Below, in pieces: positions 1 through 64,000 of a DNA stretch of 64,000 nt (positions are counted from its first letter, which is position 1; each line of letters starts with the position of its first letter). The stretch is taken from NCBI RefSeq assembly GCF_003544875.1, contig NZ_CP032094.1, forward strand, positions 496,001-560,000, in the 5' to 3' direction. The notes beneath the pieces were generated by a model. That model did not search any database, had not been told where the DNA came from, and worked only from the letters and a program-made list of their open reading frames with translations. The position numbers were made by a program, and so were the translations under genes. This stretch comes from Vibrio alfacsensis. GTDB taxonomy: Bacteria; Pseudomonadota; Gammaproteobacteria; Enterobacterales; Vibrionaceae.

Positions 1-7
1 CAGCATT

Positions 8-541
8 ATGAAAGCAATCTCTAAAACAGTATTAGCATTAAGTCTGTTGGCGGTAGGCTCTGCACAAGCATTCGAATTGACAAGCTCCGATATTCAAGAA
101 GGTCATCCAATGGCAAAAACATTTGAATACAATGCTTGGGGATGTGATGGAGGAAACCAATCACCACAATTGATGTGGAAAGATGCCCCAGCAGGTACTA
201 AGAGCTTTGCAATCACAGCATATGATCCAGATGCGCCGACAGGAAGTGGCTTTTGGCATTGGACGGCGTTCAATATTCCAGCGTCGGTAAATGAGTTACC
301 ACGTAATGTGGATATTCAAAAGTTAGGCGGTAAAGAGTCTCGTATTGATTATGGTACGGTTGGTTTTGGAGGTGTTTGTCCACCAAAAGGTGATGGTATG
401 CATCGCTACCAATTTACAGTTTGGGCATTGCCGACAGATAAGTTGAATCTTGATGAGAATACGCCAGCGGCTGTAGTAGGTTTTACGCTCAACAGCATGG
501 CTTTAGGTAAAGCAAAACTTACAGCAACCTACACACGTTAA
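8..541 (+). CDS. YbhB/YbcL (Raf kinase inhibitor-like/PEBP) family protein, probably periplasmic
   Basis: 177 aa. Residues 1-21 form a classic signal peptide (basic start, leucine-rich core, AQA cleavage site), so the mature protein is probably periplasmic. The body shows the PEBP fold signature of bacterial YbhB/YbcL proteins: the stretch around SPQLMWKDAPAGTKSFAI, then YDPDAPTGSGFWHW, which lines the anion-binding pocket, and a later HRYQFTVWAL strand. Family members bind small anionic ligands, but the physiological role in bacteria is unclear. It lies 25 bp before an AraC gene on the same strand and may be co-transcribed with it. Its own promoter is outside the window. Confidence 0.9.
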   Translation: MKAISKTVLALSLLAVGSAQAFELTSSDIQEGHPMAKTFEYNAWGCDGGNQSPQLMWKDAPAGTKSFAITAYDPDAPTGSGFWHWTAFNIPASVNELPRNVDIQKLGGKESRIDYGTVGFGGVCPPKGDGMHRYQFTVWALPTDKLNLDENTPAAVVGFTLNSMALGKAKLTATYTR

Positions 542-566
542 CGGTTAGGCACTGTAAAAAGGGGGA

Positions 567-1352
567 ATGATGAGTTATCCGTACCAAGTCACGATATTTC
601 GTGCCGAGCAGTTGCAGAAACTGCGGAATGTTAAGATCCATTCCCCAAGCATTATTCAGATTATTACGGGAAGTAAGCGACTGTATTGGAAAGAATCGAC
701 ATTGGATCTTTCTCATTCCAAGTGGTTACTTTGTGAAGCTTCTGAATCATTGAGTTTCGAGAACTTACCGCAAAAAGGTAAGTTTCTCTCCAGAATGTTC
801 AGTTTTCATTGTTTGCCAACAGAAGCAATGCTTGAGCTCAGTGAAAGTGTTGATGACGGTGAAGAGAGGCCAATATTAGATTCCGATAAAGCCTTACAAG
901 ACACGCTCAACGCTCTGTTCTCGTTTGACCAACAAACCATGAGTCAAGAAACCCAAACTTTTTGGCTCATGGGGCTTTATCAACAACTTGCGGAACGTGG
1001 TGTATTGCATCATTTGTTTGCGACTGCGAACACGTCATTCAGCCAGAAGTTGAGCCGTTATTTGTCGCATTCACCAGGAGAAGATCACACATTAGAGCTA
1101 GTCGCTGAGCATTTTGCTATGAGTCGAGCGACGATGATTCGCAAGCTTAAACAGGAGGGGACACAATATAGAGAAGTGTTAGCGGAAGTGCGGTTAAACC
1201 ATGCCTTGTACTTAATGCAAAATGGTTATTATAACGTCACTATGCTAGCGCAGTTGTGCGGTTACCAGTCTGAGGGGCGTTTTAGTCAGCGTTTTAAAGG
1301 TAAGTTTGGTCTTACGCCGAGTGACTATATGAAAACCGTGTCTATAAATTAG
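567..1352 (+). CDS. AraC family transcriptional regulator
   Basis: 261 aa. The C-terminal third, about residues 160-258, carries two helix-turn-helix units typical of AraC/XylS proteins: LELVAEHFAMSRATMIRKLK for the first and the conserved second unit ending in GYQSEGRFSQRFKGKFGLTPSDY. The N-terminal part has no recognisable sugar-binding cupin motif, so the inducer is unknown. Two adjacent ATG codons (567 and 570) follow a GGGGG ribosome binding site; either could be used. The closest candidate target is the upstream YbhB-like gene. The family call is secure, the regulon is not. Confidence 0.9.
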   Translation: MMSYPYQVTIFRAEQLQKLRNVKIHSPSIIQIITGSKRLYWKESTLDLSHSKWLLCEASESLSFENLPQKGKFLSRMFSFHCLPTEAMLELSESVDDGEERPILDSDKALQDTLNALFSFDQQTMSQETQTFWLMGLYQQLAERGVLHHLFATANTSFSQKLSRYLSHSPGEDHTLELVAEHFAMSRATMIRKLKQEGTQYREVLAEVRLNHALYLMQNGYYNVTMLAQLCGYQSEGRFSQRFKGKFGLTPSDYMKTVSIN

Positions 1353-1412
1353 GAATGCAAATGACACGCCCATCGCATCAACGAAAGGCGTGTTTGAGTC
1401 GGTTTCTCTTGG

Positions 1413-2468
1413 TTACTTGTAGTATTTCTGCTTCATTTTGAGTGCGACGTTCACCAAAGCGATCAATACAGGCACTTCGATCAGTGGGCCAATGACACCA
1501 GCAAAAGCTTGGTCTGAATTTAAGCCAAACACCGCGATAGAAACCGCAATTGCCAATTCAAAGTTGTTGCCTGTTGCAGTGAAAGCAATCGACGCATTTT
1601 TGTCGTAGTCGATGCCCATTCTCTTACCCATGAAGAAGCTAACAAAGAACATCAACACAAAGTAAATTGCCAGTGGAATGGCTACACGGAATACATCCAT
1701 TGGCAGTTCAAGAATCATTTCACCTTTCAAGCTAAACATCAGCACGATGGTCGCAAGTAGGGCGATTAGCGTAATTGGTGAAATGCGTGGGATGAACACG
1801 TCGTTGTACCATTGTTCACCTTTCGTAGCGACTAGCCATTTACGGCTTAGGAAGCCCGCTAGGAATGGGATGCCAAGGTAAATCAGAACGCTTTCTGCGA
1901 TGTCTATCATCGAGATATCCACCACGAAACCTTCGTAACCAAAGACAGGTGGTAACACAGTGATGAACAACCATGCCATCACGCTGTAAGTCACGATTTG
2001 GAAAGCACTATTTAGTGCAACTAGGGCTGCGCCGTATTCTTTGTTACCGCCACCGATATCATTCCATACCAACACCATTGCGATACAACGAGCAAGGCCT
2101 ATCATGATAATACCAACCATGTAGCCCGGGTGATCACCTAGGAAAGTCAATGCAAGGATGAACATCAAAATGGGGCCGACAATCCAGTTCATGACCAAAG
2201 ACAGCGTGATTGCTTTTTTATCTTTAGTTACCGTGCCTAGTAGGTTGTAGTTCACTTTTGCTAGCGGTGGGTACATCATCAAAATTAAACCAATCGCTAG
2301 CGGTACGTTTGTGCTGCCAACTGACATTGACTCGTTCCACTCAGCAACTTGAGGGAATGCTGCGCCAATACCTACACCGATTGCCATTGCGACAAAAATC
2401 CACACCGTTAGGTAACGGTCCAAGAAGCTCATTTTGTCGCTGGCACTATTTAAAACTTGAGTAGTCAT
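1413..2468 (-). CDS. acr3: ACR3-family arsenite efflux transporter
   Basis: 351 aa with about ten hydrophobic segments, the usual size for bacterial Acr3, which exports arsenite and sometimes antimonite using the proton gradient. The conserved transport cysteine lies in [13 protein letters not shown] of the fourth membrane segment, and the conserved glutamate lies in [12 protein letters not shown] near the C terminus. Codons begin at ATG 2468. It is downstream of arsR on the same strand, separated by 85 bp that hold a second copy of the dyad seen before arsR, so it can probably be induced from its own promoter too. No arsC reductase is visible nearby. Confidence 0.93.
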
Positions 2469-2486
2469 AGTGTTCTCTTATTCGTT

Positions 2487-2504
2487 TATCGTCGAAAGGC
2501 GATA
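2487..2504. promoter_or_regulatory. Candidate ArsR operator before acr3
   Basis: TATCG-N8-CGATA perfect inverted repeat ending 19 bp upstream of the acr3 start codon. Its spacer begins TCGAA, as in the dyad before arsR, and the distance to the start codon is identical. Operator function is inferred from this matching placement. Confidence 0.6.
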
Positions 2505-2553
2505 GTTAAAGGTATAGTTTATCTCTGCACGCCTGACCAGCGTGCAAAGGGAA

Positions 2554-2895
2554 TTAATCAAATAACTTGGAAAAGCCTAGATTGAACTGATCAAACGCGT
2601 CGCGTTGAATGCGGTAACACACTTTGGGTGGGTTTGGCTCGGCGCTGATAAAACCTGCTTGCTTCAGAATACGCAAGTGCTCAGAAACGGTAGATTGTGC
2701 AAGACCTAATTCAGAAACAAGATCGCTATTTAGGCATCCACCCATCCTATCCAAAGTGTGTAAGATATGAAGGATACGTAAACGCGCTGGATGCGACAAC
2801 GCTTTTGCCTGTGCTGCCAGAGTTTGCTCTTTCTCCAGTTGTTGTTGTGTTGTCTCAAAAACAACTTCGCAGGAGCCGCTACATTTATCACTCAT
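2554..2895 (-). CDS. arsR: ArsR/SmtB family metalloregulator
   Basis: 113 aa winged-helix repressor. Residues about 30-95 hold the ArsR core (LSHPARLRILHIL, then LVSELGLAQSTVSEHLRILKQAGFISAE, the recognition helix and wing). Likely metalloid ligands are the cysteines near the N terminus (CSGSC at 4-8) and CCYRIQ-like region residue Cys-97; there is no canonical ELCVCDL helix-alpha3 site, so arsenite sensing probably uses these differently placed cysteines. Transcribed toward acr3, which it should repress until arsenite binds. The start at 2895 is supported by the dyad 19 bp upstream. Confidence 0.9.
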   Translation of the reverse strand: MSDKCSGSCEVVFETTQQQLEKEQTLAAQAKALSHPARLRILHILHTLDRMGGCLNSDLVSELGLAQSTVSEHLRILKQAGFISAEPNPPKVCYRIQRDAFDQFNLGFSKLFD

Positions 2896-2913
2896 TCGCT
2901 GGCCTTAATAGTT

Positions 2914-2931
2914 AATCGTCGAATTGCGATT
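2914..2931. promoter_or_regulatory. Candidate ArsR operator before arsR
   Basis: AATCG-N8-CGATT perfect inverted repeat with spacer TCGAATTG, ending 19 bp upstream of the arsR start. It matches the dyad before acr3 in arm structure, spacer length and distance to the gene. Probably an autoregulatory site. Confidence 0.6.
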
Positions 2932-3123
2932 GATATTACTCCAACAATTTGGGTTAAGCAAGAAATAAAGCAGAACTTAAAACTTGATGGATATGAATTA
3001 AACCGAGCTTACAAAGCAATGAGTGAAACAGAAAAACACATTGCAGATATGGGCATGGCTGAATTGACGTACATTATCGACCAGTTAGATAGAGAGATAT
3101 CAGGGTTTAATAGCGCTAAATAG
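2929..3123 (+). pseudogene. Possible 3' remnant of an unidentified gene
   Basis: An open frame running away from arsR encodes a protein-like segment (AYKAMSETEKHIADMG, then TYIIDQLDREI) with helical, charged composition and a stop at 3121-3123. There is no ATG with a ribosome binding site at its 5' end; the first ATG in frame (3019) would leave 34 aa. It looks like the tail of a gene whose front was lost, or a short real gene using an unusual start. No family was recognised. Confidence 0.3.
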
Positions 3124-3847
3124 ATGTTGGAATACAAGATTTGATGTTTCAGAAATAGAACTTGGGGAGTCACACGTAAGATACAAATGCTGGGGAACCA
3201 ATCCCAGCATCTGGAACACTCATTTACCTATGTTTTCGAACCGTAAATCAGTGTGTAGAGGTATTGAATCGAAGCTTGTCGATTACAAATGGAATAATAA
3301 CGATATTGAGTCAGCTAGGCCATGATGAGGGTTTTTAATGCTTTACGATAGAGTGTAAATTATATTGTACACCCTAGGTGTTTCTTTGCCTTGCATCGAT
3401 ATGCCATAGGAAATGCAACGCCCATTCTAGAATGAAATGAGCTTCACGCTGTGTGGTCAACTTTCAAAACTGTGTTGTTCCATCTAACTTTTGCAGACAT
3501 AATCTGGTATGTCCGAATATTGATAACGCTTTTGCTTTTCAATTGTCCTGCTTATGCCTTACAATCATCCACGAACCAGATCCATACGGCAGATTGCTGG
3601 TAGGCCACTTGCGAATACACTGATTTTGCTTCGAACCCAAAATAAAGAATTCAGTTTACCGACACTCTACGCGGAAATGATTCCCTATTAAGTTTCTTCG
3701 CCGAAATTGACTAACCATCAATATTAGGCTTGGCTTTTTGCACCCTAAATTTTGGTGTGCATGAGGGGGTGATTGCTATGGAACGTACTGAGAACCAAAG
3801 TGCGTGGTTCGTCTTAACCAAACGGATTAAATTTAGAGGTATTAACC
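3124..3847. other. Long intergenic region upstream of tyrP
   Basis: About 720 bp with no convincing gene. It holds an 8-bp hairpin (ATGCTGGG/CCCAGCAT, 3187-3210) without a U-tract, a TyrR-like box (listed separately), and a short open frame at 3554-3691 (45 aa, no ribosome binding site) that I do not regard as established. The length and scattered stops suggest decayed sequence between the arsenic unit and tyrP. Confidence 0.5.
3354..3371. promoter_or_regulatory. TyrR-box-like site
   Basis: TGTAAA-N6-TGTACA differs from the E. coli TyrR consensus TGTAAA-N6-TTTACA at one position. It is about 480 bp upstream of the tyrP-type gene, far for direct control, but tyrP is a classical TyrR target. 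Candidate only. Confidence 0.35.
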
Positions 3848-5005
3848 GTGAATACAAAACTTATCGGCAGTTCTCTCATTGTGGCGGGGACGGCACTTGG
3901 CGCAGGTATGCTTGCAATACCGATGGTGCTTGCACAATTTGGCCTCCTTTGGGGCACGCTTCTTATGCTTTTCATTTGGGCTGGTACCACCTATGCCGCG
4001 CTCATTTTATTGGAAGCAAGTTGTAAAGTTGGTGGTGGAGTGAGCATGAATGCTATTGCTCGTGAAACACTGGGCAAAGGTGGTCAATTTGTCACCAATG
4101 GCTTGCTTTATGCGCTACTCGTCTGTCTTCTCATGGCGTATATCATTGGTGCTGGTGATCTTGTTCAAAAAGTCACGGCTTCGATGGGCATCCCTCTATC
4201 AACGATTTCTAGCCAAGTTGGTTTTACTGTGCTTGTTGGTCTGATTGTTTCCGCCGGCACGGGTGTTGTAGATAAACTTAACCGCGTTTTGTTTATTGGT
4301 ATGATCCTAGCGCTTGTATTGACGTTGATCTCGCTTGCTCCTAATGTTTCATTTTCAGGGTTAAGTGAAGTGGTGAACGCCGATAAGATGGCGTTGATCA
4401 GCACGAGTTCAGTATTGTTTACCAGTTTCGGTTTTATGGTTGTTATCCCATCTTTGGTAACGTACAACAAAGACGCGAGCAAAACGCAACTACGTAATAT
4501 GATCATTGTAGGCTCAACTATCCCACTGATCTGTTACTTGCTATGGTTGTTTGCGGTTGTGGGTAACTTGCCACCTCATGAGCTTGTTCAATATTCAAAT
4601 GTATCTGAGCTTATTTCGGTTCTTGGTCAGCAGTACAGCGGCTTAGAATTTATTCTTTCAATGTTTACCGGTTTAGCCCTGCTAACTTCTTTCTTAGGAG
4701 TGGCCATGGCACTTTACGACCAAAATGCCGACTTGCTGAAAGCCAGCAAGCCAGTAGTATTCGTGACGACCTTCATTTTGCCTTTACTTGGTGCCGTTTT
4801 TGCACCAGAGCATTTCCTCGCAATCCTGAGTTATGCGGGCATCATTTTAGTGTTCCTCGCGGTGTTTGTTCCACTATCGATGACAATGAAAGTACGTCGC
4901 GCTCCTGCTGAAAATGATGAAGTATATGAAGCGGGTGGCGGTATGATAGGAATGAGCGTGATCTTCCTTTTCGGTTGTTTCTTACTGTTCGCTCAAGCCG
5001 TGTAA
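3848..5005 (+). CDS. tyrP: Aromatic amino acid permease, TyrP/Mtr type (HAAAP family)
   Basis: 385 aa inner-membrane protein with about eleven hydrophobic segments, within the family's usual length. The opening GSSLIVAGTALGAGMLAIP is the substrate-binding unwound first helix typical of TyrP/Mtr/TnaB permeases, which import tyrosine or tryptophan with protons. The start is a GTG at 3848, preceded by AGAGG at a good distance; no better ATG exists upstream in frame. Whether it prefers tyrosine or tryptophan cannot be read from the sequence; TyrP is the closest match by eye. It ends at a strong terminator. Confidence 0.85.
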   Translation: MNTKLIGSSLIVAGTALGAGMLAIPMVLAQFGLLWGTLLMLFIWAGTTYAALILLEASCKVGGGVSMNAIARETLGKGGQFVTNGLLYALLVCLLMAYIIGAGDLVQKVTASMGIPLSTISSQVGFTVLVGLIVSAGTGVVDKLNRVLFIGMILALVLTLISLAPNVSFSGLSEVVNADKMALISTSSVLFTSFGFMVVIPSLVTYNKDASKTQLRNMIIVGSTIPLICYLLWLFAVVGNLPPHELVQYSNVSELISVLGQQYSGLEFILSMFTGLALLTSFLGVAMALYDQNADLLKASKPVVFVTTFILPLLGAVFAPEHFLAILSYAGIILVFLAVFVPLSMTMKVRRAPAENDEVYEAGGGMIGMSVIFLFGCFLLFAQAV

Positions 5006-5021
5006 CTATCTAATGAAACAA

Positions 5022-5051
5022 ATACAGCGAGCCTATGCTCGCTGTATTTTT
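5022..5051 (+). terminator. Rho-independent terminator after tyrP
   Basis: 11-bp perfect stem ATACAGCGAGC / GCTCGCTGTAT with a CTAT loop, followed by five T residues. It may also serve the convergent chemoreceptor gene. Confidence 0.85.
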
Positions 5052-5070
5052 ATCTAGTTGATTTGAAAGG

Positions 5071-6941
5071 TTACACTTTAAATCGGTTCAGAATCTCTTC
5101 TTGCTGACTAACATCGTTGTATTGAGATTGCATCGCTTCGTTAGTGAGATTTGCGGAGTCTGCAACTCGAGTTGATAGGTCTTTGATGTTAACTGTATTG
5201 TTGTTGATCTCTTCTGCAACCAAGCTCTGCTCTTCCGCCGCAGAAGCAATCTGTAGGTTCATATCTGAAATGTGCTGAATAGCATCACGAATACGTAATA
5301 GAGCGTTATTTGCAAGTTCAGCTTTCTCCACAGCGTGCACAGCATTTCCTTTGCTTTGTACCATTGCATTTGCCACAGAGGATGCGCCGGATTGAAGTTG
5401 CTCAATCATACTGCGGATCTCTGTGGTCGATTGTTGAGTTCTCTGAGCAAGCGTGCGTACTTCATCCGCTACCACGGCAAAGCCACGGCCAGATTCACCA
5501 GCACGAGCCGCTTCGATAGCAGCATTTAACGCAAGTAAGTTGGTCTGGTCTGCAATATCATTGATGACTTTTAATATGCTTTCAATGTTCGCTGTTGCTG
5601 ATTCTAACCCTTGTACTTCTTCTACCGCTTGGTCGATGCTGCTCGCGAGCAAATTAATCGTGTCAGTCGATTCGCCCACGATAGAAGAGCCTTGAATCGT
5701 TGCATCATCGGCTTCTTTTGCTGCACTTGCTGCTCCTTGAGCATTGTTTGCAACATCCGTCGCGGTTACGGACATCTCATGCATCGCGGTCGCAAGTTGT
5801 TCAAGCTCTTGAAGCTGGTTTTGAATAGCAATAGCCGAGTCTTTTGCGCCCTCTGCGGTGACTTGTGTACCAGCCAGAATTTGATGTGAGATTCGTTTCG
5901 ATTCAATCATCTGGTTTTGCAGATTTTCCATAAAGGTATTAAAACCTTTCGCCAGATCTGAAAACTCTTGATCGGTATTGGTGTTCAAACGCTGTGTAAG
6001 ATCGCCACTACCTGTAGCAACGCCTTGAATCGCATTGTTGAGTTCATCGAGTGGACGCAGTAGATGGCGAATTAGAATAGTCAGAGCAATCAGTGAAGCA
6101 AATACCGCGATGAGCGAATAGATAATCGCGTTATTACGAAGAGTGCTCACTACAGAATATGCTGCATTTTCATCAACAACAGCACCTAAATACCAATTCT
6201 CGCTTGGAATATGGGTAAGGCTAACCATGTAGTTGTCACCGTTCATTTCGATGTTCTGCATACCGTCTTGAAGATTAACGTTAGGCAGGTAACGAGAGAA
6301 CTTTTCACCATTAAATTTACTATTCGGGTGGGCGATGGTCGTCCCATCTGCAGTGACTAAGAATAGATAGCCAGCATCAAAAAGGTTGACTTGGTTAACT
6401 GATTTCGAAAGCTCGGTGAGATCCATGTCGTAAGACATTGCGCCAATAAACTTTCCGTTGTCTTGGACAGGAACCCCAATAGAGATGATGACTTTCTTTG
6501 TTGAGATATCGACATACGGTTTAGTAATGACTAAGTCACTCTCTTCTTTCGCGTTGATATACCAAGGGCGTTGGCGAGGATCGAAGCTTGAATCCGCGAC
6601 CCAAGCGTCGTCGTTCTCTATGATTCCACCATTATTTTCGTAACCAAAAGCAATGGTGATAAAGCTAGATTTTAGTGTTGGTTTCTCAATGATGTCTTGC
6701 ACGAAATTTTTATTGTTTGAATCAATCTCAATGACTTCTGTTATAGATTGAGCTAAGTCTCTTTTGCATCCATGTCGGAATCAACAGTATTGCCAACGCT
6801 GAACAATATTTCGTTCACACTTGTATCAATGTGATCTTGAATCTGAGTTCGGATTGTCATGACTTGCTGTACGGAAAGAAGTGATACTGTCGCAAGCAGC
6901 AAAGTTGAAGAGGCCGCAACAACCTTATGTCTAAATTTCAT
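5071..6941 (-). CDS. Methyl-accepting chemotaxis protein with Cache sensor domain (frameshifted)
   Basis: Two pieces make one receptor. The first (6941 to about 6760, 62 aa) starts [11 protein letters not shown] with a membrane anchor and the start of the periplasmic domain; the second (to 5071) continues with a Cache-type sensor, a second membrane segment, HAMP and the signalling domain with the hairpin tip around [19 protein letters not shown]. The frame breaks in the T-run 6762-6765 (AAAA on the coding strand); one added A gives [14 protein letters not shown] and joins the halves into about 620 aa, a normal length. The ligand is unknown. Probably a sequence error rather than a dead gene. 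Confidence 0.88.
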
Positions 6942-7296
6942 ATTTTTCTCTTAACTTCCTAATGATTTATCACTACCGTCACTCTTTTGGTAGGTATTTG
7001 CGCAGTGATATATATTATTCTGTTATCGACTTCTTTTAGTAAAACTTAAAGCTGCTTTAGTCGGTTTTATATGAAAATCGTATAAATTGTCGATAAGTTA
7101 TTAGAATTGTGATTTTGCTCATAATTGGCGGTCAGGCCAGTTAATTGGGTGAAAAGGTTAGTATGGAATTAATATGGCTTGTTCTATAGAGGTTTCTTAT
7201 GTCGAGAAAACGCAATTTATATATCAAAATCGTCAGTGTTTTATAAAGTTTATTTAATATTATAGAGCTTGCCGGGGATTTCTATCTTGAATGCAT
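6942..7296. other. Upstream region of the chemoreceptor gene
   Basis: AT-rich and without genes. At 7108-7123 a CRP-like sequence, TGTGA-N6-TCATA, deviates from the consensus in the second half-site. It lies about 170 bp before the receptor start. Nothing else was recognised. Confidence 0.4.
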
Positions 7297-7325
7297 AAAA
7301 AAGGCTCCGACATAGCGGAGCCTTT
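7297..7325 (-). terminator. Rho-independent terminator after yjiH
   Basis: Stem GGCTCCG/CGGAGCC, read on the minus strand, followed by a U-tract from the A-run 7297-7302. Confidence 0.85.
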
Positions 7326-7342
7326 CTCAAGTAACCAATCAT

Positions 7343-8707
7343 TTAAAAAATGAGGTGAGCGACACCCGCAATGACAGGAAGCGTAATCAGCGTTCGCAAA
7401 ATGAAAATCACAAACAGCTCTACGATGTTGACGGGGATCTTGCTGCCTAGTAACAGAGCGCCAACTTCAGACATGTAAATCAACTGAGTTACAGACATCG
7501 CTGCAATCACAAAGCGTGTCATTTCATTGTCGATAGACGCAGCTAAAATAGCTGGAATGAACATATCTGCAAAACCAACAACAATCGTTTGAGAAGCCGC
7601 TGCCGCTTCTGGAATATTTAGAAGCTCTAGGTAAGGGATAAATGGTTTTCCTAGGATTTCAAATACTGATGTGTACTCCGCAATCATTAATGCCATCGTA
7701 CCGAGGCCCATCACAACCGGTAATACACCGAATACCATGTCAATCGCGTTGTGAACGCCTTCTTTAAATACAGACTGAACAGACTTCACTTGACCAGCAC
7801 GCTTTAACGCAAGATCCATACCCCATGAGAATGTGGTGTGGCCTGCCGGTACTGCATCGGCATCTTTTTTCGGTTTGCTACCGTCCATGTATTGATCTTT
7901 TTTAAGACTTAACGGTGGTAGGCGAGGGATGATGATTGCAGCAACAAGACCCGCTAAACAAATCGCGCCGTAGAAAGGTAAAAATAAGTGTTCAAGTTGA
8001 ACTTGAGCAATAATAACAAGGCTAAACGTAATAGATACCGCAGAGAATGTCGTACCGACAACGGCTGCTTCACGCTGGGTGTAGAAATTATTTTCGTATT
8101 GTTTGCTGGTTAGCAAGATACCAACACTGCCATCACCTAACCAAGATGCCATACAATCAATAGCACTACGGCCAGGTAGATTAAACACAGGGCGCATTAT
8201 TTTACTTAGTAGAGCACCAAATAGCTCTAGCAAACCGAAGTTAAGTAGCAGCGGCAGTAACAAACCTGCAAAAATGAATACTGCAAATAGAGTTGGCAGT
8301 AGGCCTGTTAAAACAAGACCTCCGGTGTTCTCTTCCCAAATCGCCTGTGGGCCTACTTGGAAGAACGTCATCAAAACGGCCGCGCCACCAAAAAGACGCA
8401 CAACCAACCACAGAGGTGATGGGTTAAAAAGACTGTTTAAGAATCCATTACGTAAAATCGCTGCTGGCTTGAAAATTTTACAAAGAAGAGAGGCGCCGGC
8501 CATGAAAGCGACAATAGCGGTAACGACAGTTATCAACGTGTCGCCAAGAAGCGCAGGAATAACTTTTGCCATTACAGCAACTGGAATCGTTAAGTCACCA
8601 TCATAAGAGATAGGTGCCATGAATAGTAGAAGACCAATAAGGGATGGGATGAAGAACATCCAAAAATTGCCCTTAGGTGCTTCAGCAGTATTGGTGTTGT
8701 TTTGCAT
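7343..8707 (-). CDS. yjiH: YjiH family membrane protein with nucleoside-recognition (Gate) domain
   Basis: 454 aa polytopic inner-membrane protein with roughly ten hydrophobic segments. The central part (GRSAIDCMASWLGDGSVGIL and the following region) matches the Gate/nucleoside-recognition fold of YjiH-type proteins, and the C-terminal segment SEVGALLLGSKIPVNIVELF is also typical. Substrate and direction of transport are not established for the family. It is a single-gene unit with its own terminator and a long upstream region. Confidence 0.85.
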   Translation of the reverse strand: MQNNTNTAEAPKGNFWMFFIPSLIGLLLFMAPISYDGDLTIPVAVMAKVIPALLGDTLITVVTAIVAFMAGASLLCKIFKPAAILRNGFLNSLFNPSPLWLVVRLFGGAAVLMTFFQVGPQAIWEENTGGLVLTGLLPTLFAVFIFAGLLLPLLLNFGLLELFGALLSKIMRPVFNLPGRSAIDCMASWLGDGSVGILLTSKQYENNFYTQREAAVVGTTFSAVSITFSLVIIAQVQLEHLFLPFYGAICLAGLVAAIIIPRLPPLSLKKDQYMDGSKPKKDADAVPAGHTTFSWGMDLALKRAGQVKSVQSVFKEGVHNAIDMVFGVLPVVMGLGTMALMIAEYTSVFEILGKPFIPYLELLNIPEAAAASQTIVVGFADMFIPAILAASIDNEMTRFVIAAMSVTQLIYMSEVGALLLGSKIPVNIVELFVIFILRTLITLPVIAGVAHLIF

Positions 8708-9046
8708 AATTGTCTCGTGTTACTACTAGTCAATATTTGCCGTATCCCACGACATAAATATTCACTAAACATCCGTATTTAATCACAGTGAGCGGAGGTT
8801 ACTCGCAAACTGCATCTATTGCAATACTATTCATTAAATACATTTAGTTATTCAGCCGAATTTTTGGATAAATAAATCAAATGCAGAGTCTTGTATATGA
8901 ACATGTTGCTTGTGTTAGGAAATTGTAGCACCTTAAGGGCGTTATGCAGACTGCGGTAAGGAACCTTGTGATTAGGGTAATAAAAAGCCAAATAAATGTG
9001 ATATTAGTCTCAAGAAGTCGATGATGTGATTCATATCATCTGAACT
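8708..9046. other. Upstream region of yjiH
   Basis: No gene seen. Positions 9020-9040 form a near-perfect 21-bp inverted repeat (GATGAT at one end, ATCATC at the other, three central mismatches) about 310 bp from the yjiH start. It could be a regulator site but its owner is unknown. Confidence 0.35.
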
Positions 9047-9079
9047 AAAAAATGGCTTAGGCAAGCGGACCTAAGCCAT
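9047..9079 (-). terminator. Rho-independent terminator after the YoaK-like gene
   Basis: Perfect 10-bp stem ATGGCTTAGG/CCTAAGCCAT; on the minus strand it is followed by six U residues (A-run 9047-9052). Confidence 0.85.
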
Positions 9080-9088
9080 AAATTGTGG

Positions 9089-9760
9089 TCAAGCAGAATG
9101 GATTCGGCTCAGCAAGAAGAGGTAGCCCCAGTAGGCAAAGGCAATAATGAATGCCAAAATCGCTGGAAAAGCTAAAGCATAGAGTTCGTAAACGTTAAAG
9201 AGTGCCGCTCCAGCGGTACCGCCAAGTAAGAATCCTAGGAAGATAAATACAAAGAGTTTGGCTTTACGACGGTCGAACTGTCGGCCACGTAAACTTTCAC
9301 CAATCATGATTCCTAAGTCAGTGATAATACCAGTCATATGAGTGGTACGAACAACGGCACCACTAAATGTAGTGATCATGGCATTTTGCAGTCCACAAGC
9401 CGCGGACGCGAGGTATTGTCCGTAAACATTACCTTGCACTAAAAAGCCAAGGCTTAATAGTAATAAGCTGCCCTCAATACAGAGCGCAACACCGTATCGA
9501 CGTCCAAGTTTTAAAGCACTACTTTCAATAAAGAAACCACTGAATGCGGAGCCTATCAAAAAGCTGAATACAATAAAGAGCAGGTGGATGGTTGAATCCA
9601 CACCGCTTAGTAAGCTGTTCCCTAGCTGAGTCACGGTTCCGGAAAGATGCGTTATCGCTTGATGTTGAAAGCCAAGGAGCCCCACGGCATTGACGCAACC
9701 CGCCAAGAGAGCAAGCAGAAATGCGCCATATTCCACCCAACGAGGAAGTCTGGAAATCAC
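9089..9760 (-). CDS. YoaK family (DUF1275) membrane protein
   Basis: 223 aa with about six hydrophobic segments. The pattern AGCVNAVGLLGFQHQAITHLSGTVTQLG near the N terminus and the central VVRTTHMTGIITDLGIMIGE are the hallmarks of DUF1275/YoaK proteins, inner-membrane proteins of unknown function. The start is GTG at 9760. Single gene with a strong terminator; context gives no further hint. Confidence 0.88.
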   Translation of the reverse strand: MISRLPRWVEYGAFLLALLAGCVNAVGLLGFQHQAITHLSGTVTQLGNSLLSGVDSTIHLLFIVFSFLIGSAFSGFFIESSALKLGRRYGVALCIEGSLLLLSLGFLVQGNVYGQYLASAACGLQNAMITTFSGAVVRTTHMTGIITDLGIMIGESLRGRQFDRRKAKLFVFIFLGFLLGGTAGAALFNVYELYALAFPAILAFIIAFAYWGYLFLLSRIHSA

Positions 9761-9948
9761 AATAAAACCTCAGCAAATGTTAGGAGCAGATTATAGCGCT
9801 TACTACGCATAACGAAAGGGTTTCGCATAATACTCGGTTGATCATTCTCAATAAAAACTCAACTATTGTTGAATGTACTCAAATAAATTAAGTTAGGCAC
9901 AATATTATCAGAACACGTTAGTCATTGTTGTGGTGATTTGTTGCTGTT

Positions 9949-10350
9949 TTATCTGATGTGTTTCTTTGTGCAGTCGAAACGCATCCAACCATGTTTTTTG
10001 GATTCATAGATTGAGATAGTTGGTTCAGGGAATTCCTGACCATGAAACAAACCCATTGGAATCACAACGTCTTCAGGGAAATCAGAAAGCACTAGTCGCA
10101 TGGTCGTGCCGCACGCAGGGCAGAACTCGTATTGAACTTGATTACCAGTATTACTGATACGGGAATAGCGAATGACGTCGCCATCTAAGATAACCCGGTC
10201 TTTGTGAAACCGTGCTTGAACACCAAATACGCTTCCGGTACGTTTTTGGCAATCAAAACAATGGCAGATCGAAGTGTTAATGGGTTCTGCTGTACAACGT
10301 ATTTGAACCAAGCCACAGACACAATCGCATGTGTGGGTGATTTTTGTCAT
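9949..10350 (-). CDS. GFA family (CENP-V/glutathione-dependent formaldehyde-activating enzyme domain) protein
   Basis: 133 aa, the full length of the single-domain family. Zinc ligands are visible: CDCVCG near residue 10, CHCFDC about residue 30, and CPACGT about residue 95. These bind two zinc ions in the beta-tent fold. Proteins of this family are named for glutathione-dependent formaldehyde capture, but most members have no proven activity, so only the fold is claimed. Stand-alone gene. Confidence 0.9.
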   Translation of the reverse strand: MTKITHTCDCVCGLVQIRCTAEPINTSICHCFDCQKRTGSVFGVQARFHKDRVILDGDVIRYSRISNTGNQVQYEFCPACGTTMRLVLSDFPEDVVIPMGLFHGQEFPEPTISIYESKKHGWMRFDCTKKHIR

Positions 10351-10520
10351 TGTTATTACCTATTTTGGTTACTCACGTTCTGGCATATCGCATATAAATA
10401 CAGTTTAGTTTAATTTTGAAACACTTGAATTAACGTGCCGCTCATCGGGTTGCGGTCTTTGTGCGTAAGTTAGTATATACTCGGCCCTAATTAAGAGAAC
10501 AGGAACGCAAGGAAGTCTTC

Positions 10521-11150
10521 ATGGCTCGTAAGAAAATTCTACCCATTCCACTTATTCTTCTTATTCCAATCGTATTGTTAGCGGTGGTGATTATCGCGGG
10601 AATCTACCGCTTTAGCCTATCTGATGATGAAATCATGGCTAAGTTTCCGCAACCTCAAGCTCAATCCAATGCAATCGTATCCCAAGTCTTGGGGATTCAG
10701 TCGCGAAATCCATGGACAGTTCAAGTTCCTGAACAAAGCGCGGTGACTTTTCTTGATGAGTGGGATAAGGAACATGGTTTCCTTAAAGGGCAATACGATT
10801 CAGGGGCGACAAGAGGAGAGGTTCTCGTTCCTACAGCATTTATTTCGCAGCGAAAAATAGGTGATACGCCTTGGGTTGTTGCACCTTTGATTGTTACCAC
10901 TCAAGGGTCAGGTGCCTTTTATTACTTAGGTTTGTTTAAATTTGACTCAGTGCCAAGTCGCGTTGTTCTTCTTAATAGTGTTTTCCTTGGAGATCGAATT
11001 AAGATGGCTTCATTAGAGTGGGAGACTGATACGCAAATTTCACTTTCATATCTTCAACATGGTGAAAATCAAGCGATGGCAGAACAACCAAATCAATTGA
11101 TGACAGTAGAGATAAAGCGCATAGATAACGATCTTCTTATGCAACAGTAA
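10521..11150 (+). CDS. Conserved hypothetical protein with one N-terminal membrane anchor
   Basis: 209 aa. Residues 5-30 form one strong hydrophobic segment; the remainder looks like a mixed alpha/beta periplasmic domain without Cys pairs or known catalytic motifs. Not recognised. It sits 124 bp before a cell-wall endopeptidase gene on the same strand; I recall the same pairing around shyA in V. cholerae, which suggests, but does not prove, an envelope role. ATG at 10521 has an AGGAA-type ribosome binding site upstream. Confidence 0.75.
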   Translation: MARKKILPIPLILLIPIVLLAVVIIAGIYRFSLSDDEIMAKFPQPQAQSNAIVSQVLGIQSRNPWTVQVPEQSAVTFLDEWDKEHGFLKGQYDSGATRGEVLVPTAFISQRKIGDTPWVVAPLIVTTQGSGAFYYLGLFKFDSVPSRVVLLNSVFLGDRIKMASLEWETDTQISLSYLQHGENQAMAEQPNQLMTVEIKRIDNDLLMQQ

Positions 11151-11274
11151 TTGAATTTTTTCGGCTTATGTAAAAAATCGGTATTTTCTGCGCTAGATCG
11201 CACAATTTTCTAGTGATTTCTTATTTTGGAATGAATAAGCTATCAACCTTACAAAAAAGGAGATAGTAATTCCC

Positions 11275-12561
11275 GTGTCTACAAATGAAATTACAGCAAA
11301 ACGGTTGCCGAACCTGACGAGTCGTAAAGCGCTGCTGTTGTACTCCTTGCCCGTTTTAGTAGCGATTGGTATTTCTCACTCTCTTCAAGAGTCTTCACTA
11401 ACGAAAACGATCGCTCTTAACCTGCCTGAGTCGCAGGTTGTTGAAAAAATTCTTGATGCGAAAATGACCGACGTCGTTTCGCCCCCAAATTTCGAATATC
11501 AAATCCAAGCTGGTGATAACTTGAGCACCATTTTCAGTCAATTGGGCTTTGGTTACAGTTCACTGATGAAAGTGATGGAAACGGATTTGAACTTCCTCGC
11601 TTTAGATACATTAAAACCTGGCAACACCTTGCGTTTTTGGCGTGATGAATCAACTGGTGAGCTGGATAAAATGGAACTGCAGTTTTCCATTGCGGATAAA
11701 GCAGTCTACCAGCGTAATAGTGATGGTAGTTATGATTACTCTGATATATCAATCCCTGGTGTTTGGCATCAAGAGCCTTTGGTCGGCGTTGTGCATGGCA
11801 GCTTTTCATCGTCAGCCTATCGGTTAGGCCTGACGAATGCAGAAATCAGCCAAGTGGTCAATTTATTGAAAGAACAGGTTAACTTCGCCAAAGACCTACG
11901 TGCGGGTGACCGTTTTGAAGTTGTTCGCCGCGCTCAATCCATTGATGGGGTAGATACAGGTAAGAACGAAATTGAAGCGATTAAGATTTATAATCGAGGT
12001 CGTGAAATTACCGCTTATCTTCATAGCAATGGGCAGTTTTACAACGCTAAAGGGGAAAGCCTTCAACGGGCGTTCCAGCGTTACCCTGTTAGTAAAGGTT
12101 GGCGCTTGAGTTCTGGTTTCAATCCAAAACGCCTTCATCCTGTTACCGGCCGAGTAGCACCGCATAACGGCACTGACTGGGCTGTTCCGGTTGGTACACC
12201 AGTTGAGGCAACAGGGGACGGGACGGTGATCATGACTCGTAAACACCCATATGCGGGGAACTACGTTGTTATCGAGCACGGCAATAAATACAAAACACGT
12301 TACCTCCACCTGAGCAAGATTTTAGTCAAGAAAGGCCAGAAAGTGTCCCGTGGGCAGCGCATTGGTTTGTCAGGGAAAACCGGTCGAGTGACGGGCCCTC
12401 ACCTTCATTATGAGTTGATCGAATATGGTCGTCCGGTGAATGCTATGCGTGCGAATATTCCAATGGCTAGCTCAGTTCCTAAGAAAGAAATGTCCAGCTT
12501 TATTGCTAAGCGTGATGAAATGGATCGTTTACTTAAAGAACAAGAAAAAGCAGTGCTATAA
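11275..12561 (+). CDS. shyA: M23 family murein DD-endopeptidase, ShyA/MepM-like
   Basis: 428 aa. An N-terminal signal-anchor (about 19-36) is followed by a LysM-like domain (YQIQAGDNLSTIFSQLG), a central domain, and the C-terminal LytM/M23 peptidase with zinc ligands in HNGTDWA and HLHYE and a further conserved histidine in RYLHL. These enzymes cleave peptide crosslinks in peptidoglycan so the cell wall can expand; V. cholerae ShyA is the best-studied relative. The start is GTG 11275 behind a strong AAGGAG site. Assignment to ShyA rather than the paralogue ShyB rests on length and domain layout. Confidence 0.85.
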   Translation: MSTNEITAKRLPNLTSRKALLLYSLPVLVAIGISHSLQESSLTKTIALNLPESQVVEKILDAKMTDVVSPPNFEYQIQAGDNLSTIFSQLGFGYSSLMKVMETDLNFLALDTLKPGNTLRFWRDESTGELDKMELQFSIADKAVYQRNSDGSYDYSDISIPGVWHQEPLVGVVHGSFSSSAYRLGLTNAEISQVVNLLKEQVNFAKDLRAGDRFEVVRRAQSIDGVDTGKNEIEAIKIYNRGREITAYLHSNGQFYNAKGESLQRAFQRYPVSKGWRLSSGFNPKRLHPVTGRVAPHNGTDWAVPVGTPVEATGDGTVIMTRKHPYAGNYVVIEHGNKYKTRYLHLSKILVKKGQKVSRGQRIGLSGKTGRVTGPHLHYELIEYGRPVNAMRANIPMASSVPKKEMSSFIAKRDEMDRLLKEQEKAVL

Positions 12562-12595
12562 AACGAGGTTAAATACCTCCAACAATAAAAGTATT

Positions 12596-12624
12596 AAGAC
12601 CAAACTATGTTTGGTCTTTTTTTT
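12596..12624 (+). terminator. Rho-independent terminator after the M23 peptidase gene
   Basis: Perfect stem AAGACCAAAC/GTTTGGTCTT with TAT loop and a run of T residues. Confidence 0.92.
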
Positions 12625-12833
12625 GTTCTTAACGTGCCGTGAGCTACCATTCTGTTATGAGGGCAGCGCAAGCAGAATAAATATATGGTAGAGGTTGAAT
12701 CTGCTTGCAAAGGAGGGGCTCTCCTTTCTAAAATGCGCACCCAATTACGCTATCTCTTATACTGACATGCACACTTATTTACGTACATGTGAAGTATGAA
12801 ATAGGTAACATCCGTTAATCGTTAGGTGAAATC

Positions 12834-13181
12834 ATGCAACAAAACGAATTTGAAGCACTACTTAAAGAAATTGGCCAGCAAGAAAATCTACCAAAGGCTC
12901 TTGAACTTCTAAAAGCATCAGAAGAGGAAGAAGTAGCACAAGCAGCGGAATCGCTTACCGGTCAATTTGGTCTCGCTGAAGTTGATGGTGAAAAGCGTAT
13001 TTACCACATCACTGTACATCAAGACGAATCAGGTGAAGAGCAAGAGTTCGTTGAGCACGTGATGAATGAAGGTGATCATTTGATCAAGTTTGCCGCTTGG
13101 TTCTTCGAGACATTCTTTGAAATCAAACAGAAAGACACCTACCAAGCTGCTGGTAAGACATACCAACAACCTAAACGTTAA
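12834..13181 (+). CDS. Conserved hypothetical acidic protein
   Basis: 115 aa, acidic N-terminal two thirds rich in Glu, with a final amphipathic region FAAWFFETFFEIKQKDTYQ. No signal peptide, membrane segment or known motif; probably a soluble cytoplasmic protein. Codon use is like that of its neighbours, and the ORF is complete. Function unknown. It is followed by the HexR-type site of the next small gene. Confidence 0.75.
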   Translation: MQQNEFEALLKEIGQQENLPKALELLKASEEEEVAQAAESLTGQFGLAEVDGEKRIYHITVHQDESGEEQEFVEHVMNEGDHLIKFAAWFFETFFEIKQKDTYQAAGKTYQQPKR

Positions 13182-13213
13182 TCATGAAGATTATTCGCTA
13201 AGATAAAATATTT

Positions 13214-13228
13214 TGTAATTAAATTACA
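13214..13228. promoter_or_regulatory. HexR-consensus operator
   Basis: TGTAATTAAATTACA matches the published gammaproteobacterial HexR consensus (TGTAAT-WWW-ATTACA) at every position. HexR senses the Entner-Doudoroff intermediate KDPG and controls central carbon genes. The site lies upstream of the candidate -35 of the following small gene, a placement more typical of activation than repression. Confidence 0.65.
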
Positions 13229-13248
13229 TTAATTATGTGACTTAGATC

Positions 13249-13276
13249 TTGTTATTGGCTTATTGTGGTGTAAAAT
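13249..13276 (+). promoter_or_regulatory. Candidate promoter of the small gene at 13315
   Basis: TTGTTA, 16 bp, TAAAAT; predicted transcription start near 13283. A second short dyad, TGTAAAATTACA (13269-13280), overlaps the -10 element. Confidence 0.45.
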
Positions 13277-13314
13277 TACAACATTACCAGTTGACGACTT
13301 CTTAGGAGAAGATC

Positions 13315-13431
13315 ATGGGTTACGAACTAGGTGGTATCTACATCGGTCAAATGATCGGTAAAGAAGCCATGCACAAAGCGCTTTACGGTAAAACTAAGAA
13401 AAGAAACCTTCTTTGTTTGCGCGAATTGTGA
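13315..13431 (+). CDS. Small protein of 38 aa (or 41 aa if a base is missing)
   Basis: ATG at 13315 follows a near-perfect AGGAGA ribosome binding site, and a clear terminator follows the gene, so expression is likely. The start GGIYIGQMIGKEAMHKALYGK is glycine-patterned, then basic. Not a known family to me. One A added to the run at 13399-13402 would change the tail to KKKKPSLFARIVKN and end at 13439, giving 41 aa; given similar losses elsewhere in the window, both ends must be considered. The HexR-type site upstream links it to carbon metabolism. Confidence 0.65.
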   Translation: MGYELGGIYIGQMIGKEAMHKALYGKTKKRNLLCLREL

Positions 13432-13451
13432 AAAATTAGCGAATTAATACG

Positions 13452-13481
13452 AAAAGCCCTGACATTAAAATCAGGGCTTTT
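13452..13481. terminator. Bidirectional terminator between the small gene and the glutaredoxin gene
   Basis: Perfect stem AAAAGCCCTGA/TCAGGGCTTTT with an 8-nt loop, A/T runs on both sides. Confidence 0.88.
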
Positions 13482-13527
13482 GCTATTTAATCTCAACTCG
13501 TGTACTTAAATCTGTTGTCTATCAAAA

Positions 13528-14142
13528 CTACGCTGATTGGTTTGGGATTGTAAGAACATTATCAGGCACTTTATCGAGCCCTTGTTCCTCTAACCACTTT
13601 TCTAAGTTGTCTGCGCCACCAATGTATTTGCCCTCCAACCAAATCTGAGGCACGGTTACTGGCGTCTTTTCTCCAATAATTGCTTTTACTTCTGGTATCA
13701 TTCGATAAAGCGCTGCACTCTCTTTAACGACATCATGATATTGGTACTCTATTCCGGTTTTATCCAACAAGCTTTTCGCTTTCACACAATAGGGGCAGGT
13801 GGCTTTGCCATATACGATATTGCCCTTGAGTTGATCTCTATTCGCCCATTGAGCAATCACAGATTGCACCAATAAACCTCGGTTTAGCGCTTCCCCTTGG
13901 CTGATGACTTTCCCCTCGACCACTAGAATAGGAGCGTGCCAAGCACCAAGCTTTAGAGGCTCCCACCAATGTGATAGCCAATCTTTTACTTCTAATTCTA
14001 CAGGAACATCGGCCAACTCATTCTCAAAGGTATCCGTTAAAATATCTTTCGTGAGCGTACATTCGCCACACGGGATGTTGACTTTGAACGGCCCCCAACT
14101 GCCTGCCCAGCGATATAGTGTAATTTTGATTGGCTGCGCCAT
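13528..14142 (-). CDS. Glutaredoxin-domain protein with an N-terminal thioredoxin-fold-like domain
   Basis: 204 aa. Residues about 105-190 are a classical glutaredoxin: IVYGKATCPYCVKAKSLLD with the CPYC redox centre, TVPQIWLEGKYIGGADNLE with the cis-proline and glutathione-binding segments. Residues 1-100 have a second motif, CGEC (about 24-27), and the strand pattern of another thioredoxin-like domain. The protein could act as a glutathione-dependent disulfide reductase with its own partner domain. Cytoplasmic; no signal peptide. Single gene. Confidence 0.82.
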   Translation of the reverse strand: MAQPIKITLYRWAGSWGPFKVNIPCGECTLTKDILTDTFENELADVPVELEVKDWLSHWWEPLKLGAWHAPILVVEGKVISQGEALNRGLLVQSVIAQWANRDQLKGNIVYGKATCPYCVKAKSLLDKTGIEYQYHDVVKESAALYRMIPEVKAIIGEKTPVTVPQIWLEGKYIGGADNLEKWLEEQGLDKVPDNVLTIPNQSA

Positions 14143-14199
14143 AAGGTTATCCTCATCTTCTTCCTTGAAAATATAGAACTTAAAACGAATAGATTTCTT

Positions 14200-15075
14200 T
14201 CAAGTTATTTTTCTTTTTGCTTCCCAGTGCGTAATGAATGCAATCGAAGCAATAATGATTGCCGCACCCAACCAGAGTCGGCCTGGTGGAACCCATCCAA
14301 AGACTAACCAACCAGCAAAGACATTTAATGGTAGTTTGGCATGATCAAATGGTTGGACAAATGATGCATCAGCTACCGCATAGGCTTTTACTATTGCCCA
14401 TTGCGCGAGCGCTGTCAGTGCACCGGCTAAAAGGAGAATCGCCCACACGTTCCAATCGCTTGGCATAGAGAAGGTTGGTAGTGCCAGTACAATATTAAAC
14501 GGGGTGATAAGCAGCAGCAGATAAACGACCATCGTTGAGGGGGGATCGTTCACCGACATTTTTTTTACCATCAGCGAATAGGCGGCCCAGAAAAAAGCCG
14601 CACCAACCGGTAATAATGTCGCCCAAGTAAAGGTGTCGGACCATGGCTCCAAGATGATCATGGCACCAATAAAACCAGTTATCGTTGCTATCCAACGTGC
14701 TTTGCCCACGTTTTCTTTTAATAGCAAACCTGATCCGATGGTTGCAAAAAGAGGGGAGGTCATGAGCAGTGCAATGCCTTGCCAAATTGGTACTGGATAC
14801 GCCAAAGCCCAGAGCCAAAGTTGAATACCGATAACGGACAGGAATATCCGGAATAGGTGCCAACCAAAGTGCTGTGTTTTTAACGATTTTCGAATCCCCA
14901 AGGTTCTGAGGTACGGTAAGATGGCAAACAACGCGATCGCATATTGGAATAGTGCAAAAGTTGTTGATGTGACGCCAAAGTGGATGCTCGCGATTTGGGC
15001 AAAGTTATTTACTATGGCGAATGCAACACCTGCAGCGAGCATCCAAGATGCGCCTTGAATAGGATGATGATTCAA
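14200..15075 (-). CDS. EamA/DMT superfamily transporter
   Basis: 291 aa with about ten hydrophobic segments in two EamA repeats, the standard layout of drug/metabolite exporters. No ATG exists in frame upstream of MNHHPIQ; the start is TTG at 15075 with a weak GGA site. The likely role is export of an amino acid or other small metabolite, but the substrate cannot be inferred. Upstream on the same strand is a short open frame followed by a terminator-like hairpin, a possible attenuator. Confidence 0.82.
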   Translation of the reverse strand: MNHHPIQGASWMLAAGVAFAIVNNFAQIASIHFGVTSTTFALFQYAIALFAILPYLRTLGIRKSLKTQHFGWHLFRIFLSVIGIQLWLWALAYPVPIWQGIALLMTSPLFATIGSGLLLKENVGKARWIATITGFIGAMIILEPWSDTFTWATLLPVGAAFFWAAYSLMVKKMSVNDPPSTMVVYLLLLITPFNIVLALPTFSMPSDWNVWAILLLAGALTALAQWAIVKAYAVADASFVQPFDHAKLPLNVFAGWLVFGWVPPGRLWLGAAIIIASIAFITHWEAKRKIT

Positions 15076-15136
15076 TTGGACATGTCCGTGATTTTATGTT
15101 GGCCGAATCATACGTTCTTCTGTATAGGTAGCCAAT

Positions 15137-15161
15137 AAAAAAATGCCTCCCGAAAAGGAGG
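15137..15161 (-). terminator. Terminator or attenuator hairpin before the EamA gene
   Basis: GCCTCC-cgaaaa-GGAGGC stem; on the minus strand it is followed by seven U residues. It ends about 62 bp before the EamA start, downstream of a 25-aa open frame, so it would stop transcription into the transporter gene. Confidence 0.75.
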
Positions 15162-15187
15162 CGACAATACCAATTAAAAGGACGTGT

Positions 15188-15265
15188 CTACCAGATGGGA
15201 CACTGAACGAGAAGCACAAACGCTGCCATGCATTTGCCATTAGTAATAAGCAGCTTGCGTGCCAT
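15188..15265 (-). CDS. Possible 25-aa leader peptide
   Basis: ATG at 15265 with an AGG site nearby opens a 25-aa frame ending at 15188, with a VLLV run near its end, 27 bp before the strong terminator hairpin. Position is that of a leader peptide controlling an attenuator, but there is no long run of one amino acid to name the effector. It could equally be part of a small untranslated RNA. Confidence 0.3.
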   Translation of the reverse strand: MARKLLITNGKCMAAFVLLVQCPIW

Positions 15266-15403
15266 TTTTTAACCTATTGATTTTATTAAATTGATAAGGC
15301 ATAAGGTTAACGGTGCCTAATAAATTGCACTATTGTTGGGAGCGATGGGTTAATTTTGTGCGTGATGAATCCCTATGATGACATCAGGGAGGGGCGCCAA
15401 ACA

Positions 15404-15438
15404 AAAAGGCCAATACGCTATGTATTGGCGTATTGGCC
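15404..15438 (-). terminator. Terminator after the minus-strand porin gene
   Basis: Stem GGCCAATACG/CGTATTGGCC; on the minus strand it is followed by U residues from the A-run 15404-15408. Confidence 0.8.
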
Positions 15439-15459
15439 ATGGATTGATTGTTAATGGAT

Positions 15460-16424
15460 TTAGAAATCGTAGCGGACACCAAGACGAAGAGTATCTTCCC
15501 CTTCTATAATCATGCCCTCGTCGTTTTTCTCTTCGTCAAGTTGGTTCATGTAGTAAGACAAATAGGTTCGGAAGTTACTGTTTAGTTTGTAGTAACCCAC
15601 GAGTTCGAAACCATCTACAGCGTCAAATTTTGCAGCGCCATTAGGATCGTTTTCCTGATAAGTGTAGAGGCCTGCGATAGTAAACTTATTGACTTTGTAG
15701 CTGGCAACGAGTTCGTATGCGGTGAAATCGACGGAATCATTGATTGCACCTTGCGAATACGTACCAGCTAAGTAAAGGCTATCAAATGAGTACGCAACAC
15801 CACCCAGGATTTGATCTTCAGAATTGTTTTTATCAACATCGCCACCAGAATAAGCTAGGCCCAGATCCAATCCCATAGGCAGGGAATAAAGTCCAGAGAT
15901 GCCATATTTGTCTTGGCTATCGCCCGAATTTGCTTGGTAAGTGGCTTGAACTTGCAATGCATCGAATTCGCCGCGGTAAGCAAAAACACTGTCTTGTTTA
16001 TCAGATGATGCATCAATGACTTGCTGTACCCCCGAGAACTCAGTGATATCGGTCATGTCTGAAATGATCACTGCTGCCATATCCTGACGACCAACAGAGA
16101 AATCACCGACCTCAGAGCCAACACCCGCGTACATGTAGCGGTTTTGAAATTCACTTTTCCCAGTTTTTTGTTCTGCTTCGTATACCCCAAATGCCGATAG
16201 ACCGTTACCAATGTCAGTTTTACCTTTGAGGTTTAAACGTGCACGAGACTTATCTTCCATCGAGCCGTCAACTTCTGCGCCACCCGAGCCAATGAAGTCA
16301 CCACGAAACTCTACGCGACCACCTAGTTTTAATTCTGTTCCGCCATCTTTATAAACGGTTGCTGCATAAGATGACGTTGATACCAATGCTGTAAGAATTG
16401 CAGTAGAAAGTGCTGCTTTTTCAT
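15460..16424 (-). CDS. Gram-negative porin (frameshift in the signal peptide)
   Basis: About 320 aa outer-membrane beta-barrel. Mature part has alternating strands, a start GTELKLGGRVEFRGDF, and the C-terminal barrel signal ending in LRLGVRYDF with terminal Phe. The natural start is ATG 16424; adding one A to the run at 16417-16421 gives MKKAALSTAILTALVSTSSYA, a textbook signal peptide, in frame. As printed, translation must start at an internal TTG (near 16386) without a full signal. Small-solute diffusion is the expected role. Divergent from another porin gene. Confidence 0.85.
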
Positions 16425-16973
16425 TTTTATTTACCCTATTTGTTATCGATGGGCTTTCTTGCCCGCTGTATTGATGACGCTTAAGGTAAACGGGAAAAAT
16501 GAAAGATAGATTCTATTAAGTTATGATTTTATTGCATTTTATTTCATTTTTGGTGCTAGGGTTTGTTATAGAAGAACTAGCAGGCCGAACTGTGTTCATT
16601 TTAGATTTTTATATCTCCGAATGTTTGATTTATTTGGAAAAGTTTGTGAACATATTTTTATGTACAAATTGTAATTCTTGCACAATGTTAATGTGATTAA
16701 CATTTGATTTTTAAATAAAAGCGCTCAATTAACGAGCTTGTTGTAAGTGGATGTTTCAGTTTTAGGTTTTGCCCCGGTTTGTTGCACGGATTTAGCGTGA
16801 AAACGTTTGCGCTGCTGATCTCATTTAGATTTTTTCACTCCGCAGTAGGGAACTATTGAAATAAAGTATCATGCAGTTGTTAAACAGAAGTGACTTCAGA
16901 TTGGCGCGAAATATGTGCCGCGGCGCTTTTGTATAAGACTGACGTATACACGAATAAATACATGGACTTTATA
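16425..16973. promoter_or_regulatory. Divergent intergenic region between two porin genes, with a perfect dyad
   Basis: About 550 bp, AT-rich. AATGTTAAT-GTG-ATTAACATT at 16684-16704 is a perfect interrupted palindrome with 9-bp arms, roughly midway between the porin starts, and is the best candidate for a shared operator. No gene was seen. The regulator is unknown; both porin genes could be controlled from this site. Confidence 0.5.
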
Positions 16974-18023
16974 ATGAATAAGAAATTCCTAGCAGCGGCT
17001 ATCGCAGCGGCTACTTTTGGTACTCAAGCAGTAGCAGTAGAACTATACAATAACGACGGCACAACATTCTCAGTTGGTGGCCACGTATCTGTAAACCTAA
17101 ATGGTTCAGAGCAAGGTGATACAGATGTGGGCACAAACTCACCACGTATCAACATCAATGCAACTCAAGACCTAGGCAATGGCTTCACTGCTGACGCTCG
17201 TGGTGAATGGGCACTTAATTACCTAGACGGTGGAGACAATTCATTCACAACTCGTCTTGGTTACCTAGGTTTAACTCACGATGTATACGGCCGCGCAGTC
17301 GGTGGTACTCAGTGGGCACCTTACTACGATGTAGCTGGCGTGGCTGATATGCCAATCGCGTTTGCGAACGATTTTATCTACAATGACCACGGTAACCTAG
17401 GTACTGGTCGTGCAGAGAAAATGCTTTCTTACCGCAATGCTATCGAGCTTGGTGAAGCAGGCAAGCTAGGCTTTGGTCTAGGTTGGCAAGGTGCGAAAGG
17501 TGATTTATCTGAAGGTGAAGTTCGTTATGACGATCGTTACCAATTAGCTCTATCTTACAGTGTTTTTGGCGCTAAGCTAGGTTACACTTACAACGGTGGT
17601 GATTTCCAAGATACCTCTAAATACATAGGTAAGAAATCAGCTGAATCTCATCTATTGTCAGCGGCTTACGGTTCTTACGGTAAAGGTCTTTACGTAGCGG
17701 CAGTTTTCGGCTCAAATGAAAACATGAACACGTTTGAGCGTGGCAATGCTAATGTTAAGATTGAAGAAAGTAATGCATACGAAGCTTTAATTGCTTACGC
17801 TCTTCCAAGCAGCCTAAACTTAAGCCTTAACTACGAAAAGGTTGAAGGTAAAGAGTACAAGCGTTTTGCTGAAAAGACGTACCGTGAAGAAATGGCTGTT
17901 CAAGCAGAATACAACTTCACTTCTAAGTTTGTTGGTTACGCAGGTTACCAATTCGATCTAAACGACTCGAACAACCGTGACACAGACAGCAAATGGGCAC
18001 TTGGTGCTCGTTACTACCTATAA
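16974..18023 (+). CDS. Gram-negative porin (OmpC/OmpT-like)
   Basis: 349 aa. MNKKFLAAAIAAATFGTQAVA is the signal peptide; the mature barrel begins VELYNNDGTTFSVGGHVSVNLNG and ends in KWALGARYYL with the strand pattern of trimeric porins. The start at 16974 is chosen because the upstream in-frame residues do not fit a signal peptide. Codon use is strongly biased (many GGT, CGT, AAC), as in highly expressed genes. Diffusion of small solutes; the closest Vibrio name cannot be fixed by eye. Followed by a strong terminator. Confidence 0.88.
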   Translation: MNKKFLAAAIAAATFGTQAVAVELYNNDGTTFSVGGHVSVNLNGSEQGDTDVGTNSPRININATQDLGNGFTADARGEWALNYLDGGDNSFTTRLGYLGLTHDVYGRAVGGTQWAPYYDVAGVADMPIAFANDFIYNDHGNLGTGRAEKMLSYRNAIELGEAGKLGFGLGWQGAKGDLSEGEVRYDDRYQLALSYSVFGAKLGYTYNGGDFQDTSKYIGKKSAESHLLSAAYGSYGKGLYVAAVFGSNENMNTFERGNANVKIEESNAYEALIAYALPSSLNLSLNYEKVEGKEYKRFAEKTYREEMAVQAEYNFTSKFVGYAGYQFDLNDSNNRDTDSKWALGARYYL

Positions 18024-18047
18024 TAGTAATTTGTCCTAGTTACTATC

Positions 18048-18073
18048 AAAGCCAGCCTCGTGCTGGCTTTTTT
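18048..18073 (+). terminator. Terminator after the plus-strand porin gene
   Basis: Stem AAAGCCAGC/GCTGGCTTT followed by further T residues. Confidence 0.9.
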
Positions 18074-18219
18074 CATATTTACACTCAGAGATTGTTCAGC
18101 TCTTAACACCCATTCAAAACGGGGTGGATATCTAATTTTTGCTTGCTGATAGGATGATCTAGTGTCCTGTCGTCAACGGTTTAGATTAAAATGACGTCTT
18201 TTGTTTGCAGGGAACGGCA

Positions 18220-18834
18220 ATGAGCGTCATTCAGGTTGAAGATAAGAAAGTCAAAGTCGGCAAAGTTCTTTGTGTCGGGCGTAACTACGTTGAGCACATT
18301 CAAGAGCTTAATAATGTCATACCAGAGCAGATGGTGGTATTCAATAAACCGGCGACTTCTGTTTCAACCAAGCTCACCTCATTTCATCAAGAGCCTTTGC
18401 ATTACGAAGCCGAAATTTGTTTCCTTATCAAAAACGGTCAGTACAGTGCGGTTGGACTCGGTTTGGATCTAACCAAACGTGGCTTGCAATCGAACTTGAA
18501 AGAAAAAGGATTACCTTGGGAGCGTGCAAAGGCATTCGATGGCTCTGCGGTATTCAGTCGCTTCCAATCTCTTCAAGGCATCGATATTGATGATCTTCAC
18601 CTAGAGCTTTTGATTAATTGTGTTCATGTTCAAAAAGGGCATGTGAAACAGATGCTTTACCCACCAATGAATATTCTCAATGAGTTGAAGAGTTATACAA
18701 CGTTAGAAGATGGCGATATTGTGATGACAGGGACACCAAAAGGCGTAGGCGAAGTGCACCAAGGGGATGTCTTCCTTGGGCGTTTGAAGTGCGGAGACAT
18801 CACTTTATTAGAGATTGAATGGCTAGCTGCTTAG
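18220..18834 (+). CDS. Fumarylacetoacetate hydrolase (FAH) family protein, YcgM-like
   Basis: 204 aa, the size of the compact FAH-fold hydrolases/decarboxylases. The motifs KVLCVGRNYVEHIQELNN, PLHYEAEICFLI (metal-ligand Glu residues), AKAFDGSAVFSRF and DIVMTGTPKGVGEVHQGD are all typical. Such enzymes act on 2-oxo acids such as oxaloacetate or acylpyruvates using Mg2+. The start at ATG 18220 is preferred to TTG 18205. Single gene. Confidence 0.88.
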   Translation: MSVIQVEDKKVKVGKVLCVGRNYVEHIQELNNVIPEQMVVFNKPATSVSTKLTSFHQEPLHYEAEICFLIKNGQYSAVGLGLDLTKRGLQSNLKEKGLPWERAKAFDGSAVFSRFQSLQGIDIDDLHLELLINCVHVQKGHVKQMLYPPMNILNELKSYTTLEDGDIVMTGTPKGVGEVHQGDVFLGRLKCGDITLLEIEWLAA

Positions 18835-18942
18835 GGCACTGCTTCACCAATATTTTAGTTACGGTGTTGCAATCAAACTTGAAGCGCTGGGCATATGAGC
18901 ATACTCGTAGTAGTGACTAGAAACATTCTTGATGAGTGGACA

Positions 18943-19464
18943 TTATTCATACCCTAAGCTGTCAAGAATTCCTTGCCAAATGTGAAGCATCTCTTCATCG
19001 AACAGATAGAAGCTCATCTCTAGTTCACTATATTCAGGTTGAGAACACACCGATAATGCAACTGTTGCTGCTTCTCTTGCTGGATAACCATAAACGCCGA
19101 AGGAAATGGCGGGTAGGGCGATGGTTTTACATTGATGCTCAATAGCGAGATCTAAAGTGCGCTTATACGCAGACACTAACACTTTTTGAGGTTCTGCAAA
19201 TTTCGAATAGATTGGCCCTACTGCATGAATCACGAATCGAGCTTCGAGATTTCCTGCACAGGTGATTTTTGCATCACCATATCCACAGCGTCTACCATTA
19301 ATTGCCTCCATCGCAAAACAGGCCGCAAGTAATTCAGAACCTGCAGCACGATGGATTGCACCGTCCACACCGCCCCCACCGAGTAGCTTAGGGTTTGCTG
19401 CATTGACGATAGCGTCGACTTTGGCTTTGGCATTGTCACCTTTAATGAGGTGAATGCTGTTCAT
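18943..19464 (-). CDS. Macrodomain protein, O-acetyl-ADP-ribose deacetylase-like (YmdB type)
   Basis: 173 aa single macrodomain. ADP-ribose contacts are visible: VDAIVNAANPKLLGGGGVDGAIHRAAG and later PAISFGVYGYP, the two phosphate-binding loops. YmdB-type proteins remove acetyl from O-acetyl-ADP-ribose or ADP-ribose from acidic side chains; in E. coli YmdB also modulates RNase III. The start at ATG 19464 has an AAGGAA ribosome binding site; a longer upstream extension has no support. Confidence 0.9.
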   Translation of the reverse strand: MNSIHLIKGDNAKAKVDAIVNAANPKLLGGGGVDGAIHRAAGSELLAACFAMEAINGRRCGYGDAKITCAGNLEARFVIHAVGPIYSKFAEPQKVLVSAYKRTLDLAIEHQCKTIALPAISFGVYGYPAREAATVALSVCSQPEYSELEMSFYLFDEEMLHIWQGILDSLGYE

Positions 19465-19716
19465 GTGATTGATGTTCCTTTCGTGTTTATTATCGAAATC
19501 GAATGAATTTTGTATCGTTATCAGTTTATCAGTTTTTTGTATAACCGATTGATTCTTTGTTTTTATCAAAGCAGCATTGTATGGGAAATAATGCGCTTAG
19601 AATGTAGCGCTTACTATTTCCGATATAAAGCGGAGTAAGTTAAGACGATTGGTCTGGTTGCGATGTCTTTATTGGTATAAAATCCGCCGCCTGTTTTAGA
19701 AACTACATACCATTTT

Positions 19717-20349
19717 ATGATCGATTTCGCTGTACTTCCTGTTTATCTCACCGCTGTTATTGCGCTTCTTCTATTACCCGGACCGGACATGTTACTGATT
19801 GCCAGTTCTAGCATGAGTTACGGCAAGAAAGTTGGTCTGTTTGCGAGCTTGGGCAACGCGACATCCGGCGTGATCTTAACGTTATTGGCAGCAATGGGCG
19901 TATCAACCTTGATTGCGATGAGTCCAATCGCGTTAAAAGTGCTTCATCTACTGGGGGGCGCGTACTTACTAAAAATGGGCTGGGACTGTCTACGAGCTGA
20001 CATTTCTTCCGCACCAGAGCTGGATCAGAAAAATAAAATGGCTTCAACGTATTACCAACGTGCTTTGATGAGCAATCTTCTGAACCCAAAAGCGTTGGTA
20101 TTCTTCGTGATGTTCCTGCCGCAATTTGTATCGAGCAATATCACTGCTTCGTCGGGCGAGCAGATGCTAGCGCTGGGGCTATTGTTGAATGTGCTTGGTT
20201 TATTGTTTAACTTGCTTCTGGTCGGACTTGCTGGAACCCTAGGTAAGGGCCTGTTAGAGAATGATAAATTTCGCATGTATCAAGGAAAACTGATGGGCTT
20301 GGTGTTTGTTATCCTTGCAGTATGGATGCTCAGTAGTTTTGTGATGTAA
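19717..20349 (+). CDS. LysE/RhtB family amino acid exporter
   Basis: 210 aa with six hydrophobic segments. The family signature is seen at the N terminus (LLLLPGPDMLLIASSSMSYGKKVGLFASLGNATSGV) and in LLNPKALVFFVMFLPQFV. Members export homoserine, threonine or lysine; the substrate here is unknown. ATG 19717 lacks a strong ribosome binding site. A terminator follows and is shared with the convergent mutase gene. Confidence 0.88.
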   Translation: MIDFAVLPVYLTAVIALLLLPGPDMLLIASSSMSYGKKVGLFASLGNATSGVILTLLAAMGVSTLIAMSPIALKVLHLLGGAYLLKMGWDCLRADISSAPELDQKNKMASTYYQRALMSNLLNPKALVFFVMFLPQFVSSNITASSGEQMLALGLLLNVLGLLFNLLLVGLAGTLGKGLLENDKFRMYQGKLMGLVFVILAVWMLSSFVM

Positions 20350-20368
20350 CAACCATAGACTCTTTGAC

Positions 20369-20394
20369 AAAAGCCAGCACTTGCTGGCTTTTGT
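20369..20394. terminator. Bidirectional terminator between the LysE-type exporter and phosphosugar mutase genes
   Basis: Stem AAAAGCCAGCA/TGCTGGCTTTT, T-rich on both strands. Confidence 0.88.
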
Positions 20395-20428
20395 TGTTTT
20401 AAAGTCGATAATTTTAATCCAATCCGGA

Positions 20429-22129
20429 TTACAAGCTTTGTTGATGTGCTTCGATCAGTGCATTCATTTTCGCTTCCGCTGCTTGGTTAGCTTGCGCGTA
20501 ATCCATATCATCAGGGAAATTGCTAATCACTTCGTAGTAACACTTGAGTTTAGGCTCAGTGCCAGACGGACGAACAATCACACGTGATTTATCTTCTAGG
20601 TGGTAAATTAAAACGTCGCTGGGTGGCAAATCAATCACTTCTGTTGAGCCATTGGACATCAAACGCAGTGAACTCTTTAGATCCTCAATGACTTCAATAT
20701 GTTTACCGGCGATCGTTTTCGGTGGATTTGCGCGAAGCTTGTCACCAATAGGTGGCGATTTAGGATCAAGTGCAATGCTGCGTTGCGCGTTGAAGTAGAA
20801 ACCATGCTGACGGTATAGTTCTTCTAACTTATCCCAGACAGTTTTACCTTGGGCTTTCAATTTACCTGTCAATTGAGAGAAAGCGACCAGTGCTGACAAG
20901 CCATCTTTATCCCACACCTTGTTGCCTACGGTGTAGCCTAATGCTTCTTCGTAAGCAAACAGGAACGGATTCGCTTCTGTCTCTTGTGTCATTGCTACGT
21001 TAGTTAGCCATTTAAAGCCAGTTAATGTTTTGTAGTATTCTGCGCCATGTGCTTTAGCAATGCTGCTCAATAGGCGAGAAGACACAATAGTATTTCCAAC
21101 CAGCGCTTTAGGTTGACTTTGTAGTAAGTAATCACCAAACAATGAACCCACTTGGTCGCCCGTCAGCATTTGGTATTCACCATCTGGACGTTTGACTGCC
21201 ACTGCAAAGCGGTCTGCATCTGGATCGTTCGCGCATGCGATGTCGGCATCTACTGATTTACCTAGTGCTATCACCATATCCATTGCGCCTGCTTCTTCAG
21301 GGTTCGGGAAGTTTACGGTAGGGAACGTGCCGTCTGGTTCGTGCTGCTCGGGAACACTTGCTACTTTCTTGAATCCTGCATCAGCGAGTAGCATTTCTGC
21401 CATCTCTGCACCGACACCATGCATGGCCGTGTAAACAATCGAGATATCTGTGTTGCCGTCCGGCGTTAGCAGGGTATTGTCGTTCATTGTCTTGCGGTAC
21501 GTTTGGTAGTACTCGTCTTCAAGCCAAACTAACAACCCTTTTTGTTTTGCATCGTCTAGTGACACAAGAGAAAGCGGCTTGGTTGTCGCTTCATCGATTT
21601 TCGCAGCAATGCCAGAATCGTGCGGAGGAATAATCTGCGCGCCATTTTCCCAGTACACTTTAAAGCCGTTGTACTCCGGTGGGTTGTGACTTGCGGTAAC
21701 AACGACAGCTGCTGCAGCATTTAACTCACGAACGCCAAAAGCAACAATGGGTGTTGCCGCTACTTTATAGGTGAGATAAACCTTGATACCCAAAGCCGTC
21801 AGTACAGAAGCTGTGTCGTGTGCGAACTGTTTAGAATCCGGACGCCCATCATAGCCGATAACAACACCGCGAGACGATGCATCTTTCACTTGTTCAATCA
21901 GGTAGTGGCCGAGACCTGTCGCTGTTTCTTGAATCACCAAGCGGTTCATACGATTTGGACCTGTGCCGACTTTGCCACGTAGACCTGCTGTACCAAAAGC
22001 TAGGCGGGCACTAAATCGATCAGAAAGTTCTTGTTTGTTATTTGTATCGATTAGGTGCTGAAGCTCTTCACGGGTTTTAGGATCAGGGTCTCGTGCTAGC
22101 CATTGAGTAATTTGTGCTGTCATATCCAT
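20429..22129 (-). CDS. Phosphosugar mutase (phosphoglucomutase/phosphomannomutase family)
   Basis: 566 aa, the length of the PGM2-like/PgcA branch. Catalytic phosphoserine loop TASHNPPEYNGFKVYWENGAQ (about residue 145), metal-binding loop DPDADRFA (about 310), sugar-binding loop EEALGY, and the C-terminal phosphate-binding RPSGTEPKLK are all present. It interconverts hexose 1- and 6-phosphates, feeding glycogen or envelope precursors. Cytoplasmic. Single gene; complete. Confidence 0.9.
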   Translation of the reverse strand: MDMTAQITQWLARDPDPKTREELQHLIDTNNKQELSDRFSARLAFGTAGLRGKVGTGPNRMNRLVIQETATGLGHYLIEQVKDASSRGVVIGYDGRPDSKQFAHDTASVLTALGIKVYLTYKVAATPIVAFGVRELNAAAAVVVTASHNPPEYNGFKVYWENGAQIIPPHDSGIAAKIDEATTKPLSLVSLDDAKQKGLLVWLEDEYYQTYRKTMNDNTLLTPDGNTDISIVYTAMHGVGAEMAEMLLADAGFKKVASVPEQHEPDGTFPTVNFPNPEEAGAMDMVIALGKSVDADIACANDPDADRFAVAVKRPDGEYQMLTGDQVGSLFGDYLLQSQPKALVGNTIVSSRLLSSIAKAHGAEYYKTLTGFKWLTNVAMTQETEANPFLFAYEEALGYTVGNKVWDKDGLSALVAFSQLTGKLKAQGKTVWDKLEELYRQHGFYFNAQRSIALDPKSPPIGDKLRANPPKTIAGKHIEVIEDLKSSLRLMSNGSTEVIDLPPSDVLIYHLEDKSRVIVRPSGTEPKLKCYYEVISNFPDDMDYAQANQAAEAKMNALIEAHQQSL

Positions 22130-22450
22130 TTTCCTTAGTAGGTTTCACCCATTTGTTTAGACACTTCTTCGTCAAAAGTATCTCAATATTTTACGCTAAT
22201 AATCTAAATGGTTCTCAATTACATTTCAAAGAGGGCAATCGATAAACCGAATTTATTTTTATCTCTGTATAAAATTTAATCGCATTTAATTTCTTGAAGA
22301 ACGATTGAACTATAACTAGCCTTTTAACATAAATATAACAAAGTGTATTGAAACAGTAGTTTTTGTGATTTTTCGTAAATTTGTTCGATATTTGCAATTT
22401 AAAGCAAGGAAGCTGGCATAGGTCCAGCGGCTGAGCAGAGGAGAGATCTT
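22130..22450. promoter_or_regulatory. Divergent promoter region of the cox cluster
   Basis: AT-rich, no gene. A possible promoter is TTGAAC (22305-22310), 17 bp, CATAAA (22328-22333), giving a leader of about 110 nt before coxB. No FNR- or ArcA-like box was identified with confidence. Confidence 0.4.
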
Positions 22451-23614
22451 TTGAAAAGATTAGCAACTACTCTGGCTACTATCGCGAATGTGATATTTAT
22501 CACGTTTTCATCGCGAACTTGGGCTGAGCAGAATGACTATAACATGACTAAAGGTGTGACTGGGATCAGTGAGCAAGTGTATGAACTTCATATGTTGATC
22601 TTCTATATTTGCTGTGCGATTGCCTTTGTCGTGTTTGGTGTCATGTTTTACTCCATCTTTCGTCATCGTAAATCGAAAGGTGCAGTCGCCGCCAATTTTC
22701 ATGAAAGTACCAAAGTAGAGATTATCTGGACCATCATTCCCGTCATCATTCTTATCGCAATGGCGATTCCAGCAACCAAAACTTTGGTGGCGATGGAAGA
22801 CACCAGCCAATCTGACCTCACTGTTAAGATAACGGGTTCTCAATGGAAGTGGCATTACAGCTATTTTGGTGAGGACGTTGAGTTCTTTAGTCTACTCGCG
22901 ACCAGCCAGAATGAAATTGATGGTATTGAGACAAAAGGGGCGCATTACTTACTCGAAGTGGATAACCCGCTCGTTTTGCCAATTAATCGTAAAGTTCGTT
23001 TTCTCATGACCTCTGATGATGTGATTCATTCTTGGTGGGTACCTGATTTCGCTGTTAAGAAAGATACGATACCGGGATTTATTAACGAAGCTTGGACCAA
23101 GATTGATGAACCAGGTGTCTATCGTGGCCAGTGTGCTGAGCTTTGTGGTCGAGCGCATGGGTTTATGCCAGTTGTCGTTCATGCGATGGCAGAAGACGAT
23201 TTCGACCAGTGGATGGCAGACAAGAAACAAGAAATTGCATTACAAAAAGCGGCTGCGAAAGAAGCATTGACGCTAGACCTGTCGATGGAAGATTTGATGG
23301 GACAAGGCGAGTCGATTTACACCGCGCGTTGTGCCGTATGTCATCAAGCGAATGGTGAGGGCATTCCGGGCGCATTCCCGGCGATCAAAGGCAGTGAGAT
23401 CGCCAAAGGTCCAGTTGTTGCGCACATTGACGTATTGGTGAATGGTCGCGCAGGCACAGCGATGCAAGCTTTTGCTAACCAACTTAGCGACCAAGAGATT
23501 GCTGCTGTCATTACCTATCAACGCAATGCGTGGGGAAATGATACTGGCGATACCGTTCAAGCATCCGATGTTAACGCCTTTAAGGCACAAGAAAGTGCCA
23601 AGGAGGAAATATGA
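22451..23614 (+). CDS. coxB: Cytochrome c oxidase subunit II with fused cytochrome c domain
   Basis: 387 aa. Signal peptide (1-25, SRTWA), two membrane helices, then the CuA cupredoxin domain with HSWWVPDFAVKKDTIPGF and the copper loop CAELCGRAHGFM (about residues 217-228). The C-terminal extension holds a class I heme site CAVCHQ (about 298-303) with a distal Met in GTAMQAF, so this is a caa3-like subunit that can pass electrons from its own heme c to CuA. Start is TTG 22451 behind GAGGAG. The stop overlaps coxA's ATG (ATGA). Confidence 0.93.
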   Translation: MKRLATTLATIANVIFITFSSRTWAEQNDYNMTKGVTGISEQVYELHMLIFYICCAIAFVVFGVMFYSIFRHRKSKGAVAANFHESTKVEIIWTIIPVIILIAMAIPATKTLVAMEDTSQSDLTVKITGSQWKWHYSYFGEDVEFFSLLATSQNEIDGIETKGAHYLLEVDNPLVLPINRKVRFLMTSDDVIHSWWVPDFAVKKDTIPGFINEAWTKIDEPGVYRGQCAELCGRAHGFMPVVVHAMAEDDFDQWMADKKQEIALQKAAAKEALTLDLSMEDLMGQGESIYTARCAVCHQANGEGIPGAFPAIKGSEIAKGPVVAHIDVLVNGRAGTAMQAFANQLSDQEIAAVITYQRNAWGNDTGDTVQASDVNAFKAQESAKEEI

Positions 23615-25251
23615 GTAAGCCAATTGAAAAAGCGGTGAAGTCTGCTCCGGCAGAAGCGCAAACTACCGCAAATACTACCATTGCGATTGAGGATGATCAC
23701 GATCATCACCACGCACCGAAAGGCCTAGCACGTTGGCTGTATTCCACTAGTCATAAAGACATCGGTACGCTTTATTTATGGTTTAGCTTTGCCATGTTCC
23801 TTACTGGCGGAGCAATGGCAATGGTCATTCGAGCTGAGTTATTCCAGCCGGGTTTGCAATTGGTCGATCCTCAGTTCTTTAACCAAATGACCACTGTACA
23901 TGGGCTCGTGATGGTATTTGGTGCCGTCATGCCTGCGTTTACCGGTTTAGCTAACTGGATGATCCCAATGATGATTGGGGCACCGGACATGGCGTTGCCA
24001 CGAATGAACAACTTGAGTTTTTGGATCTTACCTTTTGCTTTTCTCATTTTGATCGGCTCTTTGTTCTTACCGGGTGGTGGTCCTGATTTTGGATGGACTT
24101 TCTACGCGCCGCTTTCTACAACCTACGGCCCTGACAGTACGGCGTTGTTTGTTTTCTCAGTTCATATCATGGGTATCAGTTCCATCATGGGTGCAATCAA
24201 CGTCATCGTGACCATTGTGAATATGCGAGCACCGGGCATGACATGGTTTAAGTTGCCAATGTTCGTCTGGACTTGGCTAATCACGGCGTTCTTGCTGATA
24301 GCGGTGATGCCCGTATTAGCCGGTGCGGTGACCATGGTACTGACCGACAAATACTTCGGTACCAGCTTCTTTGATGCCGCTGGTGGCGGTGACCCAGTGA
24401 TGTTCCAACACATCTTCTGGTTCTTCGGTCACCCAGAGGTGTACATCATGATCTTGCCTTCGTTCGGCATTGTCTCAGCAATCATTCCGGCGTTTAGTGG
24501 CAAGAAACTGTTTGGTTATCATTCGATGGTTTACGCAACCTGCAGTATTGCATTGCTGTCGTTCCTAGTATGGGCACACCATATGTTTACGACGGGGATG
24601 CCAGTATTTGCCGAACTCTTCTTTATGTACTGCACCATGTTGATTGCGGTGCCAACTGGGGTGAAAGTGTTTAACTGGGTGGCGACCATGTGGCGAGGTG
24701 CAATGACGTTTGAGACGCCGATGTTATTTGCCATCGCGTTTATTGTCTTATTCACAATAGGTGGTTTCTCAGGCTTGATGTTGGCCATTGTGCCTGCGGA
24801 CTTTCAATACCATGACACTTACTTTGTGGTCGCACACTTCCATTATGTCTTGGTATCTGGTGCGGTGTTCTCGATTATGGCGGCAGCGTATTACTGGCTA
24901 CCGAAGTGGACGGGCAATATGTACGACCACAAGCTGAGTCTGTGGCATTTCTGGTGCTCAATTATCTCGGTTAACGTACTGTTCTTCCCAATGCATTTCT
25001 TGGGCTTAGCTGGGATGCCACGACGTATTCCCGATTACGCCATCCAGTTTGCAGACATAAACCAAATTGTATCGATAGGTGGCTTTGCCTTTGGTCTGTC
25101 TCAATTGATCTTCTTGTGGCTGGTGATCAAGTGCATCCGTGGTGGTGAAAAAGCGCCAGCAAAACCATGGGAGAGAGCAGAAGGTTTAGAGTGGACGGTG
25201 CCGAGTCCTGCTCCACATCATACGTTTACAACACCGCCAAAAGTCGATTAA
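23611..25251 (+). CDS. coxA: Cytochrome c oxidase subunit I
   Basis: 546 aa, twelve hydrophobic segments. Heme and copper ligands are readable: TTVHGLVMVFGAV (low-spin heme His), WFFGHPEVYIMILPSFG (CuB His and the cross-linked Tyr), VWAHHMF (two CuB His) and VAHFHYVLVSG (heme a and a3 His). This is the catalytic aa3-type core that reduces oxygen to water and pumps protons in the inner membrane. The N terminus has a histidine/aspartate-rich stretch DDHDHHHAP. Translationally coupled to coxB. Confidence 0.96.
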   Translation: MSKPIEKAVKSAPAEAQTTANTTIAIEDDHDHHHAPKGLARWLYSTSHKDIGTLYLWFSFAMFLTGGAMAMVIRAELFQPGLQLVDPQFFNQMTTVHGLVMVFGAVMPAFTGLANWMIPMMIGAPDMALPRMNNLSFWILPFAFLILIGSLFLPGGGPDFGWTFYAPLSTTYGPDSTALFVFSVHIMGISSIMGAINVIVTIVNMRAPGMTWFKLPMFVWTWLITAFLLIAVMPVLAGAVTMVLTDKYFGTSFFDAAGGGDPVMFQHIFWFFGHPEVYIMILPSFGIVSAIIPAFSGKKLFGYHSMVYATCSIALLSFLVWAHHMFTTGMPVFAELFFMYCTMLIAVPTGVKVFNWVATMWRGAMTFETPMLFAIAFIVLFTIGGFSGLMLAIVPADFQYHDTYFVVAHFHYVLVSGAVFSIMAAAYYWLPKWTGNMYDHKLSLWHFWCSIISVNVLFFPMHFLGLAGMPRRIPDYAIQFADINQIVSIGGFAFGLSQLIFLWLVIKCIRGGEKAPAKPWERAEGLEWTVPSPAPHHTFTTPPKVD

Positions 25252-25272
25252 GAAAAGCGTGAGGTGAGCGAG

Positions 25273-25878
25273 ATGCAAAGTAAGTCATCCAATAAGAAAC
25301 TCACTATCAAGTTGCTGTTAGCGACAGCAATGATGTTCGGCTTCGGTTTTGCTCTTGTCCCACTCTACGACATTATGTGCGATGCATTGGGTATTAACGG
25401 TAAAACCAGTGAAGTGGCTGCGATCCAACCTGCAGGAATGCAGGCTGATGTATCACGAACAATTCGTGTGGAATTTATGGCCCACGTAAGCCCAGACATG
25501 CCTTGGGAATTCAAACCAAAAGTCGTATCCATGGATGTACACCCAGGCGAAGTGATTCAAACTGAATATCTTGCGTTTAATCAAAGTGGTGAAGACTTGG
25601 TAGGGCAAGCTGTACCATCCGTATCGCCGGGTACTGGTGCGGCTTACTTCAATAAAATCGAGTGTTTTTGCTTCAATCAACAACCATTGGAGGGTAAGCA
25701 ACAAGCGAGTATGCCTTTGATTTTCTACATTGAGCCGGACGTGCCGGATTCAATTCATACGTTGACCTTGTCTTACACACTCTACAAATTTCCTCCTCAA
25801 ACGGGCGAGTCTTCGACAGCTAGCCTCTCAGGGAGTGAGAAACAGACCTTAATGCTTCAACCCAAAGCGCGTCTGTAA
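25273..25878 (+). CDS. ctaG: Cytochrome c oxidase assembly protein CtaG/Cox11
   Basis: 201 aa from ATG 25273, chosen because GAGGTG lies six bases upstream; a GTG at 25264 would add three residues. One N-terminal membrane helix, then a periplasmic domain with the copper-binding motif IECFCFNQQ, plus the conserved YNKIECFC-like context. It delivers copper to the CuB site of subunit I. Located between coxA and coxC, as in other proteobacterial cox operons. Confidence 0.92.
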   Translation: MQSKSSNKKLTIKLLLATAMMFGFGFALVPLYDIMCDALGINGKTSEVAAIQPAGMQADVSRTIRVEFMAHVSPDMPWEFKPKVVSMDVHPGEVIQTEYLAFNQSGEDLVGQAVPSVSPGTGAAYFNKIECFCFNQQPLEGKQQASMPLIFYIEPDVPDSIHTLTLSYTLYKFPPQTGESSTASLSGSEKQTLMLQPKARL

Positions 25879-25889
25879 GGAGAGAACTC

Positions 25890-26774
25890 ATGAGTAACAA
25901 GCCTGACACCTATTATGTTCCCGCACAAAGCAGTTGGCCTATTGTAGGGGCATTTGCGTTATTTCTTGTCGCTGTCGGTGCTGGAATGACCGTTCAAGGC
26001 ACTCAAAGTGACGGTGCGGTTGGGACGCTAGGCGGCATTATTCTTGCGGTTGGTATGCTGTTTCTGCTTTACATGCTAGCCGGGTGGTTCAGTAGCGTTA
26101 TCACGGAGTCCCTTACTGGAAAATACAGTGCGCAAATCACGCGTTCATTTCGACAAGGAATGAGTTGGTTCATCTTTTCAGAAGTGATGTTCTTTGGCGC
26201 GTTCTTTGGTGCGCTGTTTTACGCAAGAATGATTTCGGTACCTTGGTTAGGCGGTGCCGACAACAACTTAATGACCCATGAAGTGTTGTGGCCTAGTTTT
26301 GAAGCGATATGGCCGCTGACTACGACGCCAGGCGGGGATACTACCCAAGCGATGCCATGGCAGGGTATTCCGCTAACAAACACCATCTTGCTGCTATTGT
26401 CTTCGATAACGTTACATATGGCACACATCAGTTTAGAGCAAGATAAACGAACGGCACTGATTGTCTGGTTAGAAATCACCATCGTTTTGGCGGGCTTTTT
26501 CCTCTACTACCAAGCCGTTGAGTATGTGCACGCCTATCAAGATATTGGACTGACACTCCAATCAGGCGTTTATGGAAACACGTTCTTTATGCTGACAGGG
26601 TTTCACGGTTTGCATGTGTGTTTAGGAACGATTTTTTTAATTGTGTTGCTATTTAGAATTGCTAAAGACCATTTCTCTCCTAAGAATCATTTCGCATTTC
26701 AAGCGGGTAGCTGGTATTGGCATTTTGTCGATGTGGTGTGGTTGTGCTTGTTCGTCTTTGTTTATGTGCTTTGA
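25890..26774 (+). CDS. coxC: Cytochrome c oxidase subunit III
   Basis: 294 aa with seven hydrophobic segments. Conserved stretches include FRQGMSWFIFSEVMFFGAFFGALFYAR and GFHGLHVCLGTIFL, and the C terminus SWYWHFVDVVWLCLFVFVYVL. Non-catalytic membrane subunit that stabilises oxygen turnover and proton uptake. Follows ctaG by 11 bp with an AAGGAGAG ribosome binding site. Confidence 0.94.
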   Translation: MSNKPDTYYVPAQSSWPIVGAFALFLVAVGAGMTVQGTQSDGAVGTLGGIILAVGMLFLLYMLAGWFSSVITESLTGKYSAQITRSFRQGMSWFIFSEVMFFGAFFGALFYARMISVPWLGGADNNLMTHEVLWPSFEAIWPLTTTPGGDTTQAMPWQGIPLTNTILLLLSSITLHMAHISLEQDKRTALIVWLEITIVLAGFFLYYQAVEYVHAYQDIGLTLQSGVYGNTFFMLTGFHGLHVCLGTIFLIVLLFRIAKDHFSPKNHFAFQAGSWYWHFVDVVWLCLFVFVYVL

Positions 26775-26786
26775 CTTCCATCGAAA

Positions 26787-27023
26787 TTAATAAGGTCGGG
26801 GGTTAGGAGCAATCCAACCGCTAGCGAGTGCGATAAGTAGAAGTAAAACCACTAAGGCAGAAAACATCACTCGACGACCTAAATAGTGGCTCATTGGTTT
26901 TCCTTTGCTGTTCGGGTTTTCTGGATCTTCTTTGACCATTTCGATAAGTGCTTTTGCGAGGTTGAATATGATGAAAAGTAGCAAAAGAACAAGCGTCAAC
27001 TTGAATAGAAATACGGTGGACAT
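26787..27023 (-). CDS. DUF2909 small twin-membrane protein
   Basis: 78 aa with two hydrophobic helices (about 5-25 and 52-70) separated by a charged loop; this is the pattern of DUF2909 proteins, which commonly sit in cox clusters and are of unknown function. It is encoded on the opposite strand inside the cox operon, and its ATG (27023) overlaps the SURF1 ATG by two bases. GGAGGTGCC directly before the ATG is a strong ribosome binding site. It may have its own promoter inside SURF1. Confidence 0.8.
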   Translation of the reverse strand: MSTVFLFKLTLVLLLLFIIFNLAKALIEMVKEDPENPNSKGKPMSHYLGRRVMFSALVVLLLLIALASGWIAPNPRPY

Positions 27024-27787
27024 GGCACCTCCGATGTTACCGTTATTATTTTCGAAATGGCTTTGGTTAGCCGCCGTTTTAACTGTGGCTGTGTTTTCTC
27101 TTTTGGTCAAACTGGGCATGTGGCAATTAGATCGGGGCAATGAAAAGCAGAGATTGGAACAGGCAATGTCGACAAGAGAGAGCAAGCCCTATCAGCCAAT
27201 ATCAGATGTGTTAGAGTTGAATGACTGGCGAGAAGAAAGTGTGAATGGCGTTAAGGTAAAACAGAAGTCGTCCCAGAGCCTATTGCCGTTCTTCTGCTAG
27301 ACAATCAAATCTATAACGGGAAAGTCGGCTACTTGGCTTTTCAAGTGGTGTCTTTGCTTCAAGAACCGACGACACTGACATTACTTGAATTGGGGTTTGT
27401 TGAGGGAAAGAGCGAACGTTCTGAACTTCCAGATATTGAAACGCTAAAAACACCGCAAACCATCACAGGTCGTTTGTATCGTAAATCGACTAATCCTCTG
27501 AGTACCGATCTCATGGCTGAGATGGGTAATCCGATTCGTATTCAAAACCTTAATGTGAACCAACTGAGTCAGTTATTAAATATAGAGCTGATGCCAACGG
27601 TTTTACAGCCGGATAATTTGAAAACTTGGCCATATTCTTTCCTTGGAATCCCCTACCTTTAACCAGTGAAAAGCACTTTGGCTATTCGGTGCAATGGTTT
27701 GCTATGGCTGGGGTTTTTCTACTTATTACACTCTTAATCTTTGTTCGATGGATGCGAAGTGAGCGATCACATGGAGGTGATGTATGA
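27022..27787 (+). CDS. SURF1 family cytochrome oxidase biogenesis protein (two frameshifts)
   Basis: Reconstructed length about 255 aa. An N-terminal membrane helix (LWLAAVLTVAVFSLLVKLGMWQLDR, with the family WQxxR motif), the periplasmic body, and a C-terminal helix after HFGYSVQWFAM, as in SURF1, which supports heme A insertion into subunit I. As printed the frame breaks at 27258-27261 (AAAA) and 27638-27640 (TTT). One extra A and one extra T restore GVKVKTEVVPEPIAVLLLDN and SFPWNPLPLTSEKHFGY respectively. The final ATGA overlaps the next gene. Probably intact in the organism. Confidence 0.85.
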
Positions 27788-28320
27788 CTTCTTCAGTAAC
27801 GAAAGGCAGGTTAGTTTTGATTGCATTGATCGGGTTATTTGCTTTCCCAGCGATCGTCGCAAAACTTGTTCTTAGCCAAGGTTGGTATGAGACTGGGGTA
27901 ACAAATAGGGGGAAACTGGTAGAGCCATATACTACGTTAGAGCAACTTGGTCAGGTATCCCCCCTTAAACAGCGAGGTTGGCAACTCGCGTATGTGTTGC
28001 CATCCGCTTGTGATACACAGTGCCAACAGCAATTGCACCTTATACAACAAAGCCATATCGCATTGGGTAAATACCAAGAGCGCGTTGTTCCGGTTATATG
28101 GACATCACAAGAGGTGGATACTTTTGAGGCATCAATGACGGTGATGCAAATGAATCGTTTGCTATCAATGAAAGTGAAAGCTGGACAGTTGTTGATTGTT
28201 GACCCTTTGGGACAATTGGTCATGTCTTACACCCCTGAAGCTAACGAGGATCTGGTAAAGCTGAGTAAAGATGTCTTAGCCGATCTACGTAAGTTACTTA
28301 AGTTATCACGCGTGGGCTAG
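27784..28320 (+). CDS. Membrane-anchored CxxxC protein of the cox cluster
   Basis: 178 aa. One N-terminal membrane helix (about 9-30), then a periplasmic domain with YVLPSACDTQCQQQLHLIQQ, a Cys-x3-Cys motif resembling the copper-binding CxxxC of Sco/Cox assembly factors, and LLIVDPLGQLVMSY resembling a thioredoxin-fold strand. The later histidine typical of Sco is not obvious, so this is a Sco-like rather than a canonical Sco protein. It is translationally coupled to SURF1 and precedes ctaA, so a role in oxidase metallation is likely. Confidence 0.75.
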   Translation: MTSSVTKGRLVLIALIGLFAFPAIVAKLVLSQGWYETGVTNRGKLVEPYTTLEQLGQVSPLKQRGWQLAYVLPSACDTQCQQQLHLIQQSHIALGKYQERVVPVIWTSQEVDTFEASMTVMQMNRLLSMKVKAGQLLIVDPLGQLVMSYTPEANEDLVKLSKDVLADLRKLLKLSRVG

Positions 28321-28328
28321 GGGGGAAT

Positions 28329-29348
28329 ATGTCGTTAACTCGTTTAGTTCAGTTTAGTTTATGTCTCACGCTAGTCGTAATAATGTTGGGTGCTTACACT
28401 CGACTGGCTGATGCTGGATTAGGATGTCCGGATTGGCCTGGCTGTTATGGTCAGTTGCTCGTACCTCAAACAGAAGCGGAGATATCTAAAGCGAATACTT
28501 TGTTCCCAGAAAGGGCCGTTGAGCAAGACAAAGCGTGGTTAGAGATGATACACCGCTATTTTGCTGGCTCACTAGGTATTGTTATCTTAATAATGGCGAT
28601 TTCGGCTACCAAATCTGAGCGAGCAGACGCGACGATACCTATTCTGCTTTGCTTACTCGTTATTGGGCAAGCGGCTCTTGGGATGTGGACAGTGACATTA
28701 AAGCTAATGCCGGTCATCGTTATGTTGCATTTACTCGGCGGTTTTACTCTGTTGGTTCTGCAGGCAATCTTTTACTGTCAATTGAAGTCGAAAAATAGCC
28801 TTTATTTTTCACCCTCTACTAAGTCGGTTCGACTGTTTTCTTTAGTCACATTCTGTGTGGTGCTAGCACAAGTCTTACTTGGCGGTTGGACATCTTCAAA
28901 TTATGCGGCGTTGATGTGCACTGCTTTACCCATCTGTGAGGGGGACTGGACAAGCTACTTGTCTTGGAAAGCGGCCTTTTCATTTTGGCAATCTGGTTTT
29001 GATAATTATGAATTTGGCGTGTTGGATTACCCTGCTCGAATGACAATTCATGTCACTCACCGTATTGGTGCCATCATTACCGCATGTGTTGTGCTGATAT
29101 ACAGTGTCCTACTATTAAAACAAGATTCACATCACTCTCAACGACTAGGTGTATGGATTGGCTTAGCTTTGGTTTGCCAAATCTTATTGGGTGTAAGCAA
29201 TGTTGTGTTTCAACTACCTATTTATGTTGCAGTAGCGCACAACCTAGGCGCAGCCGTCATGCTTTCACTTATTTGTGTTAGCCAGTTCTATCTGTGGCAG
29301 GGTAAACCTCGTTGGTGTCATCAAGCGAAAGGAGTTCGCTATGAATAA
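28329..29348 (+). CDS. ctaA: Heme A synthase
   Basis: 339 aa with about eight hydrophobic segments. Conserved features of CtaA/COX15: [23 protein letters not shown] near the start, [33 protein letters not shown] and [11 protein letters not shown], which carry the heme-ligating histidines. It oxidises the methyl group of heme O to make heme A for the oxidase encoded upstream. Its end overlaps cyoE by 8 bp, consistent with one operon. Confidence 0.93.
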
Positions 29349-30252
29349 AGAAATTGCACTACCGTTAGTAAACCGAAAGAAAATTGGCGCCATTTATTTA
29401 AAACTGACTAAGCCTAAAGTAGTGGCGCTAATGCTGATTACCGCGATCGTGGGGATGAGCTTAGCACCTGTCGACGCATTCCCTTGGGGAAAAGCCTTAA
29501 TCGGTCTAGTTGGGATTGGTTTGATGGCTGGATCTGCTGCCGCGTTTAACCACCTGATTGATAGAAGAATTGACGCACGAATGGCTCGTACTCATAAACG
29601 GCCATTACCGTCAGGTGACACAAACCCAATGTCTGTTGCTTGGTTCGCTACCGCTTTAGGAGCAATAGGCTTTGTTCTTCTTTATTGGTGGGTCAATGCA
29701 ATAACGGCTTGGTTAACATTTTTTAGTCTCCTTGGTTATGCAGTGGTTTACACCATGTATCTTAAGCGCGCGACACCACAAAATATTGTTATCGCAGGCA
29801 TTGCAGGTGCGATGCCCCCTCTGTTGGGCTGGACTGCTGTGACGGGGGAATTGCATGCCAACGCATGGCTTCTGGTGATGATAATCTTTATCTGGACTCC
29901 GCCCCATTTTTGGGCATTAGCCATTCACCGAGTGGATGACTATAGAAAAGTGGATATACCCATGCTGCCAGTCACTCATGGTATTGAGTACACAAAGACT
30001 TCGATTCTTCTTTATACGATTTTGTTGACGATCGTCTGCATGTTACCCGTATTAGTGGGTATGGTGGGTTCCATTTACTTGTTTTCTTCTCTGTTGTTGA
30101 ATACAGGTTTCATGTATCACGCTTGGAAACTTAAATTTTCTCCCCAACCGAACAGCGCAATGGAAACGTTCAAGTTCTCAATTTATCAATTACTTGTGTT
30201 GTTCGTCGCGCTATTGGTCGATCACCACGTAGGTGTGTTTCTAACGAATTAA
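29341..30252 (+). CDS. cyoE: Protoheme IX farnesyltransferase (heme O synthase)
   Basis: 303 aa, nine hydrophobic segments. The prenyltransferase motif [23 protein letters not shown] and the second Asp motif [13 protein letters not shown] are both intact. It adds farnesyl to protoheme to give heme O, the substrate of ctaA. The start at ATG 29341 is preferred because it follows AAAGGAG; an upstream extension into ctaA is unlikely. Last gene of the cox cluster. Confidence 0.94.
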
Positions 30253-30291
30253 GAGCTATTCAAATAGCGAACTGATTATTCTTGCTTACTC

Positions 30292-30351
30292 AAAATGCCG
30301 TCCGCTGATCTTTTATAGTTAAAACTATATCAGATCAGTGGACGGTATTTT
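30292..30351. repeat. 60-bp imperfect palindrome after the cox cluster
   Basis: Two 30-nt arms match at 26 positions, with two of the mismatches being G-U pairs in the plus-strand RNA. The outer arms contain CCGTCC-x-CTGATC and GATCAG-x-GGACGG, the inner arms TATAGTT/AACTATA. A T-rich tail follows, so it may act as the cox terminator, but it is unusually long for that. Confidence 0.7.
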
Positions 30352-30673
30352 ATTTAGCTATGGAATACAGGTATGGAACATATAGCAGAGAAGAGAATAA
30401 GCCTAAGTGTGCTTCAGGAACAATTTGCCTAATGATTTGTCGTTCACGGAAAGAGTTGGATTATTGCAAGAGTGACGGTGGTTAAGAGTCACCGCTTAAC
30501 TATAGCTATCCAAGATCTTGCAGATAAGCAAAAAAGATAACTTTAGCCGTGCTTATCAATCAGAATTTAGAAACCCAATCAAAATTTGAAAACGAGGTCG
30601 TCGAGAATGATAATAAGCGAGTATGGGCAGTTCTTTGCCACGATTGTTATCAAGTAGAAGTCGAAAGGACAAT
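30352..30673. other. Intergenic region without recognised content
   Basis: About 320 bp between the cox palindrome and the ompA terminator. Only very short open frames; no promoter, RNA or repeat was recognised. Confidence 0.5.
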
Positions 30674-30699
30674 AAAAAGGGATGCCATCGCATCCCTTT
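30674..30699 (-). terminator. Terminator after ompA
   Basis: Perfect stem AAAGGGATGC/GCATCCCTTT with a CATC loop, and U residues on the minus strand. Confidence 0.9.
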
Positions 30700-30726
30700 A
30701 TTATGAGGTTATAAGATAACAATATC

Positions 30727-31704
30727 TTATGGCTGCACTAGTTCTTCGTATTGGAACTCAGGAACAACAACTTCTACACGGCGGTTCTTCTCACGACCTT
30801 CGTGTGTGCTGTTGTCAGCAACTGGATTTTCTTCACCCATGCCTTTAACTGTAAAGCGATTCGCATCGATACCAGCTGCGATTAGGTAATCAGCAACAGA
30901 TTGAGCACGACGCTCAGACAGTTTTTGGTTGTATGCTGCAGGACCAGAGCTATCTGTGTAACCCGTCACTTCAACTTGAGCTTGTGGATATTCATTCAAG
31001 AAGTTAACGAAGTTATCTAGACGACCAGAAACAGATTCAGTCAACTTAGCACTGTCGAACTCGAAAGTACCTGTACCGTACTCTTCTTTATGAGTTTTGG
31101 TCATCATAACTGGTTCTTCAACCACCTCTTCTGTTACAACTGCTGCTACAACAGGTGCTGCCGCGAACTTGTAGTTAAAGCCAATACCGAAGAAGTTAGC
31201 ATCCATATCTTTCCAGATATCATCAGACATATCTTGGTAGCGTTGGTATTCTGCACGTACGCTCCAGTTACGATCGATCTCGTATTCCGCACCGATAGAA
31301 CCAGTAGGTACAATGTCTTTCTCGTCACCAGAAATCATGTATGCACCACCGATTTTCGCGAATAGATTCCACGTATCATTTAGGTGCCAGTTGAATTTAG
31401 GTGCAAGAGTAATAGCGGTCAGGTCGCCGTCAATAGTCTTAGCCGCGTTACCTGATTTAAAGTTACCTTCGTAACTACCTAGCCAATCAACACCATATTC
31501 TAATCCAATAATATCGGTGAAGTCGTAACCGACGTGTAGGCCAGCACCAAACGCATCATCATCACAAGGGCTATTTAGATAACAAGCGTCATCTAGCGTA
31601 GTCATACCAACTTTGCCCCCGATGTACCATTCTGCCGAAGCAGTGTTCATAAATGCGCTACCACCAGCTACCACCGCTGCTATTGCAATTGCCACTTTTT
31701 TCAT
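30727..31704 (-). CDS. ompA: OmpA family outer membrane protein
   Basis: 325 aa. Signal peptide MKKVAIAIAAVVAGGSAFMNTASA, an eight-strand OmpA-type barrel (about 25-180), a Val/Pro-rich linker, then the OmpA C-terminal domain (about 215-320) with peptidoglycan contacts in TGYTDSSGPAAYNQKLSERRAQSVADYL and GREKNRRVEVVV. It ties the outer membrane to the cell wall. The start at 31704 is chosen from the signal peptide. Strong terminator follows. Confidence 0.92.
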   Translation of the reverse strand: MKKVAIAIAAVVAGGSAFMNTASAEWYIGGKVGMTTLDDACYLNSPCDDDAFGAGLHVGYDFTDIIGLEYGVDWLGSYEGNFKSGNAAKTIDGDLTAITLAPKFNWHLNDTWNLFAKIGGAYMISGDEKDIVPTGSIGAEYEIDRNWSVRAEYQRYQDMSDDIWKDMDANFFGIGFNYKFAAAPVVAAVVTEEVVEEPVMMTKTHKEEYGTGTFEFDSAKLTESVSGRLDNFVNFLNEYPQAQVEVTGYTDSSGPAAYNQKLSERRAQSVADYLIAAGIDANRFTVKGMGEENPVADNSTHEGREKNRRVEVVVPEFQYEELVQP

Positions 31705-32163
31705 AATGTTTCCTTGTACTGATTGCATATTAACTTCTACTTTTATTTTACAAATGAAGTAAAACTAAGCAGTTATAAGAAATTAGTTTAATAGTCATTT
31801 AATTTAACATCAAGCAACAATATCGTAGATTTTGCTACACTTTTCGTCACGCTCTCCTTACAAACTTCTGATATTTCTTACATTGTAGACAACATTTTAA
31901 GAATTATAAGAAAATACATGATTATTTTGAACTTTTTATTGTACATTTTGCTTTACGGTGTGTTTTATTTTAAACATTGTGCTTAGGTTTGCATTTTTTA
32001 TGAAAAGTGATTGCAACTCTTGGTGTAACTCGATAAGTTGTTTAAATCGACTCAAATATACAAGTCCAGAGACCTTTCATAGCACGTTGATGTGATATTT
32101 ATTGCACTTAGCTAGGTTGGGTAAAAATACTGGACCAAGGATAGTAACCAGGAAGTAGAAGTA
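31705..32163. promoter_or_regulatory. Divergent region between ompA and the DAHP synthase gene
   Basis: About 460 bp, AT-rich. A TyrR-box-like sequence, TGTACA-N6-TTTACG, is at 31940-31957, about 205 bp before the DAHP synthase start. It differs from TGTAAA-N6-TTTACA at one position per half-site. No gene was recognised. Confidence 0.4.
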
Positions 32164-33215
32164 ATGTTTCAAACTGATGATGTAAGAATTAATAAAGTAA
32201 AGAGTTATTACCACCCGTTGCCGTGTTAGAAAAGTTTCCTGCAACAGAGATTGCTTCTTCGACCACTTTTGAATGTAGAAATTCGATACACAATATTTTA
32301 GAAGACAAAGATGATCGTTTACTTGTGATCGTCGGGCCGTGTTCGATTCATGATCCGGAAGCTGCGGTTGAGTACGGTAAGAAGCTGAAAGTGCTGCGTG
32401 ACGAGTTGTCGGATCAACTAGAAGTCGTGATGCGCGTCTATTTTGAAAAGCCACGTACAACGGTCGGGTGGAAAGGTCTAATTAATGACCCTTATCTAAA
32501 TGACACGTTTAAGTTAAATGATGGTCTTAGAATGGGCAGAAAGCTATTGCTTGATCTGACGGATTTGGGGTTACCAACGGCAAGTGAGTTCTTAGATATG
32601 ATCACGCCCCAATACGTCGCAGATTTAATTAGCTGGGGCGCGATTGGTGCACGTACGACCGAGTCTCAAGTTCACCGTGAACTCGCTTCAGGTCTCTCTT
32701 GTCCGGTAGGATTTAAAAACGGAACCGATGGCAACATTAAAATAGCGAGTGATGCAATTCGTTCGGCAAGTGCTTCTCACCACTTCTTGTCAGTGACGAA
32801 ATATGGCCATTCAGCAATTGTAGAAACAGCGGGCAACCCAGATTGTCATATCATTCTCCGTGGAGGTAAGGAGCCAAACTACAGTGCTGCTCACGTTGCT
32901 CAAATCAAAGATGAGTTGGATGCGGCAGGTCTACCAAAGAAAGTGATGATTGATTTTAGTCATGCGAACAGTTCAAAGCAGTTTAAGCGTCAAATGCTAG
33001 TTTCTGATGATGTGTCTGAACAGATTGCTGCAGGCGAAAGTGCGATTTTTGGTGTAATGATTGAATCTCACCTTGTGGAGGGCCGCCAAGACCTAGTGGA
33101 CGGTAAGGTTCTAAACTACGGTCAATCAATCACCGATGCATGTATCGGTTGGGATGACACTGAAACGGTTCTTCGTCAACTATCCGAAGCAATTAAAGCT
33201 CGTCGCGCAAGATAG
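32164..33215 (+). CDS. aroG: 3-deoxy-7-phosphoheptulonate (DAHP) synthase, class I (frameshifted near the start)
   Basis: About 350 aa when repaired. It condenses phosphoenolpyruvate with erythrose 4-phosphate, the first step of the shikimate pathway. The core carries VIVGPCSIHDP, RVYFEKPRTTVGWKGLINDP, GARTTESQVHRELASGLSCPVGFKNGTDG and IDFSHANSSKQ, all as in E. coli AroG/AroF. The natural start is ATG 32164 (MFQTDDVRINKV); one A missing from 32199-32201 breaks the frame, and restoring it gives VKELLPPVAVLEKFPA, as in relatives. Which amino acid inhibits it cannot be told. Erythrose 4-phosphate comes from the tal/tkt products nearby. Confidence 0.9.
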
Positions 33216-33306
33216 CTATTAAAGCAAGTTGGCTATTAAGCTTAGATACTTAAGAAACATAGATACTCAAGCGTCTCGTTCTTAATTGCGCTGACAGTTT
33301 TTCACT

Positions 33307-33330
33307 AAGCCAACACTTTGTTGGCTTTTT
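33307..33330 (+). terminator. Terminator after the DAHP synthase gene
   Basis: Stem AAGCCAA/TTGGCTT followed by TTT. A perfect 12-bp palindrome, AGCACTAGTGCT, lies further on at 33473-33484, before the next gene. Confidence 0.75.
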
Positions 33331-33611
33331 ATTGTCTGTACCTTACGGTGCACGTTGAGTCTTATAGAGAGAAAGAAGATAGATTGCTGACTTTTTAAGT
33401 ACGCTTAGCTGTTTTTTACTTAGGGTTTAGTTTCGTGTAGAGCTTATTGTTTACGGTAAGTTGGAAAGATCTAGCACTAGTGCTGAGTAATATTAAATGA
33501 ATAGTACTTAAATTGTTACATTAATTGTCACGTTTGTTTGTTGATTTGTAATTGTATAGCTAATTGTGCATATAATATCATGATAACTAATAACAAATAG
33601 AAGTCATTTCA

Positions 33612-35174
33612 ATGTCAGCGAAAATTTCAAATCTAGCTCAAGAAGTGCTGGTCGGTGAAAAAGATCAGCTTGTGACAACGACAAATCTCAATGGGGTCAT
33701 TACTTATTGTAATGAAACATTTTGTCGTATTGCAGAATACTCCTCACAAGAATTGATGGGACAGAACCATAATATCGTGCGTCATAGTGACATGCCAAAA
33801 GAGGCATTTGCTGATATGTGGTCAAAGTTAAAGCAAGGTAAAGCGTGGCGCGGGTTGGTTAAAAACAGAACTAAATCCGGTGGGTATTACTGGGTCGATG
33901 CTTATGTTACTCCGATATATGATGATAGTAAGATAATCGGCTATCAATCAGTGAGAGTGAAGCCAAAGCGTGAATGGGTGGATATTGCTACGGTTACATA
34001 TCAGAGTTTGAAAAAACAAGAGCATTCAGGGAAGAAATGGTCTTTTAACTCAAACAATACTCTGCGATATATTGCTCTTGTGGTCGCCGTCCTGTCTCCG
34101 GTTATTTCCATAGCATTATCACTAGGCGGGCCACTGGCGTGGGTGGCAAGCGTGCTGCCAGCCAGTATATTAGGATTGTTGTTTCGTCAAGAGCTGGTAA
34201 CAACCCCCCGAGAATTCCAAAAACTACAACAAAATTATGATAGCGTAAGTCGTGTCATTTACTCAGGAAGCAAGCGCTTTTCAATTGCAGACTTTCATAT
34301 AAAAATGCTGTCCGCTCGAATTCGAACGGTTTTAGGTCGAATGACGGATTCTGTCATACCATTGCAAGTTTGTGCCGATGAGCTGAGCAGTACTACGGCT
34401 GAAGTATCCTCAGCGTTGACTCAACAGAATAAGGATATACATCGGGTTAGAGACGCTGCAGAGTCGATGGAATCTTCAGCGAATGAAGTGTCGGCAAGTA
34501 CAGATGATGCTCATCAATTGATTGACGAAACAATGAAATCCTGTCTGGTAGCGAAAAAGACGATGGATCAGACGCACAGTAATCTCGCACAATTGAGTGA
34601 GCAAGCTGAAAAAGCGCAAGTGACCACTTATCAATTGAGTGACCAAGCCCAGCAAGTTGGTCAGCTAATGGAAGAAATTGATGGTATCGCGGCACAAACT
34701 AATTTATTAGCATTGAATGCAGCGATAGAAGCGGCGAGAGCGGGTGAACAAGGCCGTGGGTTTGCTGTAGTTGCTGATGAAGTCCGGGCATTGTCTGGCC
34801 GAACTTCTAGCGTTACCGAACAGATCCAGACTTCTATTGATGCGATGCTAACAGCCATACAAATGTGGCAGAAAGACATCATCGCAAATAAAGAACAAAC
34901 GGACACGTGTTCACAAGTTGCAGAACAAAGTGCGCAGCGTTTGTTTGAGGTTGAGAATATGATGCAAGCTATGAGTGATCTTATGGTGAATGTCGCTGAT
35001 TCAGCCCGCAAGCAGCGCCAACTCTCCGGTGATGTGAGTCAATATATCCATTCAATTGCTTCTACTGCCGAAGAGAACCTTGCGGCAACGCATTCTGTCG
35101 AGCAAAGCAGTGAATTACTTAAGCAGCAAGTGCGAAACTTTCATCGACTAGCGAATCAGTTTGAAGAGAAGTGA
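33612..35174 (+). CDS. Aer-like methyl-accepting chemotaxis protein with PAS domain
   Basis: 520 aa. An N-terminal PAS domain (about 15-120; [36 protein letters not shown] and [16 protein letters not shown]) resembles the FAD-binding PAS of aerotaxis receptors. Two short hydrophobic segments (about 150-190) anchor it, with no periplasmic domain. The signalling region ends in the usual hairpin [37 protein letters not shown]. It probably senses redox state or energy rather than an external ligand. Flavin binding is inferred from similarity, not shown. Confidence 0.9.
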
Positions 35175-35218
35175 TTCAGATTAGTATTGGGAATCCCTGT
35201 TAAAACGACAGATAAAAC

Positions 35219-35247
35219 AAAGCCCCGCCGATGAGAGCGGGGCTTTT
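35219..35247. terminator. Bidirectional terminator between the Aer-like and transketolase genes
   Basis: Stem AAAGCCCCGC/GCGGGGCTTT, T-rich flanks on both strands. Confidence 0.92.
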
Positions 35248-35289
35248 CAGTTTTCTAATTCGCAATAGAAAACTGATAATACTAAGCGA

Positions 35290-37281
35290 TTAAGCGAGCA
35301 GCTCTTTGGCTGTGTTCACTACGTTTTCTACAGTGAAACCAAACATTTCGAACAGTTGCTCAGCTGGTGCAGATTCACCGAATGTCGTCATACCGATGAT
35401 ACGACCGTCGAAACCAACGTACTTGTACCAGAAGTCTGCAATGCCAGCTTCTACCGCGATACGTGCTGTTACGTCTGATGGCAGTACTGATTCACGGTAA
35501 GCGGCGTCTTGCTTGTCAAATGCATCTGTTGATGGCATTGAAACAACGCGTACTTTCTTACCTTCAGCCGTTAGTTGCTCAGCCGCTTTCACTGCTAGCT
35601 CAACTTCAGAACCCGTTGCGATTAGAATTAGCTCAGGCTTGCCGTCGCTGTCTTTTAAGATGTAGCCACCTTTTGCGATGTCTGCTACTTGCGCTGCAGT
35701 ACGCTCTTGTTGTGCTAGGTTTTGACGAGAGAAGATAAGTGCAGATGGGCCATCTTTACGTTCAATCGCAAGCTTCCATGAAACTGCAGACTCAACTTGG
35801 TCACATGGACGCCATGTGCTCATGTTTGGAGTCAGACGTAGAGACGCGATTTGCTCAACCGGTTGGTGAGTTGGGCCATCTTCGCCAAGACCGATAGAGT
35901 CGTGCGTGTAAACTTGGATGTTCTGAACTTTCATCAGAGCAGCCATACGCATAGCGTTACGTGCGTATTCCATGAACATTAGGAATGTTGCGCCGTAAGG
36001 AACGAAACCACCGTGTAGTGCGATACCGTTCATGATCGCTGTCATACCGAATTCACGTACACCGTAATGGATGTAGTTACCAGAGAAGTCGCTTGCTTCT
36101 AGAGACTTAGAACCAGACCACATAGTTAGGTTAGAAGGCGCTAGGTCAGCAGAGCCGCCCATGAATTCTGGAAGCATTTGACCAAACGCTTCTAGTGCGT
36201 TTTGAGATGCTTTACGTGATGCGATGTTCGCTGGGTTAGCTTGAAGATCAGCAATGATTTGGTTTGCTTTTGCTTCCCATTCCGCTGGTAGGTCACCGTT
36301 TACGCGGCGTTTGAATTCAGCTGCCAGCTCAGGGTACGCTGCTTCATAAGCTGCAAATTTCTCGTCCCACGCTGCTTCCTTAGCTGCGCCTGTCTCGATC
36401 GCTGACCACTCTGCGTAGACTTCCTGCGGAATTTCAAAAGGACCGTGCTCCCAACCTAGTTCTTTACGTGTCGCTGCAATTTCTTCAGCACCTAGTGGCG
36501 CACCGTGACAGTCGTGTGAACCAGATTTGTTTGGTGAACCAAAACCGATGATAGTTTTAGTACAGATAAGTGTAGGGCGTGGATCTGCTTTTGCCGCTTC
36601 GATTGCTGCGTTGATCGCTTCAGAGTCGTGACCGTCTACTGCTGGGATCACGTGCCAGCCGTAAGCTTCAAAACGCTTAGGAGTATCGTCAGAGAACCAG
36701 CCTTCAACGTGACCGTCGATAGAGATGCCATTGTCATCCCAGAATGCGATCAGTTTGCCAAGGCCTAGTGTACCAGCAAGAGAACAAGCCTCGTGCGAGA
36801 TACCTTCCATTAGACAGCCGTCACCCATGAACACGTAAGTGAAGTGGTCAACGATGTCGTGACCTTCTTTGTTGAACTGAGCCGCTAGTGCTTTCTCAGC
36901 CATCGCCATACCAACTGCGTTAGTGATGCCTTGGCCTAGAGGACCCGTTGTTGTCTCGATACCAGGTGCGTAACCGTACTCTGGGTGACCTGGAGTCTTA
37001 GAGTGAAGCTGACGGAAGTTCTTAAGATCGTCGATAGACAGCTCGTAACCGCTCAGGTGCAGTAAAGAGTAGATCAGCATAGAGCCGTGGCCGTTAGACA
37101 GTACGAAACGGTCGCGGTCAGCCCACTCAGGGTTTGCTGGGTTGTGGTTTAGGTGAGAGCGCCAAAGTACTTCAGCGATGTCAGCCATACCCATAGGTGC
37201 GCCTGGGTGGCCAGAGTTTGCTTGTTGTACGCCGTCCATGCTTAGTGCACGAATAGCATTAGCTAGATTTTTGCGGTCCAT
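35290..37281 (-). CDS. tkt: Transketolase
   Basis: 663 aa, normal length. Thiamine diphosphate and metal site [38 protein letters not shown], catalytic His in [11 protein letters not shown], and the pyrimidine-domain [11 protein letters not shown]. Moves two-carbon units in the non-oxidative pentose phosphate pathway. It lies downstream of the transaldolase gene, so they form one unit. Codon use is biased, as for a highly expressed enzyme. Start ATG 37281. Confidence 0.96.
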
Positions 37282-37318
37282 AATAACTACCAGTCTTTAA
37301 ATATTGGAATTGGAAATT

Positions 37319-37347
37319 GAAAGGGGAACGCAAACGTTCCCCTTTTT
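37319..37347. terminator. Hairpin between the transaldolase and transketolase genes
   Basis: AAAGGGGAACG-caaa-CGTTCCCCTTT with the long T-run on the plus strand; the minus-strand (operon) direction has only a short U-run. It may tune tkt expression or block antisense transcription. Confidence 0.6.
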
Positions 37348-37360
37348 TAATTCTGAGCAA

Positions 37361-38310
37361 TTAAAGCTTAGCTTCGATCATTGCTTCTAGTTTGCCTTGG
37401 TCAATAGCGAAGTTACGGATACCTTCAGCTACTTTCTCAACAGCCATTGCGTCTAGGTTGTGCTCCCATAGGAACTCTGCGTGAGTCATTGGAGCAGGGC
37501 GCTCTTTAGAGCCTTTAGAATCAACCAACTTCTCTACAACTTCGCCTTCTGCCGCTTCTAGCTCAGCAAGAAGAGCTGGAGCGATAGTTAGACGGTCACA
37601 GCCAGCAAGTTCTAGGATCTCGCCGATGTTACGGAAGCTCGCGCCCATAACCACTGTGTTGTAGCCATGCTCTTTGTAGTAGTTGTATATGTCAGTTACA
37701 GAGATAACGCCTGGATCTTCTTGAGCTTCGAAGTCACGACCTTCTTTCGCTTTGTACCAGTCCATGATGCGACCAACGAATGGAGAAATTAGGAATACGC
37801 CAGCTTCAGCACATGCACGAGCTTGCGCGAAAGAGAATAGAAGCGTTAGGTTACAGTTGATGCCTTCTTTCTCTAGGATCTCTGCAGCGCGGATACCTTC
37901 CCAAGTAGAAGCCAGTTTGATTAGGATGCGGTCGTTAGTGATGCCTGCGTCGTTGTACATTTTTACTAGCTGGCGAGCTTTAGCAACGCTGCCTTCTGTG
38001 TCGTAAGAAAGACGAGCATCTACTTCTGTAGAGATACGACCTGGGATAGTTTTAGGATTTCTTTACCGATGTTAACCGCAAGCATGTCGCAAGTGTCTTG
38101 TACTTGTTGTGCTTTGTCGTTGCTTTGCGCTTTTGCGTATTCGATAGAAGCGTCGATCAGAGGTGCATACTCTTCAATTTGAGCCGCTTTTAGGATAAGA
38201 GATGGGTTCGTTGTCGCATCTTCAGGTTGGTACTTTTTGATTGCGTCAATTTCACCAGTGTCTGCTACTACCGTTGTTAGTTTACGAAGTTGCTCTAACT
38301 TGTTGCTCAT
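37361..38310 (-). CDS. tal: Transaldolase (frameshifted)
   Basis: About 316 aa when repaired, the TalB length. N-terminal part [22 protein letters not shown] and [18 protein letters not shown]-terminal part with the Schiff-base lysine in [17 protein letters not shown] and the [19 protein letters not shown] motif. The frame breaks in the T-run 38050-38053; one extra base gives [22 protein letters not shown] and joins both parts. Works with transketolase in the pentose phosphate pathway. A truncation of a core enzyme in a marine Vibrio would be odd, so sequence error is favoured. Confidence 0.92.
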
Positions 38311-38446
38311 AATCGATCATCCTATATAAATGGGCTTAAGTGTGATTTTCAATACCACGACTTGTGCATTTGCAAGCGCGTCGGCCATTCGTCTCGTTCC
38401 AATAAACAAGACATCTGCTCAGCCAACTACGGAAAATTCTGGCTCC

Positions 38447-38682
38447 GAACATTTGTTATGAACATTTGATCGGTAGCTGAGTAAATGATGAATTCATATT
38501 TATCCTATCCACCTTGAAAGTCAATCGCTGAAAGTTACTTATAGTGAACTTCATCAACGTTTTTTTATTGTCCGTTTAATGACTGACCGAAATAAACGTT
38601 TGCCCTTATTGCTCAAGGCTTAACCATGGCGCTAACTAAGTAAAATACCGACTGAGAAAATGTCATTGCATCGAACAAATGT
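38447..38682. promoter_or_regulatory. Repeated motif in the divergent tal/regulator promoter region
   Basis: GAACATTTG occurs twice in direct orientation at 38447-38455 and 38460-38468, 13 bp apart, and a related inverted copy, CAAATGT, is at 38676-38682. It lies between tal and the divergent SorC-type gene, so these are candidate operators for that regulator. The whole 465-bp gap has no gene. Confidence 0.5.
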
Positions 38683-38775
38683 AATGGTTAAATTGATGTG
38701 TAACATATGCTAAGTCAATGAGCGGATGTGCATCGAAGCTTATAATGCCAATCCTCTGAAAGGGCGAGAAAACAC

Positions 38776-39777
38776 ATGAGCAGTTCTAATCAAGATATTT
38801 CCATTGAAAGCACCGATTTATTGACCGAGATTTCGGTCGCTTACTATCAAGACGGTGCAACACAGGAAGAAATATCAAAAAAATTCTCAATTTCACGGGC
38901 CAAAGTTGGCCGAATGCTTAAGCAAGCGCGGGATGAGGGCATTGTTGAAATTACAGTAAAATACCACCCTGTTTTTAGCGCAAAAATCGAACAGCGACTT
39001 ATTGAGCGGTTTGGAGTCAAACGTGCGTTGGTGGCTCTCGATCAACCAAATGAAGAAGCTCAACGTCTGCAAGTCTCGGGATTGGTCTCTAATTATCTTA
39101 CCAGTACACTAAAAAATGGCATGGTCGTAACCGTTGGGCAAGGGCGTAATGTTTCCTCTGTTGCCCATCATATTGGCGTTATTACACCTCGTGATTGTAA
39201 GTTTGTATGCGGTATCGGGGGGATTCACCCTCGTGGTGGTATGTTCAATGCTGACCATATTTGTCGACAGTTCGCTAAGAAATATGGCGGCACGTCTGAA
39301 ACCTTGTATGCTCCAGCCTATGCAGAAAACCGTGAACAAAAAGTCGCTTTTATGCAAAACGCCACGGTTAAACAAACGCTCGATTTGGCACGTAAAGCGG
39401 ACGTTGCGCTCGTTGGTATTGGTGATATGAGTGAAAATAGCTATATGGTGGATTTGGGGTGGTTTACGGCAGATGAAGTCGTGCAGTCTCGATTGATGCA
39501 GGGCGTCGTTGGAGACTTTGCTGGTTATGATTTCTTTGATATCCACGGCAACGTGGCAAACACAGTAATGAGCGATCGAGTGATTGGTTTAGGTATTGAG
39601 GAATTTCGTCCAATTGCCGAGGTTATCGCCATTGCAGCAGAAAATAGTAAGCCATTGGCATTGCTAGGGGCATTACGAACGGGGGCTATCGATGTAATCG
39701 CAACCAGTGTCAGCAATGCTTTGACGGTCCTCAACCTGGATGAACAGATGCATGGTAACAGCACATCAGAGGTTTAG
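38776..39777 (+). CDS. SorC/DeoR-type sugar-binding transcriptional regulator
   Basis: 333 aa. N-terminal helix-turn-helix (about 14-55; YYQDGATQEEISKKFSISRAKVGRMLKQARDEGIVEI), then the SorC-family sugar-phosphate-binding domain (GMVVTVGQGRNVSSVAHHI, VCGIGGIHP, VALVGIGDM). Usually a tetramer that responds to a phosphorylated sugar. It is divergent from tal-tkt with repeated motifs between them, so it probably controls that unit. The effector is unknown, a pentose phosphate pathway intermediate would fit. Confidence 0.88.
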   Translation: MSSSNQDISIESTDLLTEISVAYYQDGATQEEISKKFSISRAKVGRMLKQARDEGIVEITVKYHPVFSAKIEQRLIERFGVKRALVALDQPNEEAQRLQVSGLVSNYLTSTLKNGMVVTVGQGRNVSSVAHHIGVITPRDCKFVCGIGGIHPRGGMFNADHICRQFAKKYGGTSETLYAPAYAENREQKVAFMQNATVKQTLDLARKADVALVGIGDMSENSYMVDLGWFTADEVVQSRLMQGVVGDFAGYDFFDIHGNVANTVMSDRVIGLGIEEFRPIAEVIAIAAENSKPLALLGALRTGAIDVIATSVSNALTVLNLDEQMHGNSTSEV

Positions 39778-39906
39778 CACAAATAATATGCAATCAATGT
39801 AACATGACGATGATATTTTATAAATGACTCGCAGCTTGATTTCGTTTTCAAGTTAAAAATATTCCCGAGGAGTAGGTTTAATTCATAACCTACTCTGGAG
39901 GGAATC

Positions 39907-41202
39907 ATGAAAAAGGCACTTCTTGCAACTGCACTATTTACGGGGCTAACCGGTTTTGCTCAAGCCGAGCAAAAAGTCGTAGCAGGCTATTTTGCTGATT
40001 GGCAATACGCAAATGCTGATAATCCATACACTGTGAAAGATATTCCTGCGGATAATCTAACGCATATTATTTACGCATTTTTAAGTATGTGTGGGCCTCA
40101 TACTGGCGCATCTGAAACCATACAAAAATTAGTTGCGGAGCAATGTAAAGACAAAGAACCGTATTCAGCGATCTTGGTTGATACGGAAGCAGCACTAGAA
40201 AAAGACTTTGGCTCAGTTTCTGTTGATGTCCCATATAAAGGGCACTTCGCTCAATTAGCCGAACTTAAGAAGCAACACCCTGACCTAAAAATTCTCCCTT
40301 CTTTTGGTGGTTGGACCATGTCTGAACCTTTCCACGCAATGGCTAAGAATCAGCAAGCGATGGATCAGTTTTCAAAGACAGCAGTAGAGTTGATTGCAAA
40401 GTACGACTTCTTTGATGGTATTGATTTAGATTGGGAGTATCCAGGTGGTGGCGGTTTAACCACTTCGCCTTGGAATCCTGATACAAAACTAACTGACGAG
40501 CAAAAAGCCTTAGAGCGTGATGCGTTCACTTATCTAGTAAAAACCATGCGTGGTGATTTAGATGCGTTAGCGAAAAAGACCAAACGTGAGTATGAGCTCT
40601 CAACAGCCGTGGGTGTTGGTCCAAAAGCGGCGGGTATTGATTGGAAAGCCGCGCAACCTTACTTAACGAATATGTTTGCCATGACGTATGACTTCTTGGG
40701 AGGGTGGGGACAACAAACAGGACACACGACGAATTTGCACGCGACAGAACGCAGTTGGTGGGGAATGGGCGCGGACGTTTTCATTAATCAGATGATTGAA
40801 CTTGGTATTCCAAGTGAGAAGCTAGTGATCGGTGCGGCGTTTTATGGTCGTGGATGGCAAGGTACTAAAGATTTTGCTGGTGGTTTACCAACGCAAGACT
40901 TGATGTCCGAGCAAGGCGCACAATTTGGTACGGGAGAAAATGGCTACTTCATGTTCTGGGATCTGATGAAGAACTACAGCGCGAAGCAAGGCTACGAATA
41001 CAATTATGATGAGCAATCACAAGCTCCGTATTTGTGGAACTCAGAAAAGAAAGTGTTTATCTCGTTTGAAGATCAACGTTCTATCAAAGCGAAAGCGGAT
41101 TGGGCAAAACAAGCAAACTTGGGTGGCATTTTTACTTGGGAACTGTCTGGCGATCCGAAAGGGGAGTTAGTAGAAGTGATGTATAAAGAGATGCAGAAGT
41201 AG
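39907..41202 (+). CDS. Secreted chitinase, GH18 family
   Basis: 431 aa. Signal peptide MKKALLATALFTGLTGFAQA. The catalytic GH18 barrel is recognisable from VVAGYFADWQYA, KILPSFGGWTMSE, the DxxDxDxE motif in FFDGIDLDWEYPGG (catalytic Glu about residue 181), MTYDFLGGWG and FTWELSGD. There is no carbohydrate-binding module. It should hydrolyse chitin or chitin oligomers outside the cell or in the periplasm, a common Vibrio trait. ATG 39907 is preceded by TCTGGAGGG. Terminator follows. Confidence 0.93.
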   Translation: MKKALLATALFTGLTGFAQAEQKVVAGYFADWQYANADNPYTVKDIPADNLTHIIYAFLSMCGPHTGASETIQKLVAEQCKDKEPYSAILVDTEAALEKDFGSVSVDVPYKGHFAQLAELKKQHPDLKILPSFGGWTMSEPFHAMAKNQQAMDQFSKTAVELIAKYDFFDGIDLDWEYPGGGGLTTSPWNPDTKLTDEQKALERDAFTYLVKTMRGDLDALAKKTKREYELSTAVGVGPKAAGIDWKAAQPYLTNMFAMTYDFLGGWGQQTGHTTNLHATERSWWGMGADVFINQMIELGIPSEKLVIGAAFYGRGWQGTKDFAGGLPTQDLMSEQGAQFGTGENGYFMFWDLMKNYSAKQGYEYNYDEQSQAPYLWNSEKKVFISFEDQRSIKAKADWAKQANLGGIFTWELSGDPKGELVEVMYKEMQK

Positions 41203-41249
41203 AATACATCTCGAGACCCAAGCATCTTGAGGTAGCTGGGTATTAAGTA

Positions 41250-41280
41250 AAGCCGTCGTCAGTACGACGGCTTCGTTTTT
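41250..41280 (+). terminator. Terminator after the chitinase gene
   Basis: Perfect stem AAGCCGTCGT/ACGACGGCTT with a CAGT loop and a T-run after a short CG. Confidence 0.85.
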
Positions 41281-41284
41281 ATTA

Positions 41285-42115
41285 TTAACACTCAATCGGC
41301 AAAGACGTATCAGCCCCCCATTCGGTCCAAGAGCCGTCATACACGCTTAGGTTTTGATAACCACTTTCATAAGCTGCCAGTAATACAATGCACGCAGTGA
41401 CACCGGAGCCACAACTGAAAATGGTGGACTTGTCACTATCAAGAGAGAGTGACGCGACAATAGACGTTAACGCTTCTGGTGATTTGATTTGGTTGTTTTC
41501 AATCAGGTCTTGAAAAGGCAAACAAAGTGACGATGGAATATGTCCACTTCGTAGCCCCTGTCTTGGTTCCGGTACTTGGCCAAGAAAACGAGCTTTGGAA
41601 CGAGCATCAATAATGTTCGCACTTCGGCTGTTTGCGTGGTCCAGTACAGATGCCGCGTCCAGAAATGCTGATTTAGACAATACACCAGAGAAGTTACCTA
41701 AAGTATGCGGAGTGCTGAGTTGTTCACACACGTCAAAACCCGCGTCTATCCATGCAGGTAATCCACCGTTAAGTATTCTTACATTCTCATGGCCCATTGC
41801 TTTAAACATCCACCAAGCACGCGGTGCGGCCAATGTTCCTGAGTTGTCATAGACTACAATGAGATCGTCGTTATTGAGGCCGAGCTGTTTAGCGCTCTCA
41901 TTGAAACTGGCCTCTTTTGGCATCATGTGGGGAAGAGGTGAGTCGTGAAGACAAAAATCGTTGTCGTAATCAAATCGCAATGCGCCCGGGATCCATTTAT
42001 CTTTTATTTTTTCACTTTCAGATGGGATCTGAAAAGTAATACTCGCATCGAGAACCTTAAGGTTGGGTTGCCCCATAAGTTCTTTGAGTTCATTTACATT
42101 GATTAATGCGGACAT
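41285..42115 (-). CDS. sseA: 3-mercaptopyruvate sulfurtransferase (rhodanese family)
   Basis: 276 aa with two rhodanese-like domains. Active-site loop CGSGVTA (about residue 235) is the mercaptopyruvate-type version rather than the thiosulfate CRxGxR/K loop, and the N-terminal domain has the PGALRFDYD motif. Transfers sulfur from 3-mercaptopyruvate to acceptors such as cyanide or thiols. Cytoplasmic, single gene. Convergent to the chitinase gene. Confidence 0.9.
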   Translation of the reverse strand: MSALINVNELKELMGQPNLKVLDASITFQIPSESEKIKDKWIPGALRFDYDNDFCLHDSPLPHMMPKEASFNESAKQLGLNNDDLIVVYDNSGTLAAPRAWWMFKAMGHENVRILNGGLPAWIDAGFDVCEQLSTPHTLGNFSGVLSKSAFLDAASVLDHANSRSANIIDARSKARFLGQVPEPRQGLRSGHIPSSLCLPFQDLIENNQIKSPEALTSIVASLSLDSDKSTIFSCGSGVTACIVLLAAYESGYQNLSVYDGSWTEWGADTSLPIEC

Positions 42116-42184
42116 GCTAACGTTTCCTTATAAGAGCGTAAGTCACTTAGATATACACTAAAAGCCACTTAGATACAGACAGTT

Positions 42185-42219
42185 ATTTGAGAGTATATGG
42201 TGATTTGAGAGTATATGGT
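42185..42219. repeat. 18-bp direct repeat, two copies, with degenerate neighbours
   Basis: ATTTGAGAGTATATGGT occurs at 42185-42201 and 42203-42219. Related units (ATTTAGGAATATCGCT, ATTTAGAAAGATAGCG) follow, and CACTTAGATA occurs twice just before. The block lies upstream of sseA. No function assigned. Confidence 0.7.
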
Positions 42220-42356
42220 TATTTAGGAATATCGCTATTTAGAAAGATAGCGTTTGTAAACATATAGAGTTTTGGAAACACCAGGTTGTCAGGAAACATA
42301 TAGCTATCTATAAAATGGCTACTTACTATAAAAATGCTACTTGGGCTCATTGCAAC

Positions 42357-42644
42357 TCACGAATGTAAAGGGGCGACTAATGTTTTGGTCGGTTGGGTAA
42401 GTATCGCGTTAGAACCTTCAGGGCAGTTTGTGGCAGTAGGCACCAATACACGGATGATACCTGCTTCTTGAGTATCGACTGTTAAGTAGCGTCTTTGACC
42501 ATCAAGAGACTGGGTTAAAGTATTATTGATGACGAGTGCCGATATCTGACGAACATTATGACTCTTTGGTATGAGTAACAGGCAGAGAAACAGTACCAAT
42601 ATGGCGGCTATAAAGACACAAAGAAAGACTTTTGGTTTATCCAT
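42357..42644 (-). CDS. Small membrane-anchored protein of unknown function
   Basis: 95 aa from ATG 42644. A single hydrophobic helix at residues about 4-24 is followed by a short periplasmic part. Codons 1-5 are MDKPK. Nothing recognisable in the remainder. It is the last gene of the minus-strand set that includes the lipoprotein and the LruC protein; the spacing of about 110 bp to the lipoprotein leaves co-transcription open. Confidence 0.6.
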   Translation of the reverse strand: MDKPKVFLCVFIAAILVLFLCLLLIPKSHNVRQISALVINNTLTQSLDGQRRYLTVDTQEAGIIRVLVPTATNCPEGSNAILTQPTKTLVAPLHS

Positions 42645-42752
42645 CTCAACGTTCCTATGAGTCACAAATATGTTTGTTGTAACGTAAAAAAATCGCATGT
42701 TCAAAAAAAACGATGCGATTTTTGTTCACTTCTTTGATGAAGCGGCTTCTCT

Positions 42753-43190
42753 CTACAATATCCACTCTTTATCTTCAGGAGATATGATGGTTTGCAATGG
42801 TTCGCTTCCGTCATAAAACCACACTTCAACAAGTAGATTTTTTTGACTATCTGAAAGAGTGTAGTTGACGTGGGTTTTGCCATCTGTAAGAGCGGCAGAC
42901 GCGACTCTACTGGCGTAATTTGCGTTAAAACCACCAGAGCCATTTTGACCATATTCTTTATACACACTCAAATGGGCTCGCTGTGAAGAGAAACTACTGA
43001 TATTCACGTTTAAGGTCCCTTGTACGACGGGGTCGTAGCTAAAACCATCAGGAACGACTAAGTCTTGCATCCTTTCTGGTTCCGGATTTTGCACGGTTGG
43101 TGTCGGCGCAGAGCTATTACCTCCACCGCTATCACCACCTCCACAAGCGGTTAGCGCTAATCCCATGATGATTGTGAATAGTCTTTTCAT
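42753..43190 (-). CDS. Putative lipoprotein
   Basis: 145 aa. Lipobox LTAC with Cys at residue 16, followed by GGGDSGGG, a flexible linker usual for outer-membrane lipoproteins, and a beta-rich domain (VVQGTLNVNISSFSSQRAHLSVYKEY). No known family. It is 13 bp after the LruC gene, clearly co-transcribed, so it may work with that surface protein. Confidence 0.78.
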   Translation of the reverse strand: MKRLFTIIMGLALTACGGGDSGGGNSSAPTPTVQNPEPERMQDLVVPDGFSYDPVVQGTLNVNISSFSSQRAHLSVYKEYGQNGSGGFNANYASRVASAALTDGKTHVNYTLSDSQKNLLVEVWFYDGSEPLQTIISPEDKEWIL

Positions 43191-43202
43191 AATGATCGCT
43201 CC

Positions 43203-45308
43203 TTAAGGAATGTAGCATTTATTCGGGGTCGGATTTGTGTGCCAACCAGTACCTTGCTGACCTGCTGATTCAGCCCAAATTCGAAAATCGGGGTAGGCAT
43301 CAATGAGGTCGACTCGCTCTAGAGGCCAATCCCACGCTTCGACGATGAGAAGCGCCCAAGGGAGGTTTGTTGCTGTTTTAAAATAAACGCCTTGAGCAGG
43401 ATTACTCGCATCGACGCCAACGCCGTATAAATTCTGGTCGTCAAATTGCTCGGTTGGAGCTTGATCTGCGAGATGAACTTCCCATTTTCGGCCCGGCTGA
43501 AAAGTAATACCATCGCCATGGTAGGTTCCGGGTGTTGCGAAGATGAAAGGGTCGTAGGGCATCGCCTGAATTGCGGAGCGATCAGAGTCTTCGGTGAAGT
43601 AGATATTCAATGTAAAAGACAACGCGACATTATCATCACAGCCTGACTCAGTTCTAAAGTAACTGCAGCTACTCGATGCATGATCACTTAAATTGTCACT
43701 GATAATGAAAATGGCTTCGTCTGATATGCTTTCTAATCCGTTGGAGTCTTGTTCGATACCATTAAAAGACAAGGTAGTTAGACCATTTTCAATCGCGTTT
43801 CTAGCCACACCGGGTAGGCGAATGGCAAAACCGTTTTTGTAACTCGCGCCATAAGCTGCGAGATCTCCCGTGATTCTAATATTCTCGACGTGGCCTGAGA
43901 GTTGAGTTTCTGTGATCTGGAATTTTACCACGACGTCATTCATGTCGTAGTCTGCGGTATAAGGCCAATTGTCTTCATAAGCCACAGTGGCGTAATCTTC
44001 AGCGCTAGGGAAGTACTGGACCGAATAACCGTTACCTGTGATAGTTATTGGGTGATCCTCTACCTCACCAGATGTGGACCCACCGTCATAGTTCAAACCA
44101 GTTTGTTGGCTAAAACGAAAACGACTCCAGCTCGGCCCTTGTGTCGCAGCGCTAGAAACAACAAACGGAAGTGGGTTGCTTCCAGAATTCAAAGGCTCAT
44201 CGGTAAATACCTGCTCGCCCTCATCATCAAAGTCACCATCTCTATTCCAGTCGAACCATGCTGACAAATAGCCAGAGGTTGAAGCCGTGACGTTAATTAT
44301 CGAGCTTAAGCCAGGGTCCAGTGCAGAGACAAAACCGACACCATCTTCATCAGCGGTCCCGATAGCATTGTCATTTGTTTGCCCATCAGAATCACCATCG
44401 GGAGCAACCGTGCCTAGCCAAGTGATACCATCAACCTCATGACGCGGGCCATTTGAACTCAGTGTTGTACTGTAGCTGTCAGGTGCATCACCAAAGTCAA
44501 TAGGATCATCTTCGTCTATGACAGGTGCATTGGCACAACGCGCACCATCATTTTGGCTCGAACTTGGACCATTAGAAACAAACTCCACCGCAGGAACAAT
44601 ACCCGCTGCGATGTTTACCGCATTGTTTTCCGACAAGTTTATTCGATAGATTTTACCGTCCTGGTTACGGGAGACGTAGTAGTTTCCTTTTACATCAAAG
44701 TACCCTGCACCAAAAGTACCTGTTTCACCTGTGTCTCCAATCGCGGTAGCGTTTCCGTTTGCTGGGTCGAATTTATACAAAATACCGGAATTGTTATCGA
44801 TACCATAGAGTGACCCGTCTCCGGGATGAAAAGCAAAGTCGGTTAGGTTGACACTCGCACTGTTACTGATTTTTGTCACCGACAGTGCGGCACTTGGATT
44901 GGCGTCTAGAGGATAAAGATCAATAGAAAACAGTCCTTTGCCTTTTCGATAGAGGTAATACACGTGATTATATACGTCACCAACATAGAATGTGTGATCG
45001 CTCGGCAAGCCAGACACATTCAATGTTTCCGCTTGAAAATCTTGACCTAATCGAACGATTTTTTTATTTGACGTGTCATAGCCATAAATATAGCGGTCTT
45101 CAAAATCAAAGCCTACACCATTGATGCCCGAAGCCAAACCTGTGTCGTCTTCTAGTAAGGTTGTTGACCCTGTTACCAAGTTGACGCCATAAATTTGTAC
45201 CGGGGTTGATTGAAATAGGTAGGCTTTACTTGGGCATGTATCGAACGGAGCGGCAGTAGGATTCGTGCTCGCGACCAGAAGCCCAAAGATGAGTGATGTC
45301 CTTTTCAT
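43203..45308 (-). CDS. LruC-domain protein, secreted or surface-exposed
   Basis: 701 aa from ATG 45308. Signal peptide MKRTSLIFGLLVASTNPTAA. The N-terminal 230 residues repeat short beta-propeller-like blades (VYNHVYYLYRKGKGLFSIDL, ADPANGNATAIGDTG). The middle contains DFGDAPDSY and GEVEDHPI, features of GEVED-type repeat proteins. The C-terminal part carries the LruC domain (FPSAEDYATVAYEDNWPYTADYDMNDVVVKFQITE). Many Asp/Asn residues suggest calcium binding. Likely adhesive or extracellular, role unproven. Confidence 0.75.
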   Translation of the reverse strand: MKRTSLIFGLLVASTNPTAAPFDTCPSKAYLFQSTPVQIYGVNLVTGSTTLLEDDTGLASGINGVGFDFEDRYIYGYDTSNKKIVRLGQDFQAETLNVSGLPSDHTFYVGDVYNHVYYLYRKGKGLFSIDLYPLDANPSAALSVTKISNSASVNLTDFAFHPGDGSLYGIDNNSGILYKFDPANGNATAIGDTGETGTFGAGYFDVKGNYYVSRNQDGKIYRINLSENNAVNIAAGIVPAVEFVSNGPSSSQNDGARCANAPVIDEDDPIDFGDAPDSYSTTLSSNGPRHEVDGITWLGTVAPDGDSDGQTNDNAIGTADEDGVGFVSALDPGLSSIINVTASTSGYLSAWFDWNRDGDFDDEGEQVFTDEPLNSGSNPLPFVVSSAATQGPSWSRFRFSQQTGLNYDGGSTSGEVEDHPITITGNGYSVQYFPSAEDYATVAYEDNWPYTADYDMNDVVVKFQITETQLSGHVENIRITGDLAAYGASYKNGFAIRLPGVARNAIENGLTTLSFNGIEQDSNGLESISDEAIFIISDNLSDHASSSCSYFRTESGCDDNVALSFTLNIYFTEDSDRSAIQAMPYDPFIFATPGTYHGDGITFQPGRKWEVHLADQAPTEQFDDQNLYGVGVDASNPAQGVYFKTATNLPWALLIVEAWDWPLERVDLIDAYPDFRIWAESAGQQGTGWHTNPTPNKCYIP

Positions 45309-45645
45309 TGTTCGCCCTCTTATTGGTTTGAACAATATGCAATGAAAGGAGCGTGCCAGTTGCTTATTGTTTGATTTATATGCAATTAATTTTTAGGTTG
45401 TGTAGTTTTATGAATTTGAAAGTCAAATTGAGAAAGACTTGATGATTGAAAAATTTAGAGGCTAAAAGAGAGGACAACACATAACCATCGATTCCAGTAA
45501 CGATGAGTTAAACTGAAAATGCATTTACCGCACGCCTTACTGGAAACAATGTCTCATTTTAAGCCATGTATCTGGTCTGTTTTGTGAACTGGGTAGGATT
45601 ATTTATCCTGTTTATGGAAATAAAAGTTAAAAATAAAGAGATTGT
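45309..45645. promoter_or_regulatory. Divergent promoter region between the LruC and M66 protease genes
   Basis: About 340 bp, AT-rich. No gene; no distinct operator recognised. It must hold promoters for both directions. Confidence 0.5.
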
Positions 45646-48600
45646 ATGAGATTTAAGTTACTGCCTATGCTGATTGGAGCAGTCTTTGCGGGTCAGACCG
45701 TATCGGTTATTGCTTCTCCATTTGTTGCCCATGCATCATCCCAAGTAGAGCGTACTCACGGTGCACCTACAATTACTCAATTCCAATTGGCTTCCATTTC
45801 TGATGTGGCGGCTCAGTTTACGTGGAAAGATAGCGGAGAGGGCAATCGCTACGAAGTTACGTTGATTGAACGCCCTGAAAATGCATCCCCAATTGCTTAT
45901 TTAAATGATGCTGAGGAATCTGGCTTTTATCGTGGTCACCTCACCCCTGAAACCGAGTACGAAGCAGTATTAAAAGTGTGTAATGATCAGGGTTGTACCA
46001 CGGAATCATTCACGTTTAAGACGCTGTCTAGCCGCCTAGCTTATAACGATGCGCGTAAAGCAGAAAATCACTTGTCAGGCAACTTAACTGCTCACATCAA
46101 CTTTGCTCAAACACACACGAGCGTAACGCCAAGTGGTAATGATGAAAATGCGCGACCAAATTTGATCATGAAGCGAAATGCGTTATTACTGGTGACGCCT
46201 AAAGCGTATTGGACAAACCACCTTTGGTTAGAGATTTTGGAAGACGGCGTTGTTGTTGACCGTGTGGCAATGACCCCACCAAGTGCACAACCAAAAACTG
46301 ACCAACGTGACAGTGGTCGTAGTGAAGTGGTGTTCTCTCATCATGCCTGGAGTGCACCAATTAATTGGCAATGGATGAAACCGGGTTTGTCATTACGCTT
46401 ATCGGATAACTTTGGTCGCACAGGTGAGCTTCCTGAAACGGAAATTATTTTTGGCGGCGCACCAGAGTTGGTGATTCAAAATATTGATATCGGTATGCTT
46501 ACTACGCCACGTAATCAGTACCAAATGATTGATGAAATGAACACGCTTGCAGCGGACTACTTTCAAAAGATCCCTGCATCTAAACTCATTGTTGCCGATT
46601 ACACACCTTTTCATTTAACCAAAGTAACACTGCCGAACGGTAAAGTTTATACCGAACATAGTGATGATGAGGGTGGTGTATATGGCGGCGATATGCGTGA
46701 AGCGATTGGTAAAGCGTTAGTTTCAACGGGTATTAACAACGCCAACTTTGGTATTACAGATACAGCAGGCTATTCGCAGGGCTATAACCGTCGTACTAAC
46801 CACATTACTGCACATAATAACCGTGGTGTTTACACTAATGGTATTGTCAATCATGGTCTGAGTGGCGGCGGCGGCATCGTTACTTTAAGCAGTAGTGTGG
46901 GTAACGAATGGTCTCATGAGTTAGGTCATAACTATGGACGCGGTCACTGGCCAACCAATGCATCGTCGCATGACTTAACAACAGGTTGGGGTTGGGATGC
47001 ATTCTACCATCGTTTTATTGGTAACCTACATTGGAGTGGTGAAGCTACTACGAATGAAGTAGGAGGCCAAATTGTTCCGCCTTTCGCTGGTGAGTATCGC
47101 TTTACTCGCGACGCAATGGCAGGAGGTGAAAGCGCAAAACTTGGGTTAGTTAGCCGTTATACTTTAGAGCACCCAACGGGAACAAAGGTGACACAAAATT
47201 GGCTGAATGCGGTTAAACAAGTGAATCTTGATAGCAGCACTGGCTACACCGAGTGGGATCAAGAAACACAGCGTTATGTTGAATCAGATGTCGACTACTC
47301 GGCACCTATTGCACATGGCGTACCTGTTATTACAGTATTGGGTATTTACGATCCGTTGAATATCAATCCTAGCCAAATTTACCCACTGACATATTCAAAC
47401 TACGGTAACGTTTTTGATCTACCAAAGCCAACCAATGTCGAGTTTCAGCTTGAGGGATGGCAAAACGTTGCGAATATGACGGAATTTGAACGCTCGAATA
47501 CTGAATGGCAAACCATGATCGTCGATGGTGAGTGGCTACCACTGTGTCAGTTTAGCTACACCAATGCCAATGGTGAACAAGCGAACTTTATCGGCTACGA
47601 AGACAGTGAAAACGATACCTGCCGCACGACTAATGAAATGTACTGGTCTGTAAACGGCCAGCGTGAATTGCCGGTTTCTACGGTTGGTGATTACTTGCTA
47701 CTTGCAAGCAAAGGTGACCTTGTAGGTTCAGTGACATACACGCCAACAGCAGCACTGGGCGAGCAAACGTTGTGTTCATTGAACAAAGGTGGCACGGCTC
47801 ATGATGGTGCAGGTTTCCTTGCCGATGGTCGTTGTAAGCAAATTGATAACGTGAAGCATACCAATGGTGCAAATTGGGCTTATGCAACTCACCAAGGTGG
47901 CATCATGCAATATGCGTTAGCGTCACAGAAACAGTGCCAGTTGAATGTCACTTACGCTGGTGGAGTGGTGGAAGAAATTTCGTTGGCGGGGGCTCGTCAT
48001 GGCTCTGACCAAAGTAACAAGTTTCACTTAAACTTGGATGCAAGTCAGCACCCAACGAATATTGCCATAGAGTGTCGTGATGGATCTGGAGAAGTCTCCG
48101 TATTGGATTCATTGGATGTTGCCCCATCAGAGGCCGTAGAACAATTGAGCGGACCTGTGATTATCGGCCAAGAATATGGTTACGAAGCGGCGAAGTCTGA
48201 TCTGCCTACTGGTTGGTTCGACCATACAGAAAGCTTTGATCCAGCGGCATTGAAAAAAGCCGATCGCTCCAAACTGGCTACGTTGTTGAAAGGTGATGAG
48301 AGACCGTATCTGTGTCGTTTCCCAATGCAAGTTTCAAATACAACGAAAGTGTTGCATGGATACGTCGAAGAAGTGAGTTCTGGTCAGTACCAATGTACGG
48401 GTGGCAGTGAAATTACGGTGCGTGATGACCAAGGTGAGCGCCCAGTGCTATCTCAAATTAACCAGTTTGAGTGGCTATCTCTCCTTAACTTCGATGCGGT
48501 TGGTCAACGCGTGAAAGCGACAGAAAACAGTGACAAAAACTTGTGTTCATTAACAGCCGGCAATGAGTTCTATGGCGCAGGTTTTGTGAATGACAGCGGT

Positions 48601-48687
48601 CAATGTGTACAAGAGCCAGAAGTTTATTGGTCAAATGGCAGACAGTGGGTGTTTTCAAGCCGTCATGGTCAATATTCTTACTACTAA
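45646..48687 (+). CDS. M66 family metalloprotease, TagA/StcE-like
   Basis: 1013 aa. Signal peptide to about residue 28, a fibronectin-like N-terminal domain, then the catalytic part with zinc motif HELGHNYGRGH (His 424, Glu 425, His 428, His 434), the M66 consensus HExxHxxGxxH. The C terminus has two cysteine-containing repeats of about 150 aa (LPLCQFSYTNANGEQANFIG... and YLCRFPMQVSNTTKVLHGY...), likely substrate-binding. StcE and TagA cut mucin-type glycoproteins, so mucin or shell glycoprotein degradation is inferred. It has no lipobox. Confidence 0.85.
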   Translation: MRFKLLPMLIGAVFAGQTVSVIASPFVAHASSQVERTHGAPTITQFQLASISDVAAQFTWKDSGEGNRYEVTLIERPENASPIAYLNDAEESGFYRGHLTPETEYEAVLKVCNDQGCTTESFTFKTLSSRLAYNDARKAENHLSGNLTAHINFAQTHTSVTPSGNDENARPNLIMKRNALLLVTPKAYWTNHLWLEILEDGVVVDRVAMTPPSAQPKTDQRDSGRSEVVFSHHAWSAPINWQWMKPGLSLRLSDNFGRTGELPETEIIFGGAPELVIQNIDIGMLTTPRNQYQMIDEMNTLAADYFQKIPASKLIVADYTPFHLTKVTLPNGKVYTEHSDDEGGVYGGDMREAIGKALVSTGINNANFGITDTAGYSQGYNRRTNHITAHNNRGVYTNGIVNHGLSGGGGIVTLSSSVGNEWSHELGHNYGRGHWPTNASSHDLTTGWGWDAFYHRFIGNLHWSGEATTNEVGGQIVPPFAGEYRFTRDAMAGGESAKLGLVSRYTLEHPTGTKVTQNWLNAVKQVNLDSSTGYTEWDQETQRYVESDVDYSAPIAHGVPVITVLGIYDPLNINPSQIYPLTYSNYGNVFDLPKPTNVEFQLEGWQNVANMTEFERSNTEWQTMIVDGEWLPLCQFSYTNANGEQANFIGYEDSENDTCRTTNEMYWSVNGQRELPVSTVGDYLLLASKGDLVGSVTYTPTAALGEQTLCSLNKGGTAHDGAGFLADGRCKQIDNVKHTNGANWAYATHQGGIMQYALASQKQCQLNVTYAGGVVEEISLAGARHGSDQSNKFHLNLDASQHPTNIAIECRDGSGEVSVLDSLDVAPSEAVEQLSGPVIIGQEYGYEAAKSDLPTGWFDHTESFDPAALKKADRSKLATLLKGDERPYLCRFPMQVSNTTKVLHGYVEEVSSGQYQCTGGSEITVRDDQGERPVLSQINQFEWLSLLNFDAVGQRVKATENSDKNLCSLTAGNEFYGAGFVNDSGQCVQEPEVYWSNGRQWVFSSRHGQYSYY

Positions 48688-48717
48688 TGAATCTGAATTC
48701 AGATTAAAAGTGAATAA

Positions 48718-48755
48718 TAAAAATCCCAATCAGTCGCTTGCTGGTTGGGATTTTT
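48718..48755 (+). terminator. Terminator after the M66 protease gene
   Basis: Imperfect hairpin AAAATCCCAAtCAG / CTGgTTGGGATTTTT with a long T-run. Confidence 0.88.
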
Positions 48756-48810
48756 AAACTAATCGTAGTAACTGCGATGTTACGTGACGATGTAATGTAC
48801 GGTGCTAAAA

Positions 48811-49563
48811 CTACTGACTGCACACTGGACAATTTGGCAATTTCATCAGATTCATTTCGCGCCAAGACATGCTCAGGGCATCCAATATCAGAATCTTACC
48901 TGTCTTTGGTTGACCGTAATTCGCAATCACCTTGATGGTTTCCATCGCTTGTACCGCTCCGACAATACCGACGACGGGTGCCATGACTCCAGCTTCCACA
49001 CAACTTAGTGCACCGCTGCCAAACAGAGCACTTAAGCACTGGTAGCAGGGTTGAGTTGGGTCATCATAGGTGAATACACTCACTTGGCCTTCCATGCGAA
49101 TGGCAGCGCCGGAGATTAACGGCGTTTTCGTTGCAAAACATAAACGATTAAGCTGATTGCGAGTGTCGACATTATCAGAGGCGTCCACCACAATCGTGTG
49201 TTGCTCAATCAATCTTTGCAGTTCGGTGTCATCCAGACGTTTTGCGATGCTTTCTACCTTGATGTATGGGTTAAGTTCGCGTAGTGCATCAGCCGCAGAG
49301 TCCACTTTCTTACGGCCTATATCTGCATCGTGATGTAACACTTGGCGCTGTAAGTTAGACAGTTCCACCACATCATCATCAATTAGCGTAATCGTGCCAA
49401 TACCCGCGGTTGCCAAATATTGGCTAGAGGCGCAACCTAATCCGCCAGCCCCTAGCATGAGCACTGAAGCCTGCTTAAGGGCTTCTTGTCCCTCAAAATC
49501 GAATTGACGCAGGATAATTTGGCGGTTGTAACGCAGCATTTCCTGATCGGAAAGAATATCCAC
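48811..49563 (-). CDS. moeB: Molybdopterin-synthase adenylyltransferase MoeB
   Basis: 250 aa. Rossmann-like ATP loop GAGGLGCASSQYLATAGIG, an LNRQ-type region NLQRQVLH, the zinc cysteines in PCYQC and NCPVC. It adenylates the C-terminal glycine of MoaD for sulfur transfer in molybdenum cofactor synthesis. Follows moeA by 9 bp on the same strand, so co-transcribed. Confidence 0.92.
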   Translation of the reverse strand: MDILSDQEMLRYNRQIILRQFDFEGQEALKQASVLMLGAGGLGCASSQYLATAGIGTITLIDDDVVELSNLQRQVLHHDADIGRKKVDSAADALRELNPYIKVESIAKRLDDTELQRLIEQHTIVVDASDNVDTRNQLNRLCFATKTPLISGAAIRMEGQVSVFTYDDPTQPCYQCLSALFGSGALSCVEAGVMAPVVGIVGAVQAMETIKVIANYGQPKTGKILILDALSMSWREMNLMKLPNCPVCSQ

Positions 49564-49572
49564 GATGAATTC

Positions 49573-50808
49573 CTAATAAAGGGTAGAGTTGAACAGCTGA
49601 ATTTGAACGGTTTCGCCAACTTCAACTCGGCCACGTTCACGTTCTAATACAACAAAGCAGTTTGCCAAGCTCATTGAACGGAATGCGCCGGAGCTCTGAT
49701 TGCCCGTTGTCTCAACGACAAACTTACCGTCTTCAAGTGTGTAGATACCGCGTTGATAGTCAGTACGACCAGGTGCTTTTTTAAACGCAGTTTTCGTCGT
49801 AGCGGGAATGGATTCAGGCGCTTTCCACTCAGTATGACCGGCAAGTTTCGCCAGCATCGGCTGAACCAGTACGTACATGGTGAGTACGGCTGAAACAGGG
49901 TTACCTGGTAGACCACAGAACCAAGCGGTACTCAGTTTACCGAAAGCAAAAGGTTTACCTGGTTTGATCGCCAATTTCCAGAAGCCGATTTCACCAAGTT
50001 CTTCAAGAATGTCTTTGGTATAGTCTGCTTCACCCACGCTAACGCCACCAGACGTCACGACAACATCTGCCAGTGTTTGTGCTTTTTCAAATGTTGCTTT
50101 TAGTGTTTCAGGGCAATCAGGGATGATGCCAAGATCGACGGCTTCACAACCGAAGTTTTCAATCAGTGGCTTAATGCCGTAACGGTTACTGTCGTAGATT
50201 TGGCCATCTTCTAATGTTTCACCTAACGGTTTCAGTTCATCGCCAGTCGAGAAGAACGCCACTTTTGGTTTGCGAACCACAACGACGTGACTCACTCCCA
50301 GTGATGCAATCATCGGAATATCACGAGGGGTTAAACGCGCGCCTTGTGCGAGAACAATGTCACCCTGTTTGATGTCATCACCGGTTGGGCGAATGTTGTT
50401 CTGTGGTTTTACGTTAGTTTCATTGAACTGAATGCCTGCATCGGTCACTTCCGTGTTTTCTTGCATGATGACGGCATCACAACCCTCAGGGATTTTTGCG
50501 CCAGTCATGATGCGAACACATGTGCCTTGTGGCCAGTCACCATCAAACGGTTGGCCTGCAAAAGATTTACCCGCTAAAGGTAGGACAGAAGACGACTCAA
50601 GATCTTGAATGCGAACGGCGTAGCCATCCATTGCCGAATTGTCGAATGGCGGTACATGAATTGGAGACAGAACGTCTTCCGCCAGTACAAAACCGAGTGC
50701 GTCAGCAAGTGGAAGAGACAGCGTAGTTTGGATAGGTTTGATTCGCGATAGCATTTTGTCCATCGCATCTTCAATTGGCATTAAGCCAGGTGCGTCGCAG
50801 CAGCCCAT
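49573..50808 (-). CDS. moeA: Molybdopterin molybdenumtransferase MoeA
   Basis: 411 aa. The three MoeA domains are visible: PPFDNSAMDGYAVR (start), MTGAKIPEGCDAVIMQENTE, PKVAFFSTGDELKPLGETLEDGQIYDSN and the catalytic loop TSGGVSVGEADYTK, then FGKLSTAWFCGLPGNPVSAVLTMYVLV. Inserts molybdenum into adenylylated molybdopterin. Start ATG 50808. Forms the moeAB unit. Confidence 0.95.
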   Translation of the reverse strand: MGCCDAPGLMPIEDAMDKMLSRIKPIQTTLSLPLADALGFVLAEDVLSPIHVPPFDNSAMDGYAVRIQDLESSSVLPLAGKSFAGQPFDGDWPQGTCVRIMTGAKIPEGCDAVIMQENTEVTDAGIQFNETNVKPQNNIRPTGDDIKQGDIVLAQGARLTPRDIPMIASLGVSHVVVVRKPKVAFFSTGDELKPLGETLEDGQIYDSNRYGIKPLIENFGCEAVDLGIIPDCPETLKATFEKAQTLADVVVTSGGVSVGEADYTKDILEELGEIGFWKLAIKPGKPFAFGKLSTAWFCGLPGNPVSAVLTMYVLVQPMLAKLAGHTEWKAPESIPATTKTAFKKAPGRTDYQRGIYTLEDGKFVVETTGNQSSGAFRSMSLANCFVVLERERGRVEVGETVQIQLFNSTLY

Positions 50809-51097
50809 TGAGAAAATCCTGTGTTCTTTTGTTTTGTGGCAACTTTACCATAAAAAGGTGGGTGAGTAAGAATTCCCACCAATAAAATATGGGTGTAATT
50901 ATTCAAAAATCCGAGTATCCTTGTCAGCCATCCGAAAGGGGTAAATCACCTGCGGAACTCAATAAAATCAGCTCAGTAGCCTCCTGTTATGCACCTTATT
51001 GTTAGACACGAAACTGAGCAACGTAAAGCTAATCGCGTGAATAAAATTTGAAGTGAATTTAAGAGCGTTTAGTAGAAGTAACAAAAGAGGAAGTGGA

Positions 51098-51751
51098 ATG
51101 TCGGATCTTAGCGAGTCAGCAAAGTTAGTAAAAGAAGCGCTAGAGCAACGTGGTTTGGAAACGCCAATGTGCCCAAATAACGTCAGCAGAGAAGAGAAGA
51201 AAGAAAAGATCGAATACCACATGCGTGAGATTTTGGGACTTCTTCAACTTGACCTGACCGACGATAGCTTAGAAGAAACGCCACATCGTATTGCAAAAAT
51301 GTACGTTGATGAAATCTTCTCAGGTCTTGATTACGCGAACTTCCCTAAAATCACCGTTATCGAGAACAAGATGAATGTCAGCGAAATGGTTCGCGTGAAA
51401 GACATCACGGTGACCAGTACTTGTGAACATCACCTTGTGACCATCGATGGTAAAGCGGCTGTCGCTTATATTCCACGCGGTAAGATCATTGGTCTTTCTA
51501 AGATTAATCGTATTGTGCGTTTCTTTGCACAGCGTCCACAAGTGCAAGAGCGCATGACACAGCAAATCTTAGTTGCTCTACAAACCTTGCTTGAGTCGGA
51601 TGATGTGGCCGTAACCATAGATGCCACTCACTACTGTGTTAAATCTCGCGGTGTGATGGACGCGACGAGCGAAACTACTACAACAGCACTTGGTGGCATT
51701 TTTAAAACCAACCCAGCAACACGTGCCGAGTTTCTCCACGGTTTACGCTAA
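51098..51751 (+). CDS. folE: GTP cyclohydrolase I
   Basis: 217 aa, E. coli FolE size. Zinc site: [32 protein letters not shown], plus [23 protein letters not shown]. Makes dihydroneopterin triphosphate, the first step of folate synthesis. The ATG at 51098 is chosen because it follows GAGGAAGTGGA; an earlier codon at 51053 has no support. Divergent from moeA; a 6-bp hairpin GGTGGG/CCCACC lies in the region between. Terminator follows. Confidence 0.95.
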
Positions 51752-51772
51752 GTAATCGAGTTAGTTTCTAAG

Positions 51773-51797
51773 AGGATGGCAAATGCCATCCTTTTTT
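51773..51797 (+). terminator. Terminator after folE
   Basis: Perfect stem AGGATGGC-aaat-GCCATCCT followed by T residues. Confidence 0.92.
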
Positions 51798-51863
51798 GTA
51801 TCTACCTGAAAGTTATGGACAAGGTGGAATTGAAACGACAAAAATAATTTATCGAACTCCGTA

Positions 51864-51892
51864 TTGACAGTTACAGTATATCTCTTTAATAT
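51864..51892 (+). promoter_or_regulatory. Strong sigma70-type promoter before the NRAMP-like gene
   Basis: TTGACA, 17 bp, TAATAT. The -35 is perfect, the -10 has one difference, spacing ideal. Transcription would start near 51899, about 125 nt before the coding start. Confidence 0.8.
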
Positions 51893-51901
51893 CCGCGCCC
51901 A

Positions 51902-52008
51902 GCAAACGGTTGCGAGGTGTTAAACCTTTCTGTTTGCACAATGTAACTCCTCAAGTTCAGCTGATCTCGGTCAGTTGTCTTTCTTTTTTCTATTAATAGA
52001 AAGACAAC
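51902..52008 (+). promoter_or_regulatory. Structured 5' leader with alternative hairpins
   Basis: Three stems: GCAAAC/GTTTGC (51902-51937) enclosing AGGT/ACCT; CAGCTGA/TCAGTTG (51958-51977); and a perfect 10-bp GTTGTCTTTC/GAAAGACAAC (51974-52008). The second and third share GTTG at 51974-51977, so they exclude each other. The last ends 16 nt before the ATG and could affect ribosome access. No known riboswitch class was matched. Confidence 0.5.
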
Positions 52009-52024
52009 AAAATTGAGACTTGGC

Positions 52025-53266
52025 ATGACCACACAAACTACCATCAACACGTCTATTCCCGCTTCTAATCAAGCAGCAGAAACCAGCTGGCAAAAGAAAG
52101 CTATCCTTAGCGTTGCATTCTTGATGGCGACCACTTCTGTTGGTCCGGGCTTTTTAACCCAAACTGCGGTTTTTACCAACATCTACAAAATTGACATGGC
52201 ATTCCCAGTATTTGCTTCAATGTTCATCACTTTCGGTATTGTGATGAACCTATGGCGCATTGTTGGTGTATCAGGAATGCGTATTCAAGATATCGCAAAC
52301 AAAGTCGCACCCGGTCTTGGTTATGTGGTGGGTACGTTGCTTGCGCTTGGTGCGGTGGCGTTTAACTTTGGTAACGTCAGTGGTTCAGCGTTAGGTCTTA
52401 ACGTTCTAACCGGCGTGGATACTACTTGGGGTGCATTGTTCACAGGTGTTATCGGTTGTTTGCTGTTTGTGGTGCATAACGCATCTAAACGCATGGACCA
52501 AATGGCGCGTTACCTTGGTTTGTTCATGATCATCTTGATTGCTTACGTTGCAATGACGAGTTTGCCTCCAATGGGTGAAACCATGACTGCGGCCGTGATG
52601 CCAACAAACATTGACAGCTTGTTGCTACCAACATTAACCATCGTTGGTGGTGCGGTAGGGGGGTACTACACGGGTGCACAGCGCTTAGTTGATATTGGTC
52701 TGCAAGGTAAAGAAAACGTACCAGCAATCAAAACTGCTGCGTGGGCTGGTATCTCAATCGCGGTCGTGATCCGAATCTTACTTTTCTTGGCGGTATTTGG
52801 TGTTATTGCAACAGGCGCAACGCTTGATTCTTCTAACCCTGCTGCAGATGCATTCCGTCAAGGTGCAGGTGATGCAGGTTACTTTATCTTTGGCTTAGTG
52901 CTATTCGTTGCGTCGATTACTTCTGTGGTCGGTAACTCGTACATGGCCATTTCACTGATTAAAACACTGTTCCCTGTTGTCGCACGCAACGAAAAAGCAT
53001 GGTGTGTTGGTTTTATCATCATTACATCACTTGGTACCGTAACCATGAATATGCCGATTCTGCTTCTGATGCTTGCTGGCCTTGTTAACAGTATTATCTT
53101 GCCAATCGTATTAGGTATGGTGCTGGTGGCGACTCGTCGAAAAGACATTGTTGGTGATTACAAACACCCAATGTATCTCACGCTAACAGGTGCAGCAATC
53201 GTGATTGTAATGGCAGCATCAAGCATGACGAACATCAGTAACTTTATGGCGAAGTTTATTGGTTAA
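52025..53266 (+). CDS. NRAMP-like membrane transporter (atypical)
   Basis: 413 aa, about eleven hydrophobic segments. The N-terminal SVGPGFLTQTAVFTN and the alternating helices resemble NRAMP/MntH proteins, but the first-helix DPGN motif is replaced and the sixth-helix MPH motif is replaced by GGAVGGYYTG. Such NRAMP relatives may carry other metals or other substrates. Start ATG 52025; a TTG at 52013 would add four residues. Preceded by a strong promoter and structured leader. Single gene; terminator follows. Confidence 0.75.
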   Translation: MTTQTTINTSIPASNQAAETSWQKKAILSVAFLMATTSVGPGFLTQTAVFTNIYKIDMAFPVFASMFITFGIVMNLWRIVGVSGMRIQDIANKVAPGLGYVVGTLLALGAVAFNFGNVSGSALGLNVLTGVDTTWGALFTGVIGCLLFVVHNASKRMDQMARYLGLFMIILIAYVAMTSLPPMGETMTAAVMPTNIDSLLLPTLTIVGGAVGGYYTGAQRLVDIGLQGKENVPAIKTAAWAGISIAVVIRILLFLAVFGVIATGATLDSSNPAADAFRQGAGDAGYFIFGLVLFVASITSVVGNSYMAISLIKTLFPVVARNEKAWCVGFIIITSLGTVTMNMPILLLMLAGLVNSIILPIVLGMVLVATRRKDIVGDYKHPMYLTLTGAAIVIVMAASSMTNISNFMAKFIG

Positions 53267-53365
53267 TATTTTGAGGCTGAGACTTAGAACGAATAACTGA
53301 CACTCTCGCTATCTCAAGGTGCTTGGTTTATCTAGCAACCACCTAGATATAGCGAAAATAGAAAC

Positions 53366-53403
53366 AACGGCCTTGAATTGTGAACAGTTCAAGGCCGTTT
53401 TCT
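53366..53403 (+). terminator. Terminator between the NRAMP-like and TDT genes
   Basis: Stem ACGGCCTTGAA/TTCAAGGCCGT with a T-rich tail. May act for both converging genes. Confidence 0.88.
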
Positions 53404-53435
53404 TTTGTTTTGTGTGAATCGTTTTGCTTATTTGA

Positions 53436-54401
53436 CTAACTCTGTTTTGAAGGGGCTCTTATTACTTCAGGCCAGTACATTCTGAAGTAACCAATCGATA
53501 CCCAAATCACCAAAACGGTTGCGATGCTCAATTCGAGAAAACCAAAATCATGTAACCAATGCCAATTTTGGTGTGACTCGGCGAAGAATGCAGTCAGCCG
53601 ATGCATAGCAATAGCACTGATGACGGATGGAAACGTCACCGCTGCAATGGATGGTTGAAACTTCAATCGCATTAAGCGGAAATAGCACAGGTAGATGAGC
53701 AAGGTCATCGTAATAGCGATCCCCGCAAGCGCGCCGGTTAGAATAGGATCTGGTTCGCTAAAGTTAACTAAGTAAGCGGCAAGAGAAAGATTCACTGGTG
53801 CGGCCATAATGGCTAACGTCGGTCTTGCTCGGCGTGGTAATGAGCCAAAGAACACTAATCGATACAGCACCAACGGCAGCATGAAAAAGTAAATCCCGAT
53901 ACACATCATCGCTAAGGTTTCAGAAAATACATTGTGACCAAACTGTGAGCCTGCGAGAGAGGAACTGATAAGCCCAACGGGATATAAGAACCAACTCGGT
54001 ACTATGTTTGACATCTTGAAGTTCATTAGCTGGAAGCCAAAAAACAGTACCATCATGGTGAAGTGAAGCAGTACTGCCATAAACCACAGTGGGTAAGCAA
54101 TAAGTGGGGTTACTGCCGCAAGGTAATCACACAGTACGAGTAATGCCATGCTCATAGGCGCCATCAAACTCCCGCTTAGAGGATGCTTAATATCGGCCAT
54201 GAATAGGCGTGGATTGGTGGCGTATTTGATCAGTACAGGAGCAAGTAGCAGTGCGCCAAATGCGGCAAGGAATGGTCTTACTGGCTCGCCAATTGCTGGC
54301 ACATATAGAGCCCATGCTTGACCTAGCCCTATAATGCCAAGTGCCAGTGCAGCTTGCGAGGGTGGGATACTGTGAAACTGAACGAATCTTCTCCAGTTCA
54401 A
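53436..54401 (-). CDS. TDT family (TehA/SLAC1-like) membrane protein
   Basis: 321 aa with ten hydrophobic helices. The start IPPSQAALALGIIGLGQAW and later PSWFLYPVGLISSSLAGSQ fit the TehA/SLAC1 fold, anion channels and tellurite/dicarboxylate transporters. The substrate is unknown. No tehB neighbour. It lies between the NRAMP-like gene and clcA, in the same orientation as clcA with a gap of 219 bp. Confidence 0.8.
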   Translation of the reverse strand: MNWRRFVQFHSIPPSQAALALGIIGLGQAWALYVPAIGEPVRPFLAAFGALLLAPVLIKYATNPRLFMADIKHPLSGSLMAPMSMALLVLCDYLAAVTPLIAYPLWFMAVLLHFTMMVLFFGFQLMNFKMSNIVPSWFLYPVGLISSSLAGSQFGHNVFSETLAMMCIGIYFFMLPLVLYRLVFFGSLPRRARPTLAIMAAPVNLSLAAYLVNFSEPDPILTGALAGIAITMTLLIYLCYFRLMRLKFQPSIAAVTFPSVISAIAMHRLTAFFAESHQNWHWLHDFGFLELSIATVLVIWVSIGYFRMYWPEVIRAPSKQS

Positions 54402-54620
54402 AACAACTCCAGATTGGAAGAAATACTCTAATTTAGGGCGCGAATACTAACAAGTTTAGCGATTAGAGGCCTTTCATTATTACAACTAAATATCGGAGGA
54501 TGGGAATTTTGTGATTTTGGTAGAGTGTTTTTGTCGATAGATGCAACAAGGCAGCAGTACGAACTCAAAATTGCTCCCCTTAGCGACGGACAATTTGGAA
54601 TCCATACTGCAATAAATCGG

Positions 54621-56030
54621 TTAAGAAGCCTGATTCTCAGGCAGGTCTTGTTGGCGTAGTTTGTCGTTTTTAAGCGTGCGGTGCAGCAGTTGACTGTAAA
54701 TTGGCTGTCCACCGAGCATTTGGGCTACGATTACTGCACCTAGGCTGGTCACGATTAGCGGTAGGATTAAGTAGTAATTATTGGTCATCTCAATGACAAG
54801 CAAGATACCCGTAATAGGAGCACGAACCGTAGCCGCGAAAAGTGCGCCCATACCAGCAATAGCAAAAACACCCGGTTCGATAGACAGAGATGGCAATAAT
54901 GTATCCGCGCTGACGCCAAAGGCATAACCGAAGAGTGTGCCCAAAGCGAGCATTGGGGCAAAAATACCACCAGGCGCACCAGAACCAAAACAGAGTAGGG
55001 TAGTAATGACGCGGCCTACAAACAGTAGCACTAAAATAGAAACAGAGTAATTGCCGTTTGTGATGTCAGGGATGAGAGTGATACCCCCGCCAGTGAGTTG
55101 TGGAACGTAGAGCAATAGCAAACCAAACACACCTCCGAGAGTGGTACCTGTCATCAAGTAGCGTTTTCGGTCATTTTTGTGCAGGGCAACAAAGCTATCT
55201 TGTGCCACCGTAATAAGCTTATTGAATACCACGCCAAACACACCAAAAAGCGCGCCCAACAATAAAAACAGCCATAGAGATTGAAGTTCAGGCGATTGGT
55301 ATTGCGGCATGCTGATTACAGCTGCTTGACCATTGATGGCCCGAAAGACAATGTTTGCCATGATCGCAGAGATGATAACGGCACGGATAGAGATCAATGA
55401 ATAGCGAAATTGAGGGCGCATTTCCTCAACCACAAACATAATTCCTGCTAACGGAGCATTAAATGCCGCAGCCAAACCACCGGCCGCCCCTGATGCCAAA
55501 AGTGAGTGACGAGTGTCATCATCTTTGATACGGAAGATATCTGTCACCATACGGCCGACGGCACCGCCCATCTGCACGGTGGGACCTTCACGACCTAGCA
55601 CCATACCTGAGCCAAGGGCCCCCATGCCGCCGAAGAATTTAACAGGGATGACGCGCCACCAACGAACTGGACGAATGTTATCCATTGCCCCTTCAATTTC
55701 TGGGATACCAGAACCAGAGGCTTCAGGAGCAAAGCGGTGTACTAAGTAGTAGCCAATAAAGGCTAACAGCGCACTGATGAGAATGGCGGCAAGCCAGAGA
55801 GGAAGTACACTACCGATTTCACTTTTAAGCCACTCAGTACGAGTTTCGGATACAAAGTGTACAGCAATCTCAAAATAGGTGCCCACGAGACCTGCTAATG
55901 TACCAACAATTGCCGCCATAATCAGGACGGAAAAGGACGTTGGCGTCGACCCTCGAGAGACAAACTGGTTAATCGCATCTTTTGGGACGTGCGCTAACAC
56001 AGATTTCACAATTCTCTCGCGTTTGGTCAT
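54621..56030 (-). CDS. clcA: H(+)/Cl(-) exchange transporter ClcA
   Basis: 469 aa. Selectivity filter motifs GSGIPEIEGAM, GREGPTVQMGGAVGRM (gating Glu 148 equivalent) and GAPGGIFAPMLALG, plus the proton Glu in VVEEMRPQ. Exports chloride in exchange for protons; in E. coli it helps extreme acid resistance. The start at ATG 56030 (MTKRERIVK) has CAGGAGA upstream; a longer extension is unlikely. Confidence 0.93.
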   Translation of the reverse strand: MTKRERIVKSVLAHVPKDAINQFVSRGSTPTSFSVLIMAAIVGTLAGLVGTYFEIAVHFVSETRTEWLKSEIGSVLPLWLAAILISALLAFIGYYLVHRFAPEASGSGIPEIEGAMDNIRPVRWWRVIPVKFFGGMGALGSGMVLGREGPTVQMGGAVGRMVTDIFRIKDDDTRHSLLASGAAGGLAAAFNAPLAGIMFVVEEMRPQFRYSLISIRAVIISAIMANIVFRAINGQAAVISMPQYQSPELQSLWLFLLLGALFGVFGVVFNKLITVAQDSFVALHKNDRKRYLMTGTTLGGVFGLLLLYVPQLTGGGITLIPDITNGNYSVSILVLLFVGRVITTLLCFGSGAPGGIFAPMLALGTLFGYAFGVSADTLLPSLSIEPGVFAIAGMGALFAATVRAPITGILLVIEMTNNYYLILPLIVTSLGAVIVAQMLGGQPIYSQLLHRTLKNDKLRQQDLPENQAS

Positions 56031-56250
56031 TAACAGATTCTCCTGTAAATAAAAATGAAAGGGACGAAAGAAAGTATACGCTTGGAAGAGTCTAGACCTA
56101 ATCAATAAAGATGCAATTTAGCTTTCCACTATTGAACGGTTCAGGCCTCGGCTTGCGAATTATTGATAAATATTGTGCTATTGATCTCATATATTGCCAA
56201 TTTATTTATTAGTTGAACTTGTTTTCTGAGCAAAATGAACCATGCTTTAA
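56031..56250. other. Intergenic region upstream of clcA
   Basis: No gene seen; AT-rich, with the clcA promoter somewhere on the minus strand. No dyad operator was recognised. Confidence 0.4.
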
Positions 56251-56427
56251 GTGTAAAGCAACATGACCGCTCAAAGGAGGGATTTGAGGTTTTACACACA
56301 ATTTGGATGGATTCAAACCCTACAGAAATTCCTCGTTGATTGTTTGGGATGCATCTATAGACACCCCAATTCGCATACTCACGATTGAGTTACGAGGCAG
56401 AGGCGCACGGCAATGTGCGCCTTTTTA
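56251..56427 (+). ncRNA. Candidate small RNA with GGA-containing hairpin loops
   Basis: A perfect intrinsic terminator (next entry) has no gene before it. Upstream are a hairpin GTGTAAA/TTTACAC enclosing CTCAAA-GGAGGGA-TTTGAG (56251-56297), a hairpin TTTG-GATGGATT-CAAA (56302-56317) and TTGGG/CCCAA (56344-56369). GGA in loops is the motif bound by CsrA/RsmE. The number of GGA copies (about five) is fewer than in CsrB. The 5' end and promoter are unclear. This is a hypothesis. Confidence 0.35.
56401..56427 (+). terminator. Orphan terminator
   Basis: Perfect 8-bp stem AGGCGCAC/GTGCGCCT followed by five T residues on the plus strand. The nearest preceding plus-strand gene is folE/NRAMP at more than 3 kb, so it should end an unannotated transcript. 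Confidence 0.8.
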
Positions 56428-56617
56428 ATGCTTGGCAAAAATGGTCCGTTATCACAAATTGGATTAGGAAACTTGATTCTCTCTTGACCAACCATAAAGA
56501 TAACAGCGTCCACTAACCAGTTAATAACGCTTTCTGTATTACCAGTGTTCCTGTTTTGTCTGAGTGATGCTTTGGTAAATGGAGGATGTTATCCCATTAA
56601 ATAAGAACAACTGCATC

Positions 56618-57183
56618 ATGCGTTTTCGTCACCTTTCTTTTATTCTTTGCTTTCTGCTGTCGTTTTTCCCCCATAAGATTTTTGCCCAAGGTAACTGGTG
56701 GCTTTCTGTTCTATCTGATTCGTCGATTGAACAGGTTAAACAAACGTTCGAGCAGGATGGTGCGTGGTATGAATGCGATGCGGAGCTAGATGGTGATACC
56801 TATTGTTTAGATGCGTTTAGTTATTATCACCAAACATGGTATGGAGAGATGGCCATGCGCGAACAAGAGGTACAACTCTCTTTTCTGATGGAGTATCAAG
56901 CTCAAAACTTAAGTGATGCCATTCTTAATTTAAGAAAAGATGGATTGGTGATCAGTCATGTAAAGATCGCCAATGAACGATTTGATGTCATGTCATCGCT
57001 GAAAGAAAAACGCCAGAAATGGTTGATAAAGCACTGATCATGTTCATCAATCGGTATTCTCAAAACGAGCCTCGAACCATTAACTGGGTGCTTGCGGGCG
57101 AATTTGATTCAGTCAAACCTAGGCTTAACGTCGTACTTCGGAGCGATGGCGAGCTGATACATTTGGGCGTTATTCGTTTTTAG
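56618..57183 (+). CDS. Conserved hypothetical secreted protein (frameshifted)
   Basis: About 188 aa when repaired. Signal peptide MRFRHLSFILCFLLSFFPHKIFA, then a domain rich in Asp and aromatic residues (GDTYCLDAFSYYHQTWYGEM) with two cysteines (CDAELDGDTYC). The frame breaks at the A-run 57006-57010; one added A gives SLKEKTPEMVDKALIMFINRYSQNEPRTINWVLAGEF and continues to 57183. An earlier ATG at 56579 has weaker support as start. Function unknown. Its end overlaps the convergent XRE gene by 14 bp. Confidence 0.72.
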
Positions 57184-57577
57184 TCGCGTTGTGAAACGAA
57201 AGAAACGTAGCCATAGCGGACTCATCTAAGAATCCATCTGATTTCTTGTGAGTTCTTAGGTATTGGTAACCTGCAATGAGCTTACGGTGTTTGGCTTCTT
57301 CATCTTGTGAAATCGAGCTATTCATTACATGTTGGAAGGCGAGTTTATACGCTTCCATATCCACGACTTCCGCTTGACGATACAGATACCCACAACCTGT
57401 GGCTAACCATTCTAATGAGCAATTCGCACGCATCGCGATTTGGTTGGCTTTGGTTAAGCTTGGTTCACTGCCTTTTAAGTATTTTCGGATCAACGCTTCA
57501 GAGACGTCGACTCGACGCGCAAATCCGCTGATGCTTTCTTGTCCAATTAACGTGGCTAAACGTTCCGCAAACGACAT
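57170..57577 (-). CDS. XRE-family helix-turn-helix regulator
   Basis: 135 aa. Helix-turn-helix at about 17-55: ISGFARRVDVSEALIRKYLKGSEPSLTKANQIAMRAN. The second half is helical (LAFQHVMNSSISQDEEAKHRKLIAGYQYLRTH) and may dimerise. No known target; it overlaps the preceding convergent gene. No toxin partner is adjacent. Start ATG 57577. Confidence 0.82.
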   Translation of the reverse strand: MSFAERLATLIGQESISGFARRVDVSEALIRKYLKGSEPSLTKANQIAMRANCSLEWLATGCGYLYRQAEVVDMEAYKLAFQHVMNSSISQDEEAKHRKLIAGYQYLRTHKKSDGFLDESAMATFLSFHNATKNE

Positions 57578-57672
57578 ATTTCGTACTCCAGTTCGAATTG
57601 CGAAAGTTTACCCGTTGAGAGCGCCTTAAAACAAGACTAGGATGAAAGCAGATTAAGAAAAGGAGAAAACCC

Positions 57673-58581
57673 ATGGTTGCAAAAATCGTAACTGCACCGA
57701 ATGGTCCAGAATTTTCTGAGCTTGTTCAAGGATATTGGCGTGCAGTTGATTGGGGGATGAGTGCGCAAGAGCGTTTGTCGTTCCTCAAGCAACATATTGA
57801 GTTAGGCATAACGACGGTTGATCACGCGGACATCTACGGAAACTATGAATGCGAAACGTTGTTTGGCGAAGCTTTAGCATTAGACAAAAGCGTTCGTGAG
57901 CAAATTCAGATAGTGACCAAGTGTGACATTAACTTATGTGGTGACAAGACCCCAGAACGTAAGATTAACCACTATGACACCAGTGCTTCACACATTTACC
58001 AGTCAGTGAACAACTCGCTTGAACGTTTGAATGTCAGCGAGATTGATGTACTTCTGATCCACCGTCCAGACGTGTTGATGGAGGCAGATGAAGTTGCTGA
58101 AGCATTTTCTGAGCTGCATAAAGTCGGTAAAGTGAAGCACTTTGGTGTATCCAACTTTACACCGCGTCAATTTGAGTTGTTACAATCGCGATTGGGCAAA
58201 CCATTGGTGACCAATCAAGTGGAAATCAACCCGCTGAACTTCGATGTAGCCCATGACGGTACGCTTGATCAAATGCAGATGTTGCGAACTCGCCCAATGG
58301 CATGGTCTTGTTTAGGTGGTGGCTCCATTTTCTCAGGAGCGACAGAACAAGCGGTTCGTGTTCGCAATGAGTTAGAAGCGATTCGTGAAGAAATTGGTGC
58401 CGATAGCATTGACCAAGTCATTTACGCGTGGGTTCGTCGTTTGCCATCGAAGCCTATCCCAATTATTGGTTCAGGTAAAATAGAGCGTGTTCACGCCGCT
58501 GTTAAAGCACTGGATTTTGAACTGACACGTGAGCAATGGTATCGCGTTTGGGTCGCATCAAAAGGTCATGGTGTGCCATAG
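57673..58581 (+). CDS. Aldo/keto reductase family oxidoreductase (YdhF-like)
   Basis: 302 aa TIM-barrel enzyme. Catalytic tetrad residues readable: Asp in TTVDHADIYGNYECE (Asp, Tyr), Lys in IVTKCDI, His in LLIHRPD. NADPH-binding end PSKPIPIIGSGKIERVHAAV. Reduces aldehydes or ketones using NADPH; the natural substrate is unknown. ATG 57673 after AAAAGGAGAA. Terminator follows. Confidence 0.9.
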   Translation: MVAKIVTAPNGPEFSELVQGYWRAVDWGMSAQERLSFLKQHIELGITTVDHADIYGNYECETLFGEALALDKSVREQIQIVTKCDINLCGDKTPERKINHYDTSASHIYQSVNNSLERLNVSEIDVLLIHRPDVLMEADEVAEAFSELHKVGKVKHFGVSNFTPRQFELLQSRLGKPLVTNQVEINPLNFDVAHDGTLDQMQMLRTRPMAWSCLGGGSIFSGATEQAVRVRNELEAIREEIGADSIDQVIYAWVRRLPSKPIPIIGSGKIERVHAAVKALDFELTREQWYRVWVASKGHGVP

Positions 58582-58612
58582 ATAGCAGGGAACACGCATA
58601 ACCGAAATCACT

Positions 58613-58660
58613 GAGGCGCCCTTTGAGTTACTATATAATAACGCGGGCGCTTCGTTTTTT
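58613..58660 (+). terminator. Terminator after the aldo/keto reductase gene
   Basis: GAGGCGCCC/GGGCGCTTC stem with a long loop and six T residues. Confidence 0.7.
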
Positions 58661-58859
58661 GATGCCTTTTTAATCACAATGGTTCTGAGTCACTAAATCG
58701 GACTAAATAGAGCCCCCCATCTTTTGAACTCATTCACTCACTTATTTAAATCTCGTATGCTGCACCTAACAAAAATAAATACTGCAGTTTATTGGTGCTA
58801 TATACGGTAACACTCTGTTAAACTGCCACTAATTCTTATGGTTAGACAAAGGTGGTTGG

Positions 58860-59864
58860 ATGTCTTTTCCTGTTCTTATTTGTGATGATTCAGCCTTAGC
58901 TCGTAAGCAGATGGCGAGATCACTACCCGCAACGTTGAATGCTGACGTTACATTTGCTGTTCATGGTAAAAATGCGCTTGAACAGTTAGTGGAAAAAGAG
59001 TTTAAGCTGATGTTTCTTGATCTCACTATGCCAGAAATGGATGGTTTTGAGACGTTAAAAAACATGCAACGCATGGGGCTGAAAACGCCAGTTGTGGTTG
59101 TTTCAGGGGATATTCAGCCAAAAGCCAAAGAACGAGTATTTGCGCTTGGAGCAAAAGCATTTATTCAAAAACCTATCGCGCAAGATGAGCTTAAGTCTGC
59201 GTTAAGAGAGCTCATTGAGCCAGGGCAACGGCCGCAAATGGTCACGCCAACCACCATCGAATTACCGATATTACGTCGACGCGATATTTATATGGAGGTG
59301 GCAAACATTGCCATTGGCCGAGCGGCTGACGCACTCGCTAGACACTTCGATGTATTTGTCCATTTGCCACTACCCAACGTCAATATTTTTGAAGTGAGTG
59401 AGCTTCATATGGCATTACGTGACCTAGCATCGAATGACAACGTATCGGGGGTTTGCCAAGGTTTCTGTGGTGAGGGCATAGCAGGTGAAGCGTTGGTGAT
59501 CTTGAGTGACTCTAGCGTGTCTGACTTGAAAAAACTGATGAAAGTGCCCGCTGACAGTGAACAGTTAGAAGAATTAGAACTGTTGATGGACATCTCGAAT
59601 ATCTTGGTGGGTTCATTCTTAAATGGGGTAGGGGAACAAGCTGAAGTGCGTTTTTTCCAGAGTCCCCCCGTCTTACTTGGTCAACATATCTCGATAGATT
59701 CCATTATTGATTCTACCACTGGTGCATTCAGCCGAACTATGACATTTGAAGTGAGTTACAACATTGACGGAACGTCCATTCGCTGTGATCTGCTGTTTAT
59801 GTTTGTGGATGAGTCTTTACCGTTACTCGATAATAAATTGTCATACCTTATGGAGGATTTCTAA
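58860..59864 (+). CDS. Response regulator with CheC-like phosphatase domain
   Basis: 334 aa. Receiver domain (1-120): acidic pair DD at 9-10, phospho-acceptor Asp in MFLDLTMPEMDGFE, conserved Lys in FIQKPI. The rest is CheC/CheX-like, with two phosphatase helices EVANIAIGRAADALA and LMDISNILVGSFLNGVGEQAEV (E/D-x2-N motif in both). It probably dephosphorylates itself or another regulator of a sensory pathway. The last base of the stop overlaps the PAS gene's ATG (TAATG). Confidence 0.88.
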   Translation: MSFPVLICDDSALARKQMARSLPATLNADVTFAVHGKNALEQLVEKEFKLMFLDLTMPEMDGFETLKNMQRMGLKTPVVVVSGDIQPKAKERVFALGAKAFIQKPIAQDELKSALRELIEPGQRPQMVTPTTIELPILRRRDIYMEVANIAIGRAADALARHFDVFVHLPLPNVNIFEVSELHMALRDLASNDNVSGVCQGFCGEGIAGEALVILSDSSVSDLKKLMKVPADSEQLEELELLMDISNILVGSFLNGVGEQAEVRFFQSPPVLLGQHISIDSIIDSTTGAFSRTMTFEVSYNIDGTSIRCDLLFMFVDESLPLLDNKLSYLMEDF

Positions 59865-60307
59865 TGTTGAATCTGCCAGCAGAATTTGAACAATTTCACT
59901 GGATGGTCGACATGGTGCAAAATGTTGACATGGGGTTGGTGGTGATTGATAAAGATTACAACGTCCAGGTGTGGAATGGATTCATGACTCACCATAGTGG
60001 CCTACAATCTCATGAAGCGATTGGTCGCTCGATCTTTGATATTTTCCCAGAGATCCCGCAAGAGTGGTTTAAGTTAAAAACCAAGCCTGTTTACGATCTG
60101 GGGTGTCGCAGCTTCATCACCTGGCGTCAGAGACCGTATTTGTTCCGTTGCCGAAATGTGCGTCCGGTGACCCAACAAGCTGAGTTTATGTACCAAAACA
60201 TTACGCTAAACCCAATGCGAACACCGACAGGAAAAATCAATTCACTGTTTTTGTCTATTCAAGATGCTACGTCGGAAGCGTTGATGTCGCAAGCCAACAT
60301 GCTGTAG
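59864..60307 (+). CDS. Stand-alone PAS-domain protein
   Basis: 147 aa, one PAS domain (about 18-135; GLVVIDKDYNVQVWNGFMTHHSGLQSHEAIGRSIFDIFPEIP) and no kinase, GGDEF or output domain. Translationally coupled to the RR-CheC gene, suggesting a shared pathway: ligand or redox input handed to the CheC regulator. Ligand unknown. An 18-bp tandem repeat begins at its stop codon. Confidence 0.85.
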   Translation: MLNLPAEFEQFHWMVDMVQNVDMGLVVIDKDYNVQVWNGFMTHHSGLQSHEAIGRSIFDIFPEIPQEWFKLKTKPVYDLGCRSFITWRQRPYLFRCRNVRPVTQQAEFMYQNITLNPMRTPTGKINSLFLSIQDATSEALMSQANML

Positions 60308-60394
60308 CTTGGGTTAATACCATAGCTTAGGTTGATGCCATCGCTTCGGTTAATGCCACAGCGTAGATTTATGCTGCTGTTTAGGTGATGGTGT
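60305..60394. repeat. 18-bp degenerate tandem repeat, five units
   Basis: TAGCTTGGGTTAATACCA and TAGCTTAGGTTGATGCCA are followed by TCGCTTCGGTTAATGCCA, CAGCGTAGATTTATGCTG and a fifth weaker unit. The first unit begins at the PAS gene's stop codon. Period is six codons. No function assigned. Confidence 0.8.
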
Positions 60395-60546
60395 TTTAAG
60401 CGCTAATTTTGACAAAACAAATCGCATCAATCCTCCCAAGTGACTTGAAATGCTTGGGAGAATCATCCCTTTCTTAAACAATAGTCAAGCATCGCCTTGG
60501 CTATTTTCTATACTTGTTCTATGTCTTTCAAATGTAGAACACCTCA

Positions 60547-62070
60547 ATGGATTTTAATCTCGCTCTCAAACTTTACACTGCAGAACAAGTCAAAAACGGG
60601 GAATCTGCTGCTGCAAAAATGGCGGGCGTTTCGATGTACAGCCTAATGCAGCGTGCGGGCATGGCCGTTTATGAGCGCTTTCTCAACTTGTATCCTCGTG
60701 CTCGCAGCATTCTGGTTGTGTGTGGTACAGGCAACAATGGTGGTGATGGTTACGTATTTGCCACGTTGGCGAAGCAAGCTCAGTTGAACGTAAAAGTGTT
60801 CCAATTGGGAGATGCAGCAAAGCTTACTGGTGATGCTTTAACGGCATACAAAGATTGGCAAACGGTCGATGGGCAAATCAGCAGTTGGGATGACTGGCAT
60901 ACCGCGCTTTTAGAAGCCGATGTTATTATCGACGCCATATTTGGTACAGGTTTAAATGGCGAGGTACGCTCCGATATTTGCCGTTACATCGAACAGATCA
61001 ATCAGATACATTGTCCGGTTATTGCGATTGATATCCCATCGGGCCTTCATGCCAATACGGGTTCGGTATTAGGTGATGCCATTCAAGCGGATCATACAGT
61101 CACATTCATTGGTGTCAAACAAGGGCTGTGTACTGGGCAGGCAAGAGATTATGTTGGGGAACTTCACTTTTGTGGGTTGGGAGTGCATGTTGAGTTTGGA
61201 TCGATTGAACAAGAAAGCGCGCTAGGCATTGATCATCAAACCATTAAGCGATTGTTACCCAAGCAAAAAGAGACGGCGCATAAAGGGGACAATGGCAAGC
61301 TACTTTGTGTTGGTGGGAACCGGGGGATGTCGGGCTTGATTCGCCTGTGTGCCTCCGCCGCGATTCGATGTGGTGCAGGGCTGACGGCGGCTTTCACTTA
61401 CAAGAACTCTCTCTTATCTTTGCAAACCGCTTGCCCAGAAGTCATGAGTGATAGTCTCGATCTCGAAGAACTGTACCAATCAGATAATGTCTTTACTCGG
61501 CGCATTCGATGGGCAGATGCGTTAATTTTTGGTCCAGGCTTTGGAGACGATGATTGGGCATTTAAAAGCTACAAAGTACTTTCTCAGCAGTACAAACCAA
61601 AGGTTGTAGATGCCGATGGGCTCAATATTCTCGCAACGTTGAGCTATCAAGGGGAAACCGACTTTGTGCAAGACGAGCAACGCATAATCACGCCACACCC
61701 TGGAGAGGCTGCTCGCCTTTTGGGAGTGACAACCAAAGAGATTGAAAGAGATAGGTATGCTGCAACAAGACAACTTCACGAACGCTACGGCGGCGTTATT
61801 GTGCTTAAAGGTGCGGGTACGCTGATTTATGATGGATCGCGTATGTATGTTTGCTTGGCAGGGAACCCAGGAATGGCGAGTGGAGGCATGGGGGATGTTT
61901 TGTGTGGTGTGATAGGGGCATTGCTTGCAAAAGGTATCCCGATTGCGTTGGCCGCTCGTTTAGGAGTCGTGATCCACAGCCATGCTGCCGATCTTAATAC
62001 TCAAGAATTAGGCGAGCGAGGATTATTAGCGAGTGATGTCGTCGCCACTTTGAGAAAGGCCATGCAATGA
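60547..62070 (+). CDS. nnr: Bifunctional NAD(P)H-hydrate epimerase / ADP-dependent hydrate dehydratase
   Basis: 507 aa, two domains. N-terminal YjeF_N epimerase (about 1-215): VVCGTGNNGGDGYVFA and AIDIPSGLHANTG. C-terminal carbohydrate-kinase-like dehydratase (about 225-507): KGDNGKLLCVGGNRGMSG, FGPGFGDDD, VVDADGLN, ITPHPGEAARLLG, VLKGAGTLI and GNPGMASGGMGDVLCGV. Repairs hydrated NADH/NADPH. The usual tsaE neighbour is absent; it may be a second copy or a moved gene. Confidence 0.92.
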   Translation: MDFNLALKLYTAEQVKNGESAAAKMAGVSMYSLMQRAGMAVYERFLNLYPRARSILVVCGTGNNGGDGYVFATLAKQAQLNVKVFQLGDAAKLTGDALTAYKDWQTVDGQISSWDDWHTALLEADVIIDAIFGTGLNGEVRSDICRYIEQINQIHCPVIAIDIPSGLHANTGSVLGDAIQADHTVTFIGVKQGLCTGQARDYVGELHFCGLGVHVEFGSIEQESALGIDHQTIKRLLPKQKETAHKGDNGKLLCVGGNRGMSGLIRLCASAAIRCGAGLTAAFTYKNSLLSLQTACPEVMSDSLDLEELYQSDNVFTRRIRWADALIFGPGFGDDDWAFKSYKVLSQQYKPKVVDADGLNILATLSYQGETDFVQDEQRIITPHPGEAARLLGVTTKEIERDRYAATRQLHERYGGVIVLKGAGTLIYDGSRMYVCLAGNPGMASGGMGDVLCGVIGALLAKGIPIALAARLGVVIHSHAADLNTQELGERGLLASDVVATLRKAMQ

Positions 62071-62135
62071 ACACGTCGAAATATTGGTTTGTTGCTTTCG
62101 TTTGGCGTGTGCTTTATTAATTTTGTTAGCTAGAA

Positions 62136-62151
62136 CGTGATCTGTGTCACC
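62136..62151. promoter_or_regulatory. CRP-like site upstream of guaC
   Basis: CGTGA-N6-TCACC compared with TGTGA-N6-TCACA; the outer base of each half-site differs. It lies 60-80 bp after nnr. Confidence 0.35.
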
Positions 62152-62254
62152 AAATGGTTCCGGTGATTCTTCGGGGAAATATTGCGGGTTTTAATGCGTT
62201 TGTTGATTTTTTGCTCATTAATGAGGTGTGAAACGCGATTAGACTATCTCACTG

Positions 62255-62270
62255 ACGCAAAGGTTTGCGC
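62255..62270. promoter_or_regulatory. PurR-box-like site upstream of guaC
   Basis: ACGCAAAGGTTTGCGC, a near-perfect 16-bp dyad, resembles the PurR operator ACGCAAACGTTTGCGT with two differences, including the central base pair. About 280 bp before guaC. Purine control of GMP reductase is sensible but unproven. Confidence 0.5.
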
Positions 62271-62428
62271 AATGGATTAATTGGATCGGTTTTATAACTT
62301 ATTGAATTATAGAGTGAAGATTAAAGCGAAGAGGAAATGAGCTGATTTTGATATGCACTTTACAAGATGGTATCACAAAAAATTCAAATATCAGACTTGT
62401 AGGAAAGAAATCGGAGCCTATAATGCTG

Positions 62429-62463
62429 AAAACCGGAGCGTCTGCCAACGCTCCGGTTTTGTG
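62429..62463 (+). terminator. Strong hairpin between nnr and guaC
   Basis: Perfect 12-bp stem AAAACCGGAGCG/CGCTCCGGTTTT with loop TCTGCCAA. The 12-mer CGTCTGCCAACG that includes the loop recurs at 62482-62493, 43 bp further. The U-run is only four bases. It lies 85 bp before the guaC start and may be a leader terminator. Confidence 0.75.
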
Positions 62464-62547
62464 TCCGAAGAACAGTGAACTCGTCTGCCAACGATGCCAC
62501 TACGCACTCTGAAATGACACATACTTTATGAATCAAGGAATTACACA

Positions 62548-63591
62548 ATGCGTATCGAACAAGAACTTAAGTTAGGCTTCAAAGATGTACTGTTTCGCCC
62601 GAAACGTTCTACCCTTAAAAGTCGTTCTCAAGTAAATTTAACCCGCGATTTTACATTCAAGCACAGTGGTCGTCAATGGTCTGGCGTTCCAGTAATTGCG
62701 GCTAACATGGATTCGGTTGGTAGCTTTGCAATGGCGAAAGCACTAGCAGAGCATGGTGTAATGACAGCGGTTCACAAACATTACACAGTTGAAGATTGGG
62801 CAGAGTTTGCTAAATCTGCAGATAAAGCAACACTAAATAACGTGATGGTGTCTACTGGTACGTCTGATGCAGACTTCCAAAAAACTAAAGATATCATGGC
62901 GATTTCTGATGAGTTTATCTTCATCTGTATCGATATCGCGAACGGTTACTCAGAGCACCTAGTAGAGTACGTACAGCGTGTTCGTGCTGAATTCCCAGAC
63001 AAAGTGATTTCTGCTGGTAACGTTGTAACAGGTGACATGTGTGAAGAGCTAATTCTAGCAGGTGCAGACATTGTTAAAGTGGGTATCGGTCCTGGTTCGG
63101 TTTGTACAACGCGCGTTAAAACAGGTGTGGGTTACCCTCAACTTTCTGCAATCATCGAATGTGGTGATGCGGCGCATGGTCTAGGTGGCGTGATCATCGG
63201 TGATGGTGGCTGTTCATGTGCTGGTGATGTGGCAAAAGCATTCGGCGGCGGCGCTGATTTCGTGATGCTTGGCGGTATGCTAGCTGGTCACGAAGAGTCA
63301 GGCGGTGAGATCATCGAGAAAGACGGCGAACAGTTCATGAAATTCTACGGCATGTCTTCTAAGAGCGCGATGGACAAGCACTCTGGTGGTGTTGCTGGCT
63401 ACCGTGCAGCTGAAGGTAAAACCGTACTATTGCCATACCGTGGCAGCGTTCACGGTACTATCCAAGACATCCTTGGTGGCGTACGTTCAACGTGTACCTA
63501 CGTAGGTGCGGCAAAGCTTAAAGAGCTAACCAAGCGCACAACGTTTATCCGCGTACAAGAGCAAGAGAACAACGTGTTCGGTAAAGAGTAA
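62548..63591 (+). CDS. guaC: GMP reductase
   Basis: 347 aa. Catalytic Cys loop [26 protein letters not shown]-like [50 protein letters not shown] and [13 protein letters not shown]. Lacks the CBS pair of IMP dehydrogenase. Converts GMP to IMP with NADPH, balancing guanine and adenine nucleotides. ATG 62548 after AAGGAAT. Codon use is biased, as in well-expressed genes. Terminator follows. Confidence 0.96.
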
Positions 63592-63623
63592 GTCGATTAC
63601 TTTTCGGAAAATTCGAATAACTG

Positions 63624-63647
63624 AGAGCCGCTATTAGCGGCTCTTTT
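63624..63647 (+). terminator. Terminator after guaC
   Basis: Perfect 8-bp stem AGAGCCGC/GCGGCTCT with T-run. Confidence 0.9.
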
Positions 63648-63902
63648 GCTTAAATTTTGCTAAATGTTTAAACAAATTATATTTAGATAAGTATGTGTCG
63701 TGGTCTCCATATTTACCAATTCTATGGGTAAATAGAGGGATTATCTGGTTTATGAGCGCTGCGTTACGTTGATATTCTTGTTTATTTTCTTTTGTAGAAA
63801 GATAACTTACGGGCTTCTCAATATTTCGAATAACACATTGATTTAAGTTAGAAATAGCAGTCCAATCCGCGCTAGGTTTATTGTTTTAAGTAGGAGATAA
63901 AC

Positions 63903-64000
63903 TTGGACGTTCGTTTAATGACGCAAGATGACCTAGAACAGGCAGCGTTAGTACATAAATTCGCTTTTGTTCGTCAAGGACATTCTCGTGAGTGGCTGGA
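63903..64000 (+). CDS. N-terminal fragment of a probable GNAT acetyltransferase (cut by the window end)
   Basis: Open frame from TTG 63903, with a TAGGAG site at good spacing, to the window edge. DVRLMTQDDLEQAALVHKFAF matches the opening strand and helix of GNAT acetyltransferases. The length is too short for any substrate call. The 310-bp region before it holds nothing else recognised. Confidence 0.5.
   Translation, partial: MDVRLMTQDDLEQAALVHKFAFVRQGHSREWL

What the first reader, a model, noticed from the sequence alone, without database searches (positions are those of the whole stretch)
13214..13439. Exact HexR-consensus box before an unannotated 38-41 aa protein
TGTAATTAAATTACA is a full match to the HexR consensus, with a plausible promoter, a second short dyad on the -10, a strong AGGAGA ribosome binding site, a coherent small coding frame and a clean terminator. 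This would add a small protein of unknown function to the carbon-flux regulon. Its N terminus is glycine-rich. The C terminus is ambiguous because of a possible missing A.
Basis: partly seen in the sequence, partly recalled or inferred. Interest (0 to 1): 0.7.

Follow-up and report, generated by a model that had tools for sequence, protein, structure and literature searches.

The report
Carbon-regulated 44-residue Vibrio protein gene
A tiny, uncharacterised protein gene found in most sampled Vibrio genomes carries DNA switches that look like those of two sugar-sensing regulators, which marks it as a probable small helper in central carbon metabolism.

Summary
TGTAATTAAATTACA at 13214-13228 is one of three exact copies in the 4.9-Mb genome, where 0.01-0.03 are expected. 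The small ORF is a real gene: 138 of 196 genomes drawn from the genus carry a homologue. Of 110 read, 95 are 44 aa; 140 of 174 loci share both neighbours; differences fall mainly on third codon positions.

The box varies between lineages. HexR-like boxes (<=2 mismatches) stand at two fixed positions in 61 of 139 loci; permuted controls average 0.4. One position is upstream of -35. The other, just after the predicted start, lies mostly 72-73 bp away. The window has only the upstream one.

The window's C terminus departs from relatives by a frame change. Two housekeeping genes in the window are also split, so assembly error is likely.

Best reading: a basic two-helix microprotein under CRP and HexR control that tunes a central-carbon enzyme or transporter. 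Regulation is inferred from sequence; the target is unknown.

The parts
13214..13228 (+). HexR-consensus box (upstream position U), exact TGTAATTAAATTACA; centre about -62 to -64 from the predicted start
   Evidence: fixed position in relatives
13236..13251 (+). CRP-type element TGTGACTTAGATCTTG: full left half TGTGA, consensus-like core, right half TCTTG merged with the -35; centre 13243.5, about -39.5 to -41.5
   Evidence: >=13/16 in 129 of 139 loci; 20 rounds of shuffling give 0-3 of 139
13249..13254 (+). -35 hexamer TTGTTA
   Evidence: conserved TTGTTT in relatives
13269..13280 (+). 12-bp perfect dyad TGTAAAATTACA over the -10; some relatives carry a CRP palindrome here instead
13271..13276 (+). 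-10 hexamer TAAAAT
13283..13285 (+). predicted transcription start (inferred from the -10 spacing only)
   Evidence: Inference
13304..13309 (+). ribosome binding site AGGAGA
   Evidence: AGGA, GGAG or GAGG present in 102 of 110 relatives' loci, window included
13315..13431 (+). small ORF, 38 aa here; residues 1 to about 29 match the family, the C-terminal part is read in a different frame from the 44-aa relatives
13452..13481 (+). terminator-like hairpin, probably bidirectional, shared with the convergent glutaredoxin-domain gene

Best explanation
A genuine one-gene unit (promoter, 44-aa ORF, terminator) encodes a basic two-helix microprotein of a Vibrio-centred family with no Pfam match; the window's ORF has no NCBIfam match either. 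Its sigma-70-type promoter carries a CRP-type site whose downstream half merges with the -35 (class II geometry). HexR binds a consensus box centred about -62; in many relatives it also, or instead, has a box just after the predicted start. The gene is therefore expressed according to carbon status: cAMP-CRP (absence of preferred sugar) sets the main level, and HexR reports KDPG from Entner-Doudoroff flux. The upstream-only placement in the window favours HexR helping activation (about 0.45) over repression (about 0.4). The protein most likely acts like VcdP or AzuC, binding and tuning an enzyme or transporter of central carbon metabolism, perhaps at the membrane through its cationic amphipathic C-terminal helix. 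SHOWN by computation: gene, conservation, synteny, boxes, single HexR gene. INFERRED: start site, CRP and HexR binding, sign of regulation, protein partner.
For: Homologues in 138 of 196 genus genomes. Third-position-dominated divergence (5383 of 8654 differences). AGGA, GGAG or GAGG before the ATG in 102 of 110 loci. Both neighbours shared in 140 of 174 loci. Exact HexR box, 3 per genome against <=0.03 expected. Boxes at two fixed offsets in 61 of 139 loci, 199 permuted controls mean 0.4, max 8; exact boxes in 11 of 129 distinct upstreams, 147 controls 0. CRP-type element >=13/16 in 129 of 139, shuffles 0-3 of 139. Element not found (best 10-12 of 16) in 16 loci read from genomes without the gene. 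One HexR gene, 535 bits against a cut-off of 296. One-mismatch boxes near malate synthase and glutamate synthase genes. For a relative's protein (L023), helices 3-24 and 34-43; helix 2 moment 0.46 on a typed composite sequence. VcdP binding GltA and AzuC binding GlpD are described in PMC8672173.
Against: No expression or binding data were seen. HexR boxes are not recognised at <=2 mismatches in 78 of 139 loci; the named Aliivibrio rows and most Splendidus-type and Coralliilyticus/Orientalis-type rows show none by eye (clade names recalled). The CRP element lacks the palindromic right half (TCTTG, not TCACA). A V. cholerae CRP ChIP-seq table (119 peaks, one medium; chromosome II rows seen) gave no peak that I could assign here: the 16-mer printed for one peak with a gene number near shyA (VCA0076; nearness recalled) is not in eight V. 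cholerae-like loci, two of them duplicates. Two of the three exact boxes in the genome have no clear HexR-type target. The fold model is weak (pLDDT 71.6, pTM 0.33). No homologue of known function fixes the target. In this assembly the C-terminal helix is out of frame.
Confidence: 0.6

Rival explanations
1. The transcript is a dual-function or purely regulatory RNA (VcdRP/SgrS type) and base pairing is the main activity; the ORF is secondary.
For: Short stand-alone unit of about 200 nt with its own predicted promoter and terminator and carbon-regulator sites; such RNAs cluster in carbon metabolism (PMC8672173, passage).
Against: The conserved signal is at codon level. No Rfam match in 12560-13560 reached its gathering score. 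In the window the terminator follows the ORF almost directly, and no CCCC motif of the VcdR kind lies in 13283-13481. In the one V. cholerae-like locus read in full (L053) the 3' part is longer, so an RNA role there is not excluded.
Confidence: 0.12
2. In this species the gene is decaying: the frame change is real and the product is a truncated, non-functional protein.
For: The window ORF leaves the family frame near residue 30. One other sampled genome, G122 (L095), also shows the two parts in different frames, and several database members have variant tails at the same lysine-rich stretch (P0081, P0076, P0089).
Against: Transaldolase and SURF1 genes in the same window are also split between frames, which points to assembly errors. 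Promoter, box and RBS are intact. The first 30 codons still diverge from relatives mainly at third positions.
Confidence: 0.2
3. The conserved -35-overlapping element is not a CRP site but an unusual core promoter or a site for another Crp/Fnr-type protein; HexR alone links the gene to carbon status.
For: The right half TCTTG is as fixed as the left half; no assignable CRP ChIP peak.
Against: TGTGA, the A-rich left flank and the T-x-T-A core follow the CRP consensus (consensus recalled), and the invariant TC is not explained by a -35 alone. 27 of 138 loci carry a CRP palindrome (<=1 mismatch) on the -10.
Confidence: 0.25
4. The box is a chance palindrome, or a site for a regulator other than HexR.
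For: Two of the three exact sites in the genome have no obvious HexR-type target (pepD region; C2:835443).
Against: Fixed positions and counts far above permuted palindromes; single hexR gene; one-mismatch sites near malate synthase and glutamate synthase genes; the motif is the one printed for Vibrio HexR in PMC11906056.
Confidence: 0.1

Closest known systems
VcdP of VcdRP (V. cholerae, PMC8672173)
   Same: Vibrio small protein under CRP control, tied to central carbon metabolism; the small gene has its own promoter and terminator
   Different: VcdP is 29 aa, is encoded in a base-pairing RNA with four consecutive cytosines and is CRP-repressed; here 44 aa, no CCCC in the window, additional HexR boxes.
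AzuC of AzuCR (E. coli; described in PMC8672173)
   Same: CRP-linked small protein that binds a carbon enzyme (GlpD)
   Different: Different organism and a dual-function RNA; sequence not compared here
SgrT of SgrS/T (described in PMC8672173)
   Same: Small protein acting on carbon uptake (inhibits PtsG)
   Different: Controlled by SgrR, ORF found in a subset of species; none of our 43 aligned members matches a small-protein family in Pfam; no direct sequence comparison made
HexR-controlled promoters of Vibrio, e.g. glgX and pgi of V. parahaemolyticus (PMC11906056)
   Same: Same box; upstream position as in glgX (AGTAATTAAATTACA, reported HexR-activated)
   Different: Those targets encode metabolic enzymes; this one is a small protein of unknown function, and some relatives have a second box 71-74 bp downstream

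Membership tests
HexR regulon | A hexR gene in the genome | tested here: met
   Single PF01418 match, NF008451 HexR 535.3 bits, cut-off 296
HexR regulon | Promoter-proximal match to the Vibrio HexR motif | tested here: met
   Exact at 13214-13228; motif printed in PMC11906056
HexR regulon | Site conserved at orthologous promoters | tested here: met
   61 of 139 loci at <=2 mismatches at two fixed positions, 75 of 139 at <=3; controls mean 0.4 at <=2. Not universal: 78 of 139 have none at <=2.
HexR regulon | HexR binding, released by KDPG | not testable with these tools
   Needs gel shift or footprint
CRP regulon | Palindrome TGTGA-N6-TCACA (consensus recalled) | tested here: inconclusive
   Left half and spacing met in nearly all; right half is TCTTG
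CRP regulon | Activating site centred near -41.5 or -61.5 (PMC6050953) | tested here: inconclusive
   Centre 13243.5, -39.5 to -41.5 for a start at 13283-13285, but the start is predicted only
CRP regulon | CRP occupancy in vivo | tested here: inconclusive
   No assignable peak in the chromosome II rows of the V. cholerae table of PMC6050953; one growth condition, another species
VcdRP dual-function RNA | 29-aa ORF and CCCC base-pairing motif in the 3' part | tested here: not met
   95 of 110 members are 44 aa; no CCCC between 13283 and 13481
Known Pfam/NCBIfam families | Profile match | tested here: not met
   Window ORF: 0 families in Pfam and NCBIfam; 43 members against Pfam: five families hit by one or two members each, best E 0.018

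The most novel reading that the evidence does not exclude
HexR bound at two operators 72-73 bp (about seven helical turns) apart loops the DNA around a CRP-driven promoter and gates a 44-aa microprotein by KDPG level. The microprotein binds an Entner-Doudoroff, gluconeogenic or PTS component and forms a fast post-translational arm of the HexR flux sensor. Lineages without the HexR boxes rewired the same promoter with a CRP palindrome on the -10.
Probability: 0.2. Interest if true: 0.78.

Novelty: new member of a known kind. Interest (0 to 1): 0.56.

Why it matters
Small carbon-regulated proteins such as VcdP, AzuC and SgrT act directly on metabolic enzymes or transporters. This family is in 138 of 196 sampled Vibrio-type genomes, has a strongly conserved promoter, and combines sites for two carbon sensors. 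It offers a named, testable candidate for a post-translational arm of the HexR/CRP network. It also offers a natural series of promoters in which HexR and CRP sites appear to replace each other.

Tried and rejected
Chance ORF: rejected. Known family: none for the window ORF in Pfam or NCBIfam, none convincing for 43 members in Pfam or in solved structures (two hits, best E 0.59). Known RNA family: eight Rfam matches up to E 5, none at its gathering score. Identity with vcdRP: rejected on length and seed. CRP ChIP-seq support: sought, not found. Fold search: not run because the model is weak (pTM 0.33). Paralogue in the own genome: single match. The only other exact match to the CRP/-35 pattern in the genome (C1:1936876) is followed by no related ORF in the three frames read. 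Leyn 2011, the main HexR regulon paper, is not held. Supplements of PMC11906056, which list predicted HexR targets, could not be read, so the gene may already be listed there. Literature searches whose listings and abstracts showed no description of this gene. Papers: passages of PMC11906056, PMC5343134, PMC3223726; passages and section 6 of PMC8672173; abstract, one part and passages of PMC6050953.

Full report
WHAT IS THERE. The window is 64 kb of the 1.6-Mb contig C2 of a 4.9-Mb, three-contig genome whose nearest named relatives at this locus are Vibrio. At 13214-13228 stands TGTAATTAAATTACA. A 3-mismatch scan of the window shows no enrichment. Genome-wide there are three exact copies, where the window's base composition and Markov models predict 0.008-0.03. 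Downstream are a -35/-10 pair, a 12-bp dyad on the -10, AGGAGA, a 38-codon ORF and a hairpin. The promoter scan by itself is at chance level; its weight comes from conservation.

THE ORF IS A GENE. With the 38-aa protein as query, 119 of 196 genomes drawn from the genus match; with a profile of 43 relatives, 138 of 196 match. In an order-wide draw 15 of 295 genomes and 2 of 99 genera match. The 64 named loci are Vibrio or Vibrionales, Aliivibrio, and one Photobacterium record. The protein search adds Psychromonas: 94 proteins, named only as hypothetical or uncharacterized where a name is shown, no Pfam domain. Of the 110 homologues read, 95 have 44 codons (range 37-48), all have an ATG at or near the profile start, and 102 have AGGA, GGAG or GAGG before it. 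Among 571 pairs of distinct 44-codon genes at 80-97% identity, differences fall 2235/1036/5383 on codon positions 1/2/3, and 4140 codon differences are synonymous against 3057 non-synonymous. Pairs share ancestry and are not independent. In 140 of 174 loci (named and unnamed sets, partly the same genomes) the 115-aa protein gene lies upstream and the glutaredoxin-domain gene downstream on the other strand; 21 show only the latter, 5 only the former and 8 neither, some loci being short.

THE HEXR BOX IN RELATIVES. The 139 loci of the 138 genomes were aligned on their promoter. A box with <=2 mismatches stands at position U (upstream) in 34, at D (downstream) in 17 and at both in 10, which is 61 of 139; 78 have neither. 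With <=3 mismatches it is 75 of 139; with <=1 it is 34 of 139. The same windows scored with 199 permuted palindromes give a mean of 0.4 and a maximum of 8. Over 129 distinct upstream regions (named and unnamed sets pooled), 11 hold an exact box in either orientation and 51 one with <=2 mismatches; 147 permuted controls give 0 exact and a mean of 0.55 at <=2, with a maximum of 36 from a control that differs from the box only in the spacer. Where two boxes with <=2 mismatches coexist (9 pairs) they are 71-74 bp apart, 72 or 73 in seven. One of the other two exact sites in the own genome also has a partner (2 mismatches) 73 bp away. On a glutaredoxin-domain tree of 119 distinct loci the box state changes 20 times by parsimony against a mean of 39 (minimum 31) for shuffled labels, so it is inherited in clades but gained or lost repeatedly.

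THE CRP-TYPE ELEMENT. The best-conserved upstream feature is TGTGAT-n-T-A-n-A-TCTTG-TTTTT, in the window TGTGACTTAGATCTTG at 13236-13251. Its best match scores >=13 of 16 in 129 of 139 loci, against 0-3 of 139 in 20 rounds of shuffling. TGTGA, the A-rich left flank and the T-x-T-A core follow the CRP consensus (recalled), whereas the right half reads TCTTG and merges with the -35. Its centre is at -39.5 to -41.5 if transcription starts at 13283-13285. In 27 of 138 loci a CRP palindrome (<=1 mismatch) covers the -10; 4 of those 27 also have a HexR box (<=2), against 57 of the other 111 (clade structure not corrected). Of the 58 genomes without a homologue, 22 were tested and 16 carry the glutaredoxin-domain gene. 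In the 16 loci read from them the best score for the element is 10-12 of 16, so ORF and promoter appear to be absent together.

THE REGULATOR. The genome has a single RpiR-type (PF01418) gene, which matches HexR at 535 bits, cut-off 296. One site with one mismatch lies about 300 bp before a malate synthase A gene. Another lies between a glutamate synthase large-subunit gene and a divergent mnmL-like gene. This agrees with aceBA in Shewanella and glutamate biosynthesis in Vibrionales as reported HexR targets (PMC3223726 and PMC5343134, passages). The other two exact sites have no clear HexR-type target. PMC11906056 (passages) gives the same motif for V. parahaemolyticus and states that HexR bound upstream of a promoter is viewed as activating and downstream as repressing.

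THE C TERMINUS. The window's ORF matches the family to about residue 29 and then continues in another frame; intact 44-codon copies exist in relatives. One other sampled genome (G122) shows the same kind of split. In the window itself the transaldolase gene (37361-38310) and the SURF1 gene (26905-27662) are each split between frames. Three split genes in 64 kb make assembly error the likelier cause, but this cannot be decided here.

THE PROTEIN. For the relative L023, AlphaFold2 gives helices 3-24 and 34-43 at modest confidence (pLDDT 71.6, pTM 0.33). The C-terminal helix is cationic and amphipathic, the first helix is not (moments 0.46 and 0.04, on a composite sequence). A profile search of solved structures gave nothing significant (best E 0.59).

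HOW IT PROBABLY WORKS. Carbon status reaches the promoter through CRP (inferred, about 0.7) and HexR (inferred, about 0.85 for binding). The sign of HexR in the window is open: upstream-only suggests activation, while the relatives with a box after the predicted start suggest repression or looping. The product is best compared with VcdP (29 aa, binds GltA, V. cholerae) and AzuC (binds GlpD, E. coli), both described in PMC8672173. It works like these by inference only; it is not VcdP (length, no CCCC motif). The V. cholerae CRP ChIP-seq table (PMC6050953) gave no assignable peak, which counts mildly against CRP.

NOVELTY. I saw no description of this gene in the listings, but the key HexR paper is not held and the RegPrecise supplement could not be read. 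I rate it a new member of a known kind: a carbon-regulated microprotein and a predicted HexR target, with an unusual double regulation.

Noticed in passing
window 37361-37960 and 38020-38310, strand -: The transaldolase gene is split into two frames (both pieces match TAL_FSA); probably assembly error.
   Followed up: partly
window 26905-27300 and 27333-27662, strand +: The SURF1-family gene next to the cytochrome oxidase genes is split between frames.
   Followed up: partly
G000:C1:2429319-2429406 (L001, L017): An exact HexR box with a second one (2 mismatches) 73 bp away, upstream of a pepD-type dipeptidase gene, with a CRP-like sequence between them by eye; spacing as in the small-protein promoters.
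   Followed up: partly
G000:C2:835443-835457 (L003): Third exact HexR box of the genome, with no evident metabolic target nearby.
   Followed up: no
L049, L051, L055, L118 and L146, L147, L163-L165, about 40 bp before the ATG: TGTGATTAAAATCAC, a CRP-type palindrome, covers the -10 where other lineages have HexR-like dyads: apparent regulator replacement (27 of 138 loci have a CRP palindrome there).
   Followed up: partly
P0023 (V. parahaemolyticus, 54 aa): C-terminal segment repeated in tandem; other members (P0076, P0081) have altered tails at the same lysine-rich stretch.
   Followed up: no
P0068 and P0087 (Psychromonas sp. PT13): Two diverged copies whose names carry numbers 15755 and 15765, so probably close together.
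   Followed up: no
window 12834-13181, strand +: The upstream 115-aa protein, usually next to the small ORF, has no Pfam match over its cut-off.
   Followed up: no
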